A DNA stretch of 64,000 nucleotides, from contig NC_088300.1 in the NCBI RefSeq assembly GCF_032854445.1, forward strand, positions 8,184,001-8,248,000, given 5' to 3'. Each line of letters opens with the position of its first letter. Position 1 is the first letter of the stretch. Both the position numbers and the translations under genes were made by a program. Source of the DNA: Liolophura sinensis (taxonomy: Eukaryota > Mollusca > Polyplacophora > Chitonida > Chitonidae). Below the pieces are notes generated by a model. That model was not told the DNA's origin and did no database searches. It saw only the letters and a list, made by a program, of their open reading frames with translations. This document shows, piece after piece, positions 1 through 64,000 of this stretch.

Positions 1-300
1 TCTTTATTTTCAACTTTCATTTTGGTTGTGGAACATTTGTGAAGTAAAACTTTATATTTAATAGTTGTATACATTACTGCACATATATACCTGTACTGCA
101 GCATGTATTCACCTGTATGACCGCTGTGCAGCATTTGAGTTGGAACCTTAGAAAACTAAAAACAGGAATGAAATGATATCATGTCTTAATGGTCATGTAT
201 ACTCTATTCATGGCTAAATTTAGTTCAAGGATAGATTTGATCTATTAAATATCGCCAACAAGAGCTTTCATTAGACTGATGACAAGGCAGGTTTATTAGT

Positions 301-757
301 CCCCTTCTGCACAGTCAGGAAGTGATCCCCAGTGTCAGTCTGGCTGCGTATATTCAGCCCCCTGCTGTACAGTCAGGCAGTGATCCCCATTGTCAGTCTG
401 GCTGCGTATATTCAGCCCCCTGCTGTACAGTCAGGCAGTGATCCCCAAGTCAATCTGGCTGCGTATATTCAGCCCCCTGCTGTACAGTCAGGCAGTGATC
501 CCCAGTGTCAGTCTGGCTGCGTATATTCAGCCCCCTGCTGTACAGTCAGGCAGTGATCCCCAAGTCAATCTGGCTGCGTATATTCAGCCCCCTGCTGTAC
601 AGTCAGGCAGTGATCCCTAGTGTCAGTCTGGCTGCGTATATTCAGCCCCCTGCTGTACAGTCAGGCAGTGATCCCCAAGTCAATCTGGCTGCGTATATTC
701 AGCCCCCTGCTGTACAGTCAGGCAGTGATCCCCAGTGTCAGTCTGGCTGCGCATATT
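301..757. repeat. Minisatellite, 58/57-bp unit, about 8 copies
   Basis: The unit core reads CCCCCTGCTGTACAGTCAGG followed by CAGTGATCCC and ends GTATATTCAG. Two unit types differ at one site: an AGTGTCAGTC form of 58 bp and an AAGTCAATC form of 57 bp. After the first two copies they alternate, making a 115-bp higher-order dimer. The array lies upstream of the first visible BTBD9 exon, so probably in an intron. It is open in several frames, but no protein is supported. Confidence 0.95.
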
Positions 758-1355
758 CTCCACATTCTCATTCTGGTTTTGTTATATCTCTTGTGAATTT
801 ATTAATATCTTAAAGTGAAAACTGACAAACCTGAGTGCTTGTAGATTATGGGCCTATAATTTGTTGAAAAACAGATTTGATTACAGAACAGTATGACAAA
901 GTTGTGCATTTCATGTTCATACCAAAACTCATACTTGTGTTATTCCTGTTTGTGGTGCATTTTCAGGATAAAACTTCAATTAGAAACAATACTTTGTGAT
1001 GGTAGCCTATAGTGGACTTCTCCAACAATCTCTAGCTTGTTTATTGGTTTGTCAACGGTCAGATATTAACTCCAGAACACCCTCCGACCTCCATATCATC
1101 CCATCGACAGCTGTTGTCGAGCAGTATCAAGAATTACGAATTGCTAGGAATCATGGGATGCAGTTTGAACAAAATCCGATCAGTGTATTGGTGAACTTCA
1201 GTTGCTCCATGTACTTGCTTCTGTACTTACCAGCAGATGTGGTGATTTATTGTAATTGTGGGTATGTTGCATATTACAGTATGTTACATATTACAGTGTG
1301 TTGCATATTACAGTGCTTGATTTGCATGTATTATGAGTATGTTTCACTGTTACAG
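758..1355. other. Probable BTBD9 intron, no gene
   Basis: AT-rich sequence ending in an acceptor (TTACAG) at 1355. A 134-residue open frame at 996-1400 crosses this acceptor but does not resemble BTBD9 in its upstream part. A short run of CATATTACAG-like repeats lies at about 1266-1320. Confidence 0.6.
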
Positions 1356-4300
1356 TGCCTGAAGAGAATGTGGCCACAACACGTTACGGAGCTCAAGTGA
1401 TTCATGGGGAAATGAAAGCAGGCCTGCTGGACGGAGACTGTCAGAATTATGACCTGGATCGCGGCTTTACACGCCACCCAATTGATGACAACAAGGGACA
1501 GGGCATCGTCGTACAGCTGAGACAGCCGTACATACTCAACTCTGTACGTGTGCTCCTGTGGGACAGGGACATGCGGTAAGACACTGCAGCTCTGCTCATG
1601 GAATATGAGACTCAAAATGAAATAATGGAAGCTTTTTGCATGCAAATTTTAGGTCAAAATTAAGTTAAAAATCTTCTTTTGTCACTTTTGTCTGAATTAG
1701 TGCATTATAACTATAGCTAATTTGTAGAGGAAGAAGACTGGGCTTTTAAAATTATATGAAAGATTTATTTAAGTTAAGATTTATTAAGTTGGTTGTAACT
1801 GCCAAGCCATAACAATTATTGCCATGGGACTTAAAATCAATGTAACTTTCATTCTCTTTGTGGAATAGATCCCAGGTTGTTTTGTCAGTACAGTTTTCAC
1901 TTAGAGAGTGCAAAGTTCCCTTTTCTTGTATCATAATTAATCTATATATTTCCTAGAATATCTGCCCTTTTTTGTTTTTTCTTTGGAACATAATAAGTAA
2001 ATGTTTTTTGCATGGATTTCAATCTTCCAATTGTTTTACATTTTGTCTTCGGCAGGTCATACTCGTATTACGTGGAGGTGTCCATGGATGACAAGGACTA
2101 TTTCCGGGTGGTAGACCACTCCCGTTACCTGTGCAGATCATGGCAGACCCTTCACTTCCCAGCTGTGGTGGCCAGGTGCGTTCCTCATGTTCCTTTCTTT
2201 AACCTTCATGTTTGTAAAGAGATATTTGTGAATAGCATTTCTGGATCGAAGGTTTGGTAATTGGAAATGTAATTGTAACAGCAGGGTCGGCAAGTTTGAT
2301 TTTTACACAAAAAGGACAATTTCATCAGTAGCAAGCTGCTCATGATATGTGATTTGCTACACTGAATCGACTCCCCTGAAAACAGTGACAGGTTGTGAAA
2401 TGGTCAGATGTCCCACGATTATTGAGCTTCTGCCAGTTGGCAACAGCTAGCGTTTTAGGAATTCAGGCGACTCCACTCTGTGCAAGGCAGCTTAGCCTGC
2501 TAAATACATTATGCAAAGAGTCCTCCATAACACTAAATGATCACATACAGCATACACATATTCTAACCTTACATCCTGCACCCAATGTGGCCCAAGGATA
2601 CACAGACGGTTGGCGATGATACGCTGATTGTCCGCCAACCAATCACAGGTCATTTATTTATTTGATGTTTTATGATGCATATAAGAATATTTCACTTGTA
2701 CGACAATAGCCAGCATTATGGTGGGAAAACCTGACAAAAGCCTGAGGGAAACCCATAACCATCCACAGGTTGCTGGCAGGCCTTCCCACGTATCATACGC
2801 CGGTCATGTTCTTCTCCATATACACATGATGAGACGATCCTCCTGCCATCAAACAAGGATGATCCACCGATGGTTGGCATACTTTGATCATATTATCAGG
2901 TACCGTTTTCTGGCAGACCAGTTGTTTTTTTTGCTGGATGTGCCGACTCAATTCCAGTCATTTTAAATCAATGAGCTCTTCATCTGAGGACATGGCCAGG
3001 CCATCATAAGACCCAAACGAAACCTGTTAATCCAGCACTCAGCATCTAATTTTAGTTGATATGCATTCTCAACTCTGTCCATTACAGACAACTGAAAGTT
3101 GAAGCATATGTCCTTGTGGGCCATTTTGAACATGTGCCTCTGAGTGTCAAGGATCAAAAGGCCACCTTATCTTATTTGTTTGGGAAGCCTGTACTTAATG
3201 CATGGATCTGTGTGATGAAGCCACAGGTGTTGACTAACATACCTCCCACATGCAAAACTGTGCCAACTCGAAGTTGGCTGGCAAAGATTGAAAAACCGCA
3301 TGTCATAATTTAGACAAATGCTGTACTCAGTGCATTACGCGATTTGATGATGACAAGCTGAGCTTTATTGGGACCTCCCAGATGCAAAACTTGGACGGTT
3401 GGAGCTCGGAATTCAGAGCAAGTAGGTCAACTCGGTCATGGCTTTGAGACTTTGAGTTACACAAATTCATAATGAATATTGTGCATGGTAGGATAACGGA
3501 CTAAACTATTGTCATTTTATTGGATTTGGAAGGGCCTTCACATAGTCATTCATCACAGTCTTACAGGAAAGCAGAGTAAATATTCTGAATAAGTCTAAAC
3601 TGAAACTAGTATGCTGGTCATCAAATAATCTTGTGAATCATACACCTATCATAGCTTCATGATCCAACAATCTCCTGTGGTGTTGGTAGATTTGCTCGCC
3701 ATCAACTCGCGTACCATAAGCCCACTGGCTTGCCGCAATTGGAGGAGGATTTAAGAATACCTGTCATGCTGTACTCCAGCTACAACAGGATTATTAGATA
3801 TATATATTTTTATTATTATATAACCGTTAACATCTTTAAATGTTGTTATTAAAATGTGTAAGCTGAAATTGTTTCCAATTCTGTTCCTGTCCTGTTTTCA
3901 GATATGTGCGGGTGGTGGGCTCTCACAACACGGTCAACCGTGTGTTCCACTTGGTGGCTATAGAGTGTTACTATACACACAAACCCTTCCAACTGGACAG
4001 AGGTCTCATAGGTATGTGGTATGCAAACATCTTTACCCTATTACACTTTGTTGCAAATTAATTGCATTTTACTTCATGATCGTTTTAGGTTTTTCTGCAG
4101 CAAGAAATGAAATAATAAATATTTGCGGAAAGGTACATGTAAAATTTTTGCAGTGTCGCTATTTTAGGTACAGCCAGTCAGTGTTTATTTCTCACCTGCG
4201 GTATAATTGTTGAATATGGTGGCCTAGCAGTAAAGATTACTACCCATGTCAGACTTTCCCAGTGTTTGCTATTTGGTCCCAGGCTCTGTAAATTGACTCT

Positions 4301-7300
4301 TTATTTTCTGCAATGACACATCAAAACTTATGCACTACCTTATAATTGAGGAGTACCATTACACAGAAAGTATATGGACATGAGTCTACAGGTAGGGAAA
4401 AAACACTTTCAATGTTAATGCATGCATGTTAGTTTTGTTATGTTGACAATAAATCCTGAGATTGCAGAGCATGGCAAAGGGATATCATTATGGTCAATAT
4501 TTGAAAATAATCTAATCAGTAAAACATTACACTTAATTTGAAATTTCAGTTCCTTCAGAGAATGTGGCAACGATACAGCGTAGCGCTCATGTGATAGAGG
4601 GTGTGAGCAGGAGTCGGAATGCACTGATTGATGGGAAGCTCAAGCAGTATGACTGGGACTCTGGGTACACATGCCACCAGCTGGGCAGTGGGGCCATTGT
4701 CATACAGCTGGCTCAGCCCTACATCATCGGCTCCATGAGGTATACACCCCACTGTTAGCCTTTCATTTGTCCTATGATGCTTTTATTTAGACTGTTCTCT
4801 GCTAAGACTGCGGTAAATGACCTAAAGTTTCACGCATGAGTTACTGTCATTTACTTCTGTACGATGTGAGTTGGCGGCAAGATGACAGAAGAGAGTGATT
4901 AGCCAATACTCCATGCAAGGTTTCCCCAAACTGCCACAATTTACTTTTATCCCTTTTCGGTATATCGGGAGACAGGATTTGTTTGTGTTGTTATCACATT
5001 AGGAGAACGCACGACACCGTCACTGGCTTTGGAAACAAAATGTTTTATGATTTCCTGTGTACAGTTCTGTCCAGACATCATTTATATGTGGCCAGCAACA
5101 GATAAGATTGTTGTTTTGTCTTTCACCTGAAAAAGTCATGTGATTGATTGGTAGAAACGTGGAAATTTTGAGTCCTGTGAATGTAAGTGGCTTGTATCTA
5201 CTTGTCAATAAAACCAATCTGTACGACTAAAATGGACTTTATTAAATATTAAGTAAATTAAGTATTCATGTTTATGAAATATGGGCGGAATTTGACAGGC
5301 TTTCAAATTACACCAGAATGAACAAGAAATGTTCAGCTGCAGTGGCGCAAGTGCACATGTGTAGGTGTTGCTTTGATCACAGTTTGACATCTTCATCTCC
5401 TCTGCTGGTAGGCCTAGTTTGTAAGTATGGATTTGGGGTGGGATAAATTCTGCTACAGCTTTGTATACAGAGAGCCCTGCAGTTTAAAAATGGATATTTA
5501 CAAGAGTAACGGTACGGAGTAGTCACGCTTTATCTGCACAGTTTTCTCCCAAATTCCCATTTTCATGAAAGAACGATAATAAAATAGTCAACCTTTTGCG
5601 AAGTGCACATACTAAAATCATTATGATTAAATCTGAGGAAAACAGGAACTGTTGGTAGTAGGAGTATAGACTAACTACTCAGTGAAGCATGAGCTTGTTT
5701 ATTGCATTCTTGAACTGTCATCCCCTGACCACCCCTGATGATCTCCCGTGGTGTTCAGTAACGACCACCACCAATGCAATTAATCCTGGATACACTTTCC
5801 AAGTCCCAGGGCGAAACTTTAGGCCATTTACTGTAAGTAGCTCTATGATTTGGTTGGTCAAATTTTCGGACAATTTGAGAATTCTAAGAATGGGCACAGA
5901 TGTACATGCACGTGTACTCTCATACGTTGGTATGTTGAAACTTAAATTGACTAACTTTCTGTATGATTGTCATGCAAGGCAGATTCTACCACCTTAGAAA
6001 TCACATATTGAGACAAATGCTCAGTTCACTTTACTTAACTTTTGTATGAATGATTATGGCTTAAAGCCACTTCGGCAATATTTTCAGCCATATCGTGGTG
6101 ACTTAACTTTTGAATGTCTGGCAGCAGGTATGGGGAGATCAACCTGCCTTAAATTCATGAAATAGTAACAGTTTATAGACAGTTACAAAAGTAGTGAGTG
6201 GAGTGTAGGAGATGAAACTATTGAATGCTTTATTTGTTGTCTGCCAGGCTGTTGCTGTGGGACTGTGATGACCGACGATACAGTTATTACATAGAAGTGT
6301 CAAAAGACCAGGGTAGCTGGGAGATGGTGGTTGACAGACGGAATGAAGGCTGCAAGTAAGTTAAGCGCGGGACACACAAAGAGTATTTTTTGGCTTGTAC
6401 AGGCGGATGTGTTAAATTCCTAAAAATTCACCTAATGTGTCGGCGCCGATAACAGCGTATTTCACAGACAATGTTGTGCGATATGAATTTCCCATGTTTC
6501 ACATGTCAGGTACGAACAAAAAAATATGCCGGTGATTCTACTCTGTGTAGTTTTGTCTGCAGCTACAACCAAGCTAACCAATCAAACATCGTGAAATTTT
6601 GTTGACCGGTGCCATTTTGTTTGCATCATATGATTTACAAGGTCACATGACATAACTGCCTGAATACAACTCACAGGAAACTGTGCTTAGTGTGTTTGCA
6701 GCTAGGCTGCATAAAAAGGTCATTTATACTGACAAATATATCTGTGATACTGCCACATCATTAATCAAGGGCTGCTCAGCAAATCTCATGTAAATGTTAA
6801 ATGTTGCAAGATACCTAAACCTAAAAGATTATATTAGAAGCATATCATTAAAATGTCCACACACACACTCACAAAAAAGCCAAGCAGCTTAAATTGTTAG
6901 TTTGCATGGGTGAACAGCAGTGACGCATAGACAGGGGGAATTGTCATGGTTATAACCATCTCGTTACAGATCCTGGCAAACTATCTCCTTTCCCAGCAGA
7001 CCAGTAGCTTTCATCAAAATAGTAGGAACACATAACACAGCTAATGAGGTGAGTTTTGGGGTCTGTTAGATTTTGTGCGTATTAATTAACAAGAAGTTAA
7101 ATGGAAATTATAAGGCCTACATATTAATGTCTAATTCTTAGGCTTGTTTAAGGGAGACGAAAACATATTAACTTCTGATTCTTTAGGCTAATTTACAGGA
7201 GAAGAAAACAGTGATTATGCTAAAATCAGATGAAAGAAAATGAAAACTTATTTACAAATATGGACTATTTATTTATTTAGTAATTTTTGGATTTTTTAGT

Positions 7301-8191
7301 CAGAAGAAAAAATTAGCCATATTTGAAAATATTTTTGTATGGTGGGTATTTGGAACCATCCCTTGGTATATGTCTTTGCATAAGAATGTTGTGAATAAAG
7401 ATGTCATGCATGTGTAATAAATCCATTTGAATGTAAATTTCTTATTTTTATACAAAACACATGCATTTAATCTTAATTATGTATATAATAAAAAATATAA
7501 ATATGATCAAAATCTAGGTTGAACACTTGCTGGCTGAAAAGACCAAATTCTTGTTAAACATGTGTTGCATTCTCATTTATAACATTATTATTCATAGACA
7601 AGAGGTGGTGCCAAATAAGCACCATACAAAAATTATTTTTAATAGTTTTTTTCGCTTTAAAGAAAAATTGAAAAGAGAAATATTGATGACCTTTTGTAAC
7701 TAATTTTTTGCACTCTGTCATCTGAACTTTATGCGATTTTTATACTTTCTCTGCCTTTAAAGTGAGTTGTAGGAAGTAAAATTGATCACATCTGTCAACT
7801 CTTAAGGCCTGTTGTGAGATGAAATGTTACTTCCCACATGGTCCAGCTTCAGTGACAAACACCTGATGATGGGAGTGGTATTATATACCGATATCTTGTT
7901 GATCAGGTTTAACATTTATGTTGAACTCACATAGACACAGTTTAAACATGTCTCAGTCTAGATTCCTCTGTACTTCAGGTTTTCCACGTGGTACATTTTG
8001 AGTGTCCCGCTGACCCGTCAGTGGTGTGTTCTGGTAATGTGTCCCCGAGTGCCAACGCCTCTAACACCGTCACGATGCCCCTCTCATTAACTCCTCCCCC
8101 GTTTGTTCACAACCTGAACAGCCAGGGTCGAGCTGCTTTTGCAACAATGCCCGTGGAGACTGCCAGCATGTCCAGTGCCGATAGTAATTAA
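1356..8191 (+). CDS. BTBD9: BTB/POZ domain-containing protein 9, C-terminal part (5' exons lie outside the window)
   Basis: Seven exons join in frame: 1356-1575, 2056-2175, 3902-4011, 4550-4739, 6248-6355, 6970-7048 and 7979-8191 (stop TAA at 8189-8191). They give about 345 residues. The family is a BTB-BACK adaptor, proposed to work with Cullin-3 ligases, with two C-terminal discoidin-like (F5/8C) domains; only those two domains are here. Domain 1 starts PEENVATTRYGAQVIHGE and contains LLDGDCQNYDLDRGF. Domain 2 starts PSENVATIQRSAHVIEGVS and contains YDWDSGYTCHQLGSGAIV. Both contain a LLWDRD/LLWDCD strand, an SYSYYVEVS/RYSYYIEVS strand and a VGSHNTVN/VGTHNTANEVFH motif, as in human BTBD9. 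The first exon begins in codon phase 1, so earlier exons (BTB, BACK) must lie left of position 1. The tail after HFECP is serine/proline-rich and not conserved. The identification is firm; the 3' UTR length is unknown. Confidence 0.94.
2652..2805 (-). mobile_element. tRNA-derived SINE fragment (body and tail)
   Basis: In plus orientation it begins with the (TTTA)n tail, then shows AAGAATATTTCACTTGTACG, CCAGCATTATGGTGGG, GGGAAACCCATAACCATCC and CTTCCCACGTA. This is the same body as the fuller copy at 58664-58912. The tRNA-like head is missing. It lies in a BTBD9 intron. Confidence 0.75.
4740..6247 (+). other. BTBD9 intron, no further gene seen
   Basis: A 1.5-kb intron between the exons ending at 4739 and starting at 6248. 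Around 6050-6110 is a short stretch (AAAGCCACTTCGGCAATATT) that looks like a fragment of an interspersed repeat. No coding exon or RNA gene is recognisable. Confidence 0.55.
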
Positions 8192-11100
8192 TTTCAGTTT
8201 ATGTACTTGATGGATATTGCCCAGGCATACATCTGAAAAACAAGAGCAAAAGCTTCAGTTTTGCCTTTCATGATTGACTGAGAAATGACGTTATTTATTT
8301 TATTGATTATTGCCTTGCCATAACAACGGTGGTGAAATATTAAGTGTGACAAGCAAAATGTAATGGAAAACCAAAAACATATCATGTTATATCATTTATA
8401 CATTAGATCTACATTTCATGCTGTATATTATCTTCATGAAATTACAGTGCTTTAAATGCTCACCAAGTGCTTAAAATGTCTTTCTGCTTTGTGCATTGTT
8501 ATTTATACAAGGTATCAGACTGTTTTCGATTATCTGCTTTGTGCATGTATATGTCGTCCATTTGTTGCCAGGGTCTGTGGCTTAAACTTTTGATATATAG
8601 CAAATTTTATTCAGAATTAGGGTGATTGTTGTGTAAATTTATACTCCGTTGAAAAGAGCACTCTTTTTTTAAGTATGACAGAAAGTCTTTGTCCTGAAAG
8701 GAAAAGTTCCAATGGTGAGTTTAGGTGATGGTGTTAATGGTCCTTTGGACTCCCTGTTTCAATTGTCACTGTTCCCTGTTCAATATGCTGAAGATGGAGT
8801 CAACAGGTGGTAGTTTATCAGCAAGAATGGCCAAAGTGGATGCTATTACCATCGATCTGATAGGAGACCCCAAAAATTGTGTTGTATATTATATGGAGAA
8901 ATTTGCCTTCTCCACATATTGTTGATTTTTTTTTTGTTTTTTTTCTTATCACACAATTTTCTTGTTTTCACAATTTTCAAATTAACACCTTAAGCTGCCT
9001 GAGTAATCTGGAGGAGCAATCTTCAGGCAAGAACAGCTGTGCCAGCTAATATTAATGACAGGATGCTAATTTACCTAATTAGTTATATTGAACAAAATGT
9101 TTGGATCTCAGATTTTTTCAGAGCTGTTGATAATATTGTGTTGTAGTTGTGTGTTGAATCCTGTCATCAAAAATCTAATGGTTTACGCATTTATGATGTG
9201 GTAAAAGTTTTAAAGGTTATTGCGCTATATTTTCTTGCACAAGGTTAAACCATGTCTTAGCCAGCAAGTGATGCTTGGGTTTCATGGGATGGGTAGTGTA
9301 TATGTGATACATGCAGTTGGTTTATGTACAGCTTTCCTTGTGGGACGTAAAACACTGCTGATTAACCAGGTTTACAGGTGGGTTTTTTTTTGGCTGATAC
9401 AGCTTTTATTTGGCTTCAGTTCAAATGCTTTGTTCTACTTTCCTTTCGGTTACACCTTTTGTGCTAGCGTTGTAATGAAATCAGGCCATTCTTAGAATAG
9501 TCTGTTAGCTGTAACTCGACCGACCAATCAAAATGCTTTCTGACCATAAAGTTTTATCGCTACCTGCTGTCACCGCCATCAGAGTTGTAGATGTTGGGGA
9601 ATATTTTCTTATCATTGTAATCAGTAATAGTGTTAACTGTCTTTTGCGTAAATGTCATAGCGAAGACACTAAATAATGATTATTTTATGCAACAGTTTTA
9701 TAGTCCAGCATTGCTTCTGAGGTACTCACACTAGTCATTTAGAAGCATGATGTACCTTGGGCCAGCACAGTTTACTATTTAGTACAACCCTCAGGTTTAG
9801 TTTTAATGTAAATGGTACTATTTCTGCAATTTTCTTCTTCTTTAGACTGCTAGATGCCAGTTTACCGGCGTATGCGATTATGTACTTCCGTATTAACTTC
9901 AGCAACAAAAAAAAAATACCCTCCTAAAAACAAGATTTCTCACCGACCAACCCGTTTTGTAAAGCAGGATCGCGTGATTCCCAACTGGCACTTTTGAGGA
10001 AAGCCTCAGAGTAATGCCCCTTTGTGTCTCTTTGTAAAGGTGAGGTCAGCTTAATTAATATCAGGTTGTTGTGAACAGTAACTCAGAGGTACACTGTGAT
10101 TTTCAAGTAGGATTTTGAAGTGCATTTACCTGCAGGCATTTCATGTGAAGATTGATGGATCTGTGGTGATGGTGGTGTTCTCAATGGTTCACGTCAGTGC
10201 CAGGCATCAATGACTAAATCAGGCTGACTACTGTGGAAGAATTTTGAATCATCACAGGATGTAATAATGGTTTATGTACTATAAGCTTTTAGACAGATTT
10301 ATCATGGCAGGTATATTATTACCACCATCAGTTTTTTGGTGGCATTTGTCTGCCTGCCTGTCTGTGCGTAACTTTGCGGAAAGGGTTATTGACCAGTCTA
10401 GATGAAATTTAGTGCACATTAAGGTCTTAGCCTTGGGCCAAACACAGTTCCATTGAATTCTGTAGGTGATCAAAACCTGTATCCAGGATTTTTAAAAATG
10501 ATTCTGCGTTCCGTGGCAGCAAGGTAGAATATAAAGTAACATGCCAAGTATTGCTTCTAGTGGGTGAATTGTACATTTAACTTTGGCAAAGGCTTGCCTT
10601 CTCCTTTACTACAGATGTGGAAAGGTCAATAGTTAAGCGATTCATCTTTGGAAATTCTTCAGCTGTTGGTATGCTGATTTGAAGAAATTCTATTTGGATA
10701 CCGATGTGTCAGAAAGATGTTTGTGTCAATTTCATTGGTTGCTTCAAGAATTTTTCACTGAGGCCCTTACTGTGGCAGACTATTTTATAACTTTTGGAAA
10801 TCACAGATGAAACCATTTATGTCCTCCAAGTCATCACTGGTCAACTTCAAGCCAGGAACAAAGTTGTTTTGTTACACAAGTGGAAAAAAATGCTGTGATG
10901 TATTTGGTTTTATTTGTCAGTTGCTGAACTAAGGATTGACAGAGGTTTTTTTTTTTTTTAAAGTTGTCGTTTGTGTTCACTATAGAGCTGACGGTGAAGA
11001 ACAGGGTTTGTGTTCCAGTGGACCTCTCCCACATTCCCATGATCACCTGTTTTAGCATTCATGTCTCGCAAACTGCGTTTGTTGTCTCATGTGAAAGCAA

Positions 11101-11794
11101 ATTCTTGTGGAAAAGAGCCTGGACTGAAAAGTAACTGATGTGCCATGCTGTTCAGAAGTAGTAAGTTGTAACTGTAATTATCTGAAGGGATTCTCAGGGT
11201 TATTTGAGAAGTGTATTTGTACATATAAATGGTAACTTATGGGATTCATGTATCAAGTGGGGAAGCATATACTAGAATTCACCATAGAATGGCGAAATAT
11301 TTTTATATGTTTCTAGTGAGTGCAAACTAAGAAGCAAGGATCAAAATTTCAAGTTAAAATTTAAGTTAAAATGTAAGGCTGTGAAATATTATTGTTGGCT
11401 TTAAAACATGAGATATGTCTTTGATCAGCTGATAGTGTGGATTCACATTGTGTTGATTTTGATGCTGTACTGGATGGCTGAAATAAATGTCATTATCTTG
11501 CAAACTTACAAAGTGTTTTTGTGCTGAAGTTATGGTAGACCGTAACTACATGTAGCGATGGTAAATTCTCAGCATGTACACTTTTCGTTCTGTGCAAGAG
11601 GTTTGGCTCTATGCAGAAGCGGGTCATATTAGACGGTGTTTTGCAAACTTTACAACTATCGTTTATTCGCTGGTAAGGGGATAACACCAAAGGACTTTTA
11701 GACATACATGCCAGTTTTATGGTTGTGTTTTTTTTTTTATAGGTGGAGGAAATCTTGTCAAAAACGCAACAAGACAAGTAGATCGGACAAAGCC
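8192..11794. other. BTBD9 3' UTR and intergenic DNA
   Basis: No coding exon is recognisable. The first part must be BTBD9 3' UTR, but its end cannot be placed. One AATAAA lies at about 11482, which would imply a long 3' UTR. Around 10330-10480 is a stretch with TTTGTCTGCCTGCCTGTCTG and GATGAAATTTAGTGCAC that looks like an old interspersed repeat. Confidence 0.5.
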
Positions 11795-12085
11795 CTATAC
11801 CCGGTGAGGTACACCTGACAAACCACCACACCTCACCAGGTGCCTGACAAACCACACCTTATCAGGTACCTGACAAACCATCACACCTCACCAGGTGCCT
11901 GACAAGCCATCACACCTTATCAGGTACACATGTACCTGACAAACCACCGCACCTCACCAGGTACCTGACAGGCCACCACATCTCACCGGGTACATGACAA
12001 ACCACAACACCTCGACGGGTACCTGACAACCAACCACACCTCATCAGGTACCTGACAAACCACTACACCTCACCAGGTGTGTGTT
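11795..12085. repeat. Minisatellite, about 30-bp unit
   Basis: Degenerate units of the type ACCTCACCAGGT followed by ACCTGACAAACCACCAC are repeated about nine times, with CTCACC/TTATC variants. It is intergenic, between BTBD9 and the PLAT gene. Confidence 0.85.
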
Positions 12086-14932
12086 GCGTAACCTGATACT
12101 GCTGAACCTTATTTCGTACCGAATCAAACACCAAAAATGTGCAGCATTCAAGGGATTTGACGATATACGAAACAAGGTTCAACGATATCGAGTTATACAA
12201 GAAACACCAAGACGGTGTTAAAGCCTATTCTACCCGAGAAATTATAAAAAATATGGGAAAAATGCATATTTCATGCTGCCATTCTGTATTACTTCCTCCA
12301 CAGAGGTCATGTAATTTAGATCAATCAGCGGCAAGCTTAGGCCATGACAGTTGACCTAGATACGTCAAACCTGCGTATGTATGACGTGTCATTGAGTGAC
12401 CTAGAAAAATAAAAAATTTCTGTACATCCATTATGATGTCATACCACTGAGCTCAGATTGGAATGTCTTGAACAAATGTTTCCTTTTCAACGTCGTAGCG
12501 TCTGGGTGTAAAATATGAAAAATGTAAAAACAGAAACGATATCTATAAACTGTGCGAAAGAACTGAAGTAAATTCCAATAGATAGTCCATCTTTATATAA
12601 AGCAGGAAGCAAATCTAGCAAGTAAACAAACTCAAATTCTTTTAATTGTAGACATAAACAGCATAATATGATATTACTTGGAGAGGTAAATGTACCAGTC
12701 GGTGTGTTGCGTGACACACTCAATGTTATTTGAATGGTCATCTCTGTTTAATATGTATATTTGCACAGGGCCCACAACTAGAGCATGTTAGAATGAAAAA
12801 TCACCTTACAAGGTGTTGCGCAAATTAAAAAATGCAAGCAAAACATCAGTATATCGTGGAATCACAGTTAATAAGATAATAAGACCAATTTAAAAGGGTG
12901 GCTAGATTTTTATGAAGCAAAGAAAATGAAGCAAATCACATTTCGTCTGTATTTCATGTGTTATCAGCTGACTGTTGAATGGACCTGTACATTTACATAT
13001 AAGATTTGCACGGTTTTCAGCTGGGTTGATAACAGTTTATCAACAGTTTACATGCCCATGCAGCTGTGTACTTCTTTTATTTACACCGATTATTACGATG
13101 AGTTAACGTTCATGTCATATCCTTACCTGTGATTTACATGTCTGAAAACTACAATGTCAGAGCAAACCATTCGTCAGATTTTTTGTCTTTTTTTTGTCTT
13201 TCCATCAAGAATGCTGGTAATTGAAAGTTCCGCCAAACACTAAGATCAAGAACTAAATTATCCCATAATACTATTTCTAGATTGTAAATGTCAACTTTGA
13301 AGTTAACACCAAAAAAAAAGAATAAAAAAAAAAAAAGAAGAAGAAACAATCACTATTATGTACCAGCCGGTGTATTTCAGACAATATTCTTTGTTTTTTT
13401 TTGTCAAATTTTTACAACCTAGTAAATTTCCTTTAAAACACTGGATACTCGAGTGCCCTTTTCTGACCATATTGTGCGCAATAACGTCAAAAAGGTTTTT
13501 GCCACTTGATGAATGCAGACTGCTAAACTATTACATTAAAATTCACTGACATACTTGTATAGAGCCATAAATGCATTAACTGAATGGACACTATAGCAAA
13601 TTTTCTCTTAATCTTTTATTAAAGAAGGCACAACTATGCAAATGGAGCAGTCTGTCATCATTTATTGCTTTGATGGTTTCTCTGAATCCTTGACATTGTG
13701 ATGAGATTAGGTTCGTGGAACATTCTACGCAGAGTGGTGGACATCACGCAACAGGAGTTGAACATGAACAAATTCAAAAATGTAACATGACTGCTAGCTT
13801 AGTAGCATTTTCACCATAAAGAGAATGCACCAACTACTTCCAGAGCGTTCCACCCAAAACGTTTTTTTGATCTCAACTTATTCACTCTGTAGAGATGAAA
13901 TTGTGCGTGCACACTATTCCAACAGTAAAGCAGATAAAGATGTCTCAAGGATTATCAGGCAGTTGTTCTCTAATGGACGAAAACAAACATGCCTCCAATC
14001 CAGTAAGCTTGGCTTGGTGCAGATGGCAGCATACTTAGACCAGCAATCTTTTCCTCTATCCAGATGGGTTGACCTCACATAAAACCCATGACTGCCAAAA
14101 CCCAAGGTTCTGTAATTAAAGCCACCATCCAATTAAGACATCAAATTAAGGAGCAATATGTTATTTAAACATCCATGGCACTCACTGACAAATAAATAAG
14201 AATGTGAAAGTCCCTCTGAAAGAATCAAGTCTTGAAGTTTCCTTTGGTGTTTGGGGTCAAGGGAAAACCCCTACTGTGTGCCATTTTGAATTTACCATTT
14301 GGATATTTAGACATGAAGTCAAGAGTTAATTGTTAACACAATCACCAAAGAATGCCCTAAAATGTTACAAAACATAAATTTTATGTCTTTACCTTTTCCT
14401 GGCTGCAAAGAAAATTGGTGATGCAGTCCTTCTCGCCCCTGTAGCTTACCCCTCTCCCAGAGAGGGCTAAAATGTCATTTTCATTGACCAATCTTATTAT
14501 TCTGTTTGAGATGAATAGCTTTACTTAAGGAAATATTCCTAAATGTAAACTCTCTGTTCCTGAGTTGATTGAGGGTTTAACTAGTGCTATTGTTGCATGA
14601 CTGTTGGCAATACACTAGTTTGCACACTGATCAACAAGTAGGTTTATTAATTATTAGGTAGGTTTATTTATTAAGGGCGCATAACTCATACAAAGTTACT
14701 CATCTTAGAGGGCTATTATTTCAAAACATGAACTAAAGACATGTACCAACTTATAAATACATGTAGCAAGCAGATTTGGCCACACTGAGTGGTACCAATA
14801 TCTGAAATTTTGGGCCTTGTTCCATGAACTAATATTCCCTTCCATAGATGTTTTGTCTTTGACAGTAAATATGCTGGTAAACTTGAGCTATAACAGTTTT
14901 GGTGAGAGGACAGTGATACTTACACCACACTG

Positions 14933-15030
14933 GCACTCAAGAATATTTCACTTATACAATGGCGGCCAGCATTAAGTTGGGCGGAGATCATGCAAAACCT
15001 GGGGGAAGCTCACTGGTAGCCCTTCATACA
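14933..15030 (-). mobile_element. tRNA-derived SINE fragment
   Basis: Shows ACTCAAGAATATTTCACTTA, CAATGGCGGCCAGCATTA and CCTGGGGGAAGC, the central body of the SINE seen whole at 58664-58912. It is truncated at both ends. Confidence 0.65.
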
Positions 15031-15966
15031 AATAAGAGGAGAGCATAATAATTAATGACCTTCATTTGGATTGGTTCTTTGAAATGCTTAGAGCATCAAA
15101 TATTAGGTACACATAGTTGGCCTATTGGACACTAGAGTACACAGTTTATTTCACCCAAAGTTTACAATGTAATAATGAACAGAAGCACACGAAGGCCTGA
15201 AGATGATATGCTTGATGCCAACACAGTTTTTCTAATAAGAAATGAATCAAACTTCACAAAAAACTCTAAAGTGGGCCTATATTAAAAAGCAAATGAATCA
15301 GTCAGTCAAGCAAATTACACTACTTGAAAAATGCTTAGCTTCAGGTGAAATAAAGTATTTTAAATCTACATGACACATAAGAGGCAATGCTGGCAAAAAA
15401 AATTTTATTCTGGTTTTGAACAAAATAAAGCATACAGGAATCATTCTCGCAGCAACACACAAGTTAAATATAGTACCTTATATTTTTTGTATTTTTGAGC
15501 GATTTGCATATTCCTTCCAGTAGTAACTAGTATCTGTGAATATTACGGTACTCTACATGTACCTGGCATCTGTTATACATGTACATAACACTGAACTACA
15601 GCCAGATAGTTGCAGTACAGTGACAAGTCAATGGCTTCCCACACTAAGTATGCTGAATGGATTTTGTCAGTCAAATCAGGTGCTAATATGTTACAAAAAA
15701 GTATATTGGTACCAGGCCAAACATATTAGTTCTTCAAGTTACCTGTGGTTACCAAGAATACATAAATCGTTACCCTCATAAACTAAGTCTGAAAGACATT
15801 GAGTACATAATAACTGTCATCTACATATACAAAAACAATGTATACACTATAAAAATAAACGTAAAACTATGAAAATATATCCTGTATATAAAATCACCTA
15901 CAACAAGCACTTTGAGAGAAAACCTATTCCCATACCTTAGATATGATGACATTGTAACATCTTCAC

Positions 15967-16005
15967 ATGTATGTATGTATGTATGTATGTATGTATGTAT
16001 GTATG
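15967..16005. repeat. Tetranucleotide microsatellite (ATGT)n
   Basis: Uninterrupted TATG/ATGT repeats of about 39 bp, about 200 bp beyond the stop codon of the PLAT gene. Confidence 0.95.
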
Positions 16006-16203
16006 AACATATTGTTGGGGTTTAACGCCCCTCACATGTATGCAACAAAGTCAAAACACTAACATGGATGTCATCAACTGACTTTCTCACCTCTGGCCCG
16101 AATTATCACAGGAATTTTTTTTACGGTTTCCATATGCCATATGTAAGTCATGGAGGCAAACTGATTAATATGAGAAAGGTAAATCAGAAGTACCTATTAT
16201 GGT

Positions 16204-19200
16204 TTAGTCTTTGTAGTGAACCTTTTTGTCTTGGCACATCAGTTCTCTTACAATCTGTTTGTCTCCTTCATCAGATGACAACCACTGGTGACACAAAAAC
16301 ACATAATCTTCAAAAACGGGAATGCGATCTTCCTGCTTAACTCGAGAGGCTCTTCGACCATAACCTGACTGCTCTTCCTCTTCCTCTGATTGATCAGGGT
16401 GATTGGAGCGACTTCTTCTTGTTGCAGTTGACTGTCTTTGTTTACCCGAGGATCGTCTCCTATCTGTCATGTCTGGTGACACTTCTACACTTCTGTCTGG
16501 AGTATATGATCTCTGCCTACCCTTGTACCTGTCGTCCTCATCTGACCAATCACTGAGGTCGTCCTCTAAGCCCCGTCTCTCCTGAGGAACCACCCACTTT
16601 TCTCGCCGGATCAGGTCAGCCTCTGCTTTCAGTTCACATAGAATCTGTCTCTCCAGAATTCCTAATGAATCAGAATCCTCCAGTTCTTTAAGCTCCTTGC
16701 TGCTGTCTATCTGTGTCTTTCTCACTGATGTTACATGACCTCTAGAGGTGTTCACAGCTCTGCTCTTCCGTCTGCCTTCTTTCTTGGGAGGCACAAACCT
16801 ACGGATACACACCTGTTCAAGAATATAGGTAAATAGGTGAAAATATATTTATTCACACTGATTTATTATTTCTAATCATGACATTTTCTGCATTATATGA
16901 TTCATATAGCCATAGTCAGACTTTTTGTGACAGAAATCAGTCAGAACCAAAAAGAAACCTCACAAAATCCTGAATAAATTTAGTAAACACAGCATGAAAA
17001 TTGGTCGAAATATTCAGGAAAAAGCTGAGTGTCTCAAAAATATACTGATTGCTAATGCATGCTGCATCAATAAGGCACACCAGACACAGTACACATATAT
17101 ACAGCTTCAGTGAGCAAGTGCTACATCTAGGAACAATTTAATAGGGTCACCATTACAATAACACTCACCTTGTCCAGAAACCATCCAGCGCCCACGCCAG
17201 AGTTGTCATGACCAATCAAAATCTTCTCCAAACTCCCAACATTATCAGCTTCAATCTGAAACATAAGCAGAGAAATCAGGTCAACTACATGGTCTCCCTC
17301 GGCCTTATGTAATAATATGATTTCAATAATATGAGAATCCACCCAACACGCACGCAAGTCTACAGTCTGATGTATGACCTGGCAGATAGGTCTCCCAGCA
17401 GTGTAGGATGCAGTCTGCTATGTAACCTGGCAGATAAGTCTCTCAGCAGTGAAGACTACGGTCTGGTATGTAACCTGGCAGGTAAATCTCTCAGCAGTGA
17501 AGACTACAGTCTGGTATGTAACCTGGCAGGTAAGTCTCTCAGCAGTGAAGGATGCAGTCTGGTATGTAACCTGGCAGGTAAGTCCCTCAGCAGTGAGGAT
17601 TACAGTCTGGTATGTAACCTGGCAGATAAGTCTCTCAGCAGTGAAGGATGCAGTCTGGTATGTAACCTGGCAGATAATTTTCTCAGCAGAGAAGACTACA
17701 GTCTGGTATGTAACCTGGCAGGTAAATCTCTCAGCAGTGAAGACTACAGTCTGGTATGTAACCTGGCAGATAAGTCTCTCAGCAGTGAAGGATGCAGTCT
17801 GGTATGTAACCTGGCAGATAAATCTCTCAGCAGTGAAGGATGCAGTCTGGTATGTAACCTGGCAGGTAAATCTCTCAGCAGTGAAGGATGCAGTCTGCTA
17901 TGTAACCTGGCAGATAAGTCTCTCAGCAGTGAAGGGTGCAGTGTGGTATGTAACCTGGCAGATACGTTTCTCAGCAGTGAAGACTGCAGTCTGATGTGTA
18001 ACCTGGGAGAATACCTACCGTAAAAACATCCAGCATATTTCTTTCGAAGTTGTTCTTGGCATCATCAAGTGATATTTCACTGGTGACTCCCTCTGGACCA
18101 ATCATCTGGATAAAAACATTAGCATCCGTCCCACCATATTTAACATCCCCTGTTTTCACCTTTATTTCATACTTTATTATATTACCTGAAATAAATAAAT
18201 GAATGATTGTGGCAATATTATAAATTATACAACATACATTTGTGTACATGCATTCAACAAGTTACGATGAAAGATCTTCCAAATGATTTGGATTTAGTTC
18301 GCCAATTCAAATCTTCATGAAAAAACGTACACAACAGTTACATGTGCCTTTTCAGACAAGGTTACTTATACTTAAGTTGATTAAATAAGTAAAATAACTC
18401 TATAAGACATACACAGGTAAAGTATAAAAAACAAAAAAGATTAAAAAAATATATTCGCATGTTGCTGATGAGATTAAAACTGACAGATCTCACAATTAAC
18501 TCTTGATCTTGCTTTTAAATTCCATTAGATCCAGAGAGCTCTACTGCCGTAAATTCCATTAGATCCAGAGAGCTCTACTGCCATAAATGTTAATCATGAA
18601 GTCCAGAAAATCTCACAGACAAATTAACTGAAAAGTAACTGAAAAGAGTCAAATTGTTCCATTCTTTTTTCACATAGATCTGTTTATCAGCATAATTCAT
18701 GATGGATTTGCACGGTTTGTCAAATATCGAGAGGCTCAGATACCTTACCATTGTGGCCATTGTGGTTACGAGGCTTGTTCCTGACGGGTAACTCCTTCCA
18801 CAGTCTTCCCCCTCCCTCGTCACGCGACAGCCATGAGTTACAATAACAGTAACACTTGAGGGACGGGCAGGACAGTTTGTAGATCACCACCTGGGCAACA
18901 ATTCAGACAGGTGCACATAAATGTCACAACCCTAAAAGGTTAAGTTATCTCTATTCCAAAGAGTGTCCTAAAAGTACCAGAACATGTCCACAGTTAACTG
19001 GATAGTTCTACTGATTCACCAGAACATGTCCATGGTTAACTGAAGAGTGCCACTGATTCACCAGAACATGTCCACAGTTAACTGGATAGTTCTACTGATT
19101 CACCAGAACATGTCCATGGTTAACTGAAGAGTGCCACTGATTCACCGGAACATGTACATGGTTTACTGGAGAGTGCCACTGATTCACCAGGGCATGCCCA

Positions 19201-22200
19201 CGGTTAACTGGAGAGTTAAACTGATTCACAAGGCCATGTCTGTGGTTTAACAGAGAATGTCAGTCTCCTTCAAGGCCACGTCCATGGTTCACTGGAGAGT
19301 GCCACTGATTCACCAGAACATGTCCACAGTTAACTGGATAGTTCTACTGATTCACCAGAACATGTCCATGGTTAACTGAAGAGTGCCAATGATTCACCGG
19401 AACATGTACATGGTTTACAGGAGAGTGCCACTGATTCACCAGGACATGTCCATGGTTTACTGGAGAGTGCCACGGATTCACCAGGACATGTCCATGGTTT
19501 ACTGGATAGTGCCACTGACTCACAAGAACGTCCATGGTTTACCAGTGCCACTGATTCACAACACCATGTCATATGATTTAATGGAGAGTTCCACTAATTC
19601 AACAGCCATTTCATGGTTTACCAGCGTATGAAGTGATTCACCAGACAAATCCATGGTCTACCACAGAGTGCCACTGATTCACCAGACAAATCCATGGTCT
19701 ACCACAGAGTGCCACTGATTCACCAGACAAATCCATGGTCTACCACAGAGTGCCACTGATTCACCAGACAAATCCATGGTCTACCACAGAGTGCCACTGA
19801 TTCACCAGACAAATCCATGGTCTACCACAGAGTGCCACTGATTCACCAGACAAATCCATGGTCTACCACAGAGTGCCACTGATTCACCAAACAAATCCAT
19901 GGTCTACCACAGAGTGCCACTGATTCACCAGACAAATCCATGGTCTACCACAGAGTGCCACTGATTCACCAGACATGTCAACGGTTTACCAGTGTGCCAC
20001 TGATTCACCAGCCATGTCAACGGTTTACCAGCGTGCCACTGATTCACCAGCCATGTCAATGGTTTACCAGTGTGCCACTGATTCACCAGCCATGTCAACG
20101 GTTTACCAGAGTGCCACTGATTCACCAGCCATGTCAATGGTTTACCAGTGTGCCACTGATTCACCAGCCATGTCAATGGTTTACCAGTGTGCCACTGATT
20201 CACCAGCCATGTCAATGGTTTACCAGTGTGCCACTGATTCACCAGCCATGTCAACGGTTTACCAGAGTGCCACTGATTCACCAGCCATGTCAATGGTTTA
20301 CCAGTGTGCCACTGATTCACGAGACATGTCAATGGTTTACTAGTGTGCCACTGATTCACCAGCCATGTCAATGGTTTACCAGTGTGCCACTGATTCACCA
20401 GCCATGTCAATGGTTTACCAGTGTGCCACTGATTCACCAGCAATGTCAATGGCTTACCAGTGTGCCACTGATTCACGAGACATGTCCATAGTTTACCAAA
20501 CAGTGTAAGACCATACAACTGGTTTATCAGAGCCAATGATTCACCACACCATGTCCATGGTTTTACCAGCGGTAAGCAGGTAAACAAGGTTTGATGACCG
20601 GGTGCCAAAAAATATAAAAACTTCACTTTATCAATAAAGGAAAAGGAAATAACGCTGTTCCAACTTCCAGAAAATTCATGCCACATGTCCCTAAACACGT
20701 AACACAAGTGGTTGTTTTCTTGAGGGGCATAGACAACAGTGACTCTTCTTTCCAACAGCAAGCAGTAAGACTCAATATAACTTTTGTTCAAGAACAGAAA
20801 CTCCTGCATATGCCTGGCAAACGTTACAACATGAAGGTATAATGAATTAAAGAACAGAGTGGTAGAGATGAACAGAAAAACTTATCTGTCAGGGCTTACT
20901 GCCTCAGACACATCAATTTCTACGAAAAAAAAGTTAAAAGGAAAAATCACAAAATAATGGACATTATAAACAATTAGTCACCACATGCTTGTAAAAGTCT
21001 ACAACAAAAGTATACAAATCTCACCTTAGAATGCTATTCCACAAGAAAATGTGAATAGAGAAATGAAAAGCCATGTAAAAAAGTACATCTCTGCCATGTT
21101 ATTTGGTTAGCAAACAATGAACTTCTAAACGGAAGTCCATCTGATTTGTGATTTCTTGAAAAATCAATGTAATAATTATCTGTAAATATTTTTATACATT
21201 AGACACAATACTGACTTATATTTCATCTTTAATAAATGACCCTAAATCACAAAGCTTTAAATTACTCTTGACATGGATTTTTATAAATAATTTACAATAA
21301 AAAGAAAATGGTATTTCAATTGCATTTCTTATTTGCTCTGATGTCTGCATATTTCACTGGTACTGAATAAAACTTCACAGAAAATTCTTCTATTTGTTTT
21401 CACCCACTGAAAAAAAATCCTGCCACTGAATCCAGAGGATCTGTTTCATCAACTTTAAATTGAATGTGGTCATAAGGCACAGATAAAGCCATCTGAAACA
21501 TACTCTTCTAAATTTTCCAAACATCTTTTAAAATTTTTAAAGAACCTGGGTGTTAAAATCACATAAAAGAGAACTTAAGGTGGTGTGTTCACACTTGATA
21601 AAGGCTTCATTTGGACAGGTAACTGGTGCATTCGTCCACTCAAACTGCTTGTAGGAGCCTTGATGACAATACGTAGATGGCACTACTATTGTGTGGCTGT
21701 TTGCACTTGTCTTCACCAATATAATGCATAAATGGGGGAAGGTTTGTTAGCTTCTTGCGAAAGACTGATGGTTTAACTGGGCATTTCAGTTTCTTCCAAT
21801 TATAAAGCTGCCATCATCTAAGTAAAAAATTTTTATCACCTGACCAAATAAATGAATGAATACCGGATTGAGAATGTTTAACAGTAATGAGATACACACA
21901 TTCAGTGTAGAAGAGTATACTCACATGATCAAGAAACCATCCTGGCGCTAAACCTTTTCCATCATGCTCCATTCTGAGGACAAAAATTGACTCAATAATT
22001 CAAATTTTTCACAGTCAATTTGATAAAACACATTATGGATTACTTCTACAGCATGTTTAGACAATAATTAAAGTGTTAGTCTCGCTACAGGTGAAACTAC
22101 AATCACATTTTTCAACACATACAAAATAAGCTGAACTTAAGGTAAAAAACCCATCAACTCCCATGACTTGAGTTTTAACAACATTTAATGGCTAGAAGTG

Positions 22201-25200
22201 AAATGTCATCAAAAAGAATAAAATTCTTGTTGTAACGTAAGTTACAGGCAGATAAATATCAACACTGAATGAAGCTGCAGTGTATTTTTGTGACGTCAAA
22301 TCGTGAAGACATCATGACAGAAGTGAAAATACTGGTTTGTGAACAGACTCTTAAGATCTACCAAAATCATGGCCATGTTAATACAGAGACAAACCAGATA
22401 CTGGCTTCACAGACAGCCTGAAATCTGTGTTTACTTATTTATTTGATTGGTGTTTTACGCCGTACTCAAGAATATTTCACTTATATGACGGCGGCCAGCA
22501 TTATGGTGGGTGGAAACCGGGCACAGCCCGGGGGAAACCCATGACCATCCGCAGGTTGCTGGAAGACCTTCCCACGTACGGCCGGAGAGGAAGCCAGCAT
22601 GAGCTGGACCTGAAATCTGTGGCTATCATCAGCAGCCGTATTTGGTGACCAACAAAACTTCACCTGATTTTCTTCAGTCTTCCCAGTTCTGCCAGTCTGA
22701 CCTGAAAGCTGTTCACACAGCCTTTCTCAAAGCACTTTTGGGTGGGGTCTTTGAGCAGGATTTTGGGCGAGTCTCTTTCTTCCCCATACAGGGTAATGAA
22801 CACATTTGCATCTGTGCCAGCAAAGGCTTTCTTGCCAGTATGAACGATGATTTTGTAATCTAAACAGACAACAAAGACAAAGGGATAATTGAACTGAAGC
22901 TTTGCTGAGCAAAAGTTAATAAAGCACTTGATAAATGTACATTCTTTTGTTTATTCGGCCAATAGACACAGGACGAGTTGTACCAATCTATACAAACTGT
23001 TATTGATATGAACTTTCGAGAGCAATGGCTCCTACCATCATATATTGTACACACTATAGCTCTCATGGGCAGACCTTCATATATACACACAAGTGAATTC
23101 TGTTCAAAACTATGTACAATAACATATATTTATTTACTTATTTATTTGATTGGTATTTTATGCCGTACTCAAGAATATTTCACTCATACAATGGCGGCCA
23201 GCATTATGGTGGGTGGAAACCGGGCACAGCCCGGGGGAAACCCACGACCATCCCCACGTTGCTGAAGACCTTCCCACGTACGGCCAGAGAGAAAGCCAGC
23301 ATGAGTACAATAACATAAAAGAAACATGGACAATTTACAATAGCTAATAGGTGTGTAATGCTGAATATGTATCTGCCATTCTGTTGAAGAGAAGCCAAAC
23401 TAGTTTAGCTACAACTAAATTGTGGACAGCAATGGTGACCAGTTGAACAGTTTTAAGGGTACAGAGCTGCCTTGTACGTTAAGAGAGGGAGAGAGTCGGC
23501 TTATAGGCAGTTATTCTTTGTATAAAGCCAAAAGAGAACAATTAGTAGAAAAGTCTATTATTTCATTCAACAAAAGGTTGGGACTGTGGTTTTTACTGTA
23601 ACAATGTTCAGTAATTGCAGATTGATTACTGTTCTTTTTTAGAATATGGTGTTCAGCAATCTCATGCTTGTGTGGCGTTTTGTGAGGCGGATATAAGAGG
23701 CCGTGCACTGTCCACAATTAACGTTATAGACCATATTGCTTTGAAGAGCCTCATCCTCTTTGTCATTAAATTTAAAATACAAGCCAATGGTACATGTTGT
23801 ATGTAAACATTCTTTTGTTTCTTTTGGCTAGCTTTTTGTATTCAGGCTTTATGTCACTTCTAGCATTTTGTGCATTCATGCTAGTAATGTCTTGGGAGAG
23901 TCCAATGCATTTTTACTAAGCATGATGCTAAACACACCATACATTGTACATGAGAGTCCATCTACTCTAAATACACTGATGTTGACTTGTTAGCTGAAGC
24001 TGACATGTTTCATAACTCTTTTAACATGCCCAATGTCATACATCCAACCCCTACATACTCATTTTACCACATACTTAAAGCTGCTGCAAATTAGATTTCT
24101 AATCTTTATCAGATGTTAGTCACTTCAAACCATATTTAATTATTTAAACCACATTAATTCATTCCACAACCTTGTATCCTTCTACTGAACATGATCTTTC
24201 ATAAATTTCTTTTAAATCTCCTCAATTAAATTGTTAGAGGGTACTAAGGATATTCTTTTTATATGAAGAAAAAATAAAAACCTAAATTTGGAAGCAAGGA
24301 GACACATGAACGCAAAATTTCACCTTAATCCAGGTAGTAGTGAAGTCTATACAGTACTTTTTGAGATACCACCCACCCATGACATTTACTTTAAGGTGAA
24401 AGACAACACCTGACTAATATTTATGTCCAATGAAAGACTACCATTCAAAGTATCTTTAACTGGCATTTTTATTCTTTTCAACCCAGTAAAAGTTTAATGA
24501 AACTTCATCTTGACACAGTTCTGCGCAACTCTATTATCGACAGCAAATTGACGTAACGTTTACTCTAGCTCTCTAAGGTCAAAGGTATTTCCCGTATAAT
24601 AGTCTAAGCAATAGTCTAGGGCAGATTAAAACTGCCAATTTCGGTGATGAAGGACCAAGTGATAAATACCTTTCTTGGAAATTGGACTTACTGGAAGGAT
24701 ATTTCCTAAACTGCTTGAACTGTTCATACAGTAAGCCTACTATATCATTTATACAGTTTACGAGTAGCCTTCAGATGCACGGCCTCGGTATTCCTGGTTC
24801 AGGTCATAGCCTCCAGAGGGATTGTGCTAGTACCAGTAATTCTGACCCATATTAAATGTTTACAAAATTACAATAGGATTCTTGTACATTTGGATTTATG
24901 CTCAATTCTGACACAAATGGAAATAAATCTAAGCACCACTGAGGCTGATCTAGACATTCGACAGTCGCTAGAATTTATGCATCAGATTTGTTGTGGTTTC
25001 TTCTAAGATGAGAGCAGTGCTGAGCTACATGTAGTTATCGCAGACATCAGAGAAAGCACCTTGGCTCAAATACGGCGTTTCAATAATATTACTGTATTTT
25101 ATAAAAGAAAACAGAAAAAAAAACATCCCTTGTATGCGAAAAAGACAGAGGGCAAAATTTAAATTCTTCAGTTCTAATAAATTCAGGTAAAAGAAATTGT

Positions 25201-28200
25201 ATCATGAGGTTTAATAAGTTTTAAGCATTGTACGATGAGATGCAGTCTTCTCATTCCCATAAACTTTCGGCATCTCTAGTGAATTTTTCGCTGACTGATA
25301 CTTGTTATTTAGCAACTGCATGCTGACTATTTGCATATCACGAATGACAAAAATTGCATTTGTATAACAGCATATGTAAGAAGGCCTAAGGTCTACTAGC
25401 GAAATGAATGCACTTTGGGCCGAGACAGTATGTTGCTGTCTGACATAATTTGCGATACTGTTGTGAATATTGCACGGCTTGTAAATTAACTGATTTTAGA
25501 TCGGCAGTGGTCCGTAAATGACACAGACCTGTCCAACATCACTGCGTGAAATGGCCCTTCGGTTACACATAAATAAATTGTTGTAAATGATCTCAAAATG
25601 ATGTTTTATGCAGTAGTTTTGTGTTATCATATGTCACTTTGAGGAGTGAATGGGTAAAGGCCAAGTCACTCAACACGCTTGATTGCATTCTCCAGATTCC
25701 CTTGATTCACACCAGCCATTTAAGCAGTATTCTCATCAAAATAATAAAGCATGATGCTTTTTAGAAAGTTTGACTATCCTCCTTTTGACTGAAATATGTT
25801 TTAGCCAGGTGCTGTCTTGCCCTTTACCATTGCTTTCCCTGTTATTGCACGCTGACACCGACTGACACTCGGGGGAAGGAAATAAGCTATGCCTGTACTA
25901 TGTACAGGTGAGCTAAAAATACTTCAGTTTAAATGCTCTGATCAGGAGTAATATTAATTGACACTTGGTACCTGATTTGACCACTTCCTTTGGTGATGCT
26001 TTCAGATGACGTTTGATCTTGAAGTCTTTGATGTGAAGGGAAAGCCATTTCTGACAGAGGAACACCCAGGAATCTTTGGTGGCCATGTCTGTGATTTCCA
26101 CCTTCTCCAGAAACCAGCTGTGCTTCTCCTCTACACCATCATGCTACAACACACAACAAATACCTCAGCGTAAACCCCACATAACTTACATGTCTCTGAT
26201 TTCTACCCTATCCTGACACCAGCTGTGCTTCTCCTCTACACCATCATGCTACAACACACAACAAATACCTCAGCGTAAACCCCACATAACTGACAAAAAA
26301 CTTATCTTAAATTTTACCCATGACTAAATTAATCATGCTGCCGAATTTTGAGAGTTCTAATGATTCGTAGTTAGAAAGGTATTTGGCTTGGTTGTAAGGT
26401 AGGATGATATCATACCTTTAAAAATTTAAGTTCCAGCACTAACAGTTTTACTTACTGATCTTTATTTGTCGCTAATTCATTTTTATTGGCAAATTTTAAA
26501 CTCAGTTGCTGTATAGCATTCTATTTTAACATTTTTTTGCCTGTGGAAAATTGTATGCAATATCTTCAGTTGTATTTTTCTACAATTTGGGAAGTGCTCA
26601 ACCAACCAGTCCACATTTATCATTTCGATTAGTACTTTAGGGTTTTCTATTAATGGTTCTTGTCAGATGAACTGACTACATTCCTCACACAGAAGATTAT
26701 CATCACAAACAATGTCTAGATTCTATTCTATATTTATACACAAAAGATTATTTCCAAATATATTTACATCACAGATACATCTATATTCCAAAATGCTGTC
26801 AGGTCTAGATTCCTGATATCCTCCACGTATAAGATTATGATATCCTGTTACACTGTCTAGATTCTTCACTTCAGATGCTTTACGCATAAAGGAGTATCTG
26901 TTGACAGTTTAGATATTCATAACACTAAAAACTCATGTGTGAGGTATAGATTCTAGATATTAACAAAACAAAGGAGTAGCCCCAAATATGATGCAAAGAT
27001 TCCAGGCAAAGTTTATCACAAGTTTATCTCCACATTCTTGGCTAACACAAAAAGCTGCCCAGATCATATGCCAAATAGAATGATTTCTCCATTCATAATT
27101 TTATCACCTATATTGACTTGTTGGTATTGAGGGCTGTTACTGTATACCTCAATGATTAAAGTTTCAAGATTTCCCAGTTTTGGACCTTTGATGTAGAATT
27201 TCTCCCTTGAAGATCTGCCAAACACAAATCGTGCACAGTGTTTTTGTGAAGTTTCGTCTTGGGTAAAACATCCTCGCTGCCATTAATGCTGATGTAGACC
27301 TGCAAACAATAAAAGACATCCCATACTATTACAACATACCTTAACAGTTAACAGTTATAACAACAACTGAGAAGATGAACAAGAGATTTTCAAAACTTTC
27401 TCCATACTAGATGCAAAAGAATCACAGATAACACTTTAAACCCAGAACAAAATGCAAAATTATTTGATTAATTTAATTAACAGCTGCATTTTCAACATAA
27501 ACCTCCTTTTGATACAGAACCATGTCAAAGAACATGGAAAAAGCTCCCACATGGTCTTCTTACATTAGCATCTGTGCTGGCATTAGGCTTGTCTGCTGTG
27601 AACACCTCTACTTTATACAAAGCCTCGGTGCTCATAAATGATGGCTTAGTTTCTTTCTTCTTTCTAACTTGTGGTGGAGGTGCTATAAACATAATACGAG
27701 GTTTGCGAACCTTCTTTGGAAACGTTCTCTGAAAATAAGAGAAATGGATTTTAATAACAATATTAAACATTGCTTGAAAAATACAAATATATCTCAATGG
27801 ATTTATTCAGGATAAATGTATATTAAATTTTATCACTTGGTACACGTAACTACAATTTCTGTATCCATTATACTCAACTTTTTCAATCTATTCATGTCTG
27901 CATCAAAAACTAATCAAAATGTAAAGTTTATCAAAATGTAAAATAGTAACGAGTACTTTCAGCAAATTTTCAAAAATACCAAGCTGATGAATAATATATA
28001 CAAAGGGCCATTCTCCAAGACCAGATGATTTCAAGGTGATGTACAAACCTCATGATGTTTCTCATGTTCCTCAAGTGTAGTACAAAGATAGCAAAATGTT
28101 GTTGGTGGAGCTGAAATAATCAAATTGTTCCATGTTAATTACTAAATAAAAGTCAGAGATGCTTTTTCCTTGTGTATCAGTATTCCTGGTGTATCATATT

Positions 28201-29672
28201 TCAGTATTCTTTAACTTTTTCCTCCATAGAGAAGTGGCCACAATATTGTTTAGATGTGCCAGCCAATTCACAGAGAACACTATTTCTTCCAAGCCGTACC
28301 CATTACTTCACTGTGTGTATCATATCGTACTTATCATTAGGCTGCCACTGTTATGGGGCTGTGATTCACAATTTGCACTTGTTTGTCTCTGTATGTAACT
28401 TTTTGACATAATTTTAGGGTTTTCAAGTTGCATTAATTCAAAGGCATGTAAATTGAAAGCTATGAGAGCCAGAAAATTGTAATTTGCACCAGAATGTAGC
28501 CCACGGTATGTCAATTCTGCAGTTCCTGAACATATTGGAGCTATGATTAAAAGTTTTCTCGCTAGAAGTATCTAAATGACATCACCTTTTTTTCATGAAC
28601 AGAAACTTTATCCCCTTTATACAACATAGACCAAGAAGGTAACTGGACAATCACATGCTCTTGAGCAGCTTAGTTAACTCACCATGACTTCCAAAAGTGG
28701 ACTACACAACTTAATATCCCAGCATCACTATATCGCACAGCAATTATTACAATCTGAACATTCTCTTTTGTATAGTTAGTTTACAAAATTAATTTGAAAA
28801 TTCAGAAATCAAAATACATCTGAATACAAGGAAAAGTGACAACAAAAAACCTGCTCATATACAGCTGAAACAGCTAACCAAATAGCACGTCCTTAATTAT
28901 TCTTACTAAACTGGACTGCATGTTTACATAGTGAATACATGTACTTGTGTTTAAATAGTAATACAATCAAAATGTATTAATATTTAATGCATGAAGGCCT
29001 TCACTTTTACTGATTTTAAGTTACGAAACATTTAGATTTGTCCTATAGTACTAGTAATATCTATGTCTATAAGATTGTAGCCATCCCTACCTTTCGTTGA
29101 AACAATACTTTCTGTGTCACTGCCGATAGTCCTGTTGTCACCTAAATTCTTCACTGCCTCAGCACTTGTAAACATCACATCCTTTTTCTCCCATGCCATG
29201 AAAGGGTTATAAAAGTTGTCATCTGCTCTTTCCATGGCTATTTATAACAAAGACATATCTTTACAAAATAAATTTTCAAAACATCAATTTTTTTTTTATT
29301 ATTGCATATACATATACAACATATACATTCAATTATTTGTATGTGAATGACATTGTACATATAGCTATACAAAGTAACAAATTAAATGAGAAAACTACTC
29401 TTTGTCCTAAGAACTAGATAATTTGTGATATCTTGTATGGTAATTTATTATTTTGTTCTTTAACACAATAAAATTTAATACACTATGTCATTTATTAACC
29501 CAATTTACACTTTTATTTATGAGCTCTTACCGGACTTGGGGCGAGGTGTTTTCTCAATCTCTGCCTTCAAGCGGTTTTGATTCCATTCAGTTTGCTTACA
29601 CAAAGACTTTAAGTTCTGGCTGTAAAGTTCAGGTTTGACCAGGCCCACACACGTCCAGTGTCCAGTTTCCAT
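16204..29672 (-). CDS. Three-PLAT-domain protein, LOXHD1-like
   Basis: Twelve exons in transcript order: 29531-29672 (ATG at 29672, with an in-frame upstream stop), 29091-29237, 28049-28110, 27564-27728, 27148-27299, 25972-26143, 22664-22859, 21925-21973, 18749-18890, 18019-18185, 17169-17255 and 16204-16812. They encode about 696 residues. After a 150-residue N-terminus with a basic stretch come three PLAT/LH2 domains, at about 156-262, 282-399 and 412-690. Each shows the family pattern: (S/G)TDANV(Y/F)I, then (H)D, then GWFLD/SWFLE, then a C-x2-WL strand. PLAT domains bind lipids or membrane proteins; tandem PLAT repeats are typical of LOXHD1, but human LOXHD1 has about 15. Exon 5 is out of frame by one base, see findings. 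PLAT 3 carries a charged insert of about 150 residues. No lipase, lipoxygenase or transmembrane part is visible. Orthology is uncertain, so no symbol is given. Confidence 0.88.
17361..18008. repeat. Minisatellite, 48-bp unit, about 13 copies
   Basis: The unit core is TATGTAACCTGGCAGATAAG then TCTCTCAGCAGTGAAGGATG. The array fills nearly all of the PLAT-gene intron between exons 17169-17255 and 18019-18185. On the minus strand it begins about 10 bases after the donor of the upstream exon. As 48 is a multiple of three, the array is open in two plus-strand frames; these are not genes. Confidence 0.96.
18515..18583. repeat. Tandem duplication of about 34 bp
   Basis: AAATTCCATTAGATCCAGAG followed by AGCTCTACTGCC occurs twice, back to back, within a PLAT-gene intron. 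Confidence 0.9.
18975..20560. repeat. Long minisatellite with three unit lengths (42, 41, 39 bp)
   Basis: All units share CCACTGATTCACCAG. From left to right: 42-bp units with AACATGTCCATGGTTAACTG, then about eight near-identical 41-bp units with ACAAATCCATGGTCTACC, then about thirteen 39-bp units with CCATGTCAATGGTTTACCAG. The array sits in the PLAT-gene intron, about 85 bases upstream of the acceptor of exon 18749-18890. It is open in several frames on both strands (for example the 294-residue minus frame at 19925-20809), which is a by-product of the unit length. Confidence 0.96.
20561..21924 (-). other. Remainder of a PLAT-gene intron, no gene seen
   Basis: AT-rich intron sequence between the minisatellite and exon 21925-21973. 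No SINE, RNA gene or exon is recognisable. Confidence 0.5.
22431..22608 (-). mobile_element. tRNA-derived SINE copy (tail and body)
   Basis: Contains TTTATTTGATTGGTGTTTTA, ACTCAAGAATATTTCACTTA, CGGCGGCCAGCATTATGGTG, CACAGCCCGGGGGAAACCCA and CCTTCCCACGTACGGCC. It is very similar to the copies at 23128 and 58664. The copy stops just after GAGCTGGACCT, so the A-box end of the tRNA head is absent. It ends about 55 bases from PLAT exon 22664-22859. Confidence 0.9.
23128..23305 (-). mobile_element. tRNA-derived SINE copy (tail and body)
   Basis: Same order of blocks as the copy at 22431-22608, ending at AAGCCAGCATGAG. The two lie 0.7 kb apart, in the same orientation, on either side of PLAT exon 22664-22859. 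Confidence 0.9.
23306..25971 (-). other. PLAT-gene intron, no gene seen
   Basis: A 2.7-kb stretch of AT-rich intron with only short open frames. No recognisable repeat family or RNA gene. Confidence 0.5.
26084..26293 (-). repeat. 105-bp tandem duplication covering the acceptor end of a PLAT exon
   Basis: The stretch 26084-26188 (first 60 coding bases of exon 25972-26143 plus the intron upstream of it) is repeated at 26189-26293. The last 75 bases are almost identical; the coding third has diverged. The copy keeps the TTGTAG acceptor and the codons for HDGVEEKHSW. Confidence 0.9.
26294..27147 (-). other. PLAT-gene intron, no gene seen
   Basis: AT-rich intron between exons 25972-26143 and 27148-27299, beyond the 105-bp duplication. 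Nothing recognisable. Confidence 0.5.
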
Positions 29673-31721
29673 GGTGATTAGCAGGTCACTGACACTGACA
29701 GTCAGGTTATTCTAATCTGGGATTAACCAAAGAATAAACTGCTCAAAAAAAAAAAAAGGCTGACTGAAGTTTTTTTGCTCAAAGTTGGCTCTCAAATCTT
29801 TTAACCAAATAAACTGGTTAACAGAAATCAGTTTGCTCCCTTTTCTGAATGATATAGACATAATTTACAAAAGAGATTGTTATACACACTTAACTGCATA
29901 TTGTGTCACACTAAGATGCAAGGATTGAGAGCTTATATTTTAATATTATATATAAAGTAAAACTTTTCATGACCGCAGGTATATCTCTGCACATTTCCCC
30001 TCCAGTACAACTGAAGTCTCCTATAGTAACAGATGATTACACCCTCTCTTGCCTTAATTTTTATAATACAGCTAACCATTAAATAGAAAAATTTGTCATG
30101 AGCAGCCATGCCTGTTCACACAAGTAGTCATATTAAAGTTTGAAGAACCAATAATAAACAATACATTCACGAACAAGATGAGGAAAAGTAAACAATTTGC
30201 AAGCTCTAAACGTTAATGAGACATAGTCCCTTCATTTCTGTGTGTCTGTGTGTTTAATTTATGGTGATTTAGGCCCCACAGGTGCTGATAAGGACTAATT
30301 CTGATGGCATCTGTTATCGTAGCTTACAGCTGAATAAATAACTCCCATAAAGGCCCAAAAGGGCCAGGGCATGGTCAACGGGTGAAAAATTCAGGGGATT
30401 TCATTAATTTATGGTCATCCCTGTCTTGCTTCGAGGTTTACATTTATAACACGGGCAAAAACAACTTTTCGGGAATATTTTACCTGTGAAATTAACGGGA
30501 CACATAAACTGGACCATCTCAGGTCACTTTCCTGTCATCTTTACGGCCACCTGTCATGTTATCTTGTTGCCAGAGTAACACAGACTTCATGGCTGAAGAG
30601 CTTCATTCAAGGGAGGTAATCACACCACCCTGAAGATTTGATGCCTGGAAAACTTGCTTTGCTTGCATTTTGATTGTATTTACTTTCCTCAACACATATA
30701 CCGAGTACTCAAGACTTGGAAAGGCGAAAGAAAAGAGAGGTAAAAATAAATCTCAATACCCCAAATTTAGTCTGTATCTTTAAATTGTATGAATTAACGT
30801 GTATAAACAGCCTGCAGTATTTCTACTGGATCTCAGTGAGTGAACACACATACATGTATATGAACTCTGTATTCCTGTCATTTCTCTGAATGTACCTTAT
30901 TATTCATGATTAAGTCGGCTTTTTCATACAATAAATTTGAATCTGAATCTTAACTGATGATTAGTTTTATTTGTGGATTAAGGCTGAGAGCCTGGCATTA
31001 ATCGCCAACCTTTGGCAAGCTACTGATGAACTTTCCCACAGGTAGTGTATGAAAACTACACTGGTGGAGGACAAGTTGTCCCCAAAGCTCAACAAAAAGT
31101 GTGGCTAGGGGGGTCTACAATATCTTTTTCATGGTGAGGTTTAAATGTGAACCTCCTGTGTCCAAGCTTATGAAAGACAAGAACCTTAACACAACTATTA
31201 ACACAATGAGACACCATGAGAACCCATTTAAGATCTAGTTACTTTCCTGCTCAATAAAGCAGAACTATTTGTCTGTAATAAAGTTAATATGTAGAACTGA
31301 TAGAACAAAACTGGGAATTTTACAGAACAGTTCTTATTCATAGAATTCACATAATCTTGTCCTGCCTACATCTCAAACAGACTGTCTAGTTTGATAGCTG
31401 TGAATGGATGTTCTACTACATGTAAATTAGTTTCACGATAAGAATCCCTCAAAGGTGACAAGATATAGGACAGCACCTCAAAGTCTGTGGATTGATTTCC
31501 CTTGTACAACAGCCAACCTTCAGCAAACACAAGCCAAATAACTCATGTAGTGTAATTAAGGCCTCAAAACAACTTCATTCACTATAATTAAAAGGAGAAC
31601 AGAGATGAGTTTCTTACATCACACATAAACTATTTAATATCATAAAGTCCTACACAAAACTATGTACACTCACACTATACTATAAGCAAACAATAAAAGT
31701 ACCTAGAAGTACATATTAGGA
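29673..31721. other. Intergenic: 5' flank of the PLAT gene and 3' flank of TMEM223
   Basis: Both flanking genes are on the minus strand. The left part should contain the PLAT-gene promoter and 5' UTR. The right part should contain the TMEM223 3' UTR; TTTAAT at 31633 (ATTAAA on the minus strand) is a possible poly(A) signal. A plus-strand AATAAATTTGAATCTGAATC at about 30931 resembles the 3' tail of a non-LTR element, but no coding remnant is seen. Confidence 0.45.
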
Positions 31722-32960
31722 TCACTTCAAGTTCCTTCGAAGTCCGACCATGTAATCAAACAGTCCTGGATTATGAAAAACTCCCTTTTTATCCAGGAGA
31801 TAGAAGAACCACTTGTTTTTTACTTTCAAAGGCACCTGGCTCTGAGCTTGTGCTCGAGACTGCACACAGCTTATGTTTTCTAAAGGAGTCACATGAGTCA
31901 GCTTCTTTCCAAATGGTGCATGTGTGACGAGTCCAACTGACTTGCCTCCCTTGAATAACCAGAGGGAGTTGACAGCTCTTAGAGGGTACATGATGCTGAT
32001 AAACAGGACGATATACCCTATACAGAAAAAAAGAAGACAACAAAGACTGATAAATGTTACACAAAAAAATTGTACAATATGTTTTATATATCTTCGTGAT
32101 ATAATATTGAACACAAATGTTACCAATATCTTTGATATCATAAACTGGAAGTCTTCATAGCGGATACTTTATTATGCCACATTTAGTGTATATACTTTAT
32201 TTGGCATAGTTTCATATGTTCAATTAAATGTAAAGTATAACAGTAAGCTTATTTCAAAGAACATATAGTGTATCATTCAGATTCACAAGGTAATATTTCA
32301 TAAATAACATAGGTTCCCTTTCACCATATTGCAGGCTGTCATGTAAGTGAAATATATTCCTGACTACAGTGTAAAACACAAATCAGATAAATAACTTGGT
32401 AAAGAGTTTCAAAATAATGAAACACAATCTTAACTGCTACACCTACCAACAGAAAAGCACAGCAATGCTATTCCGTTTTTGTACTTGTTCTTCCCAAGGT
32501 TAACAAGTCGCCACCATGGAACATCTTCAGGTGATTCTTCACCAGGAATTGGTACATCACGCAACGAAGAGTACGAAAATGTTGCCAAATATAACCAGAA
32601 TACAAACTGAACTGCTCCAAAATAAGACAAAAGTTTGTAAAAGCGTGAGTTGTCATAAGAGTAGACTAAAACATTTTTAGTTATCTTGAATTCCTTCTCA
32701 AATGGAAGAATGTCCTTTGGTCGCGTCGAAAATCTAAACGCTGTACTAAGCAAATTGTGCTCATAAAATGTTTTCAGCCATATTGATGTCGCGCGGAATG
32801 ACGTTCTTACTGCAAAAGTTGTTGTTGTTCTAGTGGTGAACTTTCCACATAGAGTGTAATTTTCAACAGAAGGAAGAACAGATCCCCTTCCACAAGAATG
32901 CCGTATAAGGTACAAGTTTGGACATTCTTTCGGCAAATATCTGGCAACGGTGAGGAACAT
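31722..32960 (-). CDS. TMEM223: Transmembrane protein 223
   Basis: Two exons, 32447-32960 and 31722-32017, joined in phase 1, give 269 residues (human about 202). The ATG at 32960 is the first after an in-frame upstream TGA. The C-terminal half matches the family closely: LVTHAPFGKKL, then PLENISC, VPLKVKN, FFYLLDKKGVFHNP and LFDYMVG. Two hydrophobic segments are visible: around FYKLLSYFGAVQFVFWLYLA and around the exon junction (GIALLCFSVGYIVLFISIMY). The N-terminus is long, rich in Arg, Ser and Thr and poor in acids, consistent with a mitochondrial targeting sequence. Human TMEM223 is a mitochondrial inner-membrane protein linked to cytochrome c oxidase subunit 1 synthesis. It is divergently arranged with SNRNP48. 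Confidence 0.93.
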
Positions 32961-33735
32961 GTTCGTAAGTTTGGAAATGCAGGATCTCCAACCCACCTCA
33001 GATCATGCCCGCGACTGTTCTCTTTTTACCTTACATATGTGCACATCCTGTAGTGGCGAGTATCTAGGCCAATAGTAACAACAAGAACAGTACAATCGGC
33101 TGAACCTGCCTTGAACATTTAATCCTTTGACTGCTGGAACTTCTGTGAAGCGTACTGTGGTAAACAGATGTGTAAGCACAGGCTTAAGTAATTTTTATGT
33201 TTGATCTTCTGATACTCGTTGCTATATGTGTTGAGAAACCTCGCTGTGCAGATGAGAGCTCTTTGTACTTCGTACTCGTAAGAGCTGGAGGAAGACGGGT
33301 GAGAAGACAACAACTGAACAAAGTTAGCATGCATTTTTGGGTTTTTTTTTAAATTTTTTAGGTGGCCCTCAGACTAATTGCGTTACTTCACTAAGATCAT
33401 TAAAGTATTTTTATACCTCTGGCAAGACAACCGAGGCTAAACATAGATTTTAACTTCTTAAATATAATCTGGTATGCATGAGTATAGTAGTACTGATATA
33501 TAGTATTGATTTTAAATGGAGCATCCTCTGATTAGAACTGCCGCATGCCGTGAGGCTTATCACAATATCTGCGGCAAGTTCTAGTGGAAAAGTTGGGACT
33601 AAGTAGTAGGCGCTCTGGCCTAAAAGCCAGTCTGAGTGACAGCTTTCTACAGATTGACTGCTATTGATTTTCTCCATTCAGTGGTGTATAATTTATCAAG
33701 ATTGAAGCAATTTTTACCAAGGTTTATCATATATC
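32961..33735. promoter_or_regulatory. Shared intergenic region between TMEM223 and SNRNP48
   Basis: The start codons of the two head-to-head genes are 775 bases apart, so both promoters and 5' UTRs must lie here unless there are further untranslated exons. No TATA box or other named element stands out. The region holds a TAATTTTTTAGG-type AT stretch at about 33346 and no conserved open frame. Confidence 0.5.
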
Positions 33736-36700
33736 ATGGCACACATAGTGGTTTTCCAAGATGTTGAGCTGGGTAGTAGGCCTACGATTATGGATCAGGT
33801 TCAATCAACAACGAATCTATGCAGCAACATGGAGTTGGAAAAGGTACCTCATGTGAATAACGATACCTCGAAAATAGATTCATTTCATTGAACATTAGCC
33901 TACTGGCCCTTACTTTCTTTCTGTAATGTTTAGCGAGTGATCCTTGTCTAAACAGCTACAGGTTACCAGCCCAATTTCATTAGATTTTACTCTGCATAGC
34001 ATTCCATCCATCAGCATATAAAATAAAGAGAGCAGTAGTTTTGTGTCTATATGTGACTGTTAGGCTGTGAGTGAGGAGTGATGAGGAGTATTAAAGGTCA
34101 TGTCATCACTCATTACAATTATTAGGCCTACTACAAATCTGAATGTTTCTGAAGCACCATAAGGTTACAACTTAGCGATTTTATACTCATTTTACAGGTG
34201 TCCCAAATGGAAATTATTGCAGCAAGGTTAAAGGCTATTGAAGAGATCAAGGTGTTTTGTAAGCAGTGTGATGAAATCACTGACAGTGTTTGCCAAGCAT
34301 TATCATGGGAAAAAGTCAAGCTGAAGACTGAGGTGAGAATCATTGCTACAAATACTGTATTGCTCTATAATATAAACTACAAAAAGTAAAAATATATTGA
34401 AGTGAAATGCTTTTGAATTTAAATAGTTTGGAATTATTATATGCGCTTTGAAGGTAATGCTATTGAAAGTGGAGAAACTATAGTCATATAGATCTGCTGC
34501 CTTTTCTGCCGTCCTGGTAATAGGATTATGTATACTCATAAAGTAAAAAAAAAAATTCCACCTGACCATTGATGATTAATACGGCATATTATCATTTGTT
34601 TGTTACAGAGCAGTGACCTGGTAAGCTGTCAGTATGATCAGGGACATCGTGTTCCCAGAGACTCACTGTTTAAGCATGAGGAGCAATGCTATCTGAGGAG
34701 ACACAATCTTACCCAGGAGGATATTGTCAGTACCACACTAATTATCCCCTGCCTTATAGCTGAATTGTTAAAGTTTTCCACTGTTAACAGATGGAGCTTG
34801 CACACATTTGAAATCTGTGCAGTTCACTTCTTATGTTTTCTTCTCCTATGCTGAGTTTGCTCGTAGCTGGGATATGCTTGTTCATTAACAGTTACGCGGT
34901 TGCTGTGAGTTCAAGTCTAGCTCATTCTGGCTTCCTCTTTGGTACTTTGGAAGATCTGCCCGTAACCTGCAGCTATAAGTGTGGGTTCCCCCCCACTATG
35001 ATGCTGGCCGCCATCATATGAGTGAAATATTTTTGAGTGCTGCACAAAACTCCAGTCATATAAAGAGATTAATACATGGACAGTTATCTAACAGTATAAA
35101 TGTTACAGAAATGGATGATGAATTGTATATATTTGGCCAGTTCTCCAAGTTAAAACTTAGCAGTTTGGCTTGGGGAAAGTTTAAGTTAATTTATGTTAAA
35201 TTAATAAAGTTTGTAAAGTTTATGATTTGTCCCAAAAATCTGGGTTTTTTTAAAAGTCTTTTTTATTCAGCAGTTATGATTCATTGAGTTATGGCCTGTT
35301 TAATATGCTAGCCCCAGTCCCAGGTGGTTTATTGGGAGATGGTTTATCTAGTTTAAATTGTATGCAATCCTTTTCAAGGTCATATTTTGCAAAGTAAGTT
35401 TCATTCTAGTATGAAAAAGTTAATTAAACTTTTGGTTTTACATTGACAGGATGAGTTGGCACCCAGTTCTCAGTTCTACTATTCAAAATCAGACAATGTC
35501 TTCTCTACAGTCCTAGGTGAGTCTGTGTTAATATTACCTTTTCTTTGGAATAGTTCTCCACCTTCTTTACTGACATGTGTAGCTATAGTACTGTATTTAA
35601 TTGTCGCCCTATGTCTTATTGAAGGATTTGTCACATATAATCAGTCATGGGTACAATCTTTGGGTCGATGAAACAAGATTTCTAGGGGTTAAACAACCGA
35701 CATTTTGTCAGAGTTTTCTCTGACAAAAGTAAGACACACCATGTTGGTGAAAGAGAAGTGGTCTTCAACAAACATTAGACGGTCACATATATGCATATGT
35801 GGTCAGTTGCTTAATTGCAGTAATGCCACAAATGGTGAGAGGTGTATGAATCCACCAAGGCTAGACTTGAACCTGGACCTCTTGTCTCCTAGCAAAGGCA
35901 AACTTGTTTACCACTTGGCTACAGCCCACTCTTAAGAATACTATAGTGGTTGTGTCAACAGAAGTGTATGACTGGAAATAGAAGTACAAAGAGATACAGA
36001 CATAAATACGGAAAAATATATATATCATACATTTTTAGCAATAATGATTCTTTTGTGTGTTTCATTCAGATAAGGAAACCCAAAATTCCATACTGCGTCA
36101 GCTTAATCCTGGATTAGCTACAGGTATGTGATATAATCTCACTTTCTTATCACTCTATTGATTTTACATGTGGATAAATGGTTATAGACTAAACAGAAGG
36201 CAAGGTACGTGTATATGTAAGGAAAGGGCAATTTAAAATAAAAAGTGTAAAATCATAATAAAACAGTAATGTCTCGTCCTTTAACATGAACATATAATTG
36301 GACCTCTCTGACTCAGACAGTTAAAGTGCTTACTTGCTGCGACTGTCAGGACTTGTTCACATGTTCAAATCCAGGACTGGCTGCTAAGTTTACGGCTTTA
36401 AGCCCAGAGGTTTGTCAGGGAAGTGGTGAGGACAGTGGTGAGATTTGACATGCATTTGGTAACACATTTACGATCTACTGAGACAAAAGGATATTTAAAG
36501 CCAGACAGTTACCATTTTTTTCATTTTCACAGAGAAGGAAGTACCGATCACACCACAACAGGCAACATTGGAACTGACACCAGCTGAGAGATCGGCTGTT
36601 CATCAATATGTGATCAAAGCTGCTAAAGAGGCTGGAAAGCCAGTGTCAGAACTTTCGGATGCCCTGTTGTTTGCAGATTTAACCAGGAAGGAAGGTATTT

Positions 36701-39188
36701 TACCTTAATTTTAAACATCTGTTGAAGATGAAAGAAATAGTACATGTGCATTGGTAAACTGAGTCAGAACCAAACCATTTATTCTGCTCTAGGAAATGTG
36801 GGCAATGTGAACCTTTACAAAAAGTCTGATGTCCTTCTATATAAATATATATGAGCTGCTCCAAAATCACACCTGCAAAAATGAAATGTTCTCCATCATT
36901 AGCAGAAAAACAAACACTCAAGGGAACAACAATGCATCTCATAGATTTTTTTCTTCCTTTTTCTGGCATAAATGATTATATCACCTGGATTACATGGCTT
37001 TAGTATTGTGTGACATAAAGCCATATTCCTTCATCCCTCCACTTATGTTCTTTGTCCCATCAAATCCTTGATGCTGTACAGTACACTCAAACCTCACACA
37101 TCAATGGCAAGGGTGATGTGACATACTCACAAATCTGCTGTATTCTAGCTTGCTGATTCAAACCATTCCTACTCATGATAAATTTTAAACTTGCAAAATA
37201 TGAAAAAGAATGAGTATAGTCTCTATATTACTGTACTATTTATGAACTGATAATCACCACAAACGTTGGACATGGGCACCTGTAGATAAGTTCGAAGGTG
37301 ACTTAGTTTCCCAAACTAATTTGATTTTGCAAAAAGTGAAAAAGTATTCTTTGTTTTCATATGATCTGTGAAAACTTCACACAAATCAGAGAATTGTATC
37401 TTATACAGTGAAAATATTGTGAAACTATTGAAATTATATGCTGTTGATACCTGTAATAGTAGTCACCCCCATATTTACCATGACAACAGGATAACAACAA
37501 ACGTGTACAAGGTATAGAATGATAGAAATGTTGATCTCACAGCTTAGACTTAGAAAATTTGCAAACACACTTTTCTTGTGGCTACCACTTCCTTAATAAT
37601 GCACAAATGTTCACATGAAGTTTTCATGGGAATTAGGAATGTCAATTGCCCAAGAAAATATATACATTCATTTGAGCATAAAATGAAGGCTTTATAGTGG
37701 ACTGAATGTATGAGTTAAATAAATGACACATGTGTGAAAATGTGGACTTTGTGCTACAGACAGCAAAGACAGTGAACCCAAGTCTAAAGCTGAAGCCCTC
37801 GCTCTACAGCGGGATCTGAAGCGGAGGCGACAGTCATACCGCGCCAAGAATGTACATATCACCAAAAAGTCCTACACAGAGGTCAGTATGTGGTGAGGGG
37901 CCTTACTATCTGTCACTCTTTCTGAGGCTTAAACTAATAGATTTGATCAGATGTTGCTGTATTTACATGCTATAGACATATTCATGTGTGAGATGTACAT
38001 GTAAGGTGATGATGTGTGTCCTTTGTAGTGGTGTCAAATGCTCTGAACACTGGACATGACAACCTCAATGAATCTGACCAGTCCTTTTAATTTTCACACT
38101 GAATGAAACATTGTGAGGGTGGAGAAAACTAATTACAATTGTGCATGGCAAGCTTCGCTTTAGCATGTCTCTCAAATATTAGCTCAGTTGTTCATATTTA
38201 GACTTGCACTTGACTTGCATGTATGATTACTCTGTTGGGCAGGTGATTCGTGAAGTGATTGAGAACCAAACCGACATGCTGAGACAAACCGCTCAAGCAT
38301 CAGACTCCTTGTCAGAATCATTGCATGGAGAAGAACCTACATCAAGCTCTCCCACCACCAGACATTCCAGCTCAGGGTCACATATTAGGTCAAGGTCACG
38401 TAGAAGGTCTAGGTCAAGGAGTCGGAGGAGATCTGAGTCAAGGTCACAGAAGCGGTCAGACTCACGAAAGAGATTCAGATCTAGGTCCAGGTCACAACAG
38501 AGGTCAAGGTCATCCTCAAGATCAAGGAGGTCTCCTTTCAGATCAGGGTAAGCATGTGAACCCTTGTTTGGACAATCCTGTTCCTGTGAAGCAGGACAGG
38601 ATTATAAAGTCTCCGTAGTCGTACATTGTATCAAATGTTCAGTCAAACCTCTGTATATGGTTACTTGTAGATGTAGCGAAAATGTAGTTACAATGCATTC
38701 CCACCTTCATAATATCCTACTTATTCCTATATAAAAACAAACAGCATTTGGTAAAATGTCTTGGATGAAAAAACTTATCGATTAGAGTAGCATCCATCCC
38801 ACAATGGCTGGTGCTGTGACATGTTTTTTGTGTGTTTGTATGGTGGGAATGCATTATACCATCTCAGTTCATCAGCAGCTAGGACCCAGACCATAGATGT
38901 GTGGTTGTTATTGCCATCAAATTGCTTGGTTGAAAATGTGTAATCAAATAAAGTGACAAATAAAATATGCACACTTTTGGATGTGAGGGCTGCAAGTCTC
39001 CATACTGACGAACTCTGACGAATGATGCTTTCATGCATTCTGATGGTATTTAATAGCAAGTGTATGAATTTAATATTTGTTTTTTTAGCCAATCAGACAG
39101 AGGGACCGACGACAGCCCAGAGCGACATAAAACAGGGTCTCGTCATCACAAGAAGAAACACAAAAAACACAAATCACATAAATCATAG
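33736..39188 (+). CDS. SNRNP48: U11/U12 small nuclear ribonucleoprotein 48 kDa protein
   Basis: Nine exons: 33736-33843, 34198-34332, 34609-34725, 35450-35516, 36070-36123, 36533-36694, 37760-37881, 38243-38547 and 39089-39188. They encode 389 residues; the ATG at 33736 follows an in-frame TGA. The protein belongs to the U11 snRNP of the minor spliceosome and recognises U12-type 5' splice sites. Seen here: a CHHC zinc finger, C88-x5-H94-x9-H104-x3-C108, in exon 3. The most conserved block, KRRRQSYRAKNVHITKKSYT then EVIREVI, spans exons 7-8 and nearly equals the human sequence. It is followed by an Arg/Ser-rich stretch (about 305-356) and a Lys/His tail ending HKKHKSHKS. The RS stretch looks longer than in human. 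None of this gene's own introns has a U12-type donor. A later ATG (33790) is a possible alternative start. Confidence 0.95.
34890..35055 (+). mobile_element. tRNA-derived SINE copy, plus orientation
   Basis: Reads GCGGTTGCTGTGAGTTCAAG (B-box-like GTTCAAGTC), then CTGGCTTCCTCTTTGG, a diverged CCCCACTATGATGCTGGCCG and GTGAAATATTTTTGAGTGC. This is the reverse complement of the family at 22431, 23128 and 58664. It lies in SNRNP48 intron 3 and is more diverged than those copies. Confidence 0.8.
35820..35932 (-). mobile_element. Second tRNA-like SINE head, minus strand
   Basis: On the minus strand it reads GGGCTGTAGCCAAGTGGTAA (A-box-like TAGCCAAGTGG), then about 40 bases later AGGTTCAAGTCTAGCC (B-box). 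The head differs from the common SINE of the window. The remaining body towards 35700 is not assignable. Confidence 0.6.
36300..36440 (+). mobile_element. Third tRNA-like SINE head, plus strand
   Basis: Reads TGACTCAGACAGTTAAAGTG (diverged A-box) followed about 40 bases later by CATGTTCAAATCCAGGACTG (B-box), then GGCTTTAAGCCC. It sits in the SNRNP48 intron before exon 36533-36694. It is too diverged to be a working tRNA gene. Confidence 0.55.
36695..37759 (+). other. SNRNP48 intron, no gene seen
   Basis: A 1.07-kb AT-rich intron with no recognisable repeat or RNA gene. Confidence 0.5.
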
Positions 39189-39344
39189 TGTGTCCAGATT
39201 TGTAACAGTTAAGCACCAATACGTGTTTATCTTTGTGTATACCTTGACAGTGAGAAATTAAAATTAAGATTTGCCCTACCATTACTCTTTTGTATTTGTG
39301 TATATAAAAGGCTGTATGAACTTTGACCTTAAGTCAGGGAATTT

Positions 39345-39915
39345 GTGTGAATGTCACACCAGGCTCAGATGGTGGACATAACTGCAGCAAGACAGTAGCA
39401 CATAGAAATGTGCAGTCCTGTACAGGTGTCACAGTAATCCAGGTACACACTGTCAGGTATGAATGTGGCACCAGGCTCAGATGGTGGACATAACTGCAGC
39501 AAGACAGTAGCACACAGAAATGTGCAGACCTGTACAGGTGTCACAATAATCCAGGTACACACTGTCAGGTATGAATGTGGCACCAGGCTCAGATGGTGGA
39601 CATAACTGCAGCAAGACAGTAGCACACAGAAATGTGCAGTCCTGTACAGGTGTCACAGTAATCCAGGTACACACTGTCAGGTATGAATGTGGCACCAGGC
39701 TCAGATGGTGGACATAACTGCAGCAAGACAGTAGCACACAGAAATGTGCAGACCTGTACAGGTGTCACAATAATCCAGGTACACACTGTCAGGTATGAAT
39801 GTGGCACCAGGCTCAGATGGTGGACATAACTGCAGCAAGACAGTAGCACACAGAAATGTGCAGTCCTGTACAGGTGTCACAATAATCCAGGTACACACTG
39901 TCAGGTATGAATGTG
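39345..39915. repeat. 112-bp tandem repeat, about 5 copies
   Basis: The unit begins CACCAGGCTCAGATGGTGGA and contains GCAGCAAGACAGTAGCACAC and GTACACACTGTCAGGTATGA. Two unit types alternate (GCAGTCCTG with CACAGTAAT; GCAGACCTG with CACAATAAT), forming a 224-bp dimer. A degraded partial unit continues to about 40000. It begins about 160 bases after the SNRNP48 stop. Confidence 0.95.
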
Positions 39916-42900
39916 GCAGCTGAGGCACAGATCAGCAGATATCACTGGAGCAAAACAACAGCACAGAGCAGCGTGTAGGTGTCACAATAATCACAGAATG
40001 TAGCCTTAGGCTCATTCACAAAACTGCGTAAGTCATATTTCTCATTTTTGTGTAAAAGATGTCTTGCTTCTAGTGCCACAAAGCAATACCATTAACAAGA
40101 AAAATTACGAAAAACTGATTTACAAAGTTATGTGAAAGTGGGTCAAATCCCAAATGAGGAAGTCATACTCATCCAGATGAAATGTATGGAAGAAGTTTTT
40201 TAAGAGTGGCCCCTATATAGGTTATCTGTTATAAAAGGTAATACTTGTAAGCTATAATTTTGCTGACATTAAGCTGCAGCAAGAGTTACATGTTTTCTGT
40301 GACTGACATAAAAATCATCGTAGTCTCCAGAAACATCTATTTTACCACACATTGAGAACAGGGATCTGTCAAACACCAGGCAGCAGGATTCTGATGTCAT
40401 TTTATTGACATCAAATGTTCCTTTCCTACCTCATCACGATCACATCACAGTAAAAACAGTGTGACGTCACACTGTTTTAGGAACAGATTCATTGTAACTG
40501 TGTAGACGTTATGCTACAATCTGTACTTTGATGTAAGAATGGCTCGAAGTTCTGCTTCACACTAACGCCACCTCATGGGATTAAAAAATATGACGCCTCC
40601 CCACTGATGTATCATGAGAAACAACAACGGGTAAAATGTGTTACAATGATGTGTTTATTAAAATGAAGAAATATAATATTCAGTTCAATAACACTAACAT
40701 GTTTTTCATCAAACCTAAAATTTGTTTGGTAATGTCAACAGTATATATCTCATTCACTCATACGATGTTGTACATTGACCTACTGCACACAGAGACAAGA
40801 AGAAGTTCAACATACATGTATATATATCAAGTTGATACAACACACACACCTAATCTCATAAATACATGTACAGACAAACTGGTCCCAAATCTCAAAAGTT
40901 AGATATTCAAAATATCAAACAGCTTCCTTGTAAATATCAAATGTTTAGTATCTTTTCAGACAGTCATTCCTTCACCTTCAGTATAACTTTTCACAATTAA
41001 GATGATGAAACTGATAATTGCACATCAAAAATAATGAGCTGGAATGGGAAAAGATCAAAATCAGACATTGCCAGTCTCACACAGACTAGGCTACATGTAC
41101 GTACTGTTTTAACATGCTTGTGTGACACCTGTTTTAGTTGCACACATCTAACAAGATCTCTCGCTTGACAGCTATCATTTGTTGGTTTCGTAACAACAAA
41201 ACATCTGCTGTTGATTCTGTAGCAACATAACACGTACCTGTTAAATGTGAAACATATCATAAGCCATTATGTTGTGACACTCAGCACTACTTGTAAACGC
41301 CTGTAAGACACCATAATACACTTTGATGTGCTGGTAACTAGAGATCAGACACCAGATTTCTGCACTGTGACTAGCTTCCCCTAGCATTAACATTAATGTT
41401 CCAATATACACCAAAATATCCGAATGAAAAATCGAATCGGCTTATCTGTTGGTTCACTAATTATATTTATAAGCTTGACAACTGGTGTCGTAAATTCTGT
41501 CAACACCTCCACCCGAAGATGACAATAAAAATACATGTACATACTAATAGGTGTCATTTTACTCTGATGTTTTTATGTTGACTTTCAAAAGTGCCCCTAC
41601 ACTGTAAAAAACAAGACAGAAGTTTCTTTATTCAAACATGGAGTCAAACCTGGTTAAAAAGGCATCAGCCACTCTTTCTTTTGGAGTTGTATTAACATCA
41701 TAGTGGTTCAGTGTCATCTAACCAGCAAACGCACCACCAATTTTTGACAAGTGTGAAGAAACGGTGCAACTGTACCTTAATGTGATAAAGTGAAGGCAAC
41801 TAAGAGGTGGCAGGGGTGAGGGATCAGTGGAGGGAATATGAGTTTTTTGATGCAGGTTTTAACAGTTAACATGTAAGGCAAATGTCCAATGTTCCAACAG
41901 GTTTAAGATATTGATACGATAAGAGTAGACTGCATGTATCAATAACTTTGTCCAACATCAAAATATGCTGGTCAATGGAGGTTTTAGTCCTCTAAATTTT
42001 TCTGCTCCACAGGCATTGGGAAGACTATGAAGGATTCTTGTCAACGTGTACATGTGCATTGCCAAGGAAGTAAATGACAATTTTGATAAGTTCCTGCCAA
42101 GAGAAACAGCCCAAAGAGAGTAACAATTTTTCAGTCCTGCTAGTGACCCCGTGTGGGAGTGATGTACTCGGCTCACCATCACAGATAAACATGTCTGTTA
42201 ATAACACATTGCCACTTACTGATTAAAGCACCAATACTGAATTCGTTATTATTAAATATATGAAAACCCTCGTATATATGCACGCCTCAAATACATGAAG
42301 CCTAAACAACAGAAATACACTCTTTCCTTATGACATTAATGGAATAAGAGAAGGGGTATACAAATTCATTCTTACCCCTGTATGTACCTGTGTAATAACA
42401 AATATCTGTATTCTGATAAACATATATAAATATTTAAAATATATTCATATCACAACACACACACAAGTGAGTACGCACACACCACTAAAACCACACCCAT
42501 TTGAACCTCCTCCAAGTGAAGAGCAGGTAATTACTGTATGTTATAAAAGCACAATTAATTCAGAATTTCACACAATAAACTTGCTACATCAAGTTAAAGT
42601 TTCAGTTACTTTCTTAAAACCTATTTAATATACAAATACATTGTAAAATCCACATACTATATAAAATTACATGCAAGTCATATCAAGGTGGAAAGATGTT
42701 TACAAATACATATGCAGGTACACTTACCTGCACATTTAATATGTGTTTTATTACACTTCTGTTTGTTAGATTTTCACTCCATGTACATGCTTACAAAATT
42801 AAAACCAGGTTTCAAAAACAGAGTTCATTTCCAACATTCTCCTCCCTCAGCCCTCTTTCTTGTGTCACAGCATTTTCAATACCAAGTATTAACTGGGACT

Positions 42901-43685
42901 AATAGTTCCAGGTATTGATCAATATCATCAATAAATTGTGAACTGCAGTAGGGCATAGAGGCAAACTTAATCAGCATGAAATAAACTACATGTACAGGTA
43001 TATTTCAGACTGTGGTGACACTACTACATAAAGTGCCCTTGTTGATTATACTACTTACTACATATGGCTAGAGGGAGGGGGCATCGTCTTTGCATCTGTA
43101 CACTGCTCGACAAGCCAGCAAAAGCTGGATTTGAAACCCAACGCTACTCATCAAATGACAATGGATTTCTACTATAAACACAGATTTATCACGCTCAACC
43201 AGTAAATGTTACAGAATTACCTCCCTCTCCAAAACCCTGAAATCTAACACCATATATATGTACTGCAAATAAATTAATATATGCTTACCGGTTGTGACGA
43301 CCCTGTATATTCACTACCTTTAATACACGCTATAGTATCATTTAAATATATGCAAAAATACATATACAAGTAGGGGGAAATTTCCATTGGATGATAATAC
43401 TGCAATGCTGGCTTGCACATAAATTAATTATATTATGTATATTTACATTAGAGTCAGAGCATCATCAATTATTTCTGATTACAAAGGAAATGCCACAAGA
43501 ATGAAGTTGATCTCAATGCCAAACATTCTCGTACAGGGGCATGCTATAATATGTACAATGGCTGTGTGGTATTATACACATCCAGATTAAAACATGATAT
43601 AATACTGGTGTAAACAACAACAGCAAAATTTGCTGCAATATTAACTACACCTGTAAAACCTTCTTACGTCTATTTTCTGAAGAAT
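39916..43685. other. Intergenic DNA and probable LYST 3' UTR
   Basis: No gene is recognised. The part next to 43686 should be LYST 3' UTR (minus strand), whose end cannot be placed. It contains the palindrome at 40453-40478. A weak tRNA-like stretch near 43065-43145 is too diverged to call. Confidence 0.5.
40453..40478. repeat. Perfect 26-bp palindrome centred on TGACGTCA
   Basis: The left half AAAACAGTGTGAC is exactly complementary to the right half with no spacer. The centre is the full cAMP-response-element octamer TGACGTCA. Confidence 0.97.
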
Positions 43686-46600
43686 TTAAGTAAAAGGTGT
43701 AAAATTGACCATAGATCTCTTGCCCTTGTTTGACCCTGGCGATTCCCAAACGGTGATGGTGCCATCAGCAGTGGACATGAACAAACGCTGGTTGTCACAG
43801 GTGAAAGTCAGGCTGGAATAACAAGGGATACAACATACTGCACATGGTAAGGAGAACAAGATCGGTGTGACGTGACAATAGAGGAATTTCTTACCTAAAC
43901 TGGCATCACCATGAAATGTGAAGAAGTGTACAACATTCTAATACACTGCAGTGAAATCACTGTGAACTGTTCAAAAGACTGCGCTTATATTCATATTACA
44001 GTTATATGAAATTCATTGAACTGGTTTATTCTTCTGCTGCATTGGCATTTAGATGTTGAGGGGGAATACACTAACAAGACGTTCCTTATGGATACATGTA
44101 TACACCTTCTCGACTTATTCACACGGCGTTTGGATGTATATGTAGATACTAACATCGTTATGTGCAATGTTAATATTTACAAGTACATCGAAACGTCGTG
44201 TGAATAAACCAAGAAGTTGTACATCCATAAGGAACATCTTGTTTAGTGGTTTACTCTATTACAGCCTTGAATCACACCCCCACCCAGAAGAAGACATGTT
44301 ATGTAAGTGGTTACAGGTAGATGATTTTCCTCTCATTCCACAGCACAACGTGCCTGCCTGTACTCACCTGATAACTGGCTTAGCTAACAAGGAAGGGTCT
44401 TGTAAATCTCGGACATGACTCAAATCCCAGGAACTCCACAACCTACAGTAACAATCACAGCATACAGATGTTAGACTCAGATGTACTGAGTGGTTAGTCA
44501 ATATTTATCATGAAACAAAAATTAAATAAGACCAAATACTGTTCACTTTAATAATATTATATTCAATTTAAATTATACAGTTAGAAAATCAGGCAAAGGT
44601 AAAGTCTGAATTTAATATTTTGGGGAATGACTTTAATAGGGCACTTTATTCTTTGCACAATAAATTAAGACATTTCTATCCAGTTTTTTTGATAGATCAT
44701 AACACAGAGAGAATAAGCTCTGTACTGATACAGGCATATCATGTGACACCCAAAATAAAGAAAAAAGTAGTATTGCCACTGTAAATTCCTCAACAAGATG
44801 AGGCTAAAATATGGCCCTGGGTCTTCTGCACACTTGGCCCATGCTCTAACTACTACTAGGGCATTACAAATTTGCCTCCCCGAAAAATGACAAGAAAGAA
44901 AGGTTGCAAAGCAGATATAGGGGCCTACCTGACAACGCCACTACTCAGGCCACCAGCGATCACATTGACAGATCTCCCTTCTGCTGCACTGGAGAAGGAC
45001 ACACAGTTTATCGACTGTTGACAATACGTTGACAAGATGGGCTCTCCATTGACAGTGTGTAACTGAAGACTGCTACCAATACCTGAAACAGGAGCTATAA
45101 TAATGAATCAGTCACTTCATATCTGTCTGAAAATGACTGAAGGATCTCAGTTTGGCTAGAGTAATCGCCTATGTTTAGCAGATGTCTCTGGTATACTGGG
45201 TGAGCTGGGGAGTGGGTGAGGTCAGAAGAGGATGAGCTTGGGAGTGGATGAACTGGAAAGGGCAAATGGCAAAATCCACTGCAGTGCAATTCTAACACCT
45301 GAATGTACATGTAACAACCTTGACCTGACCCCCCAAAAAATTGTCATCAGTATTTAACAAGTTTGAGACACACAAATCTGTTATCTAGTCATAAATATAC
45401 ATGTGGCACATGTGTGGTACATGTGTGGTACACCTGTGTAACGATTTAAATGGGAACCAGCGAAAAAGTTTTATCTCTTCAATGCCAATAAAGCCTATCA
45501 GTTCTTTGTGGCATCAAAATACACCCTTAATGTGTTCTGGCCTCTTGTGTCACACTTTTCATAGTTTAAAATATTCTTATCCATGATAAGCTGATGATCT
45601 TAGCCTGAGAAGGCTTTGTGAAAATGCTGTTGATTACAGGTGTCATCAAGATGGCTACAGATATAACACATATGTACATAAATGTTCTACTTGCTACCAG
45701 TTGGGCTTAAATAAAGCTTTAAGCAAGCTGCTTCAGACTTTTAAAGGACGTAAGTATCAAATACATTCAAGATTTCCTTTTCTTCAGTACAAATGATATA
45801 TTGCACACACAAGAGACAAGTAAACCTAAAAATGTGATTGCTGTAAGTGACATGGGAAATCTACATGTAGCTGTTACAGAACTGCACATCTTATAACCAA
45901 GGAAGAACACATCTTAGAACCGAGGAAGACATACAGGACTGAGTGACTCAGAAGGCACACACAGGTTGACTCACTCTCATCACTAACACTGGCAATGTCT
46001 CTCAGCCTATCACTCACAGCCTCACACTTTATAGCACTCACCCTCATCACTAACACTTGCAGTGTTCCCCAGTGTGTCACCCACAGCTACATATGCACAC
46101 ACTTTATAGCACTCACCCTTATCACTAACACTTACAGTGTTCCCCACTGTGTCACCCACAGCTACATATGTACACACTTTACAGCACTCACCCTCATCAC
46201 TAACACTTGCAGTGTTCCCCAGTGTGTCACCCACAGCTACATATGTACACACCTTATAGCACCCACCTTCATCACTAACACTGGCAAGCCTATCACTCAC
46301 AGCCTCACACTTTATAGCACTCACCCTCATCACTAACACTTGCAGTGTTCCCCAGTGTGTCACCCACAGCTACATATGTACACACTTTACAGCACTCACC
46401 CTCATCACTAACACTTACAGTGTTCCCCACTGTGTCACCCACAGCTACATATGTACACACTTTACAGCACTCACCCTCATCACTAACACTTGCAGTGTTC
46501 CCCAGTGTGTCACCCACAGCTACATATGTACACACTTTACAGCACTCACCCTCATCACTAACACTTGCAGTGTTCCCCAGTGTGTCACCCACAGCTACAT

Positions 46601-49600
46601 ATGTACACACTTATAACACCCATCTTCATCACTAACACCAACAATGTCCCCAATGTATCACCCACAGCTACATATGCACGCACTTTATAGCACTCACCCT
46701 TATCACTAACACTTACAGTGTTCCCCAATGTGTCACCCACAGCTACATATGTACACACTTTATAGCACTCACTCTCATCACTAACACTGGCAATGTCCCC
46801 CAGAATGTCACTCACAGCCACACCCTTATAACACTCACCTTCATCACTAACACTGGCAATGTCCCCAGTGTGTCACACACAGCCACACACTTTATAGCAC
46901 CCACCTTCATCACTAACACTGGCTATGTCCTGAGTGTATCACACACAGCCACACACTTATAACACTCACCTTCATCACTTACACTGGCAATGTCCCCAGT
47001 GTGTCACACACAGTCACACATTTAATAGCACTCACCTTCATCACTAACACTGGCAATGTCCCCCAGAATGCCATTCACACTTATAACACTCACCTTCATC
47101 ACTAACACTGGCAATGCCCCCAGTGTGTCACTCACAGCCACACACTTATAACACTCACCTTCATCACTAACACTGGTTATGTCCCCAGTGTGTCACACAC
47201 AATCACACACTTTATAGCACTCACCTTCATCACTAACACTGGCAATGTCCCCAGTGTGTCACACACAGTCACACACTTTACAGCACTCACCTTCATCACT
47301 AACACTGACAATGTCCCCCAGCATGTCACTCACAGCCACACACTTATAACACTCACCTTCATCACTAACACTGGCAATGTCCCCCAGAATGTCACTCACA
47401 GCCACACACTTTATAGCACTCACCTTCATCACTAACACTGGCAATGACCCCCAGTGTGTCACTCACAGCCACACACTTATAACACTCACCTTCATCACTA
47501 ACACTGGCAATGTCCCCCAGAATGTCACTCACAGCCCCACACTTAATAGCACTCACCTTCATCACTAACACTGGTTATGTCCCCAGTCTGTCACACACAA
47601 TCACACACTTTATAGCACTCACCTTCATCACTAACACTGGCAATGACCCCCAGTGTGTCACTCACAGCCACACACTTATAACACTCACCTTCATCACTAA
47701 CACTGGCAATGTCCCCCAGTGTGTCACTCACAGCCACACACTTTATAGCACTCCTGTGACTGGTGATGGAGTTCACATATGTCAGTCTGAAATGACACCC
47801 AAACACCCCCAAATTACTGGAGTACCACAATCTTTGGAATGAATGTCCACCTAACATGTGTATGAGAAAACCCTTTGTTCACCCCCTGTGTGGTCTCTTT
47901 ACAGTTCAATGAAAATAAAAGGACCCTCAAGTTTACAAATTAGACAGTGCACATATGATATCCATGTCAACCAGTGTACATGGTCTGATCATTGTATGAT
48001 CTTCGGCCAATAATTTCTTCACTGTCTGCTTAAACTTTAACATTCAATGTATGACAACTGTTCTCCAAGAAATAAAGTGAGATTTTTCAAATTTGTCAAA
48101 CTTATATCTGGTGCTTACCTGTTGAGGTCCCATATAATACAGGTGTGGTCATCACTGGCACTGACAAGGATACTGTAGGGCCAGCACACCTGTAAACTGC
48201 TGACCGCCCCACTGTGACCATACAGGTGTTTACAGTGACCCATCACCATCATGTCACTTTCCTGAACAACACACACAAGTCAGACTTTCACATTTTTATA
48301 AAGTATATTATAAACTTGTCACCAAAAACTCATCTAATAAAAACACAGCACAAAGAAGCATGACAAACTATTACTGTTTTATACTATGATTTTAGGAGAG
48401 AATATTTAGTTAAGGTTCATGGAGGTTGATTCCTCAGCAGTTTTTACGTTTTGATCATGTTCTTGGTACGCTGACTTCCATTACTGATGTTTTAAAGTTA
48501 ATTATCTTGGTAGAGTGGTAGTTAGTGATGTAGACAGTTATCACATCTATGTGTTTAGTCCTTACCTTGGCAGAGTGGTAATTAGTGATGTAGACAGTTA
48601 TCACATCTATGTGTTTAGTCCTTACCTTGGCAGAGTGGTAATTAGTGATGTAGACAGTTATCACACCTGTGTGTTTAGTCCTTACCTTGGCAGAGTGGTA
48701 ATTAGTGATGTAGACAGTTATCACACCTGTGTGTTTAGTCCTTACCTTGGCAGAGTGGTAATTAGTGATGTAGACAGTTATCACACCTGTGTGTTTAGTC
48801 CTTACCTTGGCAGAGAGGTACATCTAGTTAGTAAAGTGATGTAGACAGCTATCACACCTGTCTGTTTATGACTTACCTTGGCAGAGTGGTAGTTAGTGTT
48901 GTAGACAGTTATCACACCTGTCTTCCCTCCAGTAAACAACAGTCGACAGTCAGGTAGCGAGGCACAACAACACACCTTCATAGAAAACAGCAAAGAGACA
49001 TATATCTGTATGAAAAGGCTGACATTTCACCCTCATGAACTGGAACTGATCTCTGCGTATGATACTATATCATAGACACGGTAGCAAGGCTCAAAAAGAG
49101 CTCCTCTGTAGAAGACACACGAATGCAAAATTTCAGATCAAAACATACAGTACTTCAACAAATACAATGTACCTGATGTGCTGATACACAAAATAGTGAT
49201 GAAGGTCATGAATCTGGTAATTTACAGAAATTTACACAGCAGGGCATTATTCAACAATGGAACTAGTGTCACTGTTCTTTACAATGATATACAAGAGCAC
49301 TGTTAACATTTATATACAGACACATTTATCAAGTCATATGAAGCTAGATATTACACGATTAGTGCTGTAAATACACATGGACGACATTCTAATATGACCT
49401 TGTCTGTGACATTTTGAACACACAACATTGCCAGAGGAATGAATGGCTGAATGATCATGGCTGAACACCACATCAACAGTGTTACCAGAGGTATTTAATG
49501 CACAATAACTGTTAATTTTAGGTTACCCCATTCGTGGGTTCCTCTGGCAGGAAGTTAACACTGGGCATGTCCTGTTTGTTCTGTATCCTCAGCACTCCAT

Positions 49601-52600
49601 CAGGATATCCCCAACTGATAATGGCTGCCCATACAACCAGAGTTGTGTTCATGGAGATGACACCTGCAAGGTGAATTACATCAGATCAGTGTAAACTTTT
49701 GCATGAGCCGCTATGCGGATTCATACAGTTTACACGGCGTTTTTTTCGTTTATACCCCAATAAACCTAAAAAAATATTACAGGCAATCCTTACAATTTAA
49801 TTTAAGGAATAAAACGATGTTATCTACCGTTTTACTTTCATTTCAAACTATGAAAAATGCTGGTCAATTGATTTGGGAACGTCGCAGGCTCCAGAATGCA
49901 CATTTTATGAAAGAGATTCTTTGGGCCAATGAAACTGGTGATCAAAGTTCTACCGTTACTAAGCAACAGTGAGTCAAATGACAAGGCAAAGTTTACATCT
50001 TCAGGTCGAGTCAAAAAGAAATGTTATTCAGCATATTTACATGTAACGCTTGTGCAAAATCATGAAGCCGGCATCATAATATTATTATTATTAATGTATC
50101 ATTTCTTCACTAGAATATTTTACTGCAAGGTACCAGACAAACTTCCTAACTAATCAAGCACATTTCGCTTAGGTTAAAGAGAAAAACACAACATAAAAAT
50201 ATGAAAATCAGACAGCTCGGGGGAAATGATTACCTGTCATTACCATACTTACACTATGCAGTACAAAACAAATGTATTTCTAAAGTTGAGCTTACAGCAT
50301 CAATGGTTTGTCAGTCTCCTATCCCCTTCTTCCACGACCTCCCCCACCCAACCACCACCCATACAAACACACACATTCACAAAATTTAAGCTTCCAGAAA
50401 AAGTCTGCTACTGACCTCTCTCCTTGCTGTACATGACCAGCAGACAACCATTAACACCAATCCCAAACACCTCCCCTGTGGGAAGAGATGCCAAAGAGGC
50501 CACAGCCTTGTCGTAGTGGGTTTGCCAGATGGGCACAGGCTCAGGGCAATCCGGGGAGCCCACAAACATGCCCCAGGAGAGACCCAGCACCTGGCGAGAC
50601 GGGCTCATCTGAAACCAATGTTTTATAGACCTATACATTCCAGTTCGTGTTGTTTAAAATCCATAGCAAAATGTGATATCAAGTAAAATTTTATAAAGCA
50701 AAATGAATCTTAATACATTTTCAAATCTTACCTATAAACTACTACAAGTCTAACTGATTTGATGTAAGACTTTGATATTTTTATGCTGATATACATAGTT
50801 TAAAATAAAATCTTTTATTCAAGACTTCCGATTGTTGCAGGAAATATTTATGGTTCTTACTGGCTACAAACTGTGGGAATCCTAGCATCACACAAAATCA
50901 ACAAAAAATTTTCCCTTTCATTTAATTAAACAATATTTGTATATAACACCATTTTTTTTTCTTTTTTTTCTTCTTCTTAACCTGTTAAGTACAGACGCTA
51001 CTCCTGTAAAACTTATATTAATCCAAAATTGTTTCCTGACTTACGGTATCATCAGATATTAAGTTGGTCATGAGCTGTGACGGCTGTGAGGGTGGAGAGG
51101 ATGCCTTTGAGAACAGCTGGGTGATCTTCTCCAGTCCTACAGGAGTGTTCTCACTGGTTGAGGACTTGGGTGGGTGAGGTGACATAAACAGTTGTTTGGG
51201 GGTCTGGCCGTACGTCTTGATCATGGTTTTCATGGCATAACGTCGCACTGGGTCCTTGATTCCTTCCACATCCACACCGAAGTATGTCTAAACAGTACAG
51301 GTAATCCAAATCACAGCTTAAGGGATATGAGGGGGGAACCTAATAATATATTACTGGAAAAGGGGCCAAATTGGCGGATCTTTCAGCTTCCAAACTGGTA
51401 TGTTGGCGTGCAATTAAACCTTCAAAAGAAAACCTTTGCTTGACATTTATACCTCTATCTGTGCAAGATGTGCATGGAGTGTGAACCTTCAACAAGGAAA
51501 CTTTTTCATGAAACTCAAACATGGAAAACTGCATACAGCTAACCAAAAGCATACAGCTGACCAAAACATCAGCAATTAGGCACTTAATTTGCTCTGACCT
51601 GAAGTATAATCCCAAATTTAGAATGCTGTCGTACCACATCATGTGTTAGAAGTTCCTAATTTTACTACCTAATATATACAAGGTACATACAACAGATACA
51701 AGATCATATAGAGCTGAAAATGTCAAAACCAGAGTAAAGGAATCCTCGCCTGGATCTGAAGTGCATGTTTGTGTGATTCTGACTGAAGTCTGTATGGTAG
51801 ACAAAGAGTGATAGTGCTTCCTGGTTACGTACAGAAGGATGAAAGACGTTGACAGCCTTGATGGCCATTTCTCCCTGCTGTTTGTAGCCAAAGACGAGGT
51901 CTATCCAGTCATGAAGAGTCTGGCTGACGATGGTGGACTCTAGGGCCTGTCTGTGGATGAGGATGAATTGACGAGCATCCTGACAACACCAGGCAGGTAA
52001 GATCACATCTGACACCTCCTCCCCTGTCTGACGACGGCCAAAGTTATACCCTGAGAAACAAGAGCGGGAGCAGGGGCATGATATCAGACAAGTCACACCC
52101 ATTCATATTGTCACAAAGCCAATTGTAACTCCATTATCCATTTGTATGTACCGTACATTTAAAGTCAACAAAAATACACTGTAAGGTTATATATAAAACC
52201 AAACATAAAATCTCGTCAGTCAGTGGTTGGTCAGATAAGAACTGTACAGAATTTAGTGTTCAATGTGCTGTAGAGTCAGTGTGCTTTAGTGTACATTGAG
52301 TTTTAGTATACAGCGTGTTTCTATAGCCTGCAGACTGTGTTTTAGTATACAGTATGTTTCTATAGCATGTGGACAGTGTTTTAGTACACAGTATGTTTCT
52401 ATAGTGTGCGAAATGTGTTTTAGAATACAGTGTGTTTCGATAGCGTGTGGGTCGTGTTTTAGTATACAGTGTGTTTCTATAGTGTGCGGAATGTGTTTTA
52501 GAATACAGTGTGTTTCTATAGCATGTGAACTGTGTTTTAGAATACAGTGTGTTTCTATAGTGTGCGGAATGTGTTTTAGAATACAGTGTGTTTCTATAGC

Positions 52601-55600
52601 GTGTGGACCGTGTTTTAGTATACAGTGTGTTTCTATAGCCTGCAGACTGTGTTTTAGTATACAATATGTTTCTATAGCATGCGCACTGTGTTTTAGTACA
52701 TGTACCGTTACCTTCTTTGTTGAGGAGGAAGTCAGGCAGGAAGAAGAATTCCGGGATAAGTTCCTTCACGTCTGTGGTTGACTCGTAACTTGACAGTCTC
52801 CAGGCAGTATTCATGCTGTGGAACGTCCGGTCAGGGATGTCAAAATTGTTGTCTGAATCACAAATTATATTCATGTATAGTAAAATGTCATCAAAATCAT
52901 ATGATTGTCAGTATACTTCCATGTATGTATTCCATTATTTAGCTGTCACCTACTTCTACATGTACCATATTACACTAACTGTAAATATAAATCTCACAAG
53001 ACAAAATGTTATGAATACAGCAATAATGTCCCATGGAAATCTTTCCGTTTCAGCTTCTGCAAACATGTATGACACATCTACGGGACAGGTAACATAGGTG
53101 TAACGAAGGTCCCACTTATTGTATTCTTACATAAACACTGCTGGTGAGTTCATTCTTTCTTCACAGTGAAACCTCACCTTGGTATGAGAGAAACATCTTT
53201 GTAAAGGGAGGTAAGCGCACCAGGAACTGGAGAACTGTGCCACTATTGGAGTAATGACTGCCGTAGTGGAATGGGGTTACCTGATACATCACAGAGTTTT
53301 CATCATTCATGGATCGCTCACACTCCAACTTTAAGTACTGTAAACCAAAAAAGATAAAAATGACATGTCTGTCGTAGTGGAATGGGAGTTACTTGATGCA
53401 TCACCATAGTTTTCATCATTCACTGAGCACTTACACTCCAATTTTAGGTGCTGTAAAGCAAGAAAGGTAAAAGTGACATGTGTCAATGGTGACCTAGGGT
53501 AACTTGCCAGTAAACTTTAATATCATCTGCTAACGAAAAAGTCTAATCAGTCAGTTTACAGGTTAATGAACAACAACAAAAAGTGACAACCAGCTGCTAA
53601 AGATATACCTTTAGGCTTTCATTGCAGTGCATAGCTGAAATAAAGTAAAACCACATTTCTCAACACACTTATACATTGTCCACATCCAATCTACATGTAG
53701 GCTAAGTAAAAAGCCTGTTCAATCAGATGACTCTGATACCCACATTTTCCCACATCATCCCAATACCTTGGCAAACTTCATCACAGTACATGTTGTAAGC
53801 ATCTCTAATAATATAAAAATAAGAAAAAATGTAGACTTTTGCTGTTTTTGTTTTTTTTCAAAGATCCTTACATTATAGTTATCGATGTACTTCTGTTCCC
53901 GGACTTTATCTTGCACAGCAATGGGCTTTGACAGGTCTCTGCAATATGATACACAAATTTACTGTCAACAAAGATGCTTTGGCAAATCTAATGCGATGTG
54001 GAATTAAAGGACATAAAAGCACCACATATTCTGTTTTCCTGTTTATGAGTTCTGAATCCACAGTTTCAGACATTTGGTGACTTCACATTTACTACTGGAG
54101 GATATCAGACATTTGGTGACTTCACATTTACTACTGGAGGATATCAGACATTTGGTGACTTCACATTTACTACTGGAGGATATCAAGACAGGCCCAAAGC
54201 GATCATGAACTTTCAGATTTGCACAATGAATTAACAGCCATGTAAACCTAAACTGTAATCAAAGCAAACAGAGACACAGATATCAGGACAACCAATTATG
54301 AGGTCAATTATGTGAGCGTGAATTTGCCTCTCGTCACCTGAAAATGCCAGGGTTGTTGAGGTCCAGGGACTTGCTGACATAATCCTTCAGTATGAATGGG
54401 AAGACTGGGTACTGCATGAGGTCGTTGAAGGACCGACCAGCCATCTTGTTCAGGTGGGTCAGGTACTCAAAGTTGGTCATGTGACCTTCCACCCACAGCT
54501 GCTGAATGGCGGTCAGATTCTCCGTGGGAATCAGGTTAGGTAACTCCATGTTGTCCAGATGGTTCACTAACTCATCTCTCTCCTGTCAAGCACAAGACCC
54601 ATGAACTGACGGTAAAACTGTGGAGAGCTCATGATGTCATTATCTAGGCTCAAAACAGGGTATCTCTACATCATCAAATAGGCAACACAGAGAGGCTCAT
54701 CTAGTTAATATCAAGATATTACAACATAACCTACTTTTCAAAATATCGAACAAACTGTCTGAATTCCATATTAACACAAAAATAATTTTACTTTCAGCAC
54801 AAATTGGGGTTAACTAATATTAGAGTATCTCAAGTTGACCAATATACATCACTAAAATTTGTTTCAATGTTTCAAAATTGGTAACAATTTAACACTGAAG
54901 AATAGTGAAGAAATACAGTATTTCTCTTTATACAAATATCAGATGTGAACCTGTTCCATGCCTGTGTGTGTATGAGAACACACACCTTTGAGCTGTCAAA
55001 AGCCAGCAGGTAAGTCTTGCCATTGGTCAGGAAAATCTCCAGTGCTATGTTCCTCAGTTGATACCTCCTCTTGTGAACTTCCTTGATGTCAACATGAGGC
55101 CAGGTCATGGACAACTGGTCTTTGTTACCCAGCAACACCTGGGAATAAGTAAGATATTATCATAGTGCTGTAACAGATTCTGAGAGTCCAGTACTCTGAG
55201 GTGATCTCAAGATAAGATCATGCACTATTTAACCATGTTCATCATACTGGCCATGATTTTAACTTTTGTAGAGTATTATACAAGATGTTGCATTACAACA
55301 AAACACATTTCCATATATATTCAGAAAGTTGAATTATAATGTAAAGGGCGTACCTGTGTATAGTTAGCATCAGACATTGCCTCATCTGCCACAAAATACA
55401 CACAGTTTTCACCTTCAAAGAAAAATAAGCGGCATAAATATCTGACAATTAGAAATAACAAGAAGAAAACAAAATTATGTAGTCTGACATCACTGTAAGG
55501 GACAATTATTGATTCTATAAATTTGGTTGTACTTGAAGCACAGGTACATACTGATTTGTAATAATGAATGATAATGCAAATTATATCACAACATACATGT

Positions 55601-58600
55601 AATTTGATTCTTAATGGCAAAAGTTTCAAGGAAATAAAAAATATTCCATATGAATTGTTACAAAATACAATTTATACAGTAAATTCTGTTGAAAATGCTG
55701 CATAAAATCTGACTCCACTGATGTAAGAGATAAACTTCTCCATCACTTGCACTTTACCTATGAGGATCTCCCCCTTGCTCTCATTGGCTGGTGTCACTGC
55801 TGTACATTTACAGGTATGCCTACATTTGGAACAAGGAAGAAACTCTAATTGGTAAAAAGCTACAAAATAAACTAATTGCAAGAATAAAAATTCTACCAAA
55901 CAACAAGTTTGCTTCTTGAAATTTGCTGGTTGACACATATTTCATTACCAAGTCTTTGAAGAGTGAACCTCATGTATTATATATACAATACAATTAGGAT
56001 TAGAACTGTCAAGCAATATGTTACATTATATATGTCTATGATGAATGGTAAATACACAGTAGAGTTATACAGCCTATCACTTGGCCAGCTACTGACTGTA
56101 TATCAACAAGTATCACATTTATTTGAAACCTTTCATGGGATACATAATCGTTTCTGATTGCCTCATGCGAGAGATAGACAATCCCAGGCTATACATGGGC
56201 TTAGCTGAATTTTAGGTATGGTACATTTATTCAAGCGTGACCACGGCTGCCGGGTTTAACCCAGGGGACCCTATCTCCACTTTCAGCCAATCAGCATTGA
56301 TTCTCTATCCCTATAAGACTATGTTCATGTTAATAATTGAGCATACTGTATTTTTTCATTGGTGTACAAGCGATAGATGAGTGCAGCAGAATCTGACGTC
56401 TGATGGTCATCTTCAAACAGGTAAATCAAAGGTGCCGTCGCCTTCTCCTTATCTGTGAAACAAGATGGGTCATGAATTAACTATTTTCTAATCTCAGGGC
56501 ATCCCTGAAATGTGTACCGGTAACTGCAAAATACTTGAGGTTTAGCTTCAGTGATTTATGTTATATAAATTCTATTTGAAATCATAAATGTAAAACCCCT
56601 GATCACAATATATAAATGAAGCAAAATAATGATTTAAAAACATATTGTGTATTAGTACATAACACATACAATGTATAGCATTAAATACTTCAGTAGGCCG
56701 ATTTCCTTTGAAATATGTTTTCAAATACTTCCATATCAGAATCAAACAACTTTCTCCGCTAATTCAAATTTAAAACCTATTTTCATGGTCGAACATTTAG
56801 AACAATATCAGCACAATATATGTAAATCTTGACTGTGAACATTTGTTTTCTGTGGAACTGATACATGTATATCCTACAGACCTAGCTTGTATTGTGCCTC
56901 TTTCTTGAGGAAGCGTTTCTCCAGCCCTAGGTGACACCTCTGCAGCCTTCGTCTGACTCTACATGGACCTTCAGTGGGATCCAGTTGCCAAGACTGGGGA
57001 GATGACTCTGGACAGTGCCACACAGCCCTGACAAATCACATGAATACATATGTATGAGAATAAACTATTTAGAAGCTTCTTGTCTTCTGTTCTATAGATT
57101 TAACTTCACTTTAATAATTATTTTGGTCGCATTATTACTGCTGGCAGCATTATAGTGTCCAAGCTACAAAAACCTTTCAGGTGATTTGCCACACCATTTC
57201 CCATTCATTATTTCCCAATTCTATGATCTTCTCAACTTTGATTCAGTTTGTGAACATAGATAATGCAACTGTCTCAACAAATGCTAAAATAATTTCTTGA
57301 CCCTATTCTGAAGCACTTTGATGCAGAATTATATGCAGAAAACATAAAAATTTACTAAGGTTAAAGAGCACTAAAGGCACACCTGAACATTCATTCTTGT
57401 CCCACAATATCATTCCACTGGCACACCCCAGGGAAATCATTTGCTGGCTACAGGCTTCCTTTTTGTTGCTCAAATAAAAGTATTAGCTAGTACTGTACTC
57501 TGTGCCTTTTCACCATGGTTATATGCCTTTTCACCGTGGTTATATGCCTTTTCACTATGGTTATACGCCTTTTCACCGTGGTTATATGCCTTTTCACTGT
57601 GGTCATATGCCTTTTCACCGTGGTTATATGCCTTTTCACCGTGGTTATACGCCTTTTCACCGTGGTTATATGCCTTTTCACCGTGGTTATATGCCTTTTC
57701 ACCATGGTTATACGCCTTTTCACCGTGGTTATATGCCTTTTCACTGTGGTCATATGCCTTTTCACCGTGGTCATATGCCTTTTCACCGTGGTTATATGCC
57801 TTTTCACCGTGGTCATATGCCTTTTCACCGTGGTCATATGCCTTTTCACCGTGGTTATATGCCTTTTCACCGTGGTTATATGCCTTTTCACCGTGGTTAT
57901 ATGCCTTTTCACCGTGGTTATATGCCTTTTCACCCTGGTTATATGCCTTTTCACCGTGGTTATATGCCTTTTCACCGTGGTTATATGCCTTTTCACCATG
58001 GTTATATAACAAAGCTCGATCAACCCATATAATATTGCTTCCTTACCTTTCATGAGTGAGCTGCTGTACCAGATCTTGCCAGCACTTCTTCACATGTATC
58101 CTGTAACTCATCGACTGTTTGATGTGGTCAAAGAACTTCTTTCTTTCAGCATTCTGAAGCTGAGTGACCAGCTGGGTAACTTCTGATGCATTGGCAGATA
58201 TTCTGTTTGAAATACTTTCATATTTTGTCAAGATTCTGAAAAACAATCATACTAATTTATTCAGGGCACTGAGGAACCGGAGGGAGGTATGCTTGGGAGG
58301 AAAGGTGTGTGTCTTGGGGAACCCAGCCATTTTCCATAGACATGCCCATTGACCCTTCCTTGAATTTATACTTAGCCCCACTCTAATTCATGTACTTCAC
58401 ACAAGATTCAAAATTATCATTGCTCCACTCCTTCAAGGCAGATATCAGAATAATCAATAGCAAAGATGCTTATTAATTTTTTTTACCTTTATACGACAGA
58501 AGAAATAGAACTGGAAGGTCTCGACAGACAGATATGTCTTGTTGGAGTATTATGTCTTTTACCTGTTTAAAGCTACTCCACGTTTTTTAATCCAGTTCTC

Positions 58601-61600
58601 CTTAGCTCTTTCTGTTTCTTGGTCCCAGTTTTTTGCATCCTGAAAACAAGAAAACTTTGAATTATTTATTTATTTGATTGGTGTTTTACGCCGTACTCAA
58701 GAATATTCCATTTAAACGACAGCGGCCAGCGTTATGGTGGGAGAAAACCAGGCAGAGCCTGGGGGAAACCCACAACCATCCGCAGGTTGCTGCAGACCTT
58801 CCCACTTACGGCCAGAGAGGAAGCCAGCATAAGCTGGACAAACTCACAGCGACCGCATTGGTGAGAGGCTCCTGGGTCATTATGCTGCGCTAACCAACTG
58901 AGCCACGGAGACTCAACTTTGAATTGAACTCATTATTTAAATAAACACTACCTACATTTTCTTAACATCAAGGCAGGATGAGACAGAAGCCCAAAAAACA
59001 GACAATTTATTGATTTTGACCAGCCATGGTTATGTACTTTCATTTGAGGAAATTTATATTCTCCAACACTCAGTGTTTGTTGGGACATGCTTATAGTGGT
59101 CAATGATGCTTGCATGACTGTTTGGGTACACTAATGTTGAAGACCACTTGTTTTCACCAATTATGGTGTGCACATCTGTGCATAACAGGTGAGAAAATTT
59201 GTCAGCAAGTTGCCGAAGATTGGAAGCCCTGACCATCCCTGTATAAGAGAAAAATTCTTGAATACGTTGTTCAACAACAATCAAATAAATAAATACATCC
59301 TATGGGTGTGTTGAGTGAAGGTCTCCCTACCTGCTCCATGCCTGCCCTGACCTCCTGGGACATAGATCGGCTGGCCGTGGGGTCTGTGGTAGGCACAATA
59401 AACCCTGCCTGTCTCAGACTGGTGACCACTTTACACCCCTCCTCCACCTCAAATGATGTCAGACACTCTCGCCATTTAGTCAACAGATCATGCAGATACA
59501 CGCCCATCTTTGTGCCCTGTAACACAACACACGCTTGTCAGAAAGCTCTGTGTATTCACCTGTATCATAAAGGCAAACAATCAAAGAAAAATACTCATCA
59601 TAAGAACACTACTTGGCCCTACACACATAGGTCTAAGAAATGATTCCTGAAAAATTGACAAGACATGTATAAGTGTAGAAGCCAACAATACTGATTACAT
59701 AACATATTGGTACGAACCTGTTGTTGATTGGCTATGACAAGACGAAGAACTTCTCTGAAATGTTGATCAGCAGCCAATGACGACAGGGCAAATCGTCTCT
59801 GTTCAAAGGTCACTTTGGGGGACAGCATGATGATCAGTAGGCGACCAAACTGTAAAAGGTAGAATGGAGAACAGTGAGATGGCATTCAGATTCATTATAA
59901 CACAGGATGTATCATTCATGAGGGTGTACCTGATGATACGTATAACGATGAGCATGAGACGTCTGATGGCTCAATACATACCTGGGACTTGATCAAATCT
60001 TTGGCATTCCACATTATTACATTTTTCTTTCTTCCAAAGAATGTCTTCTCCTGCAACACCAATACAATAAATGACACTTTTTGACACAAGAAAAGTTTTG
60101 CCGTTTGAACCTAAATCATTTACAAAAGGTGGGGATGCTTATAATTTCTGAACCCAGACTAGATGATTGGTTTCTGTTCATTTTTAAAGAAAATAACTTA
60201 AAAGCCTTCTACACATGCGTATAAATAAATCTGATTAATACATAACTAAGTTCATAATTTAATTCTCCTTAAAAACTTTATCTTAGGATTCAATGACAAA
60301 ACTTACCAGTGTAGTGATCAGGGATCTGAACAAGAAACCAAACATAAACTTCTCAAATTCCTCTAAGGGGGTTTCTTTTCCACGGTCAAAGAGCAGAGGG
60401 ATTCTCTTCTCTAACTCTACTTTCTTGGTCTCCACATGATCTGAAAATACACCAGGAAAAACCATATAGCATAAGGATGTGAATCTATGCACTTGTACAG
60501 TCAGACTTTATTTAAGCCACCATGATAAAAAATTTTGGCTGATGAAATTGTGCTCAGTTAAATTGTTGTCTCAGACACTTAAATAATGGAGTCTTTCAAC
60601 CATAACGACTGGTTGAAAGACCTCACTGTGTACAAGAAACTAGGTCAACTGATTCCAATTTCGTGAACCAAAATTTCTCTGAAACAAGTGAATTGATTAT
60701 TAATACTATGTTGCCCTTACGTTCCTGAGGGTCGGCAGACGTTTCTGACCAGGCTAGACTGTTATAGTTTGACTGTCGCAAGCATACCAATTTACGCATA
60801 AGCTTATAATGAACAGAGATTCTTTTACAAACTTTTTGAGCATTACCAAGCACTATCCACAATACCCAAGATTACATTTCTGAAGGCCTGAATTTGGAAA
60901 CTTCAGCTCATGAAGATTGTTCAATCTATTTAACAGAAGAGGCCTGTTGGTTCATGTACAGTGTAGGTTATGACAGCTTCCTGGATCTAGAGAAGACCCA
61001 CTGTCATTGGACTTCGCACGATGAGGATCTGGTAATCCTGGAATTCCTATCCACCTTATTAAAGTCTCATATGCAACCAGTGAATTTTTTTGCATAAGCT
61101 TAATAAAGCTGTTAATAATGTATAAAGACAACTGTTATATGATAAATATCTTATTCTTACACTAACACATAATAGCGTTAGGATATCTACCTGCAAAGAT
61201 GACAAGATCCATTGTCATGGTGATGGTTTTCTTCATGCGGTCCAAGAGCTCTGATTGGCTGACAGAAACAAACAGCTTCTTCTTTGGGGAGAACATCTGC
61301 ATACTCCATGATGTGGTAGGGCCAGAATCTGAGATCGGAGCGAAGGCTTTGGAGAGTTTTCTATCGAGGGACATAGCCCTGGAGTAATGATCAGTGGAAG
61401 CACCTCCCCCATGAGCAGGATAGGCTGTCATGCCATGCAACCCTCCCTCTTCAAACCCTGACAAGTTGCCAAGAAACACCGAATCAGAGCCTTCCATGAT
61501 GAAATCTAGAACTGCAGACAACTTTCTTCGCACAAAGCCTTCTTCTGCAGTTGTGGGAGTGAGAAAGGGGGCAGTCTTTGCACTAACTGGGGGCGGAGGC

Positions 61601-63934
61601 TGAGTGTGGCTGGCAGAAGTTTTGGCTGGATAGGGTCGGGAGTTGACATCGCCACTGTAGGTTTTGTTACCATGGTTACTTGGCGAGGTTAAGAAGGAAG
61701 GCATCAGTAAGGACTTAAGGCCTGTGGTAAATAAGTCGAGGGAAAGCAGTGCTTATATATCACTATATCTTAGGACGAAACAAACACAGAAGATTATATT
61801 AAAAACTAATCAAAAACATAATAATCTACAGAATCACCGCTAAAACTGTAGCTGAAAAAGATCACCTATTTTTTTCAGAAACATTTTCTTTGCTGCATTA
61901 AAGTCAAATCCATGAAAACTAGGTTGGGGTGTGCTGTTTGTGTAAAGCACATTGATGTCATATGGACATTCTAGTTATAAGAAAGTTTGGACACAATGCT
62001 GCATAGTGAACTTCATAAGTGTATCAAAGGAGCTATTCTGGAATTTAAGGTTTCCTGAATTCAGTTTTAAAAAATCTACAATTATGTTGTTCTTTCTCAA
62101 ACCAGTTTTCAGTGGTCTTTGTAATGATTTGAGCTCTCTTTCTTTCTAGACATGATGAGAGTTTATCTGATGGCAGTGTGTAACGGTGGTTTAGCCAGGC
62201 CAAATAACGTGACAACCTACCCTAACCATGGAACCACATTACCACAAATCAACAGATAAAAACACCAAATTTCAGACTGTTCATCAACTTCAACCGTGAG
62301 TAGCTATGAGCAAATAATTAAGATATAGTATGTGTAATAGTATACCTTTCTAAATCATGGCAAAAGTATCTTATTCTTTTGTTTCTTTGAAAGTTTATAC
62401 AAAAATATACTAACTTCAGGTCATTTGTTTAATTAATTGAATGGTTAGCTAATGTTAAAAAGAAAAAAAAATACTATAAATTCTTTAAATTCTAGACCAC
62501 GGGCGCCAAATAAATTGCAATTAACATTAACGCATTTTTTTTACCTAATTCTGCTTAAGCCATGGTGCTAGGGGTGTGTGTAAATTGCTACTACTTATGC
62601 ATTTATATGAACAGTTAGAGCAAAACCCTGACTAAGGTAAATTGACATGAGGCCATATTTCACCAGTTCCATGTGAGAGCATAGGGCAGTTATCACACTG
62701 TCATCGCGCCTCAAGATTTGGTTTTGCTCTCTATGCTGTATTTCTCTAATTATATTATATCTGTAATACCCCCAGTTTCACACTGTTTAACCCATATGCA
62801 TACTACCCGAATCATAGCTTACGTGTGACATGCAAAGTTACAAACCATTAATCCACATGCTTCAATACAACATTAACATGCCTCCAGTTACAAAGTACAA
62901 TGGACAAGATTTGTGAAACAGTGATGATGTGCATTGCTCATTACTGAAAGGCCACAGCAAAGGTTAGAGCGAGCATTCAGATAAGCTACTGTCAATATGC
63001 AGGTTTGAAGATACCACATTACAACAACAGAGTGACGATGTTAAATATTGCAAATGGTAGTAGTTCTGTATACACATGAATACTGCCATGTTAAAGATAG
63101 GCAAGTAGCGCTAGTTAACTAAAGAGGCAATGTCATATTGCTACAAGATGTCACTTTGTTGTCATAATGATGTTACTGTAACACTACATACTGATGGAAT
63201 GAGATGTAACAAGTTTTAGCCATCCACCTCACTACATTACAACATTTCAGGTTACTATGACGTGCTGGGGAGGTGTTGATATTCTTACTTAATGTCAATC
63301 TATCCACACACGAATATACAGCACATGCTGAGCAACAGGCAATATACCACGTTTAGGGGATAAAAAAATTGGCACAGTAGAACTGCATGCAGCATGAGAT
63401 AAGGTAGTAAAATAAACAAGAATAAATTAAGAGCAAAACATATGATTCACATAAAGTCTAATGGTATTACATGTTCAGCTCAGAAATGTGTACACAGAGT
63501 TTGAGATCAGTGTAAAACAAGTTAGAAAGACAGGTAAACAAATGACGTCACCAATAATCAACCAACACCTGTGTTATAAGGAAGTCCATTTTTTTAACTA
63601 AAATTAATCCAACAAAACACTAATGAACTTTGTTACCATGTTGGTAGAAGAAGCTTTTCCTTCTCCAACTTCAACACCACCATGAAAACTTTGGCTACCA
63701 TATTGTGTTGTTTTGGAAATTATATATCTTTAGCTCACTGCTAAAAAATGCTCTAAAATTCCAGTACAGGTAAATGTATACACATACTGTTGAAGCCCTG
63801 TGAGGTCTCCACACTGTGAAAATGGCTGACAGTGTCATCTTTTCCTTCAGCTGATCTCTCTGTAAACTCCAATACTCTCTTCAATACCTTCCACTGTAAA
63901 ACCTGAACATCGCTGACTTCCTTGGAATCCTTCC
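43686..63934 (-). CDS. LYST: Lysosomal-trafficking regulator, C-terminal 27 exons (PH-BEACH-WD40); 5' part beyond the right edge
   Basis: Exons in transcript order: 63788-63934, 61191-61721, 60307-60440, 59982-60050, 59718-59849, 59331-59516, 58563-58639, 58047-58235, 56882-57027, 56347-56452, 55758-55819, 55354-55412, 54986-55138, 54338-54582, 53872-53938, 53178-53337, 52712-52852, 51833-52050, 51045-51287, 50416-50608, 49527-49663, 48877-48975, 48119-48261, 47689-47786, 44929-45082, 44368-44442 and 43686-43812 (stop). All phases agree; about 1362 residues. The order is PH-like ([20 protein letters not shown]), BEACH ([67 protein letters not shown]), then WD40 strands ([46 protein letters not shown]). 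The block order and sequence follow human LYST, the Chediak-Higashi protein, which controls lysosome and lysosome-related organelle size. Exon 61191-61721 encodes a low-complexity Ser/Pro-rich part. Confidence 0.96.
44066..44256. repeat. Long imperfect palindrome (foldback element)
   Basis: AACAAGACGTTCCTTATGGA and TTATTCACACGGCGTTT in the left half pair with AAACGTCGTGTGAATAA and TCCATAAGGAACATCTTGTT in the right half. The inner sequence also pairs (GATACTAACATCG with CAATGTTAATATT). Almost the whole 190 bases can fold into one hairpin with a loop near 44161. It lies in the last LYST intron. MITE or foldback origin is inferred. Confidence 0.85.
45950..47760 (-). repeat. Minisatellite derived from a LYST WD40 exon end and its splice donor, about 25 copies
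   Basis: Units of about 66 bp (right part) and 75 bp (left part, 46020-46760) share the minus-strand core GACATTGCCAGTGTTAGTGA then TGAAGGTGAGTG. The rightmost unit is the true exon 47689-47786, whose donor is GAAG|GTGAGTG. The other units repeat the exon end, the donor and the first intron bases. The 75-bp units carry an added CATATGTAGCTGTGGG-type variant. Translated units read like [17 protein letters not shown]. Confidence 0.95.
48496..48880 (-). repeat. 60-bp minisatellite derived from another LYST WD40 exon end and donor
   Basis: Five near-identical 60-bp units plus one diverged outer unit repeat the last 40 bases of exon 48877-48975 (GTGTGATAACTGTCTAC to CACTCTGCCAAG), followed by GTAAGG and some 15 intron bases. 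In a true splice context only the first donor (48876) continues the conserved LYST frame. Confidence 0.95.
49664..50415 (-). other. LYST intron, no gene seen
   Basis: AT-rich intron. An 89-residue plus-strand open frame at 49703-49972 has no recognisable family and no supporting signals. Confidence 0.5.
52262..52700. repeat. Minisatellite, 39-bp unit, about 11 copies
   Basis: The unit core is TTTTAGTATACAGTGTGTTT followed by CTATAGCGTGTGGACTGTG, with scattered substitutions. The array starts about 13 bases after the donor of LYST exon 52712-52852. It is open in both directions because 39 is a multiple of three; the resulting frames are not genes. Confidence 0.96.
53257..53482 (-). repeat. 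111-bp tandem duplication of the acceptor end of a LYST BEACH exon
   Basis: The first part of exon 53178-53337 and its acceptor recur, diverged, at about 53368-53482. The copy retains CTTTACAG and codons readable as HLKLEC, but has two one-base insertions relative to the exon, so it is frame-broken. Confidence 0.85.
54066..54182. repeat. 39-bp tandem repeat, 3 exact copies
   Basis: CAGACATTTGGTGACTTCAC followed by ATTTACTACTGGAGGATAT occurs three times without change, in a LYST intron. Confidence 0.97.
57028..57499 (-). other. LYST intron remainder, nothing recognised
   Basis: AT-rich sequence between exon 56882-57027 and the 21-bp minisatellite. Confidence 0.5.
57500..58010. repeat. 21-bp minisatellite, about 24 copies
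   Basis: The unit is ATGCCTTTTCACCGTGGTT plus AT, with C/T variants at a few sites. The array begins about 40 bases after the donor of LYST exon 58047-58235. It is open for about 180 codons in at least three plus and two minus frames because the unit lacks stops and has a length divisible by three. Confidence 0.97.
58664..58912 (-). mobile_element. Near full-length tRNA-derived SINE
   Basis: On the minus strand the element starts GTCTCCGTGGCTCAGTTGG (A-box TGGCTCAGTTGG at 58905-58894). It continues with GACCCAGGAGCCTCTCACC and a degraded B-box region, then the body (CCATAACGCTGGCCGCTG), and ends in a tail of TAAA-type repeats. It is the only copy here with the whole tRNA-like head. It sits in the LYST intron between exons 58563-58639 and 59331-59516, antisense to none of the exons. 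Confidence 0.92.
60441..61190 (-). other. LYST intron, no gene seen
   Basis: AT-rich intron with only short open frames; nothing recognisable. Confidence 0.5.
61722..63787 (-). other. LYST intron, no gene seen
   Basis: A 2.1-kb AT-rich intron. No repeat family, RNA gene or exon was recognised in it. Confidence 0.5.
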
Positions 63935-64000
63935 CTGGAAATACAGATTGCTGGTCTACAGTATTTTACCGCTATACTACCTCAATACAGCTGGCCTCAC
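63935..64000 (-). other. LYST intron running off the window
   Basis: Sequence upstream of the acceptor of exon 63788-63934. No further exon is visible before the edge. Confidence 0.6.

Follow-up and report, generated by a model that had tools for sequence, protein, structure and literature searches.

A mirage-type minisatellite grown from a coding exon end and its splice donor in a LYST-type gene of the chiton Liolophura sinensis

An intron of a gene that we take to be LYST carries, in the chiton Liolophura sinensis, a long tandem array that by its structure is a mirage, that is, a minisatellite-like repeat whose unit lies across an exon-intron boundary. We estimate at about 80% the probability that this array arose by tandem duplication across the boundary followed by growth, that it is near-neutral, and that the first donor is the one used. 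The class of repeat as such has already been described; what is new here is its molluscan host, the frequency with which it occurs, and a bias toward donor sites. The window in which the array was found comprises 64,000 nucleotides of contig NC_088300.1, and the features discussed are listed in Table 1.

Table 1. Boundary-spanning arrays in the window and the exons and splice sites associated with them (positions counted from the first base of the window).
Feature	Position	Strand	Evidence
LYST-type WD40 exon, 98 bp; its end plus donor is the founding unit	47689..47786	-	sequence, phase, hand-joined protein domains
Donor-side mirage array, ~26 units	45968..47753	-	TRF, anchors, donor scores, genome matches
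Authentic donor AG/GT, last exon base 47689	47687..47690	-	phase fits flanking exons
First decoy donor, in frame and 66 bp past the authentic one; would add 22 residues	47621..47624	-	sequence, donor score
Next LYST-type exon, ends VVR; acceptor phase fits donor 1	44929..45082	-	sequence
Second seeded LYST-type exon; start inferred by eye	48877..48975	-	sequence
Second donor-side mirage, 60-bp units	48502..48925	-	TRF, sequence
Acceptor-side mirage, 2 x 113 bp: intron end, AG and start of BEACH exon 53337-53178	53254..53481	-	
Acceptor-side mirage, 2 x 105 bp, PLAT-type exon (first base 26143)	26084..26295	-	

A first-pass annotation of this DNA had described the array as a tandem repeat of an exon end and its donor. 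This description stands, and sequence, TRF and anchor positions agree that the array is real, with ~26 units on the minus strand, the authentic one included. Its extent and makeup need revision, however, in that a final partial unit ends at ~45968 rather than at 45950 and the units fall into two subfamilies. Units close to the exon are 66 bp long and those past ~46787 mostly 75 bp; TRF resolves 15.3 copies of the former (46753-47753) and 14.7 of the latter (46023-47066) in two overlapping blocks, and 26 anchors are found when the authentic copy is counted. Each unit is made up of the last ~57-64 bases of the exon, the donor GAAG/GTGAGTG (the slash marking the splice site) and the first bases of the intron. 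As previously proposed, the array is flush with the exon whose end seeded it: there is no gap between exon 47786-47689 and the repeats, and the first unit is the end of the coding exon itself.

With gaps counted as mismatches, similarity to the exon copy ranges from 0.97 to 0.79 in copies 1-14 and from 0.75 to 0.61 in copies 15-25. Because it declines with distance (Spearman -0.80), the youngest units would appear to be those adjoining the exon. When the unit was compared with the whole genome, 26 of 26 among the matches listed fell inside this array, counts that are lower bounds, and an origin from a dispersed repeat or transposon was rejected on these grounds. Artefacts do occur in this assembly, since contig C99, which carries seven COX1 copies, looks like a mitochondrial concatemer, and a repeat might likewise have been collapsed or expanded at the LYST locus. 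Against this, the LYST units differ among themselves in an ordered manner and similar arrays are present at many loci. The mean HiFi read length, given as 8,347 bp in the available text on this genome (PMC11068029), likewise makes an artefact unlikely, and taken together we regard it as extremely improbable.

The rightmost unit had been identified as part of a real LYST-type exon in correct phase, and both flanking exons bear this out. The preceding exon ends DLN-AG/GTAAGC at 48118 in a phase that agrees with that of exon 47786-47689, and the following one starts TTTCAG/GAATTGG at 45082 in a phase that agrees with donor 1. Donor 1 and the next acceptor are thus in phase with the exons on either side, and the locus requires no new intron. 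This makes it highly improbable that we are looking at an intron under construction, in which AG/GT units would give rise to new mini-exons or introns as proposed for amphioxus globins, even though such a model is argued in the available parts of one paper (PMC3087553) and related human boundary repeats are described in another as forming new introns (PMC2812944).

Most copies were said to keep a plausible donor, and they do: GT is present in 23 of 24 aligned copies, and the score equals that of the authentic donor in 12. On a matrix whose weights were not derived from this genome, 23 sites within the array score above 6, with 13 of them, including the authentic one, at 8.3; when the minus strand is taken over the entire window, with the array counted in, such sites occur at 0.75 per kb. 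The reading of the frame was also accurate. The first two donors are 66 bp apart, donor 2 (47623) is in frame and would add 22 residues, and a TGA is present in the sequence before donor 3. A repeat-length isoform, in which donor 2 is sometimes used and the 22 residues enter the WD40 propeller, might be envisaged from the equal scores of donors 1 and 2, their spacing and the lack of an intervening stop. Yet it would double a strand within a conserved domain, the frame hits a stop from donor 3 on, the unit length is divisible by 3 in just 5 of the 11 donor arrays compared below, and decoys are weakened in some of these. Nothing was found in favor of the isoform suggested by the first-pass annotation; judged from the sequence it appears not to be supported, and we consider it very unlikely.

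The minus-strand gene in the right part of the window encodes PH_BEACH, BEACH and WD40 domains in that order (E values for the hand-joined exons of 5.3e-15, 3.9e-111 and 1.4e-11, respectively), and four of its BEACH exons were found independently. The best solved relatives of the hand-joined protein are neurobeachin and LRBA; our assignment to LYST, and not to either of these, is an assumption based on LYST sequence. A second exon of the gene, which ends at 48877, is built alike, with approximately seven 60-bp units containing GCCAAG/GTAAGG. Here, GT is kept in 5 of 6 aligned copies, none of which matches the strength of the authentic donor. The window also contains two acceptor-side arrays. 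One lies at exon 53337-53178 of the LYST-type gene itself; in the other, at 26084..26295, next to an exon that is presumably PLAT type to judge by its motif, the compared junction stretch is identical between copies. Two other arrays, at 52300-52698 and 17363-18010, start ~10 bp past a donor and do not include it.

The genome was published under the name Liolophura japonica (PMC11068029), and the species was later corrected to L. sinensis, according to the available text of the correction (PMC12441733). It also contains eight molluscan haemocyanin domains in a row, and its mitochondrial gene order, with genes named by eye and the order read as ancestral-molluscan, is in agreement. A lancelet as the source was rejected; a search for GFP-family matches gave none, but it gave no signal anywhere and carries little weight. 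We drew on 154 stretches of this genome that surround exons with Pfam matches in dynein, kinesin, myosin, SNF2 and BEACH genes. There were 78 stretches with 172 exons (146,324 bp) in sample 1 and 76 stretches with 97 exons (94,175 bp) in sample 2, the latter being processed with the same script after the prediction had been recorded in advance. The 269 exons are our own choice among 385 matches listed (81 + 132 + 90 + 24 + 58) and not a random draw; sample 2, although planned for matches free of internal stops, includes five BEACH matches with one such stop, and two matches listed for sample 1 lie outside its stretches. Exon boundaries were chosen by a simple score, and some will be wrong. Non-GT donors, which were briefly considered for this genome, were dropped: the exon end at ~58046 reads AAAG/GTAAGG, and 48 exon ends scored low as donors, of which those inspected had a GT nearby. 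An array was defined by a TRF score of >=50 and a period of >=15, with overlapping rows merged, and was called boundary spanning when it covered at least 4 bp on both sides of the boundary.

By these definitions, samples 1 and 2 contained 39 and 37 arrays (76 together), and a boundary-spanning array was present at 18 of the 269 exons (6.7%), 12 at the donor and 6 at the acceptor. The junction itself recurs in 17 of the 18 (11 of 12 donor arrays and 6 of 6 acceptor arrays). An exon that seeds its own array of decoy donors had been considered unusual, a view that we cannot uphold: this genome holds many arrays like that of LYST, which belongs to a class known as mirages in amphioxus, so it is not unusual here.

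The frequency was compared with a null model in which one unit-length seed per array was placed at random, never wholly inside exons. In sample 1, 10 of 39 arrays spanned a boundary where the null gave 4.05 (5 of 2000 trials reached the observed count); sample 2 had 8 of 37 where it gave 2.94 (12 of 2000). This excess resided mainly at donors, with 7 versus 2.0 in sample 1 (6 of 2000) and 5 versus 1.44 in sample 2 (27 of 2000), as against 3 versus 2.06 (676 of 2000) and 3 versus 1.52 (385 of 2000) at acceptors. The outcome for the pooled samples varied with the period taken as the unit. The 18 spanning arrays compared with 7.14 for the shortest period (0 of 3000 trials), 8.33 for the fundamental period (3 of 5000) and 11.76 for the best-scoring, often higher-order period (85 of 3000), where the excess is smaller. 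In the same order, the 12 donor arrays compared with 3.6, 4.16 and 6.01 (2 of 3000, 2 of 5000 and 45 of 3000) and the 6 acceptor arrays with 3.58, 4.2 and 5.98 (404 of 3000, 1184 of 5000 and 1679 of 3000). Stricter TRF cut-offs gave a donor excess of 2.6 to 3.2 times. Thus, donor-spanning arrays occur at 2 to 3.3 times the chance level, an excess whose size is uncertain, and acceptor-spanning arrays occur near chance.

Part of the donor bias may be accounted for by base composition, because the arrays are richer in GC (0.44 for spanning arrays and 0.404 for other arrays) than introns (0.366); the value for exons is 0.475. Two further tests were neutral or spoke against an origin specific to junctions. 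When copies in the vicinity of donors were profiled in sample 1, a measure of coverage and not origin, there was no peak at the junction (3/171 at the cut and 13/170 at +150). Likewise, donor-like motifs in the sample 1 arrays displayed no clear strand bias: at scores of 4 to 8, they were present in sense/antisense orientation in 7/4, 5/3, 3/2, 3/1 and 2/0 of the 39 arrays, and the 14 sense and 50 antisense sites include 45 antisense sites from a single array (L012).

The fate of the decoys was followed in 11 donor arrays, 9 from the samples and the 2 from LYST; three sampled donor arrays were left out, two without aligned copies (L055 and L069) and one with a doubted boundary (L101). GT is kept in 91 of 100 decoy copies, 50 of which equal the authentic donor and none of which exceeds it. 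Individual arrays differ. Every copy is at full donor strength in L008, L073, L105 and L119, as strong a site remains in 3 of 15 copies in L010, and in L070, where the authentic donor is strong (GTGAGT), all 13 copies are weaker. Conceivably, such arrays could be functional, with U1-binding sites under selection that tune splicing of the exon or shield the intron from early cleavage. Consistent with this, nearly all aligned LYST copies keep their GT, and in 10 of 11 arrays the donor core resembles the authentic copy more closely than the other positions of the unit do (Wilcoxon P 0.042), albeit in an ungapped, centre-anchored comparison that favors the centre. Positions -15 to -4, however, are conserved about as well as the core, strong donors have mostly gone from L010 and L070, and arrays of the same kind occur on the acceptor side. 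The pattern resembles decay after recent common descent rather than maintenance, and selection for function is in our view very unlikely.

In the six sampled acceptor arrays, AG is kept in 35 of 41 copies. Seven of these 35 outscore the authentic acceptor, as does 1 of 2 in the window, on a crude, ad hoc scale not fitted to this genome. The authentic site is therefore not generally the strongest one, and acceptor decoys that are not weaker fit poorly with a simple rule under which it would always be so.

For the LYST array, we favor an origin as a mirage minisatellite. The presence of exon end, donor and intron start in nearly all units, together with the similar build at many exons, supports such an origin. 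The process would have started with a tandem duplication spanning the exon-intron boundary, and the array would then have grown by unequal exchange or slippage, leaving the older units at the far end. The spliceosome would select the exon-proximal donor by exon definition, this donor lying closest to the upstream acceptor, so that the first donor is most likely used and the entire array leaves with the intron. The array may be close to neutral because its copies would be removed in this way. Decoy donors would then persist since the copies are young and homogenised and not because they are retained for use.

More generally, 5' splice sites may give rise to tandem duplications, or retain them, at a higher rate than random positions in introns do. 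A tentative extension, which we hold to be somewhat less probable than its opposite, is that chiton introns are enlarging genome-wide, starting preferentially at 5' splice sites via donor-spanning duplication and minisatellite growth, convergently with lancelets. If this is true, thousands of pre-mRNAs would carry rows of near-identical competing donors, the first of which would nonetheless be the one used in splicing. Confirmation would make boundary-spanning minisatellites a recurring route of animal intron growth, not a lancelet oddity. The arrays also offer a natural experiment in widely conserved genes, with 4 to 12 decoys equal to the authentic donor (L105, L008, L073, L119 and LYST), and the 13 near-identical acceptors of L155 extend it to the acceptor side, bearing on how the spliceosome chooses among equal sites. 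In addition, gene annotation pipelines may mistake repeat units for exons.

Several known systems invite comparison. The human 6-16/IFI6 gene reportedly (1995) contains a minisatellite with multiple donors, which are used in mRNA. It shares with LYST the presence of several donors in one transcript, but its units are said to be short, whereas that of LYST is long, with ~57-64 bp of exon in it. At their exon-intron boundaries, genes in human segmental duplications contain internal tandem repeats, minisatellites that alter splicing or form introns (PMC2812944). As far as described in the available text, these vary between recent paralogues and have transcript support, in contrast to the chiton LYST array, which among the matches listed is at one locus only. 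In the Rogers model (as cited in PMC3087553), introns are gained via tandem duplication of AG/GT. The LYST array would similarly start with a tandem duplication containing splice signals, but one placed at a junction already present, where it makes the established intron longer.

The closest counterparts are the amphioxus mirages, which in the available parts of two papers are described as minisatellite-like repeats with a unit across an exon-intron boundary, on the donor or acceptor side, in Adh3, the globins BflGb6 and BflGb9, TnC and PGBD5 (PMC3087553, PMC3902484). AG/GT signals are present in many but not all of their units, their length is unstable, even somatically, and Adh3 data together with globin RT-PCR suggest that regular splicing is undisturbed by them (PMC3087553). 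The LYST array shares with them a unit that spans the boundary, an authentic junction at one array end that is coding and in the right phase, and splice signals in most units (23/24 in LYST and 91/100 over the 11 donor arrays). Donor arrays (12) and acceptor arrays (6) are likewise both present among the 269 chiton exons. In the texts consulted in a literature search with little coverage of subscription journals, there was no report of mirages outside lancelets; given that the present host is a chiton, a mollusc, the class does occur outside them. The chiton arrays stand in a mollusc instead of a cephalochordate, a difference from the taxon first described and not one of structure. While the lancelet cases were described gene by gene, the chiton presents ~26 units in LYST and boundary-spanning arrays at 18 of 269 exons.

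The LYST-type gene on the minus strand carries a second array whose repeat unit spans an exon-intron boundary on the donor side, and other tandem arrays in the window lie just past donors or near coding sequence (see the table). Several frames are open on both strands of the 21-bp array. The 112-bp array lies a short way downstream of a plus-strand reading frame that ends in KHKSHKS at about 39188, and the array beginning at 19010 is close to minus-strand exons of PLAT type, a label based on the motif.

Tandem arrays in the window
Position	Unit (bp)	Copies	Relation to donor or exon
48502-48925	60		Donor-side, LYST-type gene; source, exon ending at 48877
52300-52698	39		Starts ~10 bp past donor; donor excluded
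17363-18010	48		Starts ~10 bp past donor; donor excluded
57503-58007	21	24	~40 bp past donor at ~58046
39348-39918	112	~5 (97% match)	
19010-20498	39	~37	

Elsewhere in the assembly, contig C99 holds seven COX1 copies at intervals of about 15.5 kb and appears to be a remaining mitochondrial concatemer; contig C632 (15,209 bp) corresponds to one mitochondrial copy.

At L155, a sampled stretch of the same assembly (positions 1-455 in its own numbering; myosin-family match), the authentic acceptor is preceded upstream by a row of 13 near-identical decoy acceptors, one of which should outcompete it under simple first-AG rules.
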